Assembly (NCBI GenBank): GCA_025352165.1
Contig: JANXTX010000144.1
Coordinates: 1-46,937, forward strand
Direction: 5' to 3'
Length of the DNA stretch: 46,937 nt
DNA from: Caulobacteraceae bacterium
GTDB lineage: Bacteria > Pseudomonadota > Alphaproteobacteria > Caulobacterales > Caulobacteraceae
The translations under genes were made by a program, and so were the position numbers. The notes beneath the pieces were generated by a model that saw nothing but the letters and a program-made list of their open reading frames with translations, was not told the origin of the DNA and ran no database searches. Below are positions 1 to 46,937 of the stretch, piece by piece. The stretch's first letter is position 1; the number at the start of each line of letters is the position of its first letter.

Positions 1-401
1 GCGCGACGCTGGCGCTGAAGAAGCCCGGCGGCGTGGCCGCGACGATCAGCGGCTATGCCGTCGGCGACACCATCGACCTGCTGAAGATCGCCGCGACCGG
101 AGCCAGCGTAAACGGATCCAACCAGCTGGTGATCGTCAACGGCGCGACGACAGTGGCGACGCTGCAACTGACCGGAACCTACACCGCCGCGACGTTCACC
201 ATCGGCTCCGACAGCCACGGCGGGACCAACGTGACGCTGCTGACGGCGGCCAGTGTGCCGCCGCAGGCTGGTTCCTCCCAGGCGTTCGTCTCAGCGATGG
301 CGGGGCTAGGTGGCGGGGGCAGCGGCTCATCGGCGCTGCAGACCTCGCCGGCGGTGAGCGTGAATATGTTGCGGCTGCTGCCGCCGGGTGCGCACGGGTA
401 G
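1..401 (+). CDS. C-terminal end of a large beta-strand-repeat surface/adhesin-like protein (partial, 5' end outside window)
   Basis: The frame is open from base 3 through the left edge, so only the last 132 residues are seen; a GTG at 33 is in frame but internal. The composition is Thr/Ala/Val/Gly-rich and low in charge, with alternating hydrophobic and polar residues (TATLQLTGTY, TLLTAASVPP), followed by a Gly/Ser linker and a short hydrophobic tail (MLRLLPPGAHG). This is typical of the C-terminus of long secreted beta-repeat proteins, whose last residues often serve in type I or autotransporter-like export; that role is inference. A diverged second copy of the same end lies at 1389-1808. 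No lipobox or catalytic motif is visible. Confidence 0.6.
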   Translation, partial: ATLALKKPGGVAATISGYAVGDTIDLLKIAATGASVNGSNQLVIVNGATTVATLQLTGTYTAATFTIGSDSHGGTNVTLLTAASVPPQAGSSQAFVSAMAGLGGGGSGSSALQTSPAVSVNMLRLLPPGAHG

Positions 402-829
402 GGATTGATCGGGTGGGGACATGATCCCATTGCCCTCTTGCAATGGGTTCGTGTCCCTGGCGGCGACCCATCCGGGTGGCGGACCAAGCCGACGCGAGGG
501 GTCCTCTGGAGCATGTCCCCAAGGTCGAATCGGAACGGTGTCGACTGAAACGCGATCCATTGAGTTGAAATAGATCATGTCCCGGTTTTCCCCGCGTGGC
601 CAAGCCGTTCCGCTGGTGTAGAGCGCCTGCCTGATCCATCGGCGCGTGGTCGTGCGGGCACGACCAGATCGACACTGCTCCTGGCCGAAAGATGGGTAGC
701 CGGGACTGACGCCCGGCTATGACGGTAGGGAGGAGGTGCGTCAGCCTTAAAGTGGACTGGTATCAGACGCGGCTTACGAACCGAGGCGTGTGTTCCTCAA
801 CGCAGGTTCCAGCCCGCGACTATTTCGAT
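402..829. other. Gene-free stretch with three perfect stem-loops
   Basis: No convincing coding sequence is present. Besides the hairpin at 426-447 there is TGGTCGTG (647-654) facing CACGACCA (659-666) and TAGCCGGG (697-704) facing CCCGGCTA (712-719). The mix of short overlapping frames without codon bias suggests decayed DNA between the adhesin end and the DUF2442 gene. No recognisable transposase remnant was found. Confidence 0.4.
426..447 (+). terminator. Perfect 8-bp stem-loop 25 nt after the adhesin stop codon
   Basis: CCCATTGC (426-433) pairs perfectly with GCAATGGG (440-447) across a 6-nt loop. The position just after the stop at 401 suits a 3'-end hairpin. No T-run follows, so intrinsic termination is uncertain. 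Confidence 0.35.
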
Positions 830-1072
830 TCAATTCACCCGCAAGAGCGTCGCGACCGCGATATCCTCGTCGACATCAGGCCAGTGAATTCCCTGGCCTC
901 CCCCGATCAGTCGCCAATGACGCCTCTGTTCAGGCGTGGCGTCGCGCAGTCGTGGAAACCATTCAAGGGGCGCATCGAGTTCTCGTCCATCGGCCAGGAC
1001 GATATGCAGAGCCTCGTCCGTAGTTTGCACATCAACCGCTGATCCATCGAGCTTAAGGACTGAAATGCCCAT
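830..1072 (-). CDS. DUF2442 family protein
   Basis: 80 residues ending in the family hallmark HWPDVDEDIAVATLLR; the middle (LADGRELDAPLEWFPRL) matches the usual DUF2442 core, in which a surface-exposed Asp-Gly-Arg loop precedes a Pro-Leu-x-Trp-Phe-Pro-Arg/Lys-Leu strand. Biochemical function is not established for the family. The ATG at 1072 overlaps the 3' end of the upstream DUF4160 gene by 20 nt, so the two are translationally coupled. DUF2442 and DUF4160 genes are frequently adjacent in bacterial accessory DNA, and the pair has the size and layout of a toxin-antitoxin module; this is inference. It lies between two copies of an adhesin 3' end. Confidence 0.8.
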   Translation of the reverse strand: MGISVLKLDGSAVDVQTTDEALHIVLADGRELDAPLEWFPRLRDATPEQRRHWRLIGGGQGIHWPDVDEDIAVATLLRVN

Positions 1073-1289
1073 GCCATGCCTCCAGAAATGTTACGCGTCG
1101 TTCGATCACAAGAGCGCGGATCCGGTTTAACTCATGAGACCGAAATCCACGAGACCCGGCCAATTGAACGGGTTCAAGCCAGAATTTCGCCGTTGCCTGA
1201 TCCCGCTCGACGTGAATGTGCGGCGGTTCGGCGCCCTCCAGACTGTAGAAGAAAAACCGGAACCCGGAAGTAATCATCACTGTCGGCAT
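1053..1289 (-). CDS. DUF4160 family protein
   Basis: The chosen start gives MPTVMITSGFRFFFYSLEG, the standard DUF4160 N-terminus, followed by EPPHIHVERDQATAKFWLEP and the C-terminal ELNRIRALVIE...FLEAWHGHF helix. About 78 residues, the usual family length. An in-frame GTG at 1316 would add nine residues not seen in the family, so the ATG at 1289 is preferred. Function is unknown; a small alpha/beta protein usually found as the first gene of a pair with DUF2442, which here overlaps it by 20 nt. A 60-bp sequence shared with the promoter side of the PIN/RHH pair begins four bases upstream of the GTG. Toxin-antitoxin-like behaviour is only inferred. Confidence 0.82.
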   Translation of the reverse strand: MPTVMITSGFRFFFYSLEGAEPPHIHVERDQATAKFWLEPVQLAGSRGFRSHELNRIRALVIERRVTFLEAWHGHFSP

Positions 1290-1320
1290 GGCTCGCAAGT
1301 CCCAGTTCACCGACACGATT

Positions 1321-1380
1321 CAGCCTAACACGCTTGCGTCGTTTCCTCCTGCGAATAACAGCCGAATTCCAACGCCGCCT
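1321..1380. repeat. 60-bp repeat, copy A (upstream of DUF4160/DUF2442)
   Basis: By direct comparison 47 of 60 bases match 2581-2640 without gaps, with blocks such as GCTTGCGTC and ATAACAGC conserved. The similarity stops abruptly on both sides. Each copy sits immediately 5' of a minus-strand two-gene pair, so it is either a shared promoter-side segment or the boundary of a mobile unit. Confidence 0.65.
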
Positions 1381-1388
1381 CAACCCTG

Positions 1389-1808
1389 ATGGTGACGTTT
1401 AATGGTGCGACCGCGACGTTGGCGCTGAAGTCTGCGGCGGCCTTCGCGGCCACAATCTCCGGCTTGGCGGTCACCGACACGATCGATCTAATGGGCAGGA
1501 AAGCCACCGGGGCCAGCGTGAACGGCAGCGATCAATTGGTGATCGTCAACGGCGCGACGACGGTGGCCAAGCTGCAACTGACGGGAACCTACACCGGTGC
1601 GACCTTCACCATCGGCTCCGACGGCCACGGCGGGACGAACGTGACGCTGCTGACGGCGGCCAGTGTCCCGCCACTGGCTGGGTCCTCTCAGGCGTTCATC
1701 GCGGCGATGGCGGGGCTCGGTGGCGGGGCCAGCGGCTCGTCGGCGCTACGGGCCTCGCCGGCTATCAGCCTTAACGCGATGCGGCTGCTGGCGCCGGGCG
1801 CGCACTGA
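1389..1808 (+). pseudogene. Second, detached copy of the adhesin C-terminal end
   Basis: 139 codons closely resembling the protein end at 1-401: the two share GASVNGS, QLVIVNGATTVA, LQLTGTYT, FTIGSD, HGGTNVTLLTAASVPP and the tail MRLL-PGAH. Upstream the frame is closed by a TAA at 1356, no ribosome binding site precedes the ATG at 1389, and there is no signal peptide, so this is most simply a gene fragment left by duplication or by insertion of the DUF4160/DUF2442 segment. The copies are clearly diverged at the nucleotide level, more so at their 5' ends, so the duplication is not recent, or the segment arrived from a paralogue. Expression as an independent small protein cannot be excluded but is unlikely. 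Confidence 0.6.
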
Positions 1809-1862
1809 CTCTCTCGTATTGGGTGGTCGCCTGAGAGATCGGATTGGTTTCGGGTTGTTGCC

Positions 1863-2282
1863 TCAGGGCAATTGCCCGGTCATCGTCAGGAATTCGCGGA
1901 TTGTGACGATCCGGGTCCCTTCGAACAGACGCAAGGGTAGCAAGTCGCGCTTGTCCCCGGTCACCAGGAAATCCGCCGAACCGGCCAGGGCCGTCGCCAG
2001 CAGATAATTGTCGTAAGGGTCCGGGGAAAGGTCGACGACAGGAAGGTTCGTGACCATGCCCGCCAGATCGCGAAGTTCATTGATCAGCCTGCCCGCGAGG
2101 GCCGGAGCCAGGCGTTCGCGGATCCTTGGATAGCGTGTCACCCGCATGAGTTCGTCCAATTGGTCGGCCGAGGTCAGCAGATCGAAACGGCCCTCACGCC
2201 AGAGAACCACCAGATGCGCCGGCAGCGATGTCCTGGAAAAAAGGGCGCTGAGCAGGACGTTGGTATCAATGACGATCCGCAA
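1863..2282 (-). CDS. PIN-domain toxin of a putative type II toxin-antitoxin system
   Basis: 139 residues starting MRIVIDTNVLLSALF, the first PIN acidic motif (D in IDTN), with E44-like DELMRVTRYPRI and the later acidic pair in LSPDPYDNYLLATALAG and FLVTGDKRDLL. This arrangement fits the 'putative toxin-antitoxin system toxin component, PIN family' (TIGR00305-like) rather than classical VapC. PIN toxins are Mg2+-dependent ribonucleases, usually acting on tRNA or rRNA; the target here is unknown. It follows the RHH gene by three bases in the same orientation, the usual antitoxin-first order. The second adhesin-end fragment ends 55 bp beyond its stop codon. Confidence 0.85.
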   Translation of the reverse strand: MRIVIDTNVLLSALFSRTSLPAHLVVLWREGRFDLLTSADQLDELMRVTRYPRIRERLAPALAGRLINELRDLAGMVTNLPVVDLSPDPYDNYLLATALAGSADFLVTGDKRDLLPLRLFEGTRIVTIREFLTMTGQLP

Positions 2283-2285
2283 TCG

Positions 2286-2549
2286 TCACGCGGATTCCGT
2301 GGTGCGATCCGACCGCGCCGCGCCGACCGCATCTTCAATCAGGCGGTCAAGGGCGTCCACCGAGAGATCGGCGAACTTCCCCCGCGCTTCCGCCAGGGTC
2401 TGGTCGAGCACACGCCACTTGACCGCCTCCTCGATAAATTTCGACAGGTCGCCCTTCTTCATTCCGTGGGCCGCGAGGTAGGTCCGCACGGCGATATCGG
2501 TCTTTCGTGAGACTGAAACAGTCCAACGGGTCGTCGCGTCGTCAGGCAT
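2286..2549 (-). CDS. Ribbon-helix-helix antitoxin paired with the PIN toxin
   Basis: 87 residues. The N-terminal RWTVSVSRKTDIAVRTYLAA...KKGDLSKFIEEAVK has the RHH pattern: a short strand with alternating residues, then two helices ending in a conserved Phe-Ile-Glu-Glu-Ala. The C-terminal half is acidic and probably wraps the toxin. A good ribosome binding site (AAGGAT) lies seven bases before the ATG. RHH antitoxins normally repress their own operon together with the toxin, and the perfect palindrome AGCATGCT at 2587-2594, inside the 60-bp repeat, is a candidate operator (inference). The PIN gene starts three bases after its stop. Confidence 0.82.
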   Translation of the reverse strand: MPDDATTRWTVSVSRKTDIAVRTYLAAHGMKKGDLSKFIEEAVKWRVLDQTLAEARGKFADLSVDALDRLIEDAVGAARSDRTTESA

Positions 2550-2580
2550 GAAACATCCTTGTAGGCGTTTATCTCCTTAT

Positions 2581-2640
2581 CAGCTTAGCATGCTTGCGTC
2601 CTTTCCCGCTGCGTATAACAGCTGAATCTCAACGGCGTCC
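2581..2640. repeat. 60-bp repeat, copy B (upstream of the RHH/PIN pair)
   Basis: Partner of 1321-1380, with 47/60 identical bases. It begins 31 bp upstream of the antitoxin start and contains the palindrome AGCATGCT, which copy A does not keep. Both copies share the same orientation relative to the minus-strand operon they precede. Confidence 0.65.
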
Positions 2641-2667
2641 CAAACACCGGCGGCCCTGGGCCGATGG

Positions 2668-2697
2668 TTGACAAATTGAAAATATAGACAATATGTG
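2668..2697 (+). promoter_or_regulatory. Candidate sigma70-type promoter in an AT-rich patch
   Basis: A perfect TTGACA (2668-2673) is followed 18 bp later by TATGTG (2692-2697), in a patch far poorer in GC than the rest of the window. It would transcribe rightwards through the GYTGCC array and antisense to tldD. The -10 match is weak. Confidence 0.3.
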
Positions 2698-2800
2698 TGG
2701 ACCACGGCGGCCGCGTGGGGCAATCGCGGCGGCTCAATATCTACGGAACGGAAAATTTATGACAAAAGTCAATGAAAACAGAGGTTCTGAGGACGTGATG

Positions 2801-2937
2801 GTTGCCCATTTGTTGCCATTTGTTGCCGGGATGATGCCTTGCGGTTGCCGGTTTGCTGCCGGCCGGTTGCCTGCAAGTTGCCAAGCAGCTGCCCTGACGT
2901 TGCCCGATGCTGCCCGCCCGCTGCCCGGTTGTTGCCC
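2801..2937. repeat. 13-unit degenerate 11-bp array, consensus GYTGCC-N5
   Basis: Reading the plus strand, GTTGCC or GCTGCC (once GATGCC) recurs 13 times. The cores begin at 2801, 2812, 2822, 2833, 2844, 2855, 2866, 2877, 2888, 2899, 2909, 2920 and 2931. Ten of the twelve spacings are exactly 11 bp and two are 10 bp, while the five spacer bases vary freely. The mean period of 10.8 bp is close to one DNA helical turn, so all cores would face the same side of the duplex. Because 11 is not a multiple of three, selection on a protein sequence does not explain the pattern. The array starts about 100 bp after a TTGACA-type promoter and lies 65 bp from the 3' end of tldD. No similar array was noticed elsewhere in the window. 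Confidence 0.85.
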
Positions 2938-3001
2938 GTGCTCGTTTCGGCGTCGTCGGCCGTCGCGCCGCGAACAGCCCGCTAGGGAAGTGGACCTTCC
3001 C

Positions 3002-4432
3002 CTAAACCCCCGTCCCACCCACGGTCAGCCCGGTGATCTTCAGGCTGGGCTGGCCGACGCCGACCGGGACGCCTTGTCCGTTCTTGCCGCAGACGCCGAT
3101 GCCGGGGTCGAAGGCGAAGTCGTCGCCGATCATGGTGACACGGGTCAGGGCAGAGGGGCCATCGCCGATCAGCGTCGCGCCCTTGACCGGCGCCGTGACC
3201 TTGCCGTCCTCGATCAGATAGGCCTCGGTGCACTGGAAGACGAACTTGCCGTTGGTGATGTCGACCTGGCCGCCGCCGAAGTTGGCGCAATAGAGGCCGC
3301 GTTTTGTGGAGGCGATCATCTCCTCGCGCTTGTCGGTCCCGGCCAGCATGCCGGTGTTGGTCATTCGCGGCATCGGCAGGTGCGCATAGGACTGACGACG
3401 GCCATTGCCGGTCGCTTCCATGCCCATCAACCGCGCGCTCTGGCGATCGTGCATATAGCCGACCAGGATGCCGTCCTCGATCAGCACGGTGCGCGAGGTC
3501 GGCGTGCCCTCGTCGTCCACGGTCAGCGAACCTCGGCGGCCATCAAGGGAGCCATCGTCAAACACCGTCACCCCAGGGGCCGCGACCCGCTCGCCCAACC
3601 GGCCGGAAAATGCCGAAGTGCCCTTGCGGTTGAAGTCACCCTCCAGGCCGTGACCGACCGCCTCGTGCAGCAGAACGCCGTTCCAGCCCGCGCCCAGCAC
3701 AACGTCCATTTCGCCGGCGGGGCAGGGGATCGCATCCAGATTGACCAGCGCCTGCCGCAGGGCCTCCTCCACCTGATCGCGCCAGGCCTCGGGTGTGATC
3801 CACGCCTCGAACCCCGCGCGGCCGCCGGCTCCCGACGAGCCGTTCTCGCGCCGCCCGTACTTCTCGACCGTGACCTGCACGTTCAGGCGAACCAGCGGCC
3901 GGATGTCGCGGATCAACTGGCCGTCCGCACGCACAATTTCCACGACCCGCCGCTCGCCGGCCAACGACGCCATCACCTGCGCCACCCGCGGATCGCGCGC
4001 CCGCGCGAAGGCGTCGATTTCCTTCAGCAATTCGACCTTTTCCGAAAAGCCGGGCGAGGCCAGTGGATCGTCGTCGCCATAAAGTTTCTTGTTGGTGGCG
4101 CGCGGGCCCTCGGCGGCCACGCCGCTGTAACCGCGCTTGGCCAGGGCGGCCGAGTCGGCGGCCCTGCCTATCGCGGCCTCCGATATCTCGCTGGCATGGG
4201 CATAGCCGGCGGTCTCGCCGGCGATCACCCGCAGCCCGAAGCCCTCGGTCGAATCGAACGCCGCCGATTTCAGCCGGCCATCATCGTACACGAACGATTC
4301 GCTCTCCGACCGTTCCAGAAAAATCTCGCCGTCATCAGCGCCGGCCAACGCCTCGCCCAACAGCTGCACGGCCCGCGACGGATCGACACCGGAGGCTTCG
4401 AGGATGGAGGGGGCTGAGAAGGGGGCGTTCAT
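3002..4432 (-). CDS. tldD: Metalloprotease TldD
   Basis: 476 residues, the usual length. The zinc-binding HExxxH is at 256-261 within NGVLLHEAVGHGLEGDF, followed by the conserved NFGGGQVDITNGKFVFQCTEA region and the C-terminal GATLIGDGPSALTRVTMIGDD. TldD forms a heterodimer with TldE/PmbA and degrades unfolded or modified peptides; in E. coli it matures microcin B17 and affects CcdA antitoxin turnover. No tldE is in this window, which is common since the partner is usually unlinked. The ATG at 4432 gives the conserved N-terminus; no strong ribosome binding site is visible. A long plus-strand frame opposite it (to 4417) is a shadow of its codon bias. Two toxin-antitoxin modules flank it. Confidence 0.95.
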   Translation of the reverse strand: MNAPFSAPSILEASGVDPSRAVQLLGEALAGADDGEIFLERSESESFVYDDGRLKSAAFDSTEGFGLRVIAGETAGYAHASEISEAAIGRAADSAALAKRGYSGVAAEGPRATNKKLYGDDDPLASPGFSEKVELLKEIDAFARARDPRVAQVMASLAGERRVVEIVRADGQLIRDIRPLVRLNVQVTVEKYGRRENGSSGAGGRAGFEAWITPEAWRDQVEEALRQALVNLDAIPCPAGEMDVVLGAGWNGVLLHEAVGHGLEGDFNRKGTSAFSGRLGERVAAPGVTVFDDGSLDGRRGSLTVDDEGTPTSRTVLIEDGILVGYMHDRQSARLMGMEATGNGRRQSYAHLPMPRMTNTGMLAGTDKREEMIASTKRGLYCANFGGGQVDITNGKFVFQCTEAYLIEDGKVTAPVKGATLIGDGPSALTRVTMIGDDFAFDPGIGVCGKNGQGVPVGVGQPSLKITGLTVGGTGV

Positions 4433-4499
4433 GCGGCGCGGCTTTCATTGGGATGGATGGTGCCCTTCCCAGATAGGGCCTATGCGCATCCGGGCAAAC

Positions 4500-4514
4500 C
4501 CATTCTCGTACCGC
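4500..4514. repeat. 15-bp direct repeat left of vapBC
   Basis: CCATTCTCGTACCGC here is identical to 5374-5388. The two copies enclose the complete vapBC pair, and each runs straight into a GC-rich palindrome (here GCGGGCCCGC, 4513-4522). It may be a target-site scar or a member of a small intergenic repeat family. Confidence 0.6.
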
Positions 4515-4587
4515 GGGCCCGCGCGCCGCGAATTTTGGGGGGAGAAGTTGATCGCCCGATTCGCTTTGCGCGCTCTGCCATTCATGC

Positions 4588-4597
4588 GATAGCTATC
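4588..4597. promoter_or_regulatory. Palindrome upstream of vapB, candidate operator
   Basis: GATAGCTATC is a perfect 10-bp palindrome 39 bp before the vapB start, with a -10-like GATAAT at 4614-4619. VapB antitoxins of the AbrB fold usually bind such palindromes to repress their operon; the assignment here is inference. Confidence 0.35.
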
Positions 4598-4635
4598 GGC
4601 CGCATATACCATCGATAATCGCGAGAGGCCTTTCC

Positions 4636-4899
4636 TTGTCCGAGCCGGCGATCGCCAAGCTGTTCGTGCATGGCCGCAGTCAGGCGGTCCGCCTGCCCAA
4701 GGCCTTTCGTCTACCGGGCGTGGAGGTGCGCGTGCGGCGCGTCGGCCGGGGCGTACTATTGGAGCCCATTGAGAGCGGCTCCGGCGATGTCCGCGATATT
4801 CTTGACGCTCTCGATCGTTACCGTGCCGTGCCGTTTATGGAAGATGGTCGTCGCCAGCCCGCTATGCCGGAGCCTGCCGACATTGACCTGGGCGGATGA
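4636..4899 (+). CDS. vapB: Antitoxin VapB (AbrB/SpoVT fold)
   Basis: 87 residues beginning MSEPAIAKLFVHGRSQAVRLPKAFR, the classic VapB swapped-hairpin DNA-binding motif, with a C-terminal tail (RAVPFMEDGRRQPAMPEPADID) that would lie in the toxin groove. Translation starts at TTG (4636) behind GAGAGG seven bases upstream; no ATG or GTG is available that keeps the conserved N-terminus. Its stop overlaps the vapC ATG by four bases. VapB neutralises VapC and represses the operon. The module is bracketed by identical 15-bp repeats at 4500 and 5374. Confidence 0.9.
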   Translation: MSEPAIAKLFVHGRSQAVRLPKAFRLPGVEVRVRRVGRGVLLEPIESGSGDVRDILDALDRYRAVPFMEDGRRQPAMPEPADIDLGG

Positions 4900-5300
4900 T
4901 CTGCCTCGACACCAATGTCGTAATCGGATTCCTGAGGGGGACGCCACGGCGGTTGGTGGAGCGATTCGAGCGCGAGGTCGGTGGAGGCCTCATGATGCTC
5001 CCGGCCATCAGCCTGTTTGAACTCCGCTACGGAGTCGCCAAAAGCGGCCGTCAAATTGAAAACGCCGAGCGATTGGCGATTTTTCTGCAACTGCCCGTGA
5101 CTCTCCTGGCTTTCGACCCGACCGATGCGGAAGAGGCCGGCGACATTCGCGCCGACCTGGAACGCGCGGGAACGCCGATTGGCCCCTATGATCTGCTGAT
5201 CGCCGCGCAGGCCCGGCGTCGCGACGCGCTTCTGGTAACGGCCAACGTCGGTGAGTTCGCGCGCGTCCCCGGTTTGCGATGGGAAGATTGGTCGATCTAG
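4896..5300 (+). CDS. vapC: Toxin VapC, PIN-domain ribonuclease
   Basis: 134 residues with the full PIN acidic set: LDTNVVIGFLRG at the N-terminus, the Glu in SLFELRYGVAKS, GPYDLLIAAQA in the third motif and TANVGEFARVPGL near the end. VapC toxins are Mg2+-dependent endonucleases that cleave initiator tRNA or the 23S sarcin-ricin loop in characterised cases; the target here is unknown. The ATG overlaps the vapB stop (ATGA), indicating translational coupling. It is unrelated in subfamily to the PIN toxin at 1863-2282. Confidence 0.92.
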   Translation: MICLDTNVVIGFLRGTPRRLVERFEREVGGGLMMLPAISLFELRYGVAKSGRQIENAERLAIFLQLPVTLLAFDPTDAEEAGDIRADLERAGTPIGPYDLLIAAQARRRDALLVTANVGEFARVPGLRWEDWSI

Positions 5301-5373
5301 GAGGGAGCGCGCCAGCCGGAACAACAACATTGGTTTCCGCTTGGCCAGCACGCTTTCACCCGCTCTGGCCTGA

Positions 5374-5388
5374 CCATTCTCGTACCGC
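5374..5388. repeat. 15-bp direct repeat right of vapBC
   Basis: Identical to 4500-4514. It continues into a perfect 20-bp palindrome (5384-5403). A 13-bp part (5379-5391) recurs inverted at 5450-5462. Confidence 0.6.
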
Positions 5389-5462
5389 CGGCGCGCCGGC
5401 GGTGAGGCTTGTGGCCAAACTTCCGAGGCCAGCGTCTATGGGCAGCTTACCGGCGGTACGAG
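5379..5462. repeat. Inverted repeat with GC-rich palindrome between vapC and ctaC
   Basis: CTCGTACCGCCGG (5379-5391) is the exact reverse complement of CCGGCGGTACGAG (5450-5462), and ACCGCCGGCG plus its complement at 5384-5403 is a perfect palindrome of its own. The 400-bp gap 5301-5707 has no supported gene. The structure could end the vapBC transcript or be a REP-like element. Confidence 0.5.
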
Positions 5463-5707
5463 GACGCCGCCCCAAAAGTGCTCACCACCCGTCTCTCCCC
5501 ACCTTCCTTGCGCCAACCACCTTGGCAACCTTGCATGATCCGCGTATGCACCCGCCAAGCTGTGGGACCCTCTATTGCGACGCGGGGGGTAACATGGGGT
5601 GTGACCGGCTTTGGTCCGCCGGGCAGTGACGATTTTGGATGGGCGGCGCTGGCGGAGCTTCGGGATACCGAGGTTGAGGCCGAGCGACGGAACAGGCCGT
5701 GAGGAAC

Positions 5708-6619
5708 ATGCAGTTTAAGCTTTCTGGCATTGGGCGGCTGGCGATGGCGGCAATGACCGCCTTGACGACGATCACGGTATCGGCTCCGGCCCTGGCGGAA
5801 ATCGTCGGCCAGCCGGTCGACAAGGCCATTGGCCTGCAGCCCGCCGCGACACAGATCCGCGCCGATCAGATCGCGTTCCATGACCACCTGCTTCTGCCGG
5901 TCATCATCGGTATTTCGACGCTGGTGCTGGTGCTGCTGATCATTGTCATGATCCGCTTCAATCGTCGGGCCAATCCCACGCCGGCGCGTTGGAGCCACAA
6001 TACGCCCGTGGAGATTCTCTGGACGGTTGGTCCGGTGCTGATCCTGATGGTGGTGTCGATCTTTTCGTTCAGGCTGCTGTTCGAAGAGCACGACATGGGC
6101 AAGGCCGACATGACGGTTAAAGTCACCGGCCGCCAGTGGAACTGGGATTACGAATATCCCGACCAGAAGATTTCCGCCTACACCTCGACCCTGATGACCA
6201 CGGCCGACGCCAAGGCGAAGAACCTGCCTTATCAGCTGGCGACCAATGCGCCGATGATCGTTCCATTGAACAAGACTGTTCGCGTGCAGGTCACCGCCGA
6301 AGACGTCATCCACTCATTCTCCGTGCCGGCTTTCGGCATCAAGATCGACGCGATCCCCGGTCGCCTGAACGAAACCTGGTTCAAGGCGAACCGTATCGGT
6401 GTCTACTACGGGCAATGCTCGCAGCTTTGCGGCGTCGATCACTCGTTCATGCCGATCGAGGTGCACGTGGTCAGCCAGGCCGACTTTGACGCATGGGTCG
6501 CAAGCAAGCAGCCCAAGCCGACTGTCGTGGCGGCCGCCACGCCCGCCACCACTTCGCCCGCGGCGCCTCCGAGCGTCGCCGCGCCCGCCAGCGCCGCCGC
6601 GCCGGCGAGCGCTCACTAG
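5708..6619 (+). CDS. ctaC: Cytochrome c oxidase subunit II (aa3 type)
   Basis: About 303 residues. An N-terminal signal peptide (SAPALA) precedes two membrane helices (around 60-85 and 100-125) and a periplasmic CuA domain. The CuA ligands are visible: the His in DVIHSFSVPAFG and the loop YYGQCSQLCGVDHSFM with both cysteines, the Glu-equivalent position, His and Met. The subunit accepts electrons from cytochrome c and passes them to heme a. The C-terminus carries a 40-residue Ala/Pro/Ser-rich tail after the core, which is longer than usual. The ATG at 5708 is chosen; an in-frame GTG at 5699 is the alternative. It is the first gene of the oxidase operon. Confidence 0.96.
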   Translation: MQFKLSGIGRLAMAAMTALTTITVSAPALAEIVGQPVDKAIGLQPAATQIRADQIAFHDHLLLPVIIGISTLVLVLLIIVMIRFNRRANPTPARWSHNTPVEILWTVGPVLILMVVSIFSFRLLFEEHDMGKADMTVKVTGRQWNWDYEYPDQKISAYTSTLMTTADAKAKNLPYQLATNAPMIVPLNKTVRVQVTAEDVIHSFSVPAFGIKIDAIPGRLNETWFKANRIGVYYGQCSQLCGVDHSFMPIEVHVVSQADFDAWVASKQPKPTVVAAATPATTSPAAPPSVAAPASAAAPASAH

Positions 6620-6652
6620 AGTAGCCTGAGTTCCAGGGAGACACCGCAACCC

Positions 6653-8356
6653 ATGGCCGAGATCGCCGACACCCACGGACGCGTAGCCCATGCCGAAGCG
6701 CATGGAGGCTATGGTGACCACAGCGGAGCTCCGGGCTTTTTCACCCGCTGGTTCCTGTCGACCAACCACAAGGACATCGGCACCCTCTACATAATCTTCG
6801 CGATCCAGGCGGGGATTATTGGGGCGTTGCTTTCGGGCCTGATCCGTCTGGAGCTGATGGACCCGGGTGTGCAGATTTTCGTGCACGGATCCTGGCTCGA
6901 CCAGATCTCGCATCTTGGCCTTCCTGGCGTTCCGGAGGCAAGCAAGCATGGCTACTACGTGGCTGTCACCGCCCACGCCCTGATCATGATATTCTTCATG
7001 GTCATGCCGGCGATGATCGGCGGCTTCGGCAACTGGTTCGTGCCGCTGATGATCGGCGCGCCGGACATGGCCTTCCCGCGGATGAACAATGTCAGTTTCT
7101 GGCTGCTGGTGGCCTCGTGGATAATGCTGCTGGTCTCGACCATGGTCGACGGGGGGCCAGGACGTGGCTTCGGCGGCGGCTGGACGCTGTATCCGCCGCT
7201 CTCCACCATCGGCCATATCGGCCCGGCGATGGATTGCGCGATCCTGTCGATCCACCTCGCCGGGGCCAGCTCGATCCTGGGCGCCATCAACTTCATCACC
7301 ACCATTTTCAACATGCGCGCACCGGGCATGACCCTGCACAGGATGCCGCTGTTCGTCTGGTCGATCCTGGTCACCGTCTTCCTGCTGCTGCTGTCGCTGC
7401 CGGTGCTGGCTGGCGCCATCACCATGCTGCTGACCGATCGTAACTTCGGCACCCACTTCTTCGACGCCGCCGGCGGCGGTGATCCGACCATGTTCCAGCA
7501 CCTGTTCTGGTTTTTCGGTCACCCCGAGGTGTACATCCTGATCATTCCGGGCTTCGGCATGATCAGCCACATCGTCTCGACTTTCTCACGCAAGCCGGTG
7601 TTCGGCTATCTGGCGATGGCCTACGCCATGGTTGCCATCGGCTTCCTCGGCTTCATCGTCTGGGCGCACCACATGTTCACCGTGGGCATGCCGCTGAACC
7701 TGCAGGCCTATTTCGTCGCCGCCACCATGGTCATCGCGGTGCCGACGGGGGTGAAGGTGTTCTCGTGGATCGCCACCATGTGGGGCGGCTCGATCGAGTT
7801 CAAGACGCCGATGCTCTGGGCGATCGGCTTCATCTTCCTCTTCACCGTCGGCGGCGTCACCGGCGTCGTGCTGGCCAACGCCGGCATCGATTACGCCTTG
7901 CACGACAGCTACTATGTCGTGGCGCACTTCCACTATGTGCTCAGTCTGGGCGCCGTGTTCGCCATCTTTGCCGGCTTCTACTACTGGTTCGAAAAGATGT
8001 GGGGCGTGCGCTACAACGAGGCTCTCGGCGCCGCCCACTTCTGGATCACCTTCATCGGCGTCAACATCGTCTTCTTCCCGCAACACTTCCTCGGCCTGCA
8101 GGGCATGCCCCGTCGCAGTATCGACTACCCGCAGGCCTTCTATTTCTGGAACCACCTGTCCTCGATCGGCTATGAAATCACCTTTGTCGGCCTGATGACG
8201 TTCCTGGTGGTGCTGGTCGAAGCGGCGGTTCGCCGCCGCGCGGCTCGGGCCAACCCGTGGGGTGAAGGCGCGACGACGCTGGAGTGGACCCTGCCGTCCC
8301 CGCCGCCGTTCCACCAGTTCAACGAACTGCCGGTGATTCACGCCGAAAGTCATTGA
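6653..8356 (+). CDS. ctaD: Cytochrome c oxidase subunit I (aa3 type)
   Basis: 567 residues with twelve hydrophobic helices. The binuclear-centre signature [17 protein letters not shown] gives the CuB His and the cross-linked Tyr; HHMFTVG supplies further CuB histidines; [15 protein letters not shown] carries the heme a3 and heme a ligands. The Glu in the GHPEVY motif and the Asp in [21 protein letters not shown] mark an A-type proton-pumping enzyme. The ATG is preceded by AGGGAG. Inner-membrane catalytic subunit; reduces O2 to water. It lies 33 bp after ctaC and is followed by a palindrome-rich 174-bp gap. Confidence 0.98.
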
Positions 8357-8530
8357 TGGCAGCGGTTTTCCTCACCTCCCTGTCCTTCATGGGGAGGGTG
8401 GCTTCGAGCCCTTGCGAGAAGACGGGTGGGGCAAGGTGACAGAGCTGTGTCGCCTGTGTCTGGCGCCGTTCCCCACCCCGGCGGCTTCGCCGTCTGTCCC
8501 TCTCCACAAGGGTGAGGGAGGAATAACAAT
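8357..8530 (+). repeat. Palindrome-rich intergenic element between ctaD and ctaB
   Basis: The gap contains several GC-rich self-complementary blocks, including GGCG-GCTT-CGCC and TCCCTC (8497-8502) facing GAGGGA (8514-8519). The last arm overlaps the ctaB ribosome binding site GGGAGGA (8516-8522). The composition resembles the larger palindromic element at 19941-20061, so both may belong to a dispersed repeat family. Confidence 0.5.
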
Positions 8531-9469
8531 ATGAAAGCCGCCGCGCTGACCACGTCAGTCATTCCCTCCGCCGCAACGTGGCGCGACTTTGTCCAGTTGC
8601 TCAAGCCGCGGGTCATGTCGCTGGTGATCTTCACCGCGGTTACCGGACTCCTGTGCGCGCGGACAACGATGAACCCCTTGCTGGCCGCAATCGCGGTGCT
8701 CTGTATCGCCATCGGCGCCGGCGGTTCCGCAGCCTTAAATATGGGTTTCGAGGGTGACATCGACGCGCTGATGCGTCGCACCCGCGCCCGCCCGGTCCCT
8801 GCAGGACGCATTCAGCGCGCCGACGCCCTGGGTCTTGGCGCGACGCTTTCGATGTTCTCGGTCGCTATCATGGGACTGGCGACCAATTGGCTGGCAGCCG
8901 GCCTGTTGGCCTTCACCATCTTCTTCTACGCCGTCGTCTACACGCTTTGGCTCAAGCGTCGCACTCCGCAGAACATCGTCATCGGCGGCCTTGCCGGCGC
9001 ACTGCCCCCGGCAGTCGGTTGGGCCGCGGCCAGCGGCGCCGCGCCGCTCAATGCCTGGCTGCTCGTGGCGATAATCTTCTTCTGGACGCCGCCGCACTTC
9101 TGGGCGCTTTCCCTGTTCACCAGCGAGGACTACGCCGCCGCCGGCGTGCCGATGATGCCAGTCGCGAGGGGCGCGCGCCATACCCGCCAGCAGATCGTCG
9201 CCTACAGTCTGGTGCTGGCTCCGCTTGCCATGGCGCCGGCGTTCACCGGACTTGGGGGATGGCTATATCTGGCCGTTTCCGCGGTTGGCGGCAGCGCATT
9301 CGCTGGTCTGGCCTTCCGGCTGGCGATGAGTGGTGACTCACAAGAGACGCCGCGGGCGCGCGCGCTGTTCGCCTATTCCATCGCCTATCTGTTCGGGTTG
9401 TTCGCGGCTCTGCTTGTCGAGCGTCTGCTGAACCTGCCGACGTTATCCTTGTTTTCGCGCGGGGCGTGA
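8531..9469 (+). CDS. ctaB: Protoheme IX farnesyltransferase (heme O synthase)
   Basis: 312 residues of the UbiA superfamily with about nine membrane helices. The first prenyl-diphosphate motif is NMGFEGDIDALMRRTRARP (Asn, Asp and Asp spaced as in CtaB/Cox10, followed by the Met-x-Arg-Thr-x-x-Arg-Pro signature); the second region is FTSEDYAAAGVPMMP. It farnesylates heme b to heme o, the first step to heme a for the oxidase. Start at ATG 8531 behind a strong GGGAGGA. Located between the catalytic subunit and the copper chaperone genes, as in many alphaproteobacteria. Confidence 0.96.
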   Translation: MKAAALTTSVIPSAATWRDFVQLLKPRVMSLVIFTAVTGLLCARTTMNPLLAAIAVLCIAIGAGGSAALNMGFEGDIDALMRRTRARPVPAGRIQRADALGLGATLSMFSVAIMGLATNWLAAGLLAFTIFFYAVVYTLWLKRRTPQNIVIGGLAGALPPAVGWAAASGAAPLNAWLLVAIIFFWTPPHFWALSLFTSEDYAAAGVPMMPVARGARHTRQQIVAYSLVLAPLAMAPAFTGLGGWLYLAVSAVGGSAFAGLAFRLAMSGDSQETPRARALFAYSIAYLFGLFAALLVERLLNLPTLSLFSRGA

Positions 9470-9473
9470 GCCG

Positions 9474-9608
9474 ATGAGTAACCCCTATAACGAGGATCCA
9501 GAGGCGGCACGCGCCCGACGTGGCCGCAACGTCGCCATCGCCCTGACCTTGGTGGGATTCGTGGTGCTGGTGTTCGTGATTACGCTGATCAAGAAGTCAG
9601 GCGGCTGA
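9474..9608 (+). CDS. Small CoxF-like single-span membrane protein
   Basis: A 44-codon gene: the hydrophilic start MSNPYNEDPEAARARRGRN leads into one hydrophobic helix (VAIALTLVGFVVLVFVITLI) and ends KKSGG. The ATG follows the ctaB stop by four bases and the TGA overlaps the ctaG start by one base (TGATG), so it is embedded in the operon with tight coupling. A tiny membrane gene at this point between ctaB and ctaG is known in other alphaproteobacteria, sometimes called coxF; its function in oxidase assembly is not defined. The name is by position and topology, since so short a sequence gives little family information. Confidence 0.75.
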   Translation: MSNPYNEDPEAARARRGRNVAIALTLVGFVVLVFVITLIKKSGG

Positions 9609-10219
9609 TGGCGCTGCGGCCGCTATCTAATTCGCGGCTGGCGACTATCTGCGGCGCTGTGTTTGTCGCGATGGTCGGCATGGCGTTTGCCTCGGTGCCG
9701 CTATATCGCGCATTTTGTCAGGCGACGGGCTTCAATGGCGCGGTCAAGCGCGCGGCGTCCGTGCCCGGCCCTGTGTCTGCTCGGATGGTGACCGTGCGAT
9801 TCGACACCAATGTACGGGGCCTCGACTGGCGATTCGCGCCGGAGCAGGCCAGCCAGACTTCACACCCGGGTGAATCCAAGCTCGCCTTCTTCAGGGCGAC
9901 GAACCTGGGAGATCGGCCCCTCACCGGCAGGGCGGTCTACAACGTGGCGCCACAGACCGCGGGGCCGTATTTCTCCAAGCTGGAATGCTTCTGCTTCAAG
10001 AATCAGACGATTGCGCCCGGCCAGACGGTCGAATTTCCGGTCGTCTACTTCGTTGATCCCCGCTATGGGACCGATGCCGACACTCGGGGTGGCGGCGGCA
10101 TCACCCTATCTTATACCTTCTACCCGGCGGTCACGGGACAGAGAATTACGAGCAGCGAAAGCTCAACGTCATCTAGCCGCGTGTCGCCTCTTGGCGGATC
10201 GCGGCGGGCGGGGCTATAG
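9608..10219 (+). CDS. ctaG: Cytochrome c oxidase assembly protein CtaG/Cox11 (copper chaperone for CuB)
   Basis: 203 residues: a single N-terminal membrane anchor (LATICGAVFVAMVGMAFASVPLY), then the periplasmic Cox11 fold with YNVAPQTAGPYFSKLECFCFKNQTIAPGQTVEFPVVYFVDP. The CFCF pair binds Cu(I) for delivery to the CuB site of subunit I. ITLSYTFYPA near the end is also conserved. The last 25 residues are Ser/Arg-rich and not typical of the family. Overlaps the small CoxF-like gene by one base. Confidence 0.95.
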   Translation: MALRPLSNSRLATICGAVFVAMVGMAFASVPLYRAFCQATGFNGAVKRAASVPGPVSARMVTVRFDTNVRGLDWRFAPEQASQTSHPGESKLAFFRATNLGDRPLTGRAVYNVAPQTAGPYFSKLECFCFKNQTIAPGQTVEFPVVYFVDPRYGTDADTRGGGGITLSYTFYPAVTGQRITSSESSTSSSRVSPLGGSRRAGL

Positions 10220-10297
10220 CAACGGCGATAACAATGGACGGGATGCGGGTGCGCCGGGCGGCGCGGTCTCGCGGCTACGAGAGGCATCGAACACGAC

Positions 10298-11173
10298 ATG
10301 GCTCATGAGGGCGTCAAACACGACTACCATCTGGTGAACCCCAGCATCTGGCCACTCGTTGGCTCGGCGTCTGCGGTACTGCTGGCCCTTGGGCTGGTTG
10401 TTGGCCTCAAAGGCATTCTCGGCATTCCGAAAGGAAGCTGGTGGCTGCTGGCGCTGGGCGCCATCGGCGTGCTGTGGACCATGGCCGGCTGGTGGGTCGA
10501 CGTAACCAAGGAGGCCAACGGTGGCGATCACACCAAGATCGTGTCGATCGGCCTGCGCTACGGCATGATGCTGTTCATCACCTCCGAGGTAATGTTCTTC
10601 GTCGCCTGGTTCTGGATATTCTTCGAGATGGCGCTGTTCCATCACGTCCGCGTCGGGTCGCCGATTGACGACGTTCGCACGGCCTGGGCGTCCTGGCCGC
10701 CAAAGGGCATTGAGGTCGTACCGCCGCTCCAGCTTCCGCTGGTCAACACCATCACCCTGCTGTTGTCGGGCACGACCAGTACCTGGGCCATCTGGGCTCT
10801 GGAACGCAATGACCGAGAAGGCGCCAAGATCGGCCTGATCCTGACCATCGCCCTCGGCATGCTGTTCACCTTCATCCAGGGTTATGAATACAATCACATC
10901 CTGACCGAGCATCTGTTCTATTCGCCCGAGTCGGCCAACGCGGGCCTCTATGGTTCGGCCTTCTTCATGGCCACGGGTTTCCACGGCTTCCACGTGATCA
11001 TCGGCACCATCTTCCTGATTATCTGCCTTATCCGGCTGATGAACGGCGGGTTCACCCCGACCAAGCACTTCGGTCTCGAGGCGGCGTCCTGGTACTGGCA
11101 GTTCGTTGACGTGGTATGGCTTTTCCTCTTTGCCTTCCTGTATCTGATCTTCGGTGCGGGCTGGGGCCATTGA
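10298..11173 (+). CDS. coxC: Cytochrome c oxidase subunit III
   Basis: 291 residues with seven predicted helices. It begins with the family N-terminus (MAHEGVKHDYHLVNPSIWPLVGS in outline) and has FITSEVMFFVAWFWIFF, the Glu-containing GFHGFHVIIGT and the C-terminal WYWQFVDVVWLFLF signatures. The subunit stabilises subunit I and lines the oxygen path in the inner membrane. The ATG at 10298 is 78 bp after ctaG; the TGA overlaps the TTG start of the DUF983 gene by four bases. Confidence 0.97.
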   Translation: MAHEGVKHDYHLVNPSIWPLVGSASAVLLALGLVVGLKGILGIPKGSWWLLALGAIGVLWTMAGWWVDVTKEANGGDHTKIVSIGLRYGMMLFITSEVMFFVAWFWIFFEMALFHHVRVGSPIDDVRTAWASWPPKGIEVVPPLQLPLVNTITLLLSGTTSTWAIWALERNDREGAKIGLILTIALGMLFTFIQGYEYNHILTEHLFYSPESANAGLYGSAFFMATGFHGFHVIIGTIFLIICLIRLMNGGFTPTKHFGLEAASWYWQFVDVVWLFLFAFLYLIFGAGWGH

Positions 11174-11544
11174 CCGATGCGGCAGGGGTCAATCCCCTGC
11201 TTGCCGGCCTCCGGGGCCGGTGCCCGCATTGTGGTCAGGGGCGGCTGTTCAAGGGCTTTCTGAGCCTGACGCCGGCCTGTACCGCCTGCGGCTTCAATCT
11301 GGCTCACGCCGACAGCGGTGACGGTCCGGCGGTTTTCGTGATCATCATCGTCGGCTTCCTGGTGGTGTTCGCGGCTCTGTTCACGGAGATCGCGCTACAT
11401 CCGCCGATCTGGCTGCATCTGGTGATCTGGCTCCCGCTGGCGGTGGTTCTTTGCCTCTCGCTGCTTCGACCTTTGAAGGGGCTGATGATCGGCGCGCAGA
11501 TTCGTAACAAGGCCTCGGAGCACAGGCGGGACGACGCGGCGTGA
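11170..11544 (+). CDS. DUF983 membrane protein
   Basis: 124 residues if translation begins at TTG 11170, which overlaps the coxC stop (TTGA) and gives the usual N-terminus ending in NPLLAGLRGRCPHCGQGRLF. Two CxxC pairs (CPHC and CTAC) form a zinc-ribbon-like head, then two membrane helices (VFVIIIVGFLVVFAALF and WLHLVIWLPLAVVLCLSLL). DUF983 genes are very commonly next to coxC and surf1 in alphaproteobacteria, suggesting a part in oxidase biogenesis, though no activity is known. A longer frame from ATG 11116 lies inside coxC and is unlikely to be used. The stop overlaps the surf1 GTG. Confidence 0.9.
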   Translation: MTDAAGVNPLLAGLRGRCPHCGQGRLFKGFLSLTPACTACGFNLAHADSGDGPAVFVIIIVGFLVVFAALFTEIALHPPIWLHLVIWLPLAVVLCLSLLRPLKGLMIGAQIRNKASEHRRDDAA

Positions 11545-12272
11545 AGCGATTTCCAGTCGGGCTGACGCTCGCGGCGCTGCTGGCGCTCGGGGCGCTCATC
11601 AGCCTAGGTGTCTGGCAACTGAACCGACTGGCCGAGACCACCCGCAATCGGGAGAGGATCGCCGCTCTGTCCAACGCGCCCGCCGTGCCATTGGCGCGAC
11701 TGCTCGCCACGACCATTCCCCTTAACCTGGACCACAGGCGAATCGTTGTCGATTGCCAACCGGCCCGCGCCTCGGCGCCGGTCGTCTACCGATATGCTAT
11801 TGCCGATGGGGTCGTCAGCTGGCGCCTTTTGGCGATGTGCGCTCTGAGCGGCGGCCCGTTCGACGGAATCCTGCTCGACCGTGGGCTGGTCGCTACGCTC
11901 AGCGGGGTGATGGCCCCAAACGCGATGCGATTCCCTGGACCAGCCACGGTCACCGGCGTGTCGAGGGTCCTGGGGGCGTCGCCATTGTTCGGTGACTCCA
12001 TGCCCTCGGGTGTGCCTGACATTACCCTCCTGCGAGTGCTCGATCCGCGCGCTGTCGGGCGCGTGGCCCTACTTGCCGGCCTGTCCAGGCCAGCGCCATA
12101 CTATCTGGTCGTTGAATCCGAACAGCCGGCGGTTGCCGGCGTCAAGCCGTCGCCGGTCGTCGAGGATGTCCCTCGGGATAATTTCGGCTACGCGCTGACC
12201 TGGTTCGGTTTGGCTGGCGCGCTGGCCTGTGTATACGCAGCGTTTCTCTGGCGAAGGCTGAGCAGCCGATGA
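11541..12272 (+). CDS. SURF1 family oxidase assembly protein
   Basis: 243 residues with the SURF1 plan: an N-terminal helix with LGVWQLNRLAETTRN (the conserved Gly-x-Trp-Gln-x-x-Arg), a large periplasmic domain, and the C-terminal NFGYALTWFGLAGALACVYAAF helix. SURF1 helps insert heme a into subunit I. GTG start, four-base overlap with DUF983; its stop overlaps the thrC ATG, continuing the coupled chain. Somewhat diverged in the middle, but the terminal motifs are clear. Confidence 0.92.
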   Translation: MKRFPVGLTLAALLALGALISLGVWQLNRLAETTRNRERIAALSNAPAVPLARLLATTIPLNLDHRRIVVDCQPARASAPVVYRYAIADGVVSWRLLAMCALSGGPFDGILLDRGLVATLSGVMAPNAMRFPGPATVTGVSRVLGASPLFGDSMPSGVPDITLLRVLDPRAVGRVALLAGLSRPAPYYLVVESEQPAVAGVKPSPVVEDVPRDNFGYALTWFGLAGALACVYAAFLWRRLSSR

Positions 12273-13666
12273 AGTACATTTCGACGCGCGGCGCGTCCGC
12301 TCCCGTAGGGTTCACCGAAGCGCTGTTGGCCGGCCTCGCGCCGGACGGCGGTCTCTATGCTCCGCGGTCCTGGCCCCGGCTGACGCACGCCGAAATTGCC
12401 GCCTTCGCAAACGCACCCTATGCGCAGGTCGCCGCTGATATTTTCGCCATCTTCGCCGGCGACGAGATTCCGTATGACGTGCTGCATGAACTTTGTACGG
12501 AGGCCTACGCCACCTTCTCGCACGCCGCCGTTGCACCGCTGAAGCAGCTGGCGCCCGGCCGGTTCATGCTTGAGCTCTTCCATGGACCCACGCTGGCGTT
12601 CAAGGACGTCGCCATGCAGATGCTTGGCCGCCTGTATGACCATGCCCTGGCGCGCCAGGACCGCTCGCTGACCATCGTCTGCGCAACCTCGGGCGATACC
12701 GGCGGAGCCGCCGTCGAGGCATTCGCCGGCCGCGCCAGCGCCCGCATCGTCGCTCTTTTTCCTGAGGGAAGGATCTCAGACGTCCAGCGTCGCTTCATGA
12801 CGACCGCTACGGCCGCCAACGTTCGCGCGGTCGCCGTGGCTGGCGACTTCGATGACTGTCAGGCCATCCTCAAGCAGATGTTTGCCGACCAGACATTCGC
12901 GCGGGCGGTTGACCTCTCGGCGGTCAACTCGATCAACTTCGCCAGGATCGTGGCCCAGAGTGTCTATTACTTCACCGCGGCGGCCTCGCTTGGCGCGCCG
13001 GACCGACCAGTCTCATTCGTAGTCCCGACCGGCAACTTCGGCGACGCTTATGCCGGGTTCGCGGCGAAAACCATGGGCCTGCCGATTGAACGCATCCTGG
13101 TGGCCACCAACGGCAATGACATCATGGCCCGCGCGCTGGAGACTGGGCACTACCGCCGCGGCGAGGCCGTGGCGACCCAGAGCCCGGCGATGGATATTCA
13201 GGTTGCCTCAAACTTTGAGCGGCTGTTTTTTGAAGCCTCCGGGCGCGATGGCGCCGCGACCGCCGCCGCATTCACCAGCTTCACCAGCACCGGTTCACTG
13301 GTCATTCCGCCGGAGATGCTCGCCAGCATGCGTGAGCTGTTCAGCGGCGTGGCGATAAGCGAGGCGCAGACGGTTCGCTCCATGTTGGCGACGCTCTCGA
13401 TGACCGGCGAACTCGTGGATCCGCATACCGCCGTCGCCCTGGCCGGGCTCTCAACCGCGTGGCCGGAGCCCCAGGCCGCTCCGCTGATCACGCTTTCCAC
13501 GGCGCATGCGGCCAAATTCCCCGAAGCGGTTCTCGCCGCGACCGGCGTGACCCCCACCGCGCCGCGCGCCTCGTTGGCCCTGGCGGATCGCCCGGAACGG
13601 TTCGATCGCCTGCCGGCGGATGTCGAGGCGGTGAAGGCCTATGTGCGGGAGTTCGCGGCGACGTGA
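12269..13666 (+). CDS. thrC: Threonine synthase
   Basis: 465 residues, fold type II PLP enzyme. MKYISTRG is the family start, the PLP lysine is K112 in GPTLAFKDVAMQ, and CATSGDTGGAAVEAF binds the cofactor phosphate. Converts O-phosphohomoserine to threonine in the cytoplasm. The ATG overlaps the surf1 stop (ATGA), so an amino-acid biosynthesis gene is translationally coupled to respiratory assembly genes. This order is recalled as shared with other Caulobacterales. Confidence 0.97.
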   Translation: MKYISTRGASAPVGFTEALLAGLAPDGGLYAPRSWPRLTHAEIAAFANAPYAQVAADIFAIFAGDEIPYDVLHELCTEAYATFSHAAVAPLKQLAPGRFMLELFHGPTLAFKDVAMQMLGRLYDHALARQDRSLTIVCATSGDTGGAAVEAFAGRASARIVALFPEGRISDVQRRFMTTATAANVRAVAVAGDFDDCQAILKQMFADQTFARAVDLSAVNSINFARIVAQSVYYFTAAASLGAPDRPVSFVVPTGNFGDAYAGFAAKTMGLPIERILVATNGNDIMARALETGHYRRGEAVATQSPAMDIQVASNFERLFFEASGRDGAATAAAFTSFTSTGSLVIPPEMLASMRELFSGVAISEAQTVRSMLATLSMTGELVDPHTAVALAGLSTAWPEPQAAPLITLSTAHAAKFPEAVLAATGVTPTAPRASLALADRPERFDRLPADVEAVKAYVREFAAT

Positions 13667-14943
13667 CAGGTTCAAAATCTGATCCGCCGAGCGTCCACAC
13701 GCTCTCCAACGGCGTCACGGTGATCTGTGATCCAGCGGCGGGTTTCGAGACCATCGCCGTGAGTGTCGTCGCCGGTCGTGGCGCGCGATGGGAAGATCCG
13801 GGGCGCTCGGGGTGGTCGCATCTGCTTGAGCACATGGTCTTCAAGGGGGCGGGAGGGCGCGACGCCCGCCAGATCGTGGAGGCCATCGAGGCGCGCGGCG
13901 GACAACTGAACGCCGCGACCGGACACGAACGCACAAGCTTTCAGGTCCGCGCCCTGGCCGGCGAACTGCCGCTGGCGCTGGAGATTCTCGGCGACCTGCT
14001 GCAACGGCCGACGCTGGACGAGGAAGATCTGGCCCGCGAAAAGCGGGTTGTTGGCCAGGAAATAGCCGAGGCGGCCGATACCCCGGACGATCAGGTATTC
14101 GAACTCGCCCAGTCCGCGGCGTTCGCCGGACAGGCTCTTGGCCGCCCGATCCTGGGCAAGACGGAAACAGTCGGCGCCGCGGACCCTCGTGCGCTCGAAA
14201 TCTGGCGGGCTGCGGTCTATGCGCCCGATCGCCTCGTCATCAGCGCCGCGGGAGCCGTCGATGAGGCGGAACTGCTGGCTCACGCGCAGAGCATTTTTGG
14301 CCAATCGGCGGCCCCGGCCGCACCGACGCACGATCAGGCTCGCTTCACGGGTGGCGGGGTAGCCGAACGGCGGCGGCTCGAGCAAGCCCACCTGGTTTTC
14401 CTGTTGCCGGCCCCCGGTTCGCTTGACTCCGACATCTGGGCGCTGCGCCTGTTCGTCGAGATGCTGGGCGGCGGCATGTCGTCTCGGTTGTTCCAGGAGG
14501 CTCGCGAGCGGCTCGGTCTCGCCTATGCGATCGACGCCTATAGCGACTCATATGCCGACGTCGGTGTCCTCGGCATCTATGCCGGATGCGACGCCGCCGA
14601 CGCGGCGGCGCTGGGCAAGGTCGCGGCCGAACAGATTCGCGCCCTCGCCGCGCAGGTCGCCGGGCCGGAACTGGGCCGCGCGAAAGCCCAGCTGAAAGCG
14701 GGGCTCTTCATGAGCCGCGAGTCGCTGCTTTCCCGCGCCGAGCTCGCGGCGAGCCAGAGGCTTACATTCGGACGCCTTCAGTCGCCGCGGGAATTGGCCG
14801 CCGCCATCGACGCGGTATCGGCCGAGGATATCGCGCGGCTGGGGGCTCGTCTGCTCGGGCCGGGCCTCGCCACGGTCAGCAGCCTTGGCCCGAAGAACGC
14901 CGCCAGTGCGCAGCCGGCGTTTATGCAGGCGCTGTTCGCCTGA
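13663..14943 (+). CDS. M16 family zinc peptidase (mitochondrial-processing-peptidase-like)
   Basis: 426 residues from GTG 13663, which overlaps the thrC stop (GTGA); an upstream ATG at 13459 lies inside thrC and is rejected. The inverted zinc motif HxxEH is at 53-57 (HLLEH) with the third ligand Glu exactly 76 residues on (E133 in GQEIAE), so this is an active M16 subunit. The C-terminal half repeats the fold with LGGGMSSRLFQEARERLGLAYAI. Bacterial homologues of PMPCB are cytoplasmic or periplasmic peptidases with poorly known substrates. It lacks a signal peptide. The adjacent thrC is a common neighbour. Confidence 0.93.
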   Translation: MTGSKSDPPSVHTLSNGVTVICDPAAGFETIAVSVVAGRGARWEDPGRSGWSHLLEHMVFKGAGGRDARQIVEAIEARGGQLNAATGHERTSFQVRALAGELPLALEILGDLLQRPTLDEEDLAREKRVVGQEIAEAADTPDDQVFELAQSAAFAGQALGRPILGKTETVGAADPRALEIWRAAVYAPDRLVISAAGAVDEAELLAHAQSIFGQSAAPAAPTHDQARFTGGGVAERRRLEQAHLVFLLPAPGSLDSDIWALRLFVEMLGGGMSSRLFQEARERLGLAYAIDAYSDSYADVGVLGIYAGCDAADAAALGKVAAEQIRALAAQVAGPELGRAKAQLKAGLFMSRESLLSRAELAASQRLTFGRLQSPRELAAAIDAVSAEDIARLGARLLGPGLATVSSLGPKNAASAQPAFMQALFA

Positions 14944-14989
14944 CGCGGCGCCTCTTGGCCAAAGTCGATAATCGGGGCAGGATCGCCCT

Positions 14990-15586
14990 ATGGCCCTGTT
15001 CGACTGGATTGCTCCCGACCATGACCTTCGCCTTGACGGGGAAGGCGTAATCCTGCGGCCCCATCGCGCCTCCGACTTTGGAGAGTGGGCGGAATTGCGG
15101 GCCCAATCGCGAAATTTCCTGCAGCCGTGGGAGCCGTCCTGGCCCGGCGACGACCTCACCCGGGCGGCCTACCGGCGTCGCCTGTCAGCCTATGCGGACG
15201 ACATCGAGCGCGGCGTCGCCTATCCATTTTTGGTATTCCGCAAGAATGACGGAGTCATGGTTGGCGGAATCACGCTGTCCAACATTCGCCGGGGCGTGGC
15301 CCAGATGGGATCGATCGGATACTGGGTCGGCGAGCCGCATACCCGGCGCGGCTATACCGTGGCGGCGGTCAACACAGTCACCCGGTTCTGTTTTGGACGC
15401 CTCGGCCTGCATCGCGTCGAAGCGGCCTGCCTGCCGACCAACGAGGCCTCGCGCGCGGTTCTCACCAAGGCCGGCTTCCAGCAGGAGGGATTGGCGCGCG
15501 CCTATCTGCGCATCAACGGCGCCTGGCGCGATCATCTCCTGTTCGGCCTGCTGGTTACGCCCCGCGAGGGCGAACGCTGGGGTTGA
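14990..15586 (+). CDS. GNAT acetyltransferase, RimJ/RimL-like
   Basis: 198 residues. The acetyl-CoA motif is visible in IGYWVGEPHTRRGYTVAAVNTV, with the later LHRVEAACLPTNEASRAVLTKAGFQQEG typical of ribosomal-protein N-acetyltransferases RimJ/RimL. Such enzymes acetylate the N-terminal residue of ribosomal or other proteins; the substrate is not determinable here. ATG start 46 bp after the M16 gene, probably in the same transcript. It converges with the YqgE gene, leaving 13 bp between stops. Confidence 0.88.
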   Translation: MALFDWIAPDHDLRLDGEGVILRPHRASDFGEWAELRAQSRNFLQPWEPSWPGDDLTRAAYRRRLSAYADDIERGVAYPFLVFRKNDGVMVGGITLSNIRRGVAQMGSIGYWVGEPHTRRGYTVAAVNTVTRFCFGRLGLHRVEAACLPTNEASRAVLTKAGFQQEGLARAYLRINGAWRDHLLFGLLVTPREGERWG

Positions 15587-15599
15587 TCCCTCCACCGCG

Positions 15600-16175
15600 C
15601 TAAGCTCGTCCGCCTTGGCCCGACAGGTGTTCGGCGGATATGCCGAGCTTGGCCAGGGATCTGGACCACTTGTGGGCGTGGTCGTCATCGAACAGCAGGT
15701 CCTCGTCGGCGTCGCAGGTCAGCCAGACATTCTGCCGAATTTCGTTCTCAAGTTGGCCTGGCGCCCAGCCGGCGTAACCAAGCGCCAACACCGCGCGCCT
15801 CGGGTGCGGGCTTTCATTGGCCATCGCCTCCAGCACCTCGCGGGTCGCGGTCAGCGCCAGCCCGCCGACCACAGGCACGCTGGCGGGGTCGTTCAAGTAG
15901 TCGTCGGTATGCAGAACGAAGCCTCGCTCCGTCTCGACCGGACCGCCCATGAGGACCAGATCCTCCCTCGGCTTTGTCCTCGGTGACATGTCCAGGCGCT
16001 CAAGCAGGTTGGCAAAGGTGAGACCTTCGATCGGGCGATTCACAGTCAATCCAAGCGCGTGTTCACTGTCATGCAGGCAGAGGAACACCACTGCACGCTC
16101 GAACCTCGGATCCCCGATTCCTGGCATCGCCACCAGGAGCCGACCGGCGAGGGAATGTCCTGACGTGTCCGACAT
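15600..16175 (-). CDS. YqgE/AlgH family protein (DUF179)
   Basis: About 191 residues from ATG 16175. The conserved sections are LAGRLLVAMPGIGDPRFERAV, LGLTVNRPIEGLTFANLLE, VLMGGPVETERGFVLH, ALGYAGWAPGQLENEI and the Trp of NVWLTCDADEDLLF. The family is widespread and structurally known, but its biochemical role is not settled; AlgH was first linked to alginate regulation in Pseudomonas. A TTG at 16202 would extend it by nine residues. Divergent from the peroxiredoxin gene; the 117 bp between them must hold both promoters. Confidence 0.92.
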   Translation of the reverse strand: MSDTSGHSLAGRLLVAMPGIGDPRFERAVVFLCLHDSEHALGLTVNRPIEGLTFANLLERLDMSPRTKPREDLVLMGGPVETERGFVLHTDDYLNDPASVPVVGGLALTATREVLEAMANESPHPRRAVLALGYAGWAPGQLENEIRQNVWLTCDADEDLLFDDDHAHKWSRSLAKLGISAEHLSGQGGRA

Positions 16176-16292
16176 GAAATCATGATCGGCGGTGATGGCC
16201 AATGTTTCAAGCCAAACCTTCGGGTCGACCCTTGGCGATCCCGCCGACGGTGTCTATCTCCACGCCTGTCCCATCACCAGGAGAGAGACATC

Positions 16293-16775
16293 ATGGCCAT
16301 CAAAGTCGGCGACACGGTTCCGAGCGCCACCTTCACCACCTTCGGCGCCAGCGGACCCGGCCCCGTCACCACCGACGAACTGTTCAAGGGCAAGAAGGTC
16401 GCCCTGTTCGCGCTCCCCGGCGCATTCACCCCGACCTGCTCGGCCAAGCACCTGCCCGGCTACAAGGAACATGCCGCCGAATTCCGCGCCAAGGGCGTCG
16501 ACACCATTGCCTGTGTCTCGGTGAACGACGTGTTTGTGATGAAGGCCTGGGGCGAAAGCCAGGGCGTAGGTGACGACGTGCTGATGCTCGCCGACGGAAA
16601 CGGCGATTTCACCCGCGCCGTCGGCCTCGAGCTCGACGCCAGCGGCTTCGGCATGGGCAAGCGCTCGCAACGCTATTCGATCCTCGTCGACGACGGCGTC
16701 GTCAAGGAAGTCAACGTCGAGCAGGGCGGTGAGTTCAAGGTCTCCTCCGCCGAGTACATGCTCGCCCAGCTGTAG
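16293..16775 (+). CDS. Peroxiredoxin, Prx5 type
   Basis: 160 residues. The peroxidatic cysteine is C49 in PGAFTPTCS, the Prx5 active-site motif, followed by HLPGYKEHAAEFRAKGVD and the resolving region. It reduces H2O2 and organic peroxides, usually using glutaredoxin/GSH or thioredoxin as electron donor. The ATG at 16293 is supported by CAGGAGAGA about eight bases upstream; an in-frame ATG at 16182 would add 37 residues without family similarity and is rejected. Confidence 0.94.
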   Translation: MAIKVGDTVPSATFTTFGASGPGPVTTDELFKGKKVALFALPGAFTPTCSAKHLPGYKEHAAEFRAKGVDTIACVSVNDVFVMKAWGESQGVGDDVLMLADGNGDFTRAVGLELDASGFGMGKRSQRYSILVDDGVVKEVNVEQGGEFKVSSAEYMLAQL

Positions 16776-16782
16776 TTCTTTT

Positions 16783-16843
16783 AGCGCCGGCATCCTGCCG
16801 GCTCTTCCCCTGGACGTCGAAGAGCCTGCAGGATGCCGTCGCT
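16783..16843. terminator. Long stem-loop between convergent genes
   Basis: A 25-nt arm (16783-16807) pairs with 16819-16843 at 23 of 25 positions around an 11-nt loop. It sits between the peroxiredoxin stop (16775) and the acyl-CoA dehydrogenase stop (16851) and could end both transcripts, although no T-run follows on either strand. Confidence 0.6.
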
Positions 16844-16850
16844 ACAAGGT

Positions 16851-18632
16851 CTACGCCCCCAACGACTCCGGGGAGGCCCTGAACAGGTCGACGGAGCCTT
16901 GCGTCACGGCCTGTGTAAGGCCGGGGGCCTGGGCCAGAATCTGTTCCGAGTAGACCCGCGCCAGGCCGATGCGCGTGCGCCAGTAATCGCCAGGGCCTTC
17001 TCCCGCCGCGATATTCGCTGACGCGACCAGCGCCTGCTTGCCGAGCATCCAGCCGCCGACCACGTCTCCCAGCAGTTTCAGATAGGGCGTGGCGCCGGCC
17101 AGGGCATCCGGCTGTGCGTGGCCGCGGCGCTCGATGAGCCACCCCGTAGCGGATTGGACCGCTGCAATCCCCGTCTCCAGGCGCGCGCCAATGGTGTGCA
17201 GCCAGGCGTCGTCCGAGCTTTTCAGCGCGGCGGCGGTCGGGAAGATATCGCTGACCAGATCGCGCACCGCCTTGCCCTTGCCGAGCGCCAGTTTGCGACC
17301 CATCAGGTCGATGCCGTGGATGCCGTTGGCGCCTTCATAGATCGGCAGGATGCGGGCGTCGCGATAGTATTGGGCGGCGCCGGTTTCCTCGATGAAGCCC
17401 ATGCCGCCATGAACCTGCAGGCCCATCGAGGCGACCTCGACCGCCATGTCCGTCGACCAGGCCTTGGCGATCGGCGTCAACAGGTCCTCACGAAATTTGG
17501 CGTCGTCGCGATCGACGGGGTTGACCGATAGCCTCGCCAGATCAGCGGCGACCGCGGTCGAAAGGCAGATGCCGCGCGCCGCTTCGATCCTCGCCTTCAT
17601 CAGCATCAGCGTGCGGCGCACATCGGGGTGATCGAACAGGCGGGAGGGGAGGGCGCCGGTCCAGGCCGAACGGCCCTGCTTGCGATCCAGCGAATAGGCC
17701 AGCGCCGCCTGATAGGCCCTCTCGGCGATGCCGACGCCCTGCACGCCGACGTGCAATCGAGCGCTGTTCATCATCACGAACATCGCCGCCAGGCCCTGGT
17801 TTGGCGCGCCGACCATCTCGGCCCGGGCGCCCTCGAACATCATCACGCAGGTGGGCGAGGCATGAATGCCTAGCTTATGCTCAATGCTCGCGGCGTGCAG
17901 TGCGTTGGCTTCACCGAGGCTGCCGTCCTCTTTCACCAGTCGTTTGGGCGCCACGAACAGCGTCAGGCCGCGCGATCCAGGAGGTGCGTCGGGCAGGCGC
18001 GCCAGAACCAGATGGACGATGTTCTCGGCGACGTCGTGATCGCCCCAGGTGATGAAGATTTTCTGTCCGGTCAGGCGATAGCCGCCATCCCGGTCGGGTT
18101 CGGCGCGCGTGCTGATGGCGCCGAGATCGGAACCCGACTGCGGCTCGGTCAGGTTCATCGTGCCGGTCCATTCGCCGGAGACCAGTTTAGGGACATAGAG
18201 CGCGCGCTGGCGCGGCGTGCCATGGCTGGTCAACGCCTCGATGGCGCCCAGGGTCAGCATCGGGCACAGGCCAAACGCCATGTTGGCCCCTTGGACCATC
18301 TCGAACACCGCGATCTCCAGCGCCTTGGGCAGTCCCTGCCCACCTTCGGCCGGATCGGCTGACAGACCGTTCCAGCCACCCTGCGCGAATTGCCGATAGG
18401 CGTCGCCGAAGCCGGGCGCCGCGAGCACCTTTCCGTTCTCATGTCGCGCGCCGGCCAGATCGCCCGGCCGGTTCAACGGCGCCAGCACGTCGGCACACAG
18501 CGAACCCGCCGTTTCCAGCACCGCATTGACGGTGTCGGTGTCAGCCGCCGGAAAATGGCTTGAAAGCCTGGAAAAATCCGCGGCTGACCTGAGAGCGAAA
18601 ATCAGGTCGCGAACGGGGGGGTTATAGGTCAT
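16851..18632 (-). CDS. Acyl-CoA dehydrogenase, long form (DmdC/FadE5-like)
   Basis: 593 residues with an N-terminal helical extension, the flavin-binding middle (MNLTEPQSGSDLGAISTRA and GQKIFITWGDHD), the catalytic-base region LPIYEGANGIHGIDLMGRKL and a C-terminal Acyl-CoA_dh_C extension. This architecture is shared by 3-methylmercaptopropionyl-CoA dehydrogenase DmdC and related fatty-acyl-CoA dehydrogenases; the exact substrate cannot be told. FAD enzyme of beta-oxidation type, cytoplasmic. The start MTYNPPVRDLIFAL is characteristic. It is transcribed alone, divergently from the yceI operon. Confidence 0.93.
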   Translation of the reverse strand: MTYNPPVRDLIFALRSAADFSRLSSHFPAADTDTVNAVLETAGSLCADVLAPLNRPGDLAGARHENGKVLAAPGFGDAYRQFAQGGWNGLSADPAEGGQGLPKALEIAVFEMVQGANMAFGLCPMLTLGAIEALTSHGTPRQRALYVPKLVSGEWTGTMNLTEPQSGSDLGAISTRAEPDRDGGYRLTGQKIFITWGDHDVAENIVHLVLARLPDAPPGSRGLTLFVAPKRLVKEDGSLGEANALHAASIEHKLGIHASPTCVMMFEGARAEMVGAPNQGLAAMFVMMNSARLHVGVQGVGIAERAYQAALAYSLDRKQGRSAWTGALPSRLFDHPDVRRTLMLMKARIEAARGICLSTAVAADLARLSVNPVDRDDAKFREDLLTPIAKAWSTDMAVEVASMGLQVHGGMGFIEETGAAQYYRDARILPIYEGANGIHGIDLMGRKLALGKGKAVRDLVSDIFPTAAALKSSDDAWLHTIGARLETGIAAVQSATGWLIERRGHAQPDALAGATPYLKLLGDVVGGWMLGKQALVASANIAAGEGPGDYWRTRIGLARVYSEQILAQAPGLTQAVTQGSVDLFRASPESLGA

Positions 18633-18719
18633 GGCGGTGTCCTCTTGCGCGCTGTTGCACTATCTAGAGCAAATCGGCGCGTCGTCGAACCCTCTCGCGC
18701 AACAGGAGATCGCGGACCG

Positions 18720-19316
18720 ATGAAGCCAAGGACCCTTGTCGGTACAGCGCTCGCCGTTCTGCTTGGCCCTGTCGCCGCGATCGCCGCCAGCCAGAGCCCC
18801 GCGGATCTTCCCGCCGGCGTCTATTCGCTCGACAAGAAACACGCCAGCATCACCGCCAAGGTGCTGCACATGGGTGTTTCCCTCTACACGTCTCGTTTCG
18901 ATACACTCGACGCCAGTTTCACCTACGATCCGGCTCATCCGGCCGACGCCAGGGTCAAGGCGAGCGTGGAAGCCACCTCGATGGATGTTAACGCCCCCTA
19001 TGGACGCAAGTTCGCCGACGAATTCCTCGACGCGACAAATCATCCGGCCATTACCTTCGTCTCGACCGCGATCACGCCCTCGCCGGACGGCCGGACAGGA
19101 GCCATGACCGGCGACCTGACGCTGCGTGGCGTCACCCATCCTGAAACCTTCAACGTCACCTTCGTTGGCGTCGGACATGGTCTGTTCGGCGGCACGATCA
19201 CCGGTTTCTCGGCGGTGACCACCATCAAACGGTCGGATTTCGGTTCGACCTTTCTGCTCAACCTCGTCGGCGACGACGTGAGCATCGACATTGAAGCGGA
19301 GTTCGATCGAAGGTGA
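18720..19316 (+). CDS. YceI family periplasmic lipid-binding protein
   Basis: 198 residues: signal peptide MKPRTLVGTALAVLLG-PVAAIAAS, then the YceI lipocalin-like barrel with GVYSLDKKHASITAKVLHMGVS, YGRKFADEFLDATNHPAITFVS, GDLTLRGVTHPETFNV and IKRSDFG. The family binds polyisoprenoid lipids in the periplasm. The ATG at 18720 is chosen because it begins the signal peptide and follows AGGAG; an in-frame ATG at 18645 adds a hydrophilic stretch. Its stop overlaps the GTG of the cytochrome b561 gene. YceI-b561 pairs are widespread, suggesting a quinone or isoprenoid-linked redox role. Confidence 0.93.
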   Translation: MKPRTLVGTALAVLLGPVAAIAASQSPADLPAGVYSLDKKHASITAKVLHMGVSLYTSRFDTLDASFTYDPAHPADARVKASVEATSMDVNAPYGRKFADEFLDATNHPAITFVSTAITPSPDGRTGAMTGDLTLRGVTHPETFNVTFVGVGHGLFGGTITGFSAVTTIKRSDFGSTFLLNLVGDDVSIDIEAEFDRR

Positions 19317-19909
19317 AAAGCAACGCCCCGCCTGCCCTGGAACGCTACAACGCCGTCGCCATGAGTCTGCACTGGCTGATCGCGGCGCTATTGATCGCCA
19401 ATATCGGCATCGCCTGGTATTTCAACACGCTGACGGGGTTGCCGAAGATCGCCCCGACCCAGCTGCACAAGTCGATCGGCATTACGGTCCTGCTGCTGAG
19501 CCTGCTTCGTCTTGGCTGGAGGTTGGTCAATCCGCCCCCGCCGTTGCCCGTTTCGGTCCAAGGCTGGGAGCGCTGGGCTGCCCGCGCCACCTATGCTCTC
19601 TTCTATCTGGTGATGATCGGTCTGCCGCTGTCGGGTTGGGCGATGGTCTCCGCCAGCAAGTTCATTCACATCTATCCGATCACCCTGTTCGGCATTGTCC
19701 AATGGCCGGCAATTGGACCGCTGACCACTCTGGCCGATCCGCGGATGCATCAGGCGCACAAGCTGTTCGAACTGACCCACGGCCTGCTGGGTAAGCTTGC
19801 CTATGCCCTGATCGTCCTGCATGTCCTGGCGGCGCTGCGTCATCAGTTCATCAAGCGGGATGAGGTACTGGCGCGCATGCTGCCATTTCTTCGTGGAGGC
19901 GCAGCTTGA
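19313..19909 (+). CDS. Cytochrome b561
   Basis: 198 residues with four membrane helices. Heme-ligand histidines are in SLHWLIAALL, QLHKSIG, ELTHGLLGKLAYALIVLHV and LRHQFI. Such diheme b561 proteins (YodB/CybB type) move electrons between ubiquinol and periplasmic acceptors, superoxide being one proposed partner. GTG start overlapping the yceI stop by four bases; its TGA overlaps the TTG of the next yceI frame. Confidence 0.93.
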   Translation: MKSNAPPALERYNAVAMSLHWLIAALLIANIGIAWYFNTLTGLPKIAPTQLHKSIGITVLLLSLLRLGWRLVNPPPPLPVSVQGWERWAARATYALFYLVMIGLPLSGWAMVSASKFIHIYPITLFGIVQWPAIGPLTTLADPRMHQAHKLFELTHGLLGKLAYALIVLHVLAALRHQFIKRDEVLARMLPFLRGGAA

Positions 19910-20637
19910 AGTTCGAAACCTCACCGAGAGATAGCACACGGCTCGCGCCCCCTCCACCGCTTCGCGGTCCCCCTCCCCCATGCAAGAGCATGTGGGAGGA
20001 TAAATCCTCCTCCGCGAAGCGGGGGAGGGGGACCCCGAAGGGGTGGAGGGGGCACGCGAGCACCGTTCGCCGAATAATCTTCCGACTCTCTCTCACAATC
20101 CTCGCCCTAACCGCGGCCAACGCCGTCGCCGCGCCCGCCCCATCCTGGACCGTCGACAAGGCAGCCTCGGCCGTCCGCTTCAGCAGCAGTCTGAACGGGC
20201 AGGGATTCTCCGGCGCATTCCGGAGATGGGATGCCGTCATCCGCTTCGATCCGACCAATCTGGCCGGTTCCAGCGTCACCGCCAGCATCGATGTAGCGTC
20301 CGCCGCGACCGGTGACGCAGACCGCGATCAGGCCTTGCCGACAGCGACCTTCCTCAGCGCGGCGAAGTTCCCGCGCGCGATCTTCACTGCTAATTCGTTC
20401 AGGAGCCTCGGCGCCAACCACTATCAGGCTGTCGGCCAGCTTTCGCTACGCGGCGTCTCCAAGCCTTTGACTCTGCCCTTCACTCTCGCCATCACCGGGT
20501 CGAAGGCGAACATGACGGCGAGCCTCGCCCTCAACCGCCTGGCGTTCGGCGTAGGACAGGATGAGTGGCAGAAAACCGACGTGCTCCCGGCGAACGTGAC
20601 TCTATCGATCGCAATAGCCGCCACGCGCGCGAAATAG
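19906..20637 (+). CDS. Second YceI family protein with N-terminal coding region containing a palindromic element
   Basis: The mature part (SWTVDKAASAVRFSSSLNGQ, FRRWDAVIRFDPTNL, VGQLSLRGVSKPLTLPF, FGVGQDEWQKTD) is a clear YceI barrel preceded by a signal-peptide core (IIFRLSLTILALTAANAVAA). Before this core the only in-frame starts are TTG 19906, overlapping the b561 stop, and ATG 19990. Either choice forces translation through all or part of a 121-bp palindromic repeat (19941-20061), giving a basic, Pro-rich n-region (PPPPLRGPPPP, then AKRGRGTPKGW) of unusual length. The original start may have been the TTG, with the element inserted in frame later. Expression and export with this extension are unproven. 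Confidence 0.82.
   Translation: MKFETSPRDSTRLAPPPPLRGPPPPCKSMWEDKSSSAKRGRGTPKGWRGHASTVRRIIFRLSLTILALTAANAVAAPAPSWTVDKAASAVRFSSSLNGQGFSGAFRRWDAVIRFDPTNLAGSSVTASIDVASAATGDADRDQALPTATFLSAAKFPRAIFTANSFRSLGANHYQAVGQLSLRGVSKPLTLPFTLAITGSKANMTASLALNRLAFGVGQDEWQKTDVLPANVTLSIAIAATRAK
19941..20061. repeat. Large nested palindromic element inside the yceI-2 N-terminal region
   Basis: The outer arms are 19941-19958 and 20042-20061, complementary except for a 2-nt bulge. The inner arms GGTCCCCCTCCCCC (19966-19979) and 20021-20034 are a perfect 14-bp complement. Two small hairpins lie in the centre, CATGC/GCATG and GGAGGAT/ATCCTCC. The frame stays open through the whole element. Confidence 0.85.
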
Positions 20638-21545
20638 TCGCCGCCTCCGAGGCTCTGCGCGCCGGCGGCCTCGTCATTTTGCCGACTGAAACCGTCTATG
20701 GGCTGGCGGCCGACGCGGGCAACCCAATCGCCGTGGCGTCTCTCTATGCCGCAAAGGGCCGCCCCGCCTTCAACCCGCTGATCGCGCATGTGCTCGACGA
20801 AGCCGCGGCAGCCGCGGTCGCCGATCTCGACGAACGAGGCCGGCGTCTGATCGAGGCCTTCTGGCCGGGCCCCCTGACGATCGTTGCGCCGATCCGTGAC
20901 CGGGCCGCGATCTGCGATCTTGCTCGCGCCGGGCTCGATAGCGTCGCTGTTCGCGCCCCGGCGCATGCGATCGCTCGCGAGTGCCTCGCCGCTTTCGGCG
21001 GCCCCGTCGTCGCACCTTCAGCCAATAGATCAGGTCGTCCGAGCCCGACAACCTTCGCTGATGCGATGGCGGAAACCGGTTCATTCGCGGCCGTCGGGCT
21101 CGACGGCGGGTCATGCGCCGTCGGTCTAGAGTCGACCGTCGTGTCGCTGCTTGATGGACCGCCGAAGCTGCTGCGGCCTGGCGCTGTCACACGTTTTCAG
21201 ATCGAGGCGCTTATTGGTCCGCTGGCCGATGCCGGCGCCGACGCGGGCCGTTCTCCCGGCAGGCTGGCCAGACACTACGCGCCCTCCTCGCCGGTTCGCC
21301 TGAATGTTGCCGATCCCGCGCTTGGCGAGGCCTGGCTGGCGTTCGGCGATGCACTCGAGGGTCCGGCTATCTTCAACCTCAGTCCAACGGGGAATCTCAA
21401 CGAGGCCGCCGCCAATCTCTTCACGTTTCTGCGCGCGGCCGATAGGCTATCACCCACTGCAATCGCGGTCGCGCCGATTCCTCACGCCGGTCTTGGCGAG
21501 GCCATCAATGATCGTCTCGAACGGGCGGCAGGGAAAATCGGATGA
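20565..21545 (+). CDS. L-threonylcarbamoyladenylate synthase (Sua5, two-domain)
   Basis: 326 residues. The YrdC domain carries ILPTETVYGLAADA, the substrate-binding KGRP (AAKGRPAFNPLIAHV), WPGPLTIV and PSANRSGRPSPTT; a shorter Sua5 C-terminal domain follows after the linker with RHYAPSSPVRL. The enzyme makes threonylcarbamoyl-AMP for the t6A37 modification of ANN-decoding tRNAs. The only usable start upstream of the conserved core is GTG 20565, which overlaps the yceI-2 gene by 73 nt, an unusually long overlap. Its stop overlaps the globin ATG (ATGA). Confidence 0.94.
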   Translation: MAENRRAPGERDSIDRNSRHAREIVAASEALRAGGLVILPTETVYGLAADAGNPIAVASLYAAKGRPAFNPLIAHVLDEAAAAAVADLDERGRRLIEAFWPGPLTIVAPIRDRAAICDLARAGLDSVAVRAPAHAIARECLAAFGGPVVAPSANRSGRPSPTTFADAMAETGSFAAVGLDGGSCAVGLESTVVSLLDGPPKLLRPGAVTRFQIEALIGPLADAGADAGRSPGRLARHYAPSSPVRLNVADPALGEAWLAFGDALEGPAIFNLSPTGNLNEAAANLFTFLRAADRLSPTAIAVAPIPHAGLGEAINDRLERAAGKIG

Positions 21546-21967
21546 AGGGTGCGGATCTGATTGTCGCCAGTTTCGAGCAGGCCGCCGAGCTTTGCGACGA
21601 TCTGACTCCGTTCGTTTACACCCGCCTGTTCGCCGCGCATCCCGAGATGGAAGCGCTATTCATCCGCGACACGGATGGCTCGGTGCGCGGCGAGATGCTG
21701 GCACGGGTGATCGAGGCGATCCTCGATTTCATCGACCAGCGCGCCTACGCGTCATATCTGATCCAGTGTGAGGTGGTGACGCATGAGGGTTACGGAACCC
21801 CGCCGGAAGTATTCCGCACGTTCTTCAGCGTCGTCGCCGCCTCGATCCAGGCCCTGATCGGCTCCGACTGGACCGCTGAGATAGACGCCGCCTGGACACG
21901 CCTGCTGGCGGAGCTGGACTTCTATGTCACCCATCCTGATCAGGCGGCGACGGCCGCGCTTGTCTAG
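21542..21967 (+). CDS. Single-domain globin
   Basis: 141 residues with globin helices: FVYTRLFAAHPEMEALFIRD (helices B-C, with the CD1-type Phe) and EVVTHEGYGTPPEVFRTFF, where H81 occupies the proximal F8 position before the conserved Gly-Tyr-Gly. Single-domain bacterial globins bind O2 or NO. There is no reductase domain. Translationally coupled to Sua5 upstream; the following glycosylase gene starts on its last codons. Resembles flavohemoglobin-type heads more than truncated globins. Confidence 0.85.
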   Translation: MKGADLIVASFEQAAELCDDLTPFVYTRLFAAHPEMEALFIRDTDGSVRGEMLARVIEAILDFIDQRAYASYLIQCEVVTHEGYGTPPEVFRTFFSVVAASIQALIGSDWTAEIDAAWTRLLAELDFYVTHPDQAATAALV

Positions 21968-23165
21968 CCAGCGGTCACTCACGGCCAGTCAGGCGCGCCG
22001 CGTTGCACTGGCGGCGCAGGGCCTTGCCGATCCATCCTCGACCGCCGCGCCTGGCCTTCGCCACCTGCGCGGGCTGGTCGACCGACTGGGCGTCGTCCAG
22101 ATCGACTCGGTCAACGTGCTGGTTCGAACCCACTACCTGCCGGCGTTTTCCCGCCTGGGCGCCTATGATCGCCAGCACCTTGAAGCCGAGGCATGGGGCA
22201 AGCGCCCGAAACTGTTCGAATACTGGGGCCACGAGGCATCACTGTTGCCGGTCACAAGTCAGCCGCTGTTTCGCTGGCGCATGGATCGCGCCCGCGCCGG
22301 GGAAACCTGGAGCGGGCTCGCCCGGTTCGGCCGCGAACATCGCGACTACATCGACGCGGTGCTTACCCGGATCGAGCGCGAGGGCCCGGTCACCGGCGGT
22401 GATTTCGCCGAGGAAAAGCGCGAGGCCGGCTGGTGGAACTGGTCGAATGGCAAGCGCGCGCTTGAGTGGCTGTTCTGGGCCGGATTCATCACCACAAAAA
22501 CCCGCCGTGGTTTCGAGCGCGTCTATGATCTTACCGAGCGTGTGTTGCCGCGTGAGATTGCCTCGGCGCCCACGCCCACCGAGTCCGACGCACGGCGGGA
22601 ACTGCTCCGCATCTCGGCCAGGGCGCTCGGCGTCGCCACCGAAGGCGACTTGCGCGACTATTTCCGCATGCCGGTCGCGGGTACGCGCGAACGCTTGGCG
22701 GAGCTTGTCGAGGCCGGTGAACTGGAGATCGTCAGTGTGCAGGGTTGGGACAAACCAGCCTATCTATGGCCCCGCGCCCGCCTGCCGCGCCGCGCGTCTG
22801 GCTGCGCTCTGCTTTCGCCGTTCGACAACCTGATCTGGCGCCGAGAACGCGCCGAGCGCCTGTTCGGTTGCCGGATTCGCCTTGAAATCTACACTCCCGC
22901 CGAAAAGCGCGAGCACGGCTACTACGTCCTGCCCTTCCTGCAAGGCGAAGCCATCACCGCTCGCGTCGACCTCAAGGCCGACCGACAGGCCGGCGTCCTA
23001 CTCGTTCAGGCTGCTCATCTGGAGCCCGACGCCAATGCCGGAGTGGTGGCGCCGGCGCTGGGCGCGGAGCTGGAAAGCATGGCCGCATGGCTTGGGCTTG
23101 AGCGTATCGTGGTGGTGCGGAAAGGGGGTCTCGCCCCGGCCTTGACCAGCGCGATTTCTTCCTGA
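21960..23165 (+). CDS. YcaQ/AlkX-type DNA glycosylase (winged-helix HTH_42 family)
   Basis: About 401 residues from TTG 21960, which overlaps the globin stop; an ATG at 21924 is the alternative. The N-terminal wing domain holds LGVVQIDSVNVL, containing the QxD catalytic motif known for YcaQ, then AYDRQHLEAEAWGKRPKLFEYWGHEASLLP, WWNWSNGKRALEWLFWAGFI and the C-terminal LLSPFDNLIWRRERAERLFG, all family hallmarks. YcaQ unhooks interstrand DNA crosslinks made by nitrogen mustards. It is the last gene of the overlapping yceI-sua5-globin operon. Confidence 0.92.
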   Translation: MSSQRSLTASQARRVALAAQGLADPSSTAAPGLRHLRGLVDRLGVVQIDSVNVLVRTHYLPAFSRLGAYDRQHLEAEAWGKRPKLFEYWGHEASLLPVTSQPLFRWRMDRARAGETWSGLARFGREHRDYIDAVLTRIEREGPVTGGDFAEEKREAGWWNWSNGKRALEWLFWAGFITTKTRRGFERVYDLTERVLPREIASAPTPTESDARRELLRISARALGVATEGDLRDYFRMPVAGTRERLAELVEAGELEIVSVQGWDKPAYLWPRARLPRRASGCALLSPFDNLIWRRERAERLFGCRIRLEIYTPAEKREHGYYVLPFLQGEAITARVDLKADRQAGVLLVQAAHLEPDANAGVVAPALGAELESMAAWLGLERIVVVRKGGLAPALTSAISS

Positions 23166-23213
23166 GTTAGCCACACTTTCCGGATGCCGGATGCGTCGCC
23201 TGGCGGCTTGCGG

Positions 23214-23283
23214 TGACAGTGCATAAATTGGCCGTCCGCAAGGTCACTCGGACTTTCCACGCCGCTAGTAAAGTGCACTGTCA
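23214..23283. repeat. 10-bp perfect inverted repeat bounding a 70-bp segment
   Basis: TGACAGTGCA (23214-23223) and TGCACTGTCA (23274-23283) are perfect complements separated by 50 bp. The right copy lies in the last codons of the truncated DUF4149-like frame. This could be a miniature element end or a deletion scar. Confidence 0.5.
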
Positions 23284-23480
23284 ACCTTACCCGGGATCGC
23301 GTCGCCGACACCAGCGGTGGCGATCATGAAAAGGTAGCACCAGGGAAACGCGGCCCGGATGAAACGGCCGGCATCCTGAGCAGGCGAGGCGCTGAATACC
23401 ATCGGCGCGAAACCGAAGGAAAATAGCATCATTCCACCGACAAGCATCGAGACCACAAGCAAGGCCGTGGATGCGATCAT
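23265..23480 (-). pseudogene. Truncated DUF4149-like membrane protein
   Basis: 71 codons: MIASTALLVVSMLVGGMMLFSFGFAPMVF is one membrane span, then RFIRAAFPWCYLFMIATAGVGDAIPG. This matches the first half of DUF4149 (TMEM205-like) proteins, which normally have about 150 residues and four spans. The frame then runs into unrelated sequence (KVDSALY, stop) at an inverted repeat, and no C-terminal half was found downstream, so the gene appears broken. Its ATG overlaps the photolyase stop (ATGA), so it was part of that operon. Confidence 0.6.
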
Positions 23481-25030
23481 GGGTCAGCTCCGGTATGGAG
23501 ATGGTTTTCATCGAGATGATCGAGAAAGGCGTCCGCCTCGGCGAGGATCGCCGCCGCGCGCTCTGACGGCCATCGGGCCAGCGTACGATAAGGCATCGCC
23601 ATGCGAGGGTTTCCGGAAAGCCGATCTTTCTGTCGAATCAGAAATGCCCAGTAGAGATAGTTGAATGGGCAGGCGTTCGAACCGGTCTTCTGCTTGACAT
23701 CGTAACGGCAGCCGGAACAGGAGTCCGACATCCGGTCGATATAGGCGCCCGAGGCTGCGTATGGTTTGGATGCCATCTGCCCGCCATCCGCGAACACCGC
23801 CATGCCAAGCGTGTTGGGCATCTCCACCCACTCGAAGGCATCGGCGTAGACGGCGAGATACCAGCGCTCGATTTCACGCGGCGCGACGCCGGCCAACATG
23901 GCGAAGTTGCCCGTTACCATCAGCCGCTGGATATGATGCGAGTAGGCGTACCTCGCCGTGCCGCCGATCGCCTCACGAAGACAGCGCATATCTGTGTCGC
24001 CGCTCCAATAGAACGCCGGCAGACTTCGCGTCGCCCGCAGGGCGTTCTGGTCCGCGTAGTCCGGCATCAGGGTCCAGTAGACGCCGCGAACATACTCCCG
24101 CCAGCCCAGGATCTGACGCACGAACCCCTCGACCGCGTTCAAGGGCGCGGCGCCCGAACGCCACGCGGCCTCGGCCGCCTGGCAAACCTCAAGCGGCGAA
24201 AGAAGCCCGAGGTTCAAAGCCGGCGCCAGCAGCGAATGGAACAGGAAGGGGGAGCCGACTCTCATGGCATCCTGGTAATCGCCGAAAGCAGGCAGGCCCT
24301 GCGTTATGAAATCGTCCAGCGCGAGCAATGCGTCGGCGCGCGTCACGGGCCATCGGAAATCCTTGAGCCCGCCGAAATGATCAGGAAACCGGTCTTCGAC
24401 CAGCGCCATCACCTCACGCGTCGTCAAATCGGGCGAGAATCGCAGCCTCGCGGGTGGTGCGACGCGGGCCGGCAGGCTCTTGCGGTTCGCGCGATCATAG
24501 TTCCATTCGCCGCCCGCCGGCTCTGCGCCGTCCATCAGGAGCCCATGCTCACGCCGCATTTCGCGATAGAAATGTTCCATCCGCCAGCCGCGGCGCCCGC
24601 TCGCCCAGGCGGCGAACCGGGCGCGGCTCGCAAAGAAGCGCCGATCGAGACGCACCTCGACCGGGGTGCCTGTAAGCGACGACCAGCACTCGACCAGCGC
24701 CTGCACACGCCACTCCGAAGGTTCGGTCACCACAACGCGGACAGGGCTATGCCGGGCGACCGCGCGTTGGACCTCGGTTGTGAAGCTGCCGGTATTGTCG
24801 GGCGCGTCGAGCTTTACATAGTCGACGACCGCGCCCCGCCGGCGAAGCATGTCCGCGAAGTGCCGCATCGCCGACAATACCAGCACTATCTTCTGTTTGT
24901 GGTGCGGGACGTAAGTGGTCTCGTCCGCCACCTCCATCATCAGGACGATGTCACGCGCCGAATCGAGGTCGTCCAGCGCGGACAGGTCGACCGAGAGCTG
25001 GTCGCCGAGAATAATTCTCAGGACGGTCAT
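23477..25030 (-). CDS. FeS-cluster (6-4) photolyase, PhrB / FeS-BCP class
   Basis: 517 residues from ATG 25030. The start LRIILGDQLS is the prokaryotic cryptochrome/photolyase-related signature. Four cysteines fall at 350, 438, 441 and 454 (MRCLRE, DSCSGC, NACPFN), the same numbers recalled for the cluster ligands in Agrobacterium PhrB, which supports both family and start. FAD-contacting blocks include GWREYVRGVYW, YSHHIQRLMV and WVEMPNTLGM. The class repairs (6-4) UV photoproducts using blue light, with a 4Fe4S cluster and a lumazine antenna. A GTG three bases further upstream is also possible. DUF2256 precedes it with overlapping stop and start codons. Confidence 0.95.
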   Translation of the reverse strand: MTVLRIILGDQLSVDLSALDDLDSARDIVLMMEVADETTYVPHHKQKIVLVLSAMRHFADMLRRRGAVVDYVKLDAPDNTGSFTTEVQRAVARHSPVRVVVTEPSEWRVQALVECWSSLTGTPVEVRLDRRFFASRARFAAWASGRRGWRMEHFYREMRREHGLLMDGAEPAGGEWNYDRANRKSLPARVAPPARLRFSPDLTTREVMALVEDRFPDHFGGLKDFRWPVTRADALLALDDFITQGLPAFGDYQDAMRVGSPFLFHSLLAPALNLGLLSPLEVCQAAEAAWRSGAAPLNAVEGFVRQILGWREYVRGVYWTLMPDYADQNALRATRSLPAFYWSGDTDMRCLREAIGGTARYAYSHHIQRLMVTGNFAMLAGVAPREIERWYLAVYADAFEWVEMPNTLGMAVFADGGQMASKPYAASGAYIDRMSDSCSGCRYDVKQKTGSNACPFNYLYWAFLIRQKDRLSGNPRMAMPYRTLARWPSERAAAILAEADAFLDHLDENHLHTGADP

Positions 25031-25203
25031 CACCGCGCCATTCCCGGCTTCGAAACAGTCCGGGGTGACGCGTCGCGACAGCGGTCGGAACAGTACTTCA
25101 CGTTATCCCAGTCGCGGGCCCATTTCTTGCGCCAGACGAAGGGCCGCTCGCAAGCGACGCAGGTCTTGCTTGGCAGATCATCCTTGCGGCGCATCCGAGC
25201 CAT
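25030..25203 (-). CDS. DUF2256 small zinc-ribbon protein
   Basis: 57 residues: [15 protein letters not shown], then CVAC, a basic-aromatic stretch ([19 protein letters not shown]) and CSDRC. The four cysteines would bind one zinc. DUF2256 genes are almost always next to photolyase/cryptochrome genes, although the function is not known; this agrees with the overlap of its TGA with the photolyase start. A small protein of this type could help DNA or cluster handling, which is speculation. Confidence 0.88.
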
Positions 25204-25287
25204 GTGGTCACCAGGGCACGAGGTGGCCGCGCCAGTCGGACAACCCGCCGTTGGCTGCTACCGGGGACGCATGGATCCGCACCCCGG

Positions 25288-25698
25288 TCACCCGCGCCTG
25301 GCGCCGTGACGTATTGCCCAAGACCGCGGGACGCGTGCGAACAGGCGGGAGATGAATGGGCGGACCGGAAGAAACATCCGGTAGCCCAACTCCAGCGCTG
25401 CCAGCGCCCCCGGCAGCGATGCGGCGCGCGCCACCCAACGCCATCTTGGTAAACGCGCCCAAACCTCGACGAACGCCGCCGCGCCGGACAGAACGCGCCC
25501 ATCGCTTGCCCGAACATGGAACCGTTTCATCGCCCGTTGTTGGGTAATTCCATCCGGCATTGGGGCGACGTCTTCAGAGACGTCGACAAAACAAAGCGCG
25601 CCAGCGCGATCCTTGCGCCGATAGTGTCCGATCTCCGCCCGACACAGGGGACACGAGCCGTCGAAATAAACGGTCGATCGCGAATTCCCTGACGTCAC
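25288..25698 (-). CDS. DCC family thiol-disulfide oxidoreductase-like protein (DUF393)
   Basis: 136 residues from GTG 25698, which has an ideal GGAGG eight bases before it; the in-frame ATG at 25863 would translate a 10-C run and is rejected. VYFDGSCPLCRAEIGHYRRKD contains the DGxCxxC signature (C16, C19). The rest (GRVLSGAAAFVEVWARLPRWRW, then FLPVRPFISRLFAR) follows the family. Its position before DUF2256 and the photolyase suggests a shared operon. Redox activity is only predicted. Confidence 0.88.
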   Translation of the reverse strand: MTSGNSRSTVYFDGSCPLCRAEIGHYRRKDRAGALCFVDVSEDVAPMPDGITQQRAMKRFHVRASDGRVLSGAAAFVEVWARLPRWRWVARAASLPGALAALELGYRMFLPVRPFISRLFARVPRSWAIRHGARRG

Positions 25699-25807
25699 GT
25701 TGCCAACCTCCACACTCTCAAACGGAGATGCTGTCGATATACGTTCCCCCGGGTTGTCTGGACCATTCGCGGAGAAACATAAGATCCGACGCCTCTGGCC
25801 TGCCTCC

Positions 25808-25817
25808 GGGGGGGGGG
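25808..25817. repeat. Homopolymeric run of 10 G
   Basis: Ten consecutive G on the plus strand, in the 226-bp gap upstream of the DCC gene. It may be a slippage-prone tract affecting the operon leader, or an assembly artefact. No gene is supported in 25699-25924. Confidence 0.6.
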
Positions 25818-25924
25818 CGGTTATGACAAGGGCGGCGCGGCTCCATTTGAACAGCGTATTCAATTAGAATCGCTACCAGAACTGTGGGCTACACTCGAGG
25901 CACGTCGCCCGTAGCGAGGCCCGA

Positions 25925-26446
25925 CTAGTTGATGAACTTCAGTTCGCGCGGAAGCGTCTGTCCGCGCGAATTCCGCATTGTCTCGCGGTCGACAGCCATT
26001 TCCCGCGCCTTGGCGAGGCTACCGAACACCGCCGCCGTCTGGGCGTCGGGGTCCTTCAGCGACAGGTCGAACACCGCCATGTTCTTGTATTCGACCGGCA
26101 GGTACAGGTCAGGTTCGTGGTCGCGAGGCGCGTCCACTCTCGGGAGCTTGTAGCCGAGCACATCGCCCCGCTTCTTGCCGGCCTCCCGACTCGCGCGCCA
26201 CACCGGCCGCAAACAGGGGAAATCTCCCCGCATCGGCGAAACGCTACTCCAGAAACCAGCGTTCCGCGAGGCGTCGAGGGAAGTCAGGCGCCAGTATCGC
26301 CTGGGAACGGCCACCGCCCAACGGGACCAGATCGCGGGGTCGCAGCGGTCAGTCAGGGCGGTGGCCCGCCCTGGGTCGATTCCCCGCCCTGGCTTGCCGG
26401 AGGATTTAGGTTCGCTCTGTCGCCACGCGAAGGCTTGCAACCGCAT
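25925..26446 (-). CDS. Uncharacterised protein, possibly only its C-terminal 102 residues
   Basis: Not recognised. The C-terminal part from the internal ATG at 26233 (DLYLPVEYKNMAVFDLSLKD, AVFGSLAKAREMAVDRETM, LPRELKFIN) has normal codon use and a protein-like mix of charged and hydrophobic residues, so 25925-26233 is the better-supported gene. The upstream extension to 26446 is rich in Trp, Arg and Ser and may be a shadow. It ends with ELKFIN and carries no signal peptide or membrane segment. It lies between the DCC leader and a FAD oxidoreductase in the same orientation, but spacing does not indicate an operon. Confidence 0.4.
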   Translation of the reverse strand: MRLQAFAWRQSEPKSSGKPGRGIDPGRATALTDRCDPAIWSRWAVAVPRRYWRLTSLDASRNAGFWSSVSPMRGDFPCLRPVWRASREAGKKRGDVLGYKLPRVDAPRDHEPDLYLPVEYKNMAVFDLSLKDPDAQTAAVFGSLAKAREMAVDRETMRNSRGQTLPRELKFIN

Positions 26447-26451
26447 TTGCC

Positions 26452-27621
26452 CTAATAGATCGCGCTCTCGACCATCGGGCGGCCCTCAGCGATGCGCTCG
26501 AAGGCCAGCGGCGTGACATCTATGGTCCGGTAGGCGCCGGAGACGATCTGTTCGGCCACTGCCCGCGCCGCGCCGGGGGCGTGTTGCAGTCCGTGTCCGG
26601 AAAATCCGGTCGCGAACACGAAGTTCGCAATCTTCGGGTGCGGCCCGATAATGCCGTTCTGGTCGAACAGGTTCATCTCATAGTGTCCGGCCCAGGTGTT
26701 CAGCAGCCGGACCTGCTCCAGCGCCGGGACGCGTTCGGCCAGCACTGGCCAGAGACGTTCTTCGAAGAGCGCGTGGTCGGGTTCGAAATCGTCATGGGCG
26801 TTGGGATCGGCGGCCTCGTCTGGCTGGATGCCGCCGATGAAGCCCTCGCCCTCCGGCCGCAGCCAGGCGCCCGTCAGATCGATCAGCATCGGCATCGATC
26901 GCGCGTCGAGCGGGGCCTTGAAATGAAACACCGTGCGCTTCCTGGGAACAACCGGGATCGGGATGTCCAGGAATTCGGATACGCGACCGGATAGCGCCCC
27001 CGCGGCGTTGACGCACCAGTCGGCGGCGATGCGTCGGCCATCGGCGAGCGCCACACCGGTCACGCGGTCTCCATGCGTGCGCAGGCCGACAGCCTCGCTC
27101 TCGATGATGGTCACCCCGCGCCTCAACGCCGCGCGCCGCGCCGCCTGCAGCAGCGACCAGGCGTCAAACCATCCTTCGTCGTTGTCGCCGATCGTCGCCA
27201 TCGTCACTCCATCCAGTGACAGCCATTCGTAGCGCGCCCTCAGCGCATCCCGATCGAGTTCGACCACCTCGGCGCCCAGCGCGCGCTGCATCGCCAGAGC
27301 TTCTCGCCGACGCTCGAGCGTCTTGTCGCCCGCCAGGATCAGATAGCCGCGTTCGACCAGGCCGATGTTCGAGTCCGCGTCTAGCCGCTCGCGGACCGCG
27401 CGCAGGAATGACAGTCCGAACAGGCTCAGCTCGACATTCACCGGGCAGGCGAACTGCAGCCGGATCGACGCCGCCGACAGCGCTGTGGAGGCGAACTTAT
27501 AACTGGAGTCCCGTTCGACGACGGTGATCGGCCCCTCGTGCCCGGCTTCCCTCAGGAACCAGGCCGTCAGGCATCCGATTATGCCGCCGCCGATGATGAC
27601 GATGTTGGCCGCGCGGGTCAT
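26452..27621 (-). CDS. FAD-dependent oxidoreductase (DAO family)
   Basis: 389 residues from ATG 27621, preceded by GAGG. The dinucleotide-binding motif is at the very start (NIVIIGGGIIGCLTAWFLREAG) with VVERD at the end of the second strand; SAASIRLQFACPVNVELS and the C-terminal IIGPHPKIANFVFATGFSGHGLQHAPGAARAVAE are typical of the DadA/sarcosine oxidase/FOXRED1 group. It would oxidise an amine or amino acid; the substrate is unknown. A longer frame to 27753 adds residues without family similarity. Confidence 0.92.
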   Translation of the reverse strand: MTRAANIVIIGGGIIGCLTAWFLREAGHEGPITVVERDSSYKFASTALSAASIRLQFACPVNVELSLFGLSFLRAVRERLDADSNIGLVERGYLILAGDKTLERRREALAMQRALGAEVVELDRDALRARYEWLSLDGVTMATIGDNDEGWFDAWSLLQAARRAALRRGVTIIESEAVGLRTHGDRVTGVALADGRRIAADWCVNAAGALSGRVSEFLDIPIPVVPRKRTVFHFKAPLDARSMPMLIDLTGAWLRPEGEGFIGGIQPDEAADPNAHDDFEPDHALFEERLWPVLAERVPALEQVRLLNTWAGHYEMNLFDQNGIIGPHPKIANFVFATGFSGHGLQHAPGAARAVAEQIVSGAYRTIDVTPLAFERIAEGRPMVESAIY

Positions 27622-27826
27622 TCCGGCCTCAATTGAAGTTGTCACATGGATAGCTGCGCCGCCCCACCCAACACCTCCTTCGGCCCATGTCCAAGCACAT
27701 TGATGACAGGGACTTCGCCGTTGATCTGTCCAGTCGTCCGGGGCCCTGGCCATTGACCCACCTCAATGCTGGTCTCCAACCATCGGGTCTGGTTGTCGGA
27801 GTACATGATTTGGCGAGTTTAATCAG

Positions 27827-28093
27827 ATGAACCATAACCACCGCGCAATGTTGCATTCCTTGTTCACGCACCCGATCAGCAGCAACATCGACCCCAAGTC
27901 CATCAAATCGGTGCTTGAGGCTTTGGGCGCCGAGATCACACGCGGCGGCCACAGCCACCTGATGATCAGGCCGAACGGCCATACCCACTCATTCAACGAT
28001 GCCATGCATAACCTGTCCAAGGATGCGGTCAGGGATCTGCGAAAATTACTGGAACACGCTGGCATTGATCCCGGGCGCGATCATCCGCTTTGA
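27827..28093 (+). CDS. HicA-like mRNA interferase family protein, solitary
   Basis: 88 residues. MLHSLFTHPISSNIDPKSIKSVLEALGAEI is followed by GGHSHLMIRPNGHTHSF, the dsRBD-like HicA fold with the catalytic-type Gly-x-Ser-His position, then LSKDAVRDLRKLLEHAGIDPGRD. HicA toxins are mRNA interferases paired with HicB. No HicB-like gene flanks this one (205 bp gap before, 214 bp gap after), and this clade of longer HicA-like proteins is often found alone. Whether it is toxic is unknown. Confidence 0.75.
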   Translation: MNHNHRAMLHSLFTHPISSNIDPKSIKSVLEALGAEITRGGHSHLMIRPNGHTHSFNDAMHNLSKDAVRDLRKLLEHAGIDPGRDHPL

Positions 28094-28279
28094 GACCCAG
28101 AACGCCCGCGATGAAATCGGTTGAGCCCCACAGTCGAGATCAGGGTCGCGAGGGTGCGAAACCTTTCAGCCTCCACTGACCATTGCGGCTCCTGCGCCTC
28201 GATTCCAGGAGGTAGCATTCCGCAAATTTCTTCCGCCCTTTCCATGAACAGGAAGGAGGAATTAATACTTGCGTTTTGA

Positions 28280-28307
28280 AACTAATAATTGACAATTAGC
28301 AACTAAT
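28280..28307. promoter_or_regulatory. AT-rich operator-like region before the 28308 gene
   Basis: AACTAAT occurs twice as a direct repeat (28280-28286 and 28301-28307), 21 bp apart, and the perfect inverted repeat TAATTG-A-CAATTA (28286-28298) lies between. The AT-rich content in a GC-rich genome and the position directly upstream of the ATG suggest regulator binding. Confidence 0.4.
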
Positions 28308-29021
28308 ATGGTTCCTCCACCCATGAACTATCGGCCCTGCCCAGATATCCGTCCGCCCTCCGACGCGAATCTCGATACGCCCGAGACCGTGGAGGTCGCC
28401 ACCGCCGTCGCACGGGGCGAACGGCATCTGCGCATTCTGGCCGAACTCACCGAAATCGGTCTGACCCTGGCAAAGTCGCTCGCCGAACTGGCGCAGGCTC
28501 GGATCGAGGCAGCGAAAGGCGCCGACGGCGCGCTTGCGCCGTGCGAGGATCCCACCGCCGCCTTCTCGAAGATCAGCCAGACCATCCGCCGCACCATCGA
28601 CCTGGAGGCCAGGCTCGCCGAACAGGTGAACACCCGCCGCGCCGGCCTGACCACCGCGCGATCCACCCGGCGAGTGGCGCTCGACAAGGCCCACAAAGGG
28701 GCGATGGATGAGGCGATTATCATCGCCGTGATCGACGCCTTCTGCGATGCCCATCCCGAGGCGGAGGCAGCAGAGGTCGAGGCAATTGTGGAGTCGGCGG
28801 AGAATTTCCGCTCCGAGTACGATGAATTCCGCAACTACCCCGATCGCCCCGTCGGTGAGACTGTAGCCAGGCTTTGCACGCTCCTCAAACTCGATCCGAC
28901 CAGCTGCGTCCTGCATGACGGCGCCTGGACGGTTCGCCACCCGTCCTTTGTACACGTAGCCACCCGCAACCCAACAACCGGGGCCGCGGACTGGAGCGCC
29001 GCGACCGGCCCACCGCCGTAG
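28308..29021 (+). CDS. Conserved-type hypothetical protein, helical, Ala-rich
   Basis: 237 residues with no family recognised. Residues 25-110 are strongly helical (ARGERHLRILAELTEIGLTL, KSLAELAQARIEAAKGADG, ISQTIRRTIDLEARLAEQV) and could form a coiled coil; a second part contains MDEAIIIAVIDAFCDAHPE and VSP-like short strands near the end. No signal peptide or membrane span. ATG 28308 or ATG 28323 may be the start; neither has a clear ribosome binding site, so translation could be leaderless. It converges with the ABC transporter gene. An operator-like AT-rich segment precedes it. Confidence 0.7.
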   Translation: MVPPPMNYRPCPDIRPPSDANLDTPETVEVATAVARGERHLRILAELTEIGLTLAKSLAELAQARIEAAKGADGALAPCEDPTAAFSKISQTIRRTIDLEARLAEQVNTRRAGLTTARSTRRVALDKAHKGAMDEAIIIAVIDAFCDAHPEAEAAEVEAIVESAENFRSEYDEFRNYPDRPVGETVARLCTLLKLDPTSCVLHDGAWTVRHPSFVHVATRNPTTGAADWSAATGPPP

Positions 29022-29062
29022 CGATGGGCCGCGCCCGCAATCCTATTCTCCATATCGACGAG

Positions 29063-30847
29063 TCAGTCCGCGCCCATCGTTACGGCGTGCAGGCGCGCAT
29101 AGGCGCCGCGCATCGCCACCAGCTCGGCATGCCGGCCTTCCTCGATGACGCGGCCGTTCTGGAACACCAGGATGCGATCGGCGCCGCGGATAGTCGACAG
29201 CCGGTGGGCGATGACCATGGTTGTGCGTCCGACCATCAGTTCCTCCGTCGCCGCCTGAACCTTTGCCTCGGTTTCCACGTCCAGCGATGAGGTCGCCTCA
29301 TCGAGCACCAGGATCGGCGCGTCCGCAAGGAAGGCGCGGGCGATCGCCACGCGCTGGCGCTCACCACCGCTGAGCTTGACGCCGCGTTCGCCGACCAGGG
29401 TCTCGTAACCCTTCGGCAAGGCCGCGATGAACGCGTGCGCCCGGGCGCGCTTGGCGGCCAGTACGATCTCGTCCGGGGTCGCATCTGGGCGGGCGTAGGC
29501 GATGTTCTCGGCGATGGTGCGGTGGAACAGGGCCGGGTCCTGAGGCACCAGCGCGATGTTCCGGCGCAGGCTGCCTTGCTGCATTTCGGCGATGTCTTGG
29601 CCGTCAATGAATATGCGGCCTTCCTGCAGGTCGTAGAGCCGCTGGACCAGCTTGACGAAGGTCGACTTGCCCGAGCCCGTTGGTCCTACCAGCGCCAGAC
29701 GCTCGCCCGGCGCGATCCGCAGATTGAAATGATCGAAAATCGGCTCGGCGGCGGCCTTGTAACGGAACGAGACGCCTTCGAAGACGATTTCGCCGCGCTG
29801 ACCGGTGAATTCTGGCGCGCCCGGAATGTCTGCGACCTGCGGTTCGGTGCGGGAATATCGTGCCACGTCCTCGACATCGGCGAGTCCGCGTTGCAGCATG
29901 CGGATGTTTTCGCCGATGTTGCGCAGATATCCGCTCATCACCAGGAATGTCGCGATGACAAAGGCAACATCACCAGCGCTTGCTCCGCCATGAGCCCATC
30001 GGTCGACCAGGAGCCCGGTCAGGCCGGCTTGCAGCGCGGCGAGCAGCAGGTTCTGAACCAGCCACACGTCTGTGTAGCGGTTCCAGGTAACAATCGTCGC
30101 CTTCTGCCAGTCGGAGGTGACACGAGCGATACGCGCCTCCTCCCGCGCCTCGGCGCCGAAGCTCTTCACAACCGGGTTTGACGAGATCGAGTCGGCCAGC
30201 GCGCCGCCGATCCGCGAGTCCATCGCCACCGAACGCATGTTCGCGTTACGGACATAGTAGTTGGAAAACAGGATGTTGGAGGCAACGTAGAGGGTGACCA
30301 TGCCAGTTGAAAACGCGCCGATCAGCGGCCAGCGCAGCATCATCTGGATCGACAGGCCGAACAGGATGATCAGTGCCGGCATGATCCAAAGCACCAGGGC
30401 GTCGGCGACAAGGTCGTAGCCCCACATGGCCCTCGACAGCCGTCGCACGGTCGCTCCGGCAAAGGTGTCGCCATGCCAGTCGGAGGAAAATGACTGGACA
30501 CGGATGAAACCCTCGTTGGTCATTTCCCGCATGGTGTGGGCCGACATCGGATTCCATGCGCGAATGGCGAGGTTTCGCAGCACGAAGAAGGCGACATAGA
30601 CGCCGAGGAAAAACGCCCACGCTCGCCAGGCGGTCGCAACGTGCGCCGGACCTTGCACCGCCGCGTCGACCGGGCCCTTGGATGCCCTTGGAACCATCAA
30701 TTCAAAAGCGACGGCGGCCAGGTAAAGAACGATGGTCAGTGTGAACAACCCACGGCGACGCGACCAGAAACGGGCGATGAACGCCAGGACCTGCCCGTTG
30801 GTCAGCACCCGTTTGCGGGCGACCTCATCGTCTTCATACTGTTCCAT
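29063..30847 (-). CDS. ABC exporter, fused membrane and ATPase domains (MsbA/ABCB type)
   Basis: 594 residues from ATG 30847 (MEQYEDDEVARKRVL); a longer frame to 31000 is hydrophilic and overlaps the divergent ubiA start. Six membrane helices span roughly 30-320. The nucleotide-binding domain has Walker A GPTGSGKST, Q-loop LVPQDPALF, signature LSGGERQRVA, Walker B ILVLDEATSSLD and the H-loop His in VIAHRLSTI. It probably exports a lipid, drug or peptide as a homodimer; the substrate cannot be inferred. Divergent from ubiA. Confidence 0.92.
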   Translation of the reverse strand: MEQYEDDEVARKRVLTNGQVLAFIARFWSRRRGLFTLTIVLYLAAVAFELMVPRASKGPVDAAVQGPAHVATAWRAWAFFLGVYVAFFVLRNLAIRAWNPMSAHTMREMTNEGFIRVQSFSSDWHGDTFAGATVRRLSRAMWGYDLVADALVLWIMPALIILFGLSIQMMLRWPLIGAFSTGMVTLYVASNILFSNYYVRNANMRSVAMDSRIGGALADSISSNPVVKSFGAEAREEARIARVTSDWQKATIVTWNRYTDVWLVQNLLLAALQAGLTGLLVDRWAHGGASAGDVAFVIATFLVMSGYLRNIGENIRMLQRGLADVEDVARYSRTEPQVADIPGAPEFTGQRGEIVFEGVSFRYKAAAEPIFDHFNLRIAPGERLALVGPTGSGKSTFVKLVQRLYDLQEGRIFIDGQDIAEMQQGSLRRNIALVPQDPALFHRTIAENIAYARPDATPDEIVLAAKRARAHAFIAALPKGYETLVGERGVKLSGGERQRVAIARAFLADAPILVLDEATSSLDVETEAKVQAATEELMVGRTTMVIAHRLSTIRGADRILVFQNGRVIEEGRHAELVAMRGAYARLHAVTMGAD

Positions 30848-30988
30848 GAAGAGCCGTTGGATACTCTCATTTCGTCCTTCGAGGGAGAGGGGCGGGGGCG
30901 ATCGTTGCCCCGTGGCGCAAAAAGGCCACAGAGTCTGCCGGAAGGGACCGGGCTTGCCAGAATGGTCCGGCCCGCGCTTTGTAGGCGC

Positions 30989-31984
30989 GTGACATCGCAC
31001 CTTCCCGACGCCGCGCCCGCGAACTGGGTCGATCGGCTGGCGCCGACCCGTCTGCGGCCATGGCTGAAACTCGGCCGCTTTGACCGACCGACTGGTATCT
31101 GGCTGCTGATGCTGCCCGGCTGGCAGGGCGTTGCGCTGTCGGCGGCGATCCAGGGAGCCTGGCCTGACCCGGTCCTCCTGTTGAAGTTTGCGCTCGGGGC
31201 GGCGCTGATGCGTGCTGCCGGTTGCGCCTACAACGACATCGTCGACCGCGACGTCGATGCCAAGGTGGCGCGAACGGCGCGCCGACCTATCCCGGCAGCG
31301 GAGATCAGCGTGCGTGGCGCGTGGGGTTTCCTGATCGCCTGCGCGCTTGGCGGGCTTGGCATTTTGTTGACACTGAACATCCTCAGCCTGTTTCTCGGCG
31401 TGGCGTCGTTGGCGCTGGTTGCTGCCTACCCTTTCATGAAGCGGATTACCTGGTGGCCGCAGGCATGGCTTGGCCTGACGTTCAATTGGGGCGCCCTTCT
31501 GGGTTATGCGGCCGCGCGAGGCGGTCCGTCCTCGGCCAATGTGCTGACCCTGACGATCGGCGCCTGGGCGTCGGGCTACAACCTGTCTGTCGTCACGCCA
31601 GGCCTGCCCTGGGGCTCGGTCCTGCTTTATGCCGCCTGCATCGCCTGGACCCTTGGTTACGACACCATCTATGCGGTGCAGGACCTTGAGGACGATGCGC
31701 TGGCGGGCGTGAAATCGTCCGCTCGTCGCCTGGGTTCGGCAGTGCCCCCGGCGGTGATGGGGTTCTATTCGGCGAGCCTGCTGCTGGTGCTCGCAACTTG
31801 GTGGGCCTGTGGACTGGGGCCGCTATTTCTGCCGCTCGCGTTCCTGTTCGGGGTCAATCTCGTTAACCAGGCGATCAAGGTTCGCATCGACGATCCAGTT
31901 GGTGCCTTGCGCCTGTTCAAGTCCAATACGCTTGCCGGGGCGCTGCTGTTCGCGGCCCTGGTCGCGGGTCATTGGCATGGTTGA
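30989..31984 (+). CDS. ubiA: 4-hydroxybenzoate polyprenyltransferase
   Basis: 331 residues from GTG 30989; the longer frame back to 30536 overlaps the ABC gene and is rejected. The two Asp-rich motifs are NDIVDRDVDAKVARTARRP and DTIYAVQDLEDDALAGVKSS, with about nine membrane helices. It transfers the polyprenyl tail to 4-hydroxybenzoate, the committed membrane step of ubiquinone synthesis. The start gives MTSHLPDAAPANWVDRL before GRFDRPTGIWLLMLPGWQG, the family's first conserved block. Confidence 0.95.
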   Translation: MTSHLPDAAPANWVDRLAPTRLRPWLKLGRFDRPTGIWLLMLPGWQGVALSAAIQGAWPDPVLLLKFALGAALMRAAGCAYNDIVDRDVDAKVARTARRPIPAAEISVRGAWGFLIACALGGLGILLTLNILSLFLGVASLALVAAYPFMKRITWWPQAWLGLTFNWGALLGYAAARGGPSSANVLTLTIGAWASGYNLSVVTPGLPWGSVLLYAACIAWTLGYDTIYAVQDLEDDALAGVKSSARRLGSAVPPAVMGFYSASLLLVLATWWACGLGPLFLPLAFLFGVNLVNQAIKVRIDDPVGALRLFKSNTLAGALLFAALVAGHWHG

Positions 31985-32072
31985 CGCTGGGTGACACTTT
32001 TGGCTTTGCGGGCAAGGGGTTAAAGCGACCTCAGTTTCTCATTGAACACTCAACCACAGGGATAGAATTTCC

Positions 32073-32855
32073 ATGAAGCTCGACTCTTCCATTGCCGCCG
32101 TGGTCACCGGCGGCGCCTCGGGTCTTGGCGAAGCCACCGTGCGGGCGCTGGCCGCGCAGGGCGTGAAGGTCGCCATCTTCGACATGAACGACGTCAAGGG
32201 CGAAGCCGTGGCGAAAGAGGTCGGGGGCATCTTCTGCCTCTGCAACGTTACCTCCGATGACGACGTCGACGCCGCCTTCGCCAAGGCCCGCGCCGCTCAT
32301 AGCCAGGAGCGCATCCTGGTCAATTGCGCCGGCACTGGCAACGCCGCGAAGACCGCTAGCCGCGATCGCAAGACCGGTGAGATCAAGCACTTCCCGATCG
32401 AGGCCTTCAACTGGCTGATCCAGATCAACCTCATTGGCACCTTCCGGTGTATCGCCAAGAGCGCAGCCGGTATGCTGACCTTGGAGCCACTGGAAGACGG
32501 TGAGCGCGGCGCGATCGTCAACACCGCATCGGTCGCGGCAGAGGACGGTCAGATGGGCCAGGCGGCCTACTCGGCATCCAAGGGTGGCATCGTCGGCATG
32601 ACCCTGCCGATCGCACGCGACCTGATGAGTGAGGGCATTCGCGTCAACACCATCCTGCCGGGTATCTTCAACACCCCGCTGATGAACGGCGCGCCGCCTC
32701 AGGTGAAGGAAGCTCTCGCTGCCTCAGTGCCGTTCCCCAAACGCCTCGGCAATCCGGAAGAGTATGCCGACCTGGCGCTGACGATGATCACAAACGGCTA
32801 CTTCAACGGCGAAGACGTCCGCCTCGACGGCGCCATCCGCATGGCCCCGCGCTAA
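32073..32855 (+). CDS. Short-chain dehydrogenase/reductase, 3-hydroxyacyl-CoA dehydrogenase type-2-like
   Basis: 260 residues. The NAD-binding TGGASGLG is at 13-20, acidic D37 in IFDMND favours NAD over NADP, and NCAGTG follows. The active site is Ser in NTASVAA with AAYSASKGG (Tyr and Lys). The sequence closely follows the HSD17B10/type-2 3-hydroxyacyl-CoA dehydrogenase subgroup, including QINLIGTFRC and PGIFNTPLM. Likely role in beta-oxidation of fatty or branched acyl-CoAs. Good ribosome binding site AGGGA. Confidence 0.9.
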   Translation: MKLDSSIAAVVTGGASGLGEATVRALAAQGVKVAIFDMNDVKGEAVAKEVGGIFCLCNVTSDDDVDAAFAKARAAHSQERILVNCAGTGNAAKTASRDRKTGEIKHFPIEAFNWLIQINLIGTFRCIAKSAAGMLTLEPLEDGERGAIVNTASVAAEDGQMGQAAYSASKGGIVGMTLPIARDLMSEGIRVNTILPGIFNTPLMNGAPPQVKEALAASVPFPKRLGNPEEYADLALTMITNGYFNGEDVRLDGAIRMAPR

Positions 32856-32865
32856 ATGTAAGTCA

Positions 32866-32895
32866 TCCTCTTTCCCCGGAAGGGGAGGGAGGATT
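32866..32895. terminator. Stem-loop with GGAA tetraloop between convergent genes
   Basis: ATCCTCTTTCCCC (32866-32878) pairs with GGGGAGGGAGGAT (32883-32895) using two G-U pairs around a GGAA tetraloop, 10 bp after the SDR stop and 5 bp before the lipoprotein stop. Confidence 0.6.
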
Positions 32896-32900
32896 TCAGG

Positions 32901-33485
32901 TTACTTCTTCACGCCCGGCCGCTGGATTTTTCTTTCCAGATTGGCGATCACCGCGCGGGCGTCGAACGCGCGGACCTCGCCGGCGGGCTTGGGCCCATGA
33001 CCCATCGCAACCTCCGCGCCGGCCTTGAACTTCTGGACGGTCTGCACCTGTGCGCCGTCCGCCCAGAATGGGCTACCCCAAAACGGATCCCAACCACGCC
33101 AGCCGTAGCCCGGGCCATAGAAGGCCCAGTAGGGGCGCCAGTATCCCCACGCATATCCTGGCCCATAGAACGGGTCGGGATCGACGTAGGTGCGTTTGTC
33201 CTTGTCGGTATGGCGATCGACCATCTCGAACCAATCGAAGCCTTTCGCGACGGTGAGTTCCGCGGCGCGATAGAGGAGATATGTCTCGACGGTTTCCCGC
33301 GATGTCAGGCTGTTGCCATCAAATGTGATACGGAAATGATCCGCGTCGATCTGCTGGTCGGTGAAGCCGCCGGCGGTTGCGGAGCCTTTTGCGAGCGGCT
33401 GGTAGGGTGTTGCGGTCTCGCAACCCGCCAGGCCCATGGAAAGGCCAAGCGCAACAGCCAGACCAAGCGCTGCAACCGGTTTCAT
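32901..33485 (-). CDS. Lipoprotein, CC0125/CC1285-like family (DUF4136-like)
   Basis: 194 residues from ATG 33485: the lipoprotein signal peptide MKPVAALGLAVALGLSMG-LAGC has the lipobox cysteine at about 22. The core TPYQPLAKGSATAGGFTDQQIDADHFRITFDGNSLTSRETVETYLLYRAAELTVAKGFDWFEM is typical of the family named after Caulobacter proteins CC0125 and CC1285. A Tyr/Trp/Pro/Gly-rich middle (YGPGYAWGYWRPYWAFYGP) follows. Function is unknown; likely in the outer-membrane or periplasmic leaflet. Longer in-frame starts upstream lie inside the MAPEG gene's 3' end. Confidence 0.85.
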   Translation of the reverse strand: MKPVAALGLAVALGLSMGLAGCETATPYQPLAKGSATAGGFTDQQIDADHFRITFDGNSLTSRETVETYLLYRAAELTVAKGFDWFEMVDRHTDKDKRTYVDPDPFYGPGYAWGYWRPYWAFYGPGYGWRGWDPFWGSPFWADGAQVQTVQKFKAGAEVAMGHGPKPAGEVRAFDARAVIANLERKIQRPGVKK

Positions 33486-33519
33486 TCTATAAGCACTCCC
33501 AATAGCCAGCGGCACACTG

Positions 33520-33924
33520 CTACATGTGGTGTGCGTACATGACATAGAAAAGACGGCCAACCGCGCCGAACAACAGCACGGCGGTCGCCAGAGCCTGAAT
33601 ACCGAAACCCATGCTTCTCGATGAGGCGGCTTTCGAATATCCGGTCATGTAGAGGAAGCGACCGATGATCCAGACAATGCCCGCGCCGGTGGCGAACAGC
33701 ACGTTCCAGTAAAGCGCGAACAGCCAGAGTGAGACCAGGAATATCGGTAGCCATTCCAATGTGTTGGCCTGAACCCGGAATATACGTTCGAAATCCTCGT
33801 GGCCGGTTGTCGCTGGCGCTGCGACGCCAAAGCGGCTTCGCGCCTGTCCCACTTGCAGTCCCATGTAGAAATAAAGCAGTAACGCGGTCAGGCTGACGAC
33901 TGCTACCGGTGCATAGTCCAACAT
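33520..33924 (-). CDS. MAPEG family membrane protein
   Basis: 134 residues with four hydrophobic segments. GLQVGQARSRFGV and RVQANTLEWLPIFLVSLWLFAL carry the MAPEG signature (the conserved Arg-x-x-Ala-Asn-x-x-Glu). FLYMTGY completes the GSH-binding-type region. Bacterial MAPEG proteins are trimeric and partly related to glutathione S-transferases, but their substrates are usually unknown. The stop lies 34 bp before the lipoprotein start on the same strand, so the two could be cotranscribed. Confidence 0.88.
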   Translation of the reverse strand: MLDYAPVAVVSLTALLLYFYMGLQVGQARSRFGVAAPATTGHEDFERIFRVQANTLEWLPIFLVSLWLFALYWNVLFATGAGIVWIIGRFLYMTGYSKAASSRSMGFGIQALATAVLLFGAVGRLFYVMYAHHM

Positions 33925-33935
33925 TGAATACCCTC

Positions 33936-33955
33936 TCCCTAATTATGATTAGGGA
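33936..33955 (-). terminator. Stem-loop between the zincin and MAPEG genes
   Basis: TCCCTAAT (33936-33943) pairs perfectly with ATTAGGGA (33948-33955) across a TATG loop. It is followed on the minus strand by the MAPEG ribosome binding site, so it may end the zincin transcript or act as a leader structure. Confidence 0.45.
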
Positions 33956-33990
33956 AAGCTTGACATGATTTTATGCGTTCCGCAAAGGCC

Positions 33991-34401
33991 TCATTCAGGT
34001 GCGGCTTCGATCTCTTCGATGTCCCGGTCCGAGAGGCCCATATGGTGGCCGATCTCGTGTATCATGATGTTGCCGACCAGTTCTCCAAGCGTGGCGTCAC
34101 CTCGTTCTGCCCATTCGTCGAGGATCGGACGTCTGAACAGAAAAATCCTTGGTATCTGAGGAACAGGGTCCAGCAGCGAGGCATGCAGTCGGTCGACGCC
34201 GTCGTAGAGGCCGCTTAGCTCGAACGGGTTTTCTATGCCGAGGTCGGTCAATGTCCTGTCGTCGGCGAATTCGAATATATGGAACTCGACGTCGCCCGCG
34301 GCAGTGCGGACAGCCGGCGGCAGCGCATCGAATGCGGCCCTCGCCAACGTCGCCAGATCTTCCGGGGATGGCGCGATTGCATCTGTCCAGTTCGCGCTCA
34401 T
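33991..34401 (-). CDS. Metallopeptidase family protein (zincin, DUF1025)
   Basis: 136 residues from ATG 34401, supported by GGGAGGG eight bases upstream. The zinc motif HEIGHHMG (HExxH) is in NIMIHEIGHHMGLSDRDIEEIE near the C-terminus, with the preceding FLFRRPILDEWAERGDATLGELV typical of the family. It is a small single-domain zincin whose substrate is not known. It is divergent from divL, with about 105 bp shared between the two promoters. Confidence 0.9.
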   Translation of the reverse strand: MSANWTDAIAPSPEDLATLARAAFDALPPAVRTAAGDVEFHIFEFADDRTLTDLGIENPFELSGLYDGVDRLHASLLDPVPQIPRIFLFRRPILDEWAERGDATLGELVGNIMIHEIGHHMGLSDRDIEEIEAAPE

Positions 34402-34505
34402 AGATGTCCCTCCCAACGACAGATATTCTCCGCCGCATTCGTGACAGGATCAATAGCGCCTCGCTCTGATAGTCTGCTCGCAAGCGTGATTCGAGCCTCG
34501 GGCGA

Positions 34506-36803
34506 ATGACTTTGCATGATCTCCTGGTCGCGGGCGTATCGATCGCTGTCGGGCTGGGGATCGCTCTTGTTTTCCTCGTGCCATTGAGACGTCGGTCAGC
34601 AGCCCTGGTTGAGGCTTCGCGGCTTGAGCACGCCACGCTGAATCGCCTTCAGGCGGCAATTGAAGTCTTCGAACATGTGTTGATCCTGCTTGAGGGCGGG
34701 GCAACTTCGCTGGTCGCGGGTGAAAACTCGCTGCGGGCTTGCGCGCAGGCACTTGGCGTCAATGCGGAAGTCCCTGACATTCTGGAGGCCATCTGCCATC
34801 TGGATCCGGCACATGGGGAACGCCTTGATGCTCTGGCGCGAGGTGGCGAGCCCTGTACCTTCATCACCCATGGACCCGCCGGAGCCGTGCTCGTCGAAGG
34901 GCGTTGTGGCGGGGCCTGGGCGTGGCTACGACTTGAAATCGCTCAGGATCCGCCAGCGAGCACCCTGGGTGACGAACAACTCTGCGCCCTCATCGACAAG
35001 CTGCAGGACCCGGCATGGATAGCCGGCGCGGATGGCGAGCCCACCTGGGTCAATCGGGCGTGGCTGGAAGCGGTGGGCGCCGTAAGCCTCGAAGAAGCCC
35101 GGGCGAAGGGGGTCCATCTCGATAGTGGCGTCAACGCGCTGGCTAGGTCCGCGGCGATGGGGGGAACGGTTCGTCATAGTCTGCGCTGGATCGCCGCGGC
35201 GGGGGGGCGACGCGCGCTGAGTATCACCGCATCGCCGATCGAGCGGGGCGAAGTGGCGATCTGGGCGCGGGACGTCACCGCGCTTGAGATCGCCCGCGAG
35301 GCGTCACGTCAGTCGGCGGAAGGAAGTGCGCTGTTGCTCAATCATATTGGTGACGCCGTCGCGATTTTCGACGCCGACAGGGTGCTCGTTCATCACAATC
35401 CAGCGTTCGCCACATTGTGGGACCTTGAGCCCGCCTGGTTGGCCGACAGGCCAAGCCATGGCGAATTGCTGGATCGACTGCGGCAGCGACGTCAGTTGCC
35501 GGAAACAGTCGACTACGCTCGCTTTAAGGCTGATGAGCTGGCCTGCCATCAACAGGTCGAGGCTGCTTCGGAGGACATCTGGCGCCTGCCGTCTGAAAGG
35601 ACGCTGCGCATTGTCCGGCTGTCACAACCAACGGGTGGACTGACCCTGATCTATTCCGACATCACGCCCGAGTTGCGGCTGAAAAGCCAGTTCAACCACC
35701 TTATCCAGGTGCAGAGGGCGACGTTGGACAAATTGAGCGACGCAGTCGCGGTGTTCGGCGCCGATGGACGACTTAGATTGCACAATGAGGCCTTTGAGAC
35801 GTTCTGGGGCATTCCAGCAGGACAACTGCAACGCACGCCGGATTTTGAAGGCGTGGCCGAGCTATGTATTCCTCGACTGCATGACCGGCAGTTCTGGCGT
35901 GATCTCAAGGCCAGAATTACCGATCTCGATCCGCTGGCGCGGGCTCCCGCGCAGGTGGAGATGACAACTTCGGAACGTCGGGTCGTAGCCTTTCAGTCCC
36001 GCCCATTGCCGGACGGCGCAACCCTAATCGGCTTCTCCGATATCACCGACACTAGACGGTTGGAGGAGGCGCTGGGTGACCGCGAGGCGGCTCTCGCGGA
36101 AGCCGAGCGGCTGAAGCGGGCATTTGTCGGCAGTGTTTCCTATGAGCTGCGAACGCCACTGACCACGATCATCGGCTATTCTGAACTGCTGGAAGCAGGC
36201 GTGACGGGGTTGGGTGAACATGAGCGGGGGTATGTGGCCGCCGTGCGCGCCGCCGCCGTGCATCTGGCGCGCTCGATCAATGACGTACTGGAAACCGCGG
36301 AAATCGACGCCGGTGAGACGGTTCTCGATATAGGTGATGTGGATGTGGCAGGGCTTTTGCACCAGGCTGCGGCACGCTGCGCGGCGGACGCTCGGTCTGC
36401 TCGTATCGAAGTGAGCGTAATCGGGGAAACGGATCTGGGATTGATCAGCGCCGACGGTGCGCGGCTGGGCCAGGTTCTGGATCATCTGATCGACAATTCG
36501 CTTCGCCATACGCCGGCGGAGGGACGGGTTTCGCTGTCCGCCGTGCGCACGCCTGGCGAAGTATGTCTCTCGGTCACGGACAATGGACGCGGCTATCCGT
36601 TCGATGTCCAGGCGCACATCTTCGACCGCTTCAGCAGCCATAACCGCGGTGGGCCGGGACTGGGGCTGGCGTTGGTCCGCTCGTTGGTGGAACTCCATGG
36701 CGGTTGGGTGGCGCTGGAGAGTGAGCCGGGCGCTGGCGCAGCCTTCACCTGTCACCTGCCGGATACCGTGCAGGCGCCAGAGGCCAAGCCTCGCCTTATC
36801 TAG
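34506..36803 (+). CDS. divL: DivL-like atypical tyrosine sensor kinase
   Basis: 765 residues, close to the 769 recalled for Caulobacter crescentus DivL. An N-terminal membrane helix (7-27) is followed by a long region with at least two or three PAS-type folds (about 290-400 and 405-520), then a HisKA/HATPase pair. The H-box reads SYELRTPL: Y546 replaces the phosphorylatable His, the defining feature of DivL. The ATP lid motifs are present (DHLIDNSLRHTP, DNGRGYP, GGPGLGLALV), so the ATPase domain looks intact. In Caulobacter, DivL senses unphosphorylated or phosphorylated DivK and tunes the CckA-ChpT-CtrA phosphorelay, localised to the new cell pole. A GATTC (GANTC, CcrM-type) site lies at 34488-34492, just before the start. 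Confidence 0.93.
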   Translation: MTLHDLLVAGVSIAVGLGIALVFLVPLRRRSAALVEASRLEHATLNRLQAAIEVFEHVLILLEGGATSLVAGENSLRACAQALGVNAEVPDILEAICHLDPAHGERLDALARGGEPCTFITHGPAGAVLVEGRCGGAWAWLRLEIAQDPPASTLGDEQLCALIDKLQDPAWIAGADGEPTWVNRAWLEAVGAVSLEEARAKGVHLDSGVNALARSAAMGGTVRHSLRWIAAAGGRRALSITASPIERGEVAIWARDVTALEIAREASRQSAEGSALLLNHIGDAVAIFDADRVLVHHNPAFATLWDLEPAWLADRPSHGELLDRLRQRRQLPETVDYARFKADELACHQQVEAASEDIWRLPSERTLRIVRLSQPTGGLTLIYSDITPELRLKSQFNHLIQVQRATLDKLSDAVAVFGADGRLRLHNEAFETFWGIPAGQLQRTPDFEGVAELCIPRLHDRQFWRDLKARITDLDPLARAPAQVEMTTSERRVVAFQSRPLPDGATLIGFSDITDTRRLEEALGDREAALAEAERLKRAFVGSVSYELRTPLTTIIGYSELLEAGVTGLGEHERGYVAAVRAAAVHLARSINDVLETAEIDAGETVLDIGDVDVAGLLHQAAARCAADARSARIEVSVIGETDLGLISADGARLGQVLDHLIDNSLRHTPAEGRVSLSAVRTPGEVCLSVTDNGRGYPFDVQAHIFDRFSSHNRGGPGLGLALVRSLVELHGGWVALESEPGAGAAFTCHLPDTVQAPEAKPRLI

Positions 36804-36853
36804 GGGGACCGCCCCTCCTCGCGAAAGCCGCAAGTGAGGGCCAGACCGAAGCC

Positions 36854-38426
<1,573 letters not shown>

Positions 38427-38477
38427 GCCGCTGCGATGCCGAGAAATCGCGGTCACGTCAACAGAACAGAACGCATC

Positions 38478-38495
38478 CCTCCCCAAATGGGGAGG
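38478..38495 (-). terminator. Hairpin after fabB
   Basis: CCTCCCC (38478-38484) pairs with GGGGAGG (38489-38495) across AAAT, ten bases beyond the fabB stop and 52 bp before the reductase start. No T-run follows on the minus strand. Confidence 0.5.
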
Positions 38496-38504
38496 CAGGA
38501 ATCG

Positions 38505-39716
38505 TTAGACACGGCTCAGCACCAGGCAGCCATTTGTGCCGCCAAAGCCAAAGCTGTTGGACATCACTGTATCGAGCTGTCGGTCGATGCGCTCGCGCAC
38601 GATCGGCATGTCCTCGAACTCCGGATCGAGAGTATCAATGTTGGCGCTCTTGGCTACGAAGCCTTCGCGCATCATCAGCACGCTGTATATGGCCTCCTGG
38701 GCGCCGGCCGCTCCGAGGCTATGGCCGGTGAGCGCTTTGGTTGAGGAAATCAGCGGGGCTGCGGGGCCAAACACCTCGCGCACCGCCGCCATTTCCTTCT
38801 GGTCGCCAACCGGCGTCCCAGTGCCGTGAGGGTTCAGGTAGTCAATCTTTCGGTTGCCGGCGCCGGCCATCGCCAGCCTCATGCAGCGAGCAGCGCCCTC
38901 TCCGGATGGAGCGACCATGTCGTGGCCGTCGGAATTGGCGGCATAGCCGACGATCTCCGCGTGGATCGTCGCGCCCCTGGCCAGCGCCCGCTCCAGGTCC
39001 TCGACCACCACCACGCCGGCTCCGCCGGCAATGACGAAGCCGTCGCGGTCGACGTCATAGGGGCGGCTTGCCCTGGCGGGAGTGTCGTTGAAGCGAGATG
39101 ACATCGCTCCCATGGCATCGAACAGCGCCGACAGCGTCCAGTCGAGCTCCTCGCATCCACCGGCGAAGACGACATCCTGCTTGCCGAGCTGGATCTGCTC
39201 GTAGGCGGAGCCGATGCAGTGGGTCGAGGTCGCACAGGCGGAGGCTATCGAATAGTTGATCCCGCGAATCTTGAACCATGTCGCCAGGGTCGCTGATGGG
39301 CCGGAGCTCATCGCTTTGGGCACCGCGAAGGGGCCGATGCGCTTTACACCCTTCGTGCGGGCAATGTCGGCGGACTCGACGATCGAGCGGGTGGATGCGC
39401 CGCCCGAGCCGATGATCAGGCCGGTGCGATCATTGGAGACCTCATCCTCGCCCAGACCCGAGTCGGCGATCGCCTGTTCCATGGCGATATGGGCGTAGGC
39501 CGTTCCCGAGGCGAGGAACCGTGCCGCGCGCCGGTCGACGCGCGCTTCCCAGTCGATCGCCGGGTCGGCATGAACCTGACAGCGGAAGCCGAGCTCCGCG
39601 TATTTGGGCGCGGCGACGATCCCGGATCGGGCATCGCGCAGGGATCGGGTGACCTCTCCGGCGTCGCTGCCGATGGAGGAGACAATACCCAGGCCCGTGA
39701 TGGCCACTCGACGCAT
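38505..39716 (-). CDS. fabB: 3-oxoacyl-[acyl-carrier-protein] synthase I
   Basis: 403 residues. The catalytic triad is C161 in SACATSTH, His in [11 protein letters not shown] and His in [16 protein letters not shown]. It elongates fatty acyl-ACP and is needed to extend the unsaturated intermediates made by FabA. fabA lies 39 bp upstream in the same direction, the standard alphaproteobacterial pair for anaerobic-type unsaturated fatty acid synthesis. The start [16 protein letters not shown] is the family N-terminus. Confidence 0.96.
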
Positions 39717-39755
39717 GAACCGTTCCCTCCCGCCCGGGAATCTCTAAAGGGTCAC

Positions 39756-40295
39756 TCAGGCCAGATCAGCGGCGCTGAAAACGCCCACCTTGAGGTCTTT
39801 CGCCTCATAGATAGGTTTGCCATCGGCCTCGAGCACTCCGTCAGCAATGCCCATGACCAGTCTGCGCAGTATGACCCGCTTGAAGTCGATGCGATAGACG
39901 ACCTTTTGCACCTTCGGAGTAACCTGGCCCCTGAACTTGACTTCACCCACGCCCAGAGCGCGTCCGCGTCCCGGTGCGCCCGACCAACCCAGGAAGAAGC
40001 CGACCAGCTGCCACATCGCGTCCAGGCCAAGACAGCCGGGCATCACCGGATCGCCGATGAAATGGCAGGCGAAGAACCATTGATCCCTATGGATATCCAG
40101 TTCGGCGGTCATGAAGCCCTTGCCGTAGACGCCGCCCTCTGATTCGATTGCGGTGATGCGATCGAACATCAGCATGGGCGGATAGGGCAGTTGGGCATTG
40201 CCCGGGCCGAACATTTCGCCTCTGGCGCATGCCAGCAGGTCGTCGCGTTCGAAACTGGACGGTCTGGTGTTGTTGGTCTCTGGGACGTGGCTCAT
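39756..40295 (-). CDS. fabA: 3-hydroxydecanoyl-ACP dehydratase/isomerase
   Basis: 179 residues from ATG 40295 ([21 protein letters not shown]). The active-site His is H78 in [23 protein letters not shown], and the Asp partner D92 lies 14 residues later as in E. coli FabA (H70/D84). It dehydrates 3-hydroxydecanoyl-ACP and isomerises the trans-2 to the cis-3 enoyl product. A 40352 start would overlap the SH3 gene and is unlikely. Confidence 0.95.
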
Positions 40296-40326
40296 GGCCT
40301 GAGGTAGCACGCACTTGCCGCTCGCC

Positions 40327-40875
40327 TCAACGGCATTGCGGTGTCGTCGCAACGCCCCATACCCGATCGGCGGAAACCCAGCCCGTGATGCCCGATGCTT
40401 TCAGCTTGCACCAGCCACCCTCGCAGCGGTCGAGGTTGGCCAGGGAACGGGCGTTCAGCATGCCGGATACCGGAGCATCCATGGCCGGCTTGCGATGCAG
40501 TGAAAGGGGCGTGGCGCCGAGCGCCATCACTGTTCGTCGGCCATCTACCATCAGCCGATGCACCCAGACGGCGCCTCCATCGGGGTCACAAATCCGTCGC
40601 CAGTCCTGGGTTTCCGCGACCACCTGCACCGGCAGGCCGCGCACACGATAGACCCAAACCGACGGATAGTCGGTTCCCGGACCCTTGCGGCCAATGACCT
40701 CGGCGCGCTTGAGGCTGAGCCAGCGGGGCACACAGTAACCCGACGCGGTCTGTCTTTGGGCAGCGGGACAGTCTTTTCCTTCGGCAACATGTTCGCCACA
40801 GGCGCCCAGGATCATGGCGCCGAGCGCCAGCAGAGCGGCCGTTTCTATCGATCGCAATGGCGTCAACCGCAACAT
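40327..40875 (-). CDS. SH3-domain lipoprotein
   Basis: 182 residues from ATG 40875. After a hydrophobic segment the lipobox LGAC is followed by [10 protein letters not shown]. Two SH3_4-type segments follow: [20 protein letters not shown] with [21 protein letters not shown], and [17 protein letters not shown] with [21 protein letters not shown]. Such bacterial SH3 proteins bind cell-wall peptides or stay structural in the envelope. A TTG at 40896 would add seven residues. Its end lies 31 bp before fabA in the same direction, so it may be the first gene of the fabA-fabB transcript. Confidence 0.82.
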
Positions 40876-40959
40876 CCCCCTTGCTTGGCCGGGCAAAGCC
40901 GTTTTGGGTAGTTCCGCGACACACCGTCGCGCAACAGGCGTTTCTTGTCAGACCGACCC

Positions 40960-41946
40960 ATGGCCCTTCGCAAGCCGAAAGTTATCGTAACGCGAAAGCT
41001 CCCGGATGCGGTTGAGACCCGTATGCGTGAGCTATTCGACACTGAGCTCAATCTCGACGACACGCCGATGGATGTCGAGACCCTCGCTGCGGCCCTCGCT
41101 CGCGCGGAGGTTTTGGCCTGCACGATCACCGACAGGCTGGATGGCGACCTGATCGCCAGGGCTGGCCCCCAGCTGAAGCTGATCGCCAACTTCGGCGTCG
41201 GCGTCGACCATATCGACGTCACCGCCGCCAATGCGCGCGGGATTGTCGTCACCAATACGCCGGGGGTGCTGACCGAGGACACCGCCGATCTCACCATGGG
41301 CCTGATCCTGGCCGCGGCGCGCCGGGTGGTCGAGGGAGCCAACATCGTCCAGGCCGGTGACTTCCATGGTTGGACGCCAACCTGGATGCTCGGGCGACGC
41401 CTTTCGGGAAAGCGTTTGGGCATCGTCGGGATGGGGCGCATCGGTCAGGCTCTGGCGAAGCGCGCTCGCGCTTTCGGTCTGGCCGTGCATTACCACAACC
41501 GCAAGCCGGTCGGCGCGCGGATTGCCGAGGAACTGGAGGCCACCTACTGGGAAAGCCTCGACCAGATGCTTGCCCGGACTGACGTGATTTCCGTCAATTG
41601 CCCGCACACTCCGGCGACCTACCACCTGCTGTCCGCACGCCGGCTCAAGCTGCTGCAGCCACATGCACTGGTGATAAATACAGCACGAGGTGAGATTATC
41701 GACGAGGCGGCGCTCGCCGGCATGCTGCAGCGGGGTGAGATCGCCGGCGCCGGACTCGATGTCTATGAGCATGAACCGGCGATCAATCCCAAGCTCCTGA
41801 AGCTGCCGAACGTCGTGCTGTTGCCTCACATGAGCTCGGCGACCATCGAGGGCCGCATCGAGATGGGCGAGAAGGTGATCATCAATATCCGCACCTGGAT
41901 GGATGGCCACCGTCCGCCCGACCGGGTCATTCCATCCATGCTTTGA
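40960..41946 (+). CDS. D-isomer-specific 2-hydroxyacid dehydrogenase, glyoxylate reductase-like
   Basis: 328 residues from ATG 40960; TTG 40945 is also in frame. NAD-binding motif LGIVGMGRIGQALAKRARAFG; catalytic Arg in NTARGEIID, Glu in YEHEPAINP and His in LLPHMSSAT. HNRKP after strand two suggests NADP preference. It reduces glyoxylate or hydroxypyruvate to glycolate or glycerate. Divergent from the SH3/fabA/fabB unit. Confidence 0.93.
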   Translation: MALRKPKVIVTRKLPDAVETRMRELFDTELNLDDTPMDVETLAAALARAEVLACTITDRLDGDLIARAGPQLKLIANFGVGVDHIDVTAANARGIVVTNTPGVLTEDTADLTMGLILAAARRVVEGANIVQAGDFHGWTPTWMLGRRLSGKRLGIVGMGRIGQALAKRARAFGLAVHYHNRKPVGARIAEELEATYWESLDQMLARTDVISVNCPHTPATYHLLSARRLKLLQPHALVINTARGEIIDEAALAGMLQRGEIAGAGLDVYEHEPAINPKLLKLPNVVLLPHMSSATIEGRIEMGEKVIINIRTWMDGHRPPDRVIPSML

Positions 41947-42006
41947 CCGGTTATGCTCCGGGCCAGTCCCGCGCGCTGGAATTGCTGAGGCCTTACAGGC
42001 ACTGAT

Positions 42007-42020
42007 TTGATCGCGGTCAA
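42007..42020. promoter_or_regulatory. FNR/FixK-type box upstream of the hemerythrin gene
   Basis: TTGAT-CGCG-GTCAA matches the consensus TTGAT-N4-ATCAA at nine of ten positions. It lies 60 bp before the hemerythrin GTG, a normal position for activation by an FNR/FixK/Dnr-family regulator under low oxygen or NO. Confidence 0.65.
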
Positions 42021-42080
42021 TGTCGCCTTGCTTCAGACACTTTAGTCCTGTGACCCAGGCTCTGGGGTTGGAGGACGGTC

Positions 42081-42644
42081 GTGAGCAGAGTGATCGAGAC
42101 GCTGCGGGAGGAACATCGAAACCTTGCGCGGCTGCTCGACGCACTGGATCACCAGATCGAGGTGTTCGCCGAGGCGGTGAGGCCCGACTACGATGTTGTC
42201 CGCGGCATCACGGAATATTTCCTCGACTACCCCGATCGATGCCACCATCCAAAAGAGAATGCCGTCTTTGAGGTGCTGAAGGACAGGCACTCCGACAAGA
42301 CCACCGGTCTGGTCGACATGATGCGCGAACATCGGACCCTCCATGACGACGCGGTCCGGTTTCGGGAAGTCATAAATGTCCTGCTGAACGATACAGATGT
42401 CGCCCGTTCCACCATCGTTGGCGCGGCGGGTCGGTTCATCGACGACCAGCGACACCACATGCGGATGGAGGAAGATTTCTTCTTTCCTGCCGCGGAACGG
42501 ATACTGTCGCTTGACGAGTGGTCGGAAATCGAGTTTCGGATCACCGACGCGCGCGACCCTCTGTTCGGTGACGCCGATGAGGACCGTTTCGCCAGGTTGC
42601 GCGAACGCCTGCTAACCTGGGAACGCGAATTTCGGATCGCCTGA
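42081..42644 (+). CDS. Hemerythrin-domain protein
   Basis: 187 residues, four-helix bundle. Candidate iron ligands are H12, H55/H56 with E59 (CHHPKENAVF), H84 and H88 (REHRTLHDD), and H125/H126 with E130 (RHHMRMEEDFFFP). Such proteins bind O2 or NO or protect FeS clusters (YtfE-like). GTG start behind GGAGGA. A DNA site of the FNR/FixK type 60 bp upstream predicts induction when oxygen falls. Confidence 0.88.
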   Translation: MSRVIETLREEHRNLARLLDALDHQIEVFAEAVRPDYDVVRGITEYFLDYPDRCHHPKENAVFEVLKDRHSDKTTGLVDMMREHRTLHDDAVRFREVINVLLNDTDVARSTIVGAAGRFIDDQRHHMRMEEDFFFPAAERILSLDEWSEIEFRITDARDPLFGDADEDRFARLRERLLTWEREFRIA

Positions 42645-42663
42645 AGCGATTCTCGGCATGTCC

Positions 42664-42678
42664 TTAATCGTCAGTTAC
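42664..42678 (+). promoter_or_regulatory. Possible CtrA-type site (TTAA-N7-TTAC)
   Basis: TTAATCGTCAGTTAC differs in one base from the CtrA consensus TTAA-N7-TTAA of Caulobacter. It is 149 bp upstream of the HAF-repeat gene and 20 bp after the hemerythrin stop. A single near-match has limited weight. Confidence 0.25.
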
Positions 42679-42826
42679 GCGTGAGCCGTGCTCTTGGTCG
42701 CGTGGCGAGTTCGTGCGCGCCGCTGCACTGAAATGCATGCCGCTGCAACTACCGGCGACCGAACCGTGGCGCTATCGTGGCTAGGCTGAGTAGCCGATCC
42801 CGGCTGAAGTTCGTGAGACTCCTGAC

Positions 42827-43876
42827 ATGATGATCGGTTCATTCCGGGCTGGGGCGCTGGCCCTTGCGGCTATTCCACTCTTCGCGCTCAGCGCTCTTCC
42901 GGCGCGGGCCGGCAGCCTGTTGCTGGTTCCGCTGAACTTGGTCGCGGGACAGCAGCAAAGTGACGCCACTGATATCAACGATGCCGGCCAGGTCGCCGCG
43001 CAATACAGTGACGCCAGCGGAAAAATTCACGCGGTAGTCTGGAAGAACGGCGCCGTCACCAACATCAATATTGGCTACAGCGCATTCACCCTGCGTATCA
43101 ATGCGCAGGGGCTCGCTGTCGGAGCCTACCTCGCGACCTGCTGCAAGTACCCCTACAAGGCCTTCGTTTATGACCCTGTCACACAACTGACCCGGACGAT
43201 CGCCGAACATGACGCCTACGGAACGTTTCCGAACGGAATCAATTCTTCTGGCGTTATTATCGGCGACAATGTCGGTTCGGGAAACAATCCGATTCTCAAG
43301 GGCTGGGAGGACAACAACACTCTTACCAAGACCATCAACGTGAAGAACGCCCAGTCGACATATCCGTCCACCATCAACGACGCCGGAACGATCGGCGGAT
43401 GGTATATTGATGCTTCATCGGTCACGCACGGCTTCACGCGTGCCGGAACCAAGACCAAGACGATCGATCCGCCGGGCGCAACGACCACCTATATCTCATA
43501 TGTCGCAGGCGACGGAACGGTGGCCGGGGGCTACAGCGACGCGTCCTCGCACTATCACGGCTTTACCGAGAATGGTGGCGTCTACACACTCTTCGACTAT
43601 CCCGGGTCTGCCAAGACGTTTCTCAACGCCTATTCCGCCGGCGGCGAAGCGGTCGGTTATTGGGGGGACATCGGCGGCATAACGCATGGACTGATCTGGG
43701 TCGGCGGCAACTACTATAACTTCGACTACCCTGGTTCGACATACACCGTCATCGAGAAGGCCAACGCCGGCGGTTCGATCGTGGGCCTGTACCTTGACGC
43801 GGGCGGGGTTGCTCATGGCTTCGTTGGAATATGCGCCGCCGGCGACGCGCCCTGCACCAGCGGGCATGTGGGGTAG
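42827..43876 (+). CDS. Secreted HAF-repeat-containing protein
   Basis: 349 residues: signal peptide ending LSALPARAG, then about six repeats of the type G-x-x-x-G-x-Y-x-D-A-x-G-x-x-H-G-F, for example AAQYSDASGKIHAVVW, GGWYIDASSVTHGFTR, AGGYSDASSHYHGFTE and VGLYLDAGGVAHGFV, alternating with TIDPPGATTT-like blocks. This is the HAF (extracellular probable-propeller) repeat family. Function unknown; a beta-propeller in the periplasm or exterior is inferred. Isolated transcript. Confidence 0.82.
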   Translation: MMIGSFRAGALALAAIPLFALSALPARAGSLLLVPLNLVAGQQQSDATDINDAGQVAAQYSDASGKIHAVVWKNGAVTNINIGYSAFTLRINAQGLAVGAYLATCCKYPYKAFVYDPVTQLTRTIAEHDAYGTFPNGINSSGVIIGDNVGSGNNPILKGWEDNNTLTKTINVKNAQSTYPSTINDAGTIGGWYIDASSVTHGFTRAGTKTKTIDPPGATTTYISYVAGDGTVAGGYSDASSHYHGFTENGGVYTLFDYPGSAKTFLNAYSAGGEAVGYWGDIGGITHGLIWVGGNYYNFDYPGSTYTVIEKANAGGSIVGLYLDAGGVAHGFVGICAAGDAPCTSGHVG

Positions 43877-43925
43877 GGCCGCGCCTGGTTCAGCGCATCG
43901 CCGCCTCCAGCCCCCAAACCTGAAT

Positions 43926-45902
43926 TCAGTCGGGCGGGTTGTACTTTTCGACGAAGGCGACCGATGCCTCGAGCATCTGTGTCCGGGTCTCCGCTTTGGA
44001 GAGCCAGTGGTCCTCTCCGGACAATTCGATCAGTTCGACTGGCTTGCCGGCATTTCGGAGCCCATCGCGCATTACCAGACTCTGATCTATCGGCACGACA
44101 GAATCGTTCTTTCCGTGGATCAGCAGTACCGGCGCGTCAGCCCGCCGCGCGAGGTGGACGGGCGAAAAGGCGCCCAGTGAAGAGTCGCCCGCGCCGCCAA
44201 CTCCCATGTATAGATGGTCGGACCGTACGACCTCATTCACCTGGCCGAATTTCTGCTCTCGCCAATACAGAAACGCGTTTAGATCGCTGAGACCCGCCAC
44301 CGAAACGGCGCAGCGATAGATGCCTTGCTGAACCGTCACGCCAGCCAGAGCCACATAGCCGCCGTAGCTTGCACCGACGATGCAGGCGCGTTTTGGGTCG
44401 ACGATCCCGCGCCGCGCAAGTTCGGCCAGGCCGTCTGATACATCAGTCTGCATCTTGCGGCCCCATTGACCGTAGCCTGCGTCCCGGAAGGCTTTGCCGA
44501 AGCCGTCGGACCCTCGGAAATTGGGCTGGAACACCGCGTAGCCGCGAGATGCGAAGGCCTGCGCCCACCAGTCGAAATGGGCGTAGTCGCGGGCTTCGGG
44601 TCCGCCATGCGGCAGAACCACGATCGGCAAGCCCTTCGCGGGTTTGCCCGGCGGGAGCGTCAGGACTCCATGCAATTCTAGACCGTCCGCGGCCTTGTAG
44701 TCCACTATGCTCACCGCGCCGACGGCATCCTGCAGAATGGTGGGATATGCCCAGGCGACCGCCTCCACCTTACGGGCCGCTACGTCGACGAAAAAGAAAG
44801 TTCCCGAATCGCCGGGGCCTTCTGCCCGGACGATCATCCTGTCGAGGTTCGATGTCGCGGACTCAAGAGTGACATTCTCGCCGCCAAGTGCGCGCGTCAC
44901 CTTGTCGAAGCGCGACTGCAGGGTGGGGTCGAACAGGATTGTTCGGGGCGTGTCGGAGTTCGTCACGCCGCCAATGAGTAGGTCCGTCGTTGGATCGCGT
45001 ATCTCATCGGCGATCGCCTCGTCGCCGAAAGGCCTGATCCCCTCGGCGCCGGCTGTCGGCTGGTACTCGATGTGGGCGAAGTCGTGTACTTCACCGGCCG
45101 GTTGATTGACCAGAATTGATCCGGCGGTGCGGCCGGAACCAAGAATGGAAATGTCGCCGGTTGGGTCCTTTGCGCTCGCTATCGGCGTGCCATTCGCCGG
45201 ACCCGCGAAAAGCCTCCAGTCGCCGCTTCGCTGTTCATACTCGGTATGAGCCGCAATCGACCCGTCAGCGGTTACCAGCCACTCGGTGTTCCAACGTTCG
45301 GTCCCCTTGGCGAGGGGCTGGGCATCGCCGGTGTCAACGTCCACGCGGTAGAGGTCCGTGTGTCCATGGTCGACGCTGTAATGGTTATTGTCGAAATCGG
45401 CGAAACCGCTGCCGCTGCCGGCCAGTGTGATCCCCCCGAAATAGGCATAGGTTTTGCCTCCGTGCGAAGAGTGGCCGAAATAGCCGTATGTGGTTGGAAA
45501 GATTTTTGGATGGTCATGGAACACAACAAGCGCCTTTATCGGCTTTGTGTTCAGTATGATGGCGCCGCCGATTTCCGCTTCCCAATCCGAAAACAGACCC
45601 GAGTAAGCGTACATGCTGGTCTGCGCCAGGACATGATCCCCATCCAGCCAAGCTACGGACCTTAGCTTCTGGGCGCCGGGATTGGCGGCGATCAGGACCG
45701 CTCCGTCGATCTGACGCACGACGAGTTTGGGCTGGTTATCCTCGAAGGCGATATAGGCGATCTTGTCACCGGCGGGCGAAATCTCGACCTGAGAGGCGGC
45801 AGGCAATTTTCCGTAGTCGGCCAATGGGGGCGGCGCGGCGAACGCGGCTCCCGCCACCACCGAAACAGCTACGGTCGACATCAACAGTCCATGACAGCGC
45901 AT
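43926..45902 (-). CDS. S9 family prolyl oligopeptidase, secreted
   Basis: 658 residues with signal peptide VVAGAAFA-AP. The first 390 residues form a beta-propeller domain; the alpha/beta-hydrolase domain has the nucleophile S512 in GASYGGYVALAG, an Asp in LLIHGKNDSVVP and the His in GEDHWLSKAETR. It cleaves short peptides, often after proline or hydrophobic residues, in the periplasm. Related dipeptidyl-peptidase-like S9C genes are abundant in Caulobacterales. Confidence 0.92.
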   Translation of the reverse strand: MRCHGLLMSTVAVSVVAGAAFAAPPPLADYGKLPAASQVEISPAGDKIAYIAFEDNQPKLVVRQIDGAVLIAANPGAQKLRSVAWLDGDHVLAQTSMYAYSGLFSDWEAEIGGAIILNTKPIKALVVFHDHPKIFPTTYGYFGHSSHGGKTYAYFGGITLAGSGSGFADFDNNHYSVDHGHTDLYRVDVDTGDAQPLAKGTERWNTEWLVTADGSIAAHTEYEQRSGDWRLFAGPANGTPIASAKDPTGDISILGSGRTAGSILVNQPAGEVHDFAHIEYQPTAGAEGIRPFGDEAIADEIRDPTTDLLIGGVTNSDTPRTILFDPTLQSRFDKVTRALGGENVTLESATSNLDRMIVRAEGPGDSGTFFFVDVAARKVEAVAWAYPTILQDAVGAVSIVDYKAADGLELHGVLTLPPGKPAKGLPIVVLPHGGPEARDYAHFDWWAQAFASRGYAVFQPNFRGSDGFGKAFRDAGYGQWGRKMQTDVSDGLAELARRGIVDPKRACIVGASYGGYVALAGVTVQQGIYRCAVSVAGLSDLNAFLYWREQKFGQVNEVVRSDHLYMGVGGAGDSSLGAFSPVHLARRADAPVLLIHGKNDSVVPIDQSLVMRDGLRNAGKPVELIELSGEDHWLSKAETRTQMLEASVAFVEKYNPPD

Positions 45903-45952
45903 GCCAATCCCCCTTTGGGTCCGTCAACCGTGGACGTTTTGGACCCTGTCGG

Positions 45953-46693
45953 TCAAGTCCCGCCACAAACCTCGCACCCCGGATCGGCGCCGATCCGCAC
46001 CGTGCGCGATTCCCCCGCAAGTCCGTCGTAGATCAGCAGTCGCCCGATCAGCGGCTCACCGGCGCCGGTGATCACTTTGACCGCTTCCAGCGCCATCATC
46101 GAGCCGATCACCCCGGCCAATGCGCCGACCACGCCGACCGCGGAACAGGTCTCAGCGTCCGGCGGCGCCTCCAGGACCAGGCAGCGATAGCAGGGCTTGC
46201 CGGTGAATACGGCGACTTGGCCAGTCCAGCGACCGATCGCGCCGCTGACCAGCGTCCTTCCCGTCTCGAAGCAGGCCTGGTTGATGATGAAGCGGGTCGG
46301 GAAGTTGTCGGTGCCGTCGAGCACCAGATCGACACCAGCGACCAGTGCTTTAGCGTTCTCAAGGGTCAGTTCGGAGGACGTGGCGTCGATCACCACGTTG
46401 GGGTTAACGCCATGCAGGCGACGCGCGGCGACCTCGACTTTGGGCGCGCCGATATCCTTTCCCTCATAGAGGATTTGTCGTTGCAGGTTCGACAGGCTGA
46501 CGCTGTCATGGTCGATCAGCACGATGCGTCCTACGCCGGCCGCCGCCAGATAGAGCGCCGAAGGCGCGCCCAGACCGCCGGCCCCGACAATCGCCACGCT
46601 TGCGGCCTTCAGTTTCTGTTGCCCCGGTCCGCCGATCTCGCGCAGCACCAGATGGCGCGCGTAGCGTTCGACTTCCTCGTTTGAAAAACTCAT
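45953..46693 (-). CDS. moeB: Molybdopterin-synthase adenylyltransferase MoeB / ThiF-HesA family
   Basis: 246 residues from ATG 46693 ([22 protein letters not shown]). ATP-binding [19 protein letters not shown] and [16 protein letters not shown], the Asp in [10 protein letters not shown], a zinc site made by CYRC and CEVC, and a Cys in [14 protein letters not shown]. It adenylates the C-terminal glycine of MoaD (or ThiS) during molybdenum-cofactor or thiamine synthesis. The rhodanese domain found in some homologues is absent. A further upstream in-frame start at 46774 overlaps the hslV start. Confidence 0.92.
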
Positions 46694-46734
46694 CGTCCTT
46701 GACCCGGTCTCCTCGCGCCGCCACATGCGCCAAC

Positions 46735-46937
46735 ATGGATCAGACGCAAAATTTTCCCGACTGGCATGGCACAACCATCCTTGCCGTGCGCAAGGGCGGA
46801 TCGACGGTGATCGCCGGCGACGGCCAAGTCTCCATGGGCCAGACCATCGTCAAGGGCAACGCCCGGAAGGTGCGTACTCTGGCCGGCGGGCTGGTGGTAG
46901 CCGGATTTGCCGGCGCCACAGCCGACGCTTTCACCCT
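46735..46937 (+). CDS. hslV: HslV, ATP-dependent protease subunit (partial, runs off the right edge)
   Basis: The first 67 codons are seen: [21 protein letters not shown], then [27 protein letters not shown]. The threonine of HGTTI becomes the N-terminal catalytic Thr after processing, and GDGQVSMG is the family hallmark. HslV forms the proteolytic core of the HslUV complex, with HslU as its ATPase. Its ATG lies 42 bp from the divergent moeB start. The rest lies outside the window. Confidence 0.95.

Follow-up and report, generated by a model that had tools for sequence, protein, structure and literature searches.

What does a short core repeated once per helical turn do in a non-coding strip of a bacterial chromosome? 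The question is raised by positions 2801 to 2936 (+ strand) of a 46,937-nt contig of a Caulobacteraceae bacterium (JANXTX010000144.1), the whole of which we call the window and which belongs to a genome of 437 contigs (G000). The sequence-only reading of this stretch counted 13 GYTGCC cores. We find 13 cores, starting at 2801, 2812, 2822, 2833, 2844, 2855, 2866, 2877, 2888, 2899, 2909, 2920 and 2931, of which 12 are exact and one, at 2833, is the variant GATGCC. The ten 11-bp and two 10-bp steps were recovered from these positions, in the order 11, 10, 11, 11, 11, 11, 11, 11, 11, 10, 11, 11. The shuffling check that had been suggested gave nothing similar: for each of 200 Markov-shuffled versions of the window, the longest GYTGCC chain at 10-12 bp had a length of 1 (164 shuffles) or 2 (36 shuffles). 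A general detector of GCC chains with steps of 10 or 11 bp assigns the array a score of 13, whereas 96 array-masked 2.4-kb strand-chunks reach 4 at most and 110 chunks from nine contigs with prophage-type genes reach 5 at most. A real phased array in the window, as opposed to a chance alignment, is confirmed. We propose it as the docking site of an orphan ring protein resembling the small subunit of phage terminases (TerS).

The promoter previously noticed upstream of the array is present (TTGACA, 2668-2673), and forms a promoter-like unit (2668-2698, + strand) with GACAATATGTG at 2688-2698. This second element, absent from the earlier description, is a degenerate half of an operator, TTGCAWWATGCAA, known from sister loci. 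An AT-rich patch (2752-2781, + strand) containing a weak IHF-like match with 3 mismatches directly precedes the array. An ATG (2759-2761, + strand) stands 42 nt ahead of the first core. The remaining four GYTGCC arrays of G000 have one at an equal distance, measured on contig C280 to a degenerate GTTACC core and on C411 to a GCTGCC core skipped by the detector. Coding from this ATG is doubtful: the frame that follows it gives similar peptides in five copies, one of which has TAA at codon 6, and the 10/11-bp steps break the reading frame, so we rejected it. The tldD-like gene (3002-4432, - strand; name from the sequence-only reading), given earlier as part of the setting, is a convergent neighbour outside the unit, and arrays elsewhere adjoin other genes (names read by eye). 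Among the functions first suggested for the array, a cooperative protein-binding platform, non-coding, with cores on one face of the helix and a promoter upstream, is the best supported.

The surrounding DNA encodes several small proteins. Immediately upstream of the array promoter, a PIN_3 protein is encoded beside an RHH_6 protein (1863-2549, - strand) in a toxin-antitoxin-like arrangement, and a pair resembling a small antitoxin and a PIN toxin (read by eye) lies downstream of tldD (4636-5300, + strand). DUF2442 and DUF4160 proteins are encoded in tandem at 830-1316 (- strand). Two Gly/Thr-rich ORFs (33-401 and 1389-1808, + strand) are similar, have the same endings and apparently represent a duplicated fragment; Pfam gave nothing above cut-off for either.

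The triple-core GYTGCC pattern has 25 matches at 5 places in G000, and the reversed-pattern control has none. Contigs C216 and C411 of this genome have common downstream sequence and may represent one locus in two strains or copies. With 10/11-bp steps, the GYTGCC triple was found in 3 of 16 genomes of the genus. In the family, 7 of 390 genomes have it, including four with one match each (the reversed control gave single matches in eight genomes). Among 289 genomes sampled from the class, a seven-core pattern has matches in just two, G000 and a genome whose 11-bp minisatellite is perfect. The GYTGCC pattern seemed patchy because the core changes between arrays. Using a six-fold GCC pattern and a survey of the operator, we identified arrays with other cores in G000, G002, G004, G013, G014 and G015, and TerS-linked arrays with other cores are also present in G008 and G011. 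G000 holds 16 array loci scoring at least 8. The genomes were seen as pieces, several of them fragmented drafts, and arrays close to contig ends may be incomplete. The array in the window is one of dozens scattered in a group of Caulobacteraceae. Nothing describing such arrays was found in open-licence literature.

We assembled 62 loci by three routes (array pattern, TerS search and operator search), a procedure that biases promoter frequency upward. Forty-eight score at least 8 (14 TerS-linked and 34 solitary) and the other 14 score below 8. Outside the 62 are G002:C204 and G001:C17, which are chains without a visible operator (near-perfect repeats in the latter), as well as L237, L260, L266, L270 and L273. 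GCC pairs in the 48 arrays are separated by 10 bp (120) or 11 bp (410), versus 9 bp (0) or 12 bp (7), with a mean step of 10.78 bp, and 33 of the arrays span 12-13 cores. Other step pairs give low chains, except 11/12, which includes the 11-bp step. The 10-bp steps shun the central third of the array (9 versus 22.8 expected in 31 ungapped arrays, 0 of 5000 permutations). The repeated unit can be written NNN-GCC. All arrays of this main class share GCC by construction of the detector, and the triplet is specific to array type and genome (GYT, G[CT]G, ACC, CCT, CGC, AGG and others). A second class has C[GT]CC cores; its detector, applied first to 25 chosen loci and later to all 55 operator loci and the TerS-like loci, has a background of at most 4 in 144 chunks. 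The usual layout begins with a TTGAC promoter with TTGCAWWATGCAA, which is followed by either an orphan TerS-like HTH gene or a brief leader, in many cases by an IHF-like site, and finally by the cores, usually 12-13 on the sense strand.

A candidate for the protein that reads the cores is encoded beside some arrays. In G015:C8 and G012:C96, the 3' end of the gene for protein P0001 (142 aa in G015) is directly followed by a GYTGCC array. Relatives of P0001 are phage terminase small subunits (PHROG, E 1e-7), and the family profile matches PDB 21di, the small terminase of Pam5, with E 6e-19 over residues 1-83; the profile comparison thus identifies a TerS-type N-terminal HTH. The PHROG terminase-small-subunit family is matched by 19 of 24 members, a set that includes 4 terL-linked terS. 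P0001 misses the gathering score of Pfam Terminase_2 (13.9 bits, cut-off 26.1), a family matched at E<=0.1 by 12 of the 24 members (best E 0.00095). At E<=0.01, relatives of P0001 were found in 12 of the 16 genus genomes, with as many as 11 matches in one genome; at E<=1e-10, 18 of the 390 family genomes have them (8 candidates per genome were scored).

Twenty-six TerS-like loci have at least 400 nt of sequence after the gene and no recognised terL beside it, so that all 26 lack the neighbour that marks a packaging operon. Behind or overlapping the 3' end of the gene, 18 of these 26 have a same-strand array scoring at least 8, with GCC cores in 14 cases and C[GT]CC cores in 4 (L190, L196, L197 and L273). 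Only short chains of 3-5 are present at four others (L169, L171, L174 and L184) and no chain at the remaining four (L179, L229, L255 and L272). None of the seven terS loci with terL next door (L191-L195, L246 and L265; TerL confirmed by PHROG in 5) has an array. Left outside the 26 are five matches cut by contig ends (L185, L186, L187, L262 and L275), L274 with 214 nt remaining, two fragments (L266 and L270) and L188, a weak match. No TerS with a GYTGCC core was found in G000. The likeliest partner that we found for the array in the window would be the TerS gene of G[CT]GGCC type carried by contig C63. As a separate observation, a broken frame that by eye resembles a portion of a Cas3-type helicase lies ahead of the TerS-like gene in G015:C8, less than 900 nt upstream of the array (L021).

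A TTGAC-like sequence with the palindrome TTGCAWWATGCAA over or near the -10 position precedes TerS-like genes, solitary arrays and prophage terS-terL operons, and TTGCAWWATGCAA is likewise located ahead of a portal gene. When at most two mismatches are allowed, TTGCAWWATGCAA occurs in 14 of the 16 genus genomes; the reversed pattern occurs in none. We fetched 55 operator sites, a selection from a longer list, and 17 have an array scoring at least 7, every one downstream on the core strand, while the remaining 38 score at most 6 (array-free background, 5 at most). The C[GT]CC detector raised this count from 15 to 17. Three of the 17 contain TerS-like sequence, a gene in two cases and a fragment in the third. 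With one pattern for the combined promoter and operator, the unit was located on the array's own strand ahead of 30 of the 34 solitary arrays and on the opposite strand for 1; many of the 34 had been found through the operator itself. Because the operator is common to prophage terS-terL and portal genes, the array system is probably active when prophages are active. The palindrome does not match the published GafZ element as given in excerpts of PMC11150451. A multicopy family of small proteins (SFARISRAVRLTLALEAK-like; L222, L223, L230, L245, L261, L269, L271 and L278) is also encoded directly behind TTGCAWWATGCAA; two members had no Pfam match and two no PHROG match.

The strongest sign that a TerS-like protein may read the cores is covariation between the two. 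Across 17 TerS-linked loci, which are related to one another, the distance between recognition-helix regions (residues 31-43, assigned from position) correlates with the distance between array triplets (r 0.55, P<0.0002). The partial correlation given the rest of the protein is 0.46 (P<0.0002), and the rest of the protein with the helix removed gives 0.15 (P 0.083). When two near-duplicates are left out (15 loci), the values are 0.40 (P 0.0006) for the helix and 0.14 (P 0.11) for the rest; in the strictest set of 10 loci they are 0.60 (P 0.0002) and, for the rest of the protein, still 0.34 (P 0.022). A run with chains not restricted to the 3' side gives a partial r of 0.36 (P 0.0016). The test omits L190, L196 and L197, which have the other core class, and includes the short array of L171 (3 cores, probably mis-registered). 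Helices with LNK or LAK followed by GH pair with CCT cores in two genomes, and a PDR[GS]HAC helix pairs with G[CT][GT] cores. The best TerS-linked match of a solitary array is in its own genome in 17 of 34 cases, versus 4.07 expected (P 0.0012); the AGG-type arrays of G002 have no good TerS-linked match.

Many arrays are preceded by a potential bend site. The DNA 20-60 bp before solitary arrays has an AT fraction of 0.58-0.60. We scanned 80 bp upstream with the IHF consensus WATCAANNNNTTR. Matches with at most one mismatch precede 12 of 34 solitary arrays (mean of 2.3 and maximum of 7 over 200 rounds of shuffling) and 5 of 14 TerS-linked arrays (mean 0.28, maximum 2); with at most two mismatches, the counts are 24 (mean 15.4, maximum 22) and 8 (mean 2.6, maximum 7), respectively. 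Some of these loci are orthologous, so the counts are not independent events. Fourteen of 16 plus-strand matches are in phase with the array, at 28-29, 38-40, 50 or 59 bp before the first core (127 offsets), a ladder recognised post hoc (windows set beforehand, with another distance measure, caught 6 of 16). Only 2 matches are on the minus strand. The GYTGCC arrays, including that in the window, have a weak upstream IHF-like site or none.

In our proposal, orphan TerS-like proteins probably form rings that use the arrays as multivalent DNA sites, with one HTH docked per helical turn. About 12-13 weak cores, one per turn, would serve an oligomeric TerS-type HTH protein encoded elsewhere in the genome. 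The DNA would wrap around a ring of outward-facing HTHs, each reading one triplet+GCC core, and the IHF-like bend site upstream of many sister arrays may help to start the wrap. We infer the binding, the wrapping and the ring size, as well as the timing of activity, from sequence features and from what is known of TerS. Adjacent HTHs of TerS rings are spaced by about one turn of B-DNA around a circumference of some 300 Å (PMC4737164, excerpts), so that 12-13 cores at 10.78 bp would suit a wrapped, sequence-reading TerS. TerS recognition is described as an unresolved key question, with rival wrapping and threading models (PMC9611059 and PMC11331095, excerpts), and wrapping has been doubted since it leaves specificity unexplained (PMC9611059, excerpts). 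An array with one covarying core per turn would provide the specificity that is missing from the wrapping model. HK97 TerS threads DNA through its channel (PMC11331095, excerpts), which counts against wrapping, and the HTHs of SF6 bind with little sequence specificity (PMC4737164, excerpts), which counts against the proposal. The Pam5 TerS of 21di has 9 chains, with no obvious match to 12-13 cores. The promoter-like unit ahead of 30 of 34 solitary arrays also counts against a pure DNA site, which would need none.

That promoter speaks for an unlikely alternative in which the array works as RNA, the transcript serving as a sponge or scaffold that a ring protein contacts every 11 nt by a TRAP-like logic. 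The cores are on the sense strand, and A-form RNA has about 11 bp per turn. The best protein candidate, however, belongs to a DNA-binding HTH family, and the mixed 10/11 steps and in-phase IHF-like DNA site suit duplex DNA. The structured RNA suggested by the sequence-only reading is unsupported: Rfam covariance models run over positions 2500-3100 gave only M23, at 19.2 bits (cut-off 41.2), at 2705-2751 and so outside the array. It is rather improbable that the arrays are used by some other host DNA-binding protein, such as an OmpR/PhoB-type regulator or a ParR-like partition protein, with the TerS-like genes as chance neighbours. Direct repeats of 11 bp are typical of such proteins, but here the core differs among paralogous loci of one genome and tracks the recognition-helix region of TerS.

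On RNA, Rho makes contact with YC at intervals of about 11-13 nt, and the sense orientation, the 3' positions and the C-rich ACCGCC arrays would fit Rho-utilisation (rut) terminators. We consider this very improbable, because distances of 9 and 12 are near-absent and the triplet is type-specific, neither of which Rho needs. The arrays are also not consistently C-rich and G-poor: C minus G ranges from -0.06 to 0.35 across the 48 arrays, is -0.06 to 0.11 in the GYTGCC arrays of G000 and the GCGGCC- and AGGGCC-type solitary arrays, and is 0.00 in the window array, and we rejected rut sites for array types with C about equal to G. Neutral 11-bp minisatellites, as found in many bacteria, or a coding repeat are the least credible explanation. 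A four-core GYTGCC scan of contigs gave at least 118 stretches in many phyla, and 80 of the matches listed were mostly near-perfect 11-bp tandem repeats. A coding repeat conflicts with the mixed steps and the early stop described above. An ordinary minisatellite was rejected on the diversity of the spacers, the peak of core number at 12-13 and the rarity of the seven-core pattern in the class genomes, and would leave the recurring operator and IHF-like sites to be accounted for. The near-perfect GYTGCC tandem repeats themselves, from many unrelated bacteria (L042-L121), are more numerous than chance would give and are in some cases located just after apparent stop codons.

For docking sites of TerS-like rings, the role that we favour, tentatively, is that of a chromosomal pac-like site for packaging initiation or packaging drive. 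It is conceivable, on a more speculative footing, that orphan TerS adaptors and dispersed arrays direct prophage- or GTA-type particles to many chosen starts on the chromosome. Such a unit would spread by having its own neighbourhood packaged and transferred, much as DNA-uptake sequences accumulate, and the arrays would be natural evidence of a TerS ring wrapping DNA with one specific HTH contact per turn. If packaging starts at arrays in the cell, each array would mark an address on the chromosome for gene transfer. It is doubtful that the arrays are decoys titrating phage TerS, and equally doubtful that they are a regulatory or nucleoid platform. The several natural protein-core pairs (GYT, G[CT]G, ACC, CCT, CGC and C[GT]CC) make wrapping directly testable with matched and mismatched combinations, on sites whose geometry evolution has set (mostly 12-13 cores, with a 10.78-bp step).

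Phage TerS and their pac or cos sites (SPP1/SF6, HK97, lambda, Pam5) share with this system the homologous N-terminal HTH, the one-turn spacing of HTHs in the ring reported in excerpts for TerS, and repeated elements beside a bend or IHF site, as in lambda cosB. The TerS of the arrays differ in being orphans without terL next door, with many chromosomal copies and private cores, and strictly phased sequence-specific cores are absent from the parts of the TerS literature examined. The 'nucleosome' model of TerS-pac recognition, itself unproven, may be a parallel to docking of one HTH per turn. In flanks of up to 6 kb around TerS relatives on 61 viral contigs, no comparable array was identified (best chain 6, shuffles up to 5), nor was one identified in nine contigs, several being partial, that carry prophage-type genes. 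Phage satellites (PICI/SaPI) encode TerS with their own packaging-site specificity, separate from that of the helper phage. A specificity of this kind is predicted here from sequence, but no integrase or satellite genes were noticed in the units inspected, which are roughly 0.3-0.8 kb each and often contain only an array. Plasmid iterons and parC centromeres consist of helically phased direct repeats beside the gene of the binding protein, an arrangement also seen here for the proposed binding protein; in contrast, the arrays are chromosomal and dispersed, and the protein is of TerS type. Gene transfer agents (GTAs) of Caulobacter and Rhodobacter, which are related bacteria, are similarly prophage-derived, have IHF-dependent regulation and package host DNA (PMC11150451 and PMC7947584, excerpts), IHF being a known activator of the Caulobacter GTA (PMC11150451, excerpts). 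The TerS of RcGTA binds DNA non-specifically, and no discrete start sites were found (PMC11150451 and PMC7947584, excerpts), whereas recognition of the arrays appears specific.

Comparison of individual loci gave some further observations. An array may belong to a single mobile copy: by eye, the 5' similarity of G000:C176 and C179 begins near the promoter. In the G015:C4 array (L221), the last cores and downstream DNA match the TerS-linked locus G011:C269 at 86%, but its upstream cores belong to a different type, a chimeric structure suggestive of recombination between arrays. An AT-rich inverted repeat, GAAAACATG..GTTTTC, recurs beyond the GYTGCC arrays of G012 and G015 (L021, L022, L023, L166, L024 and L026).
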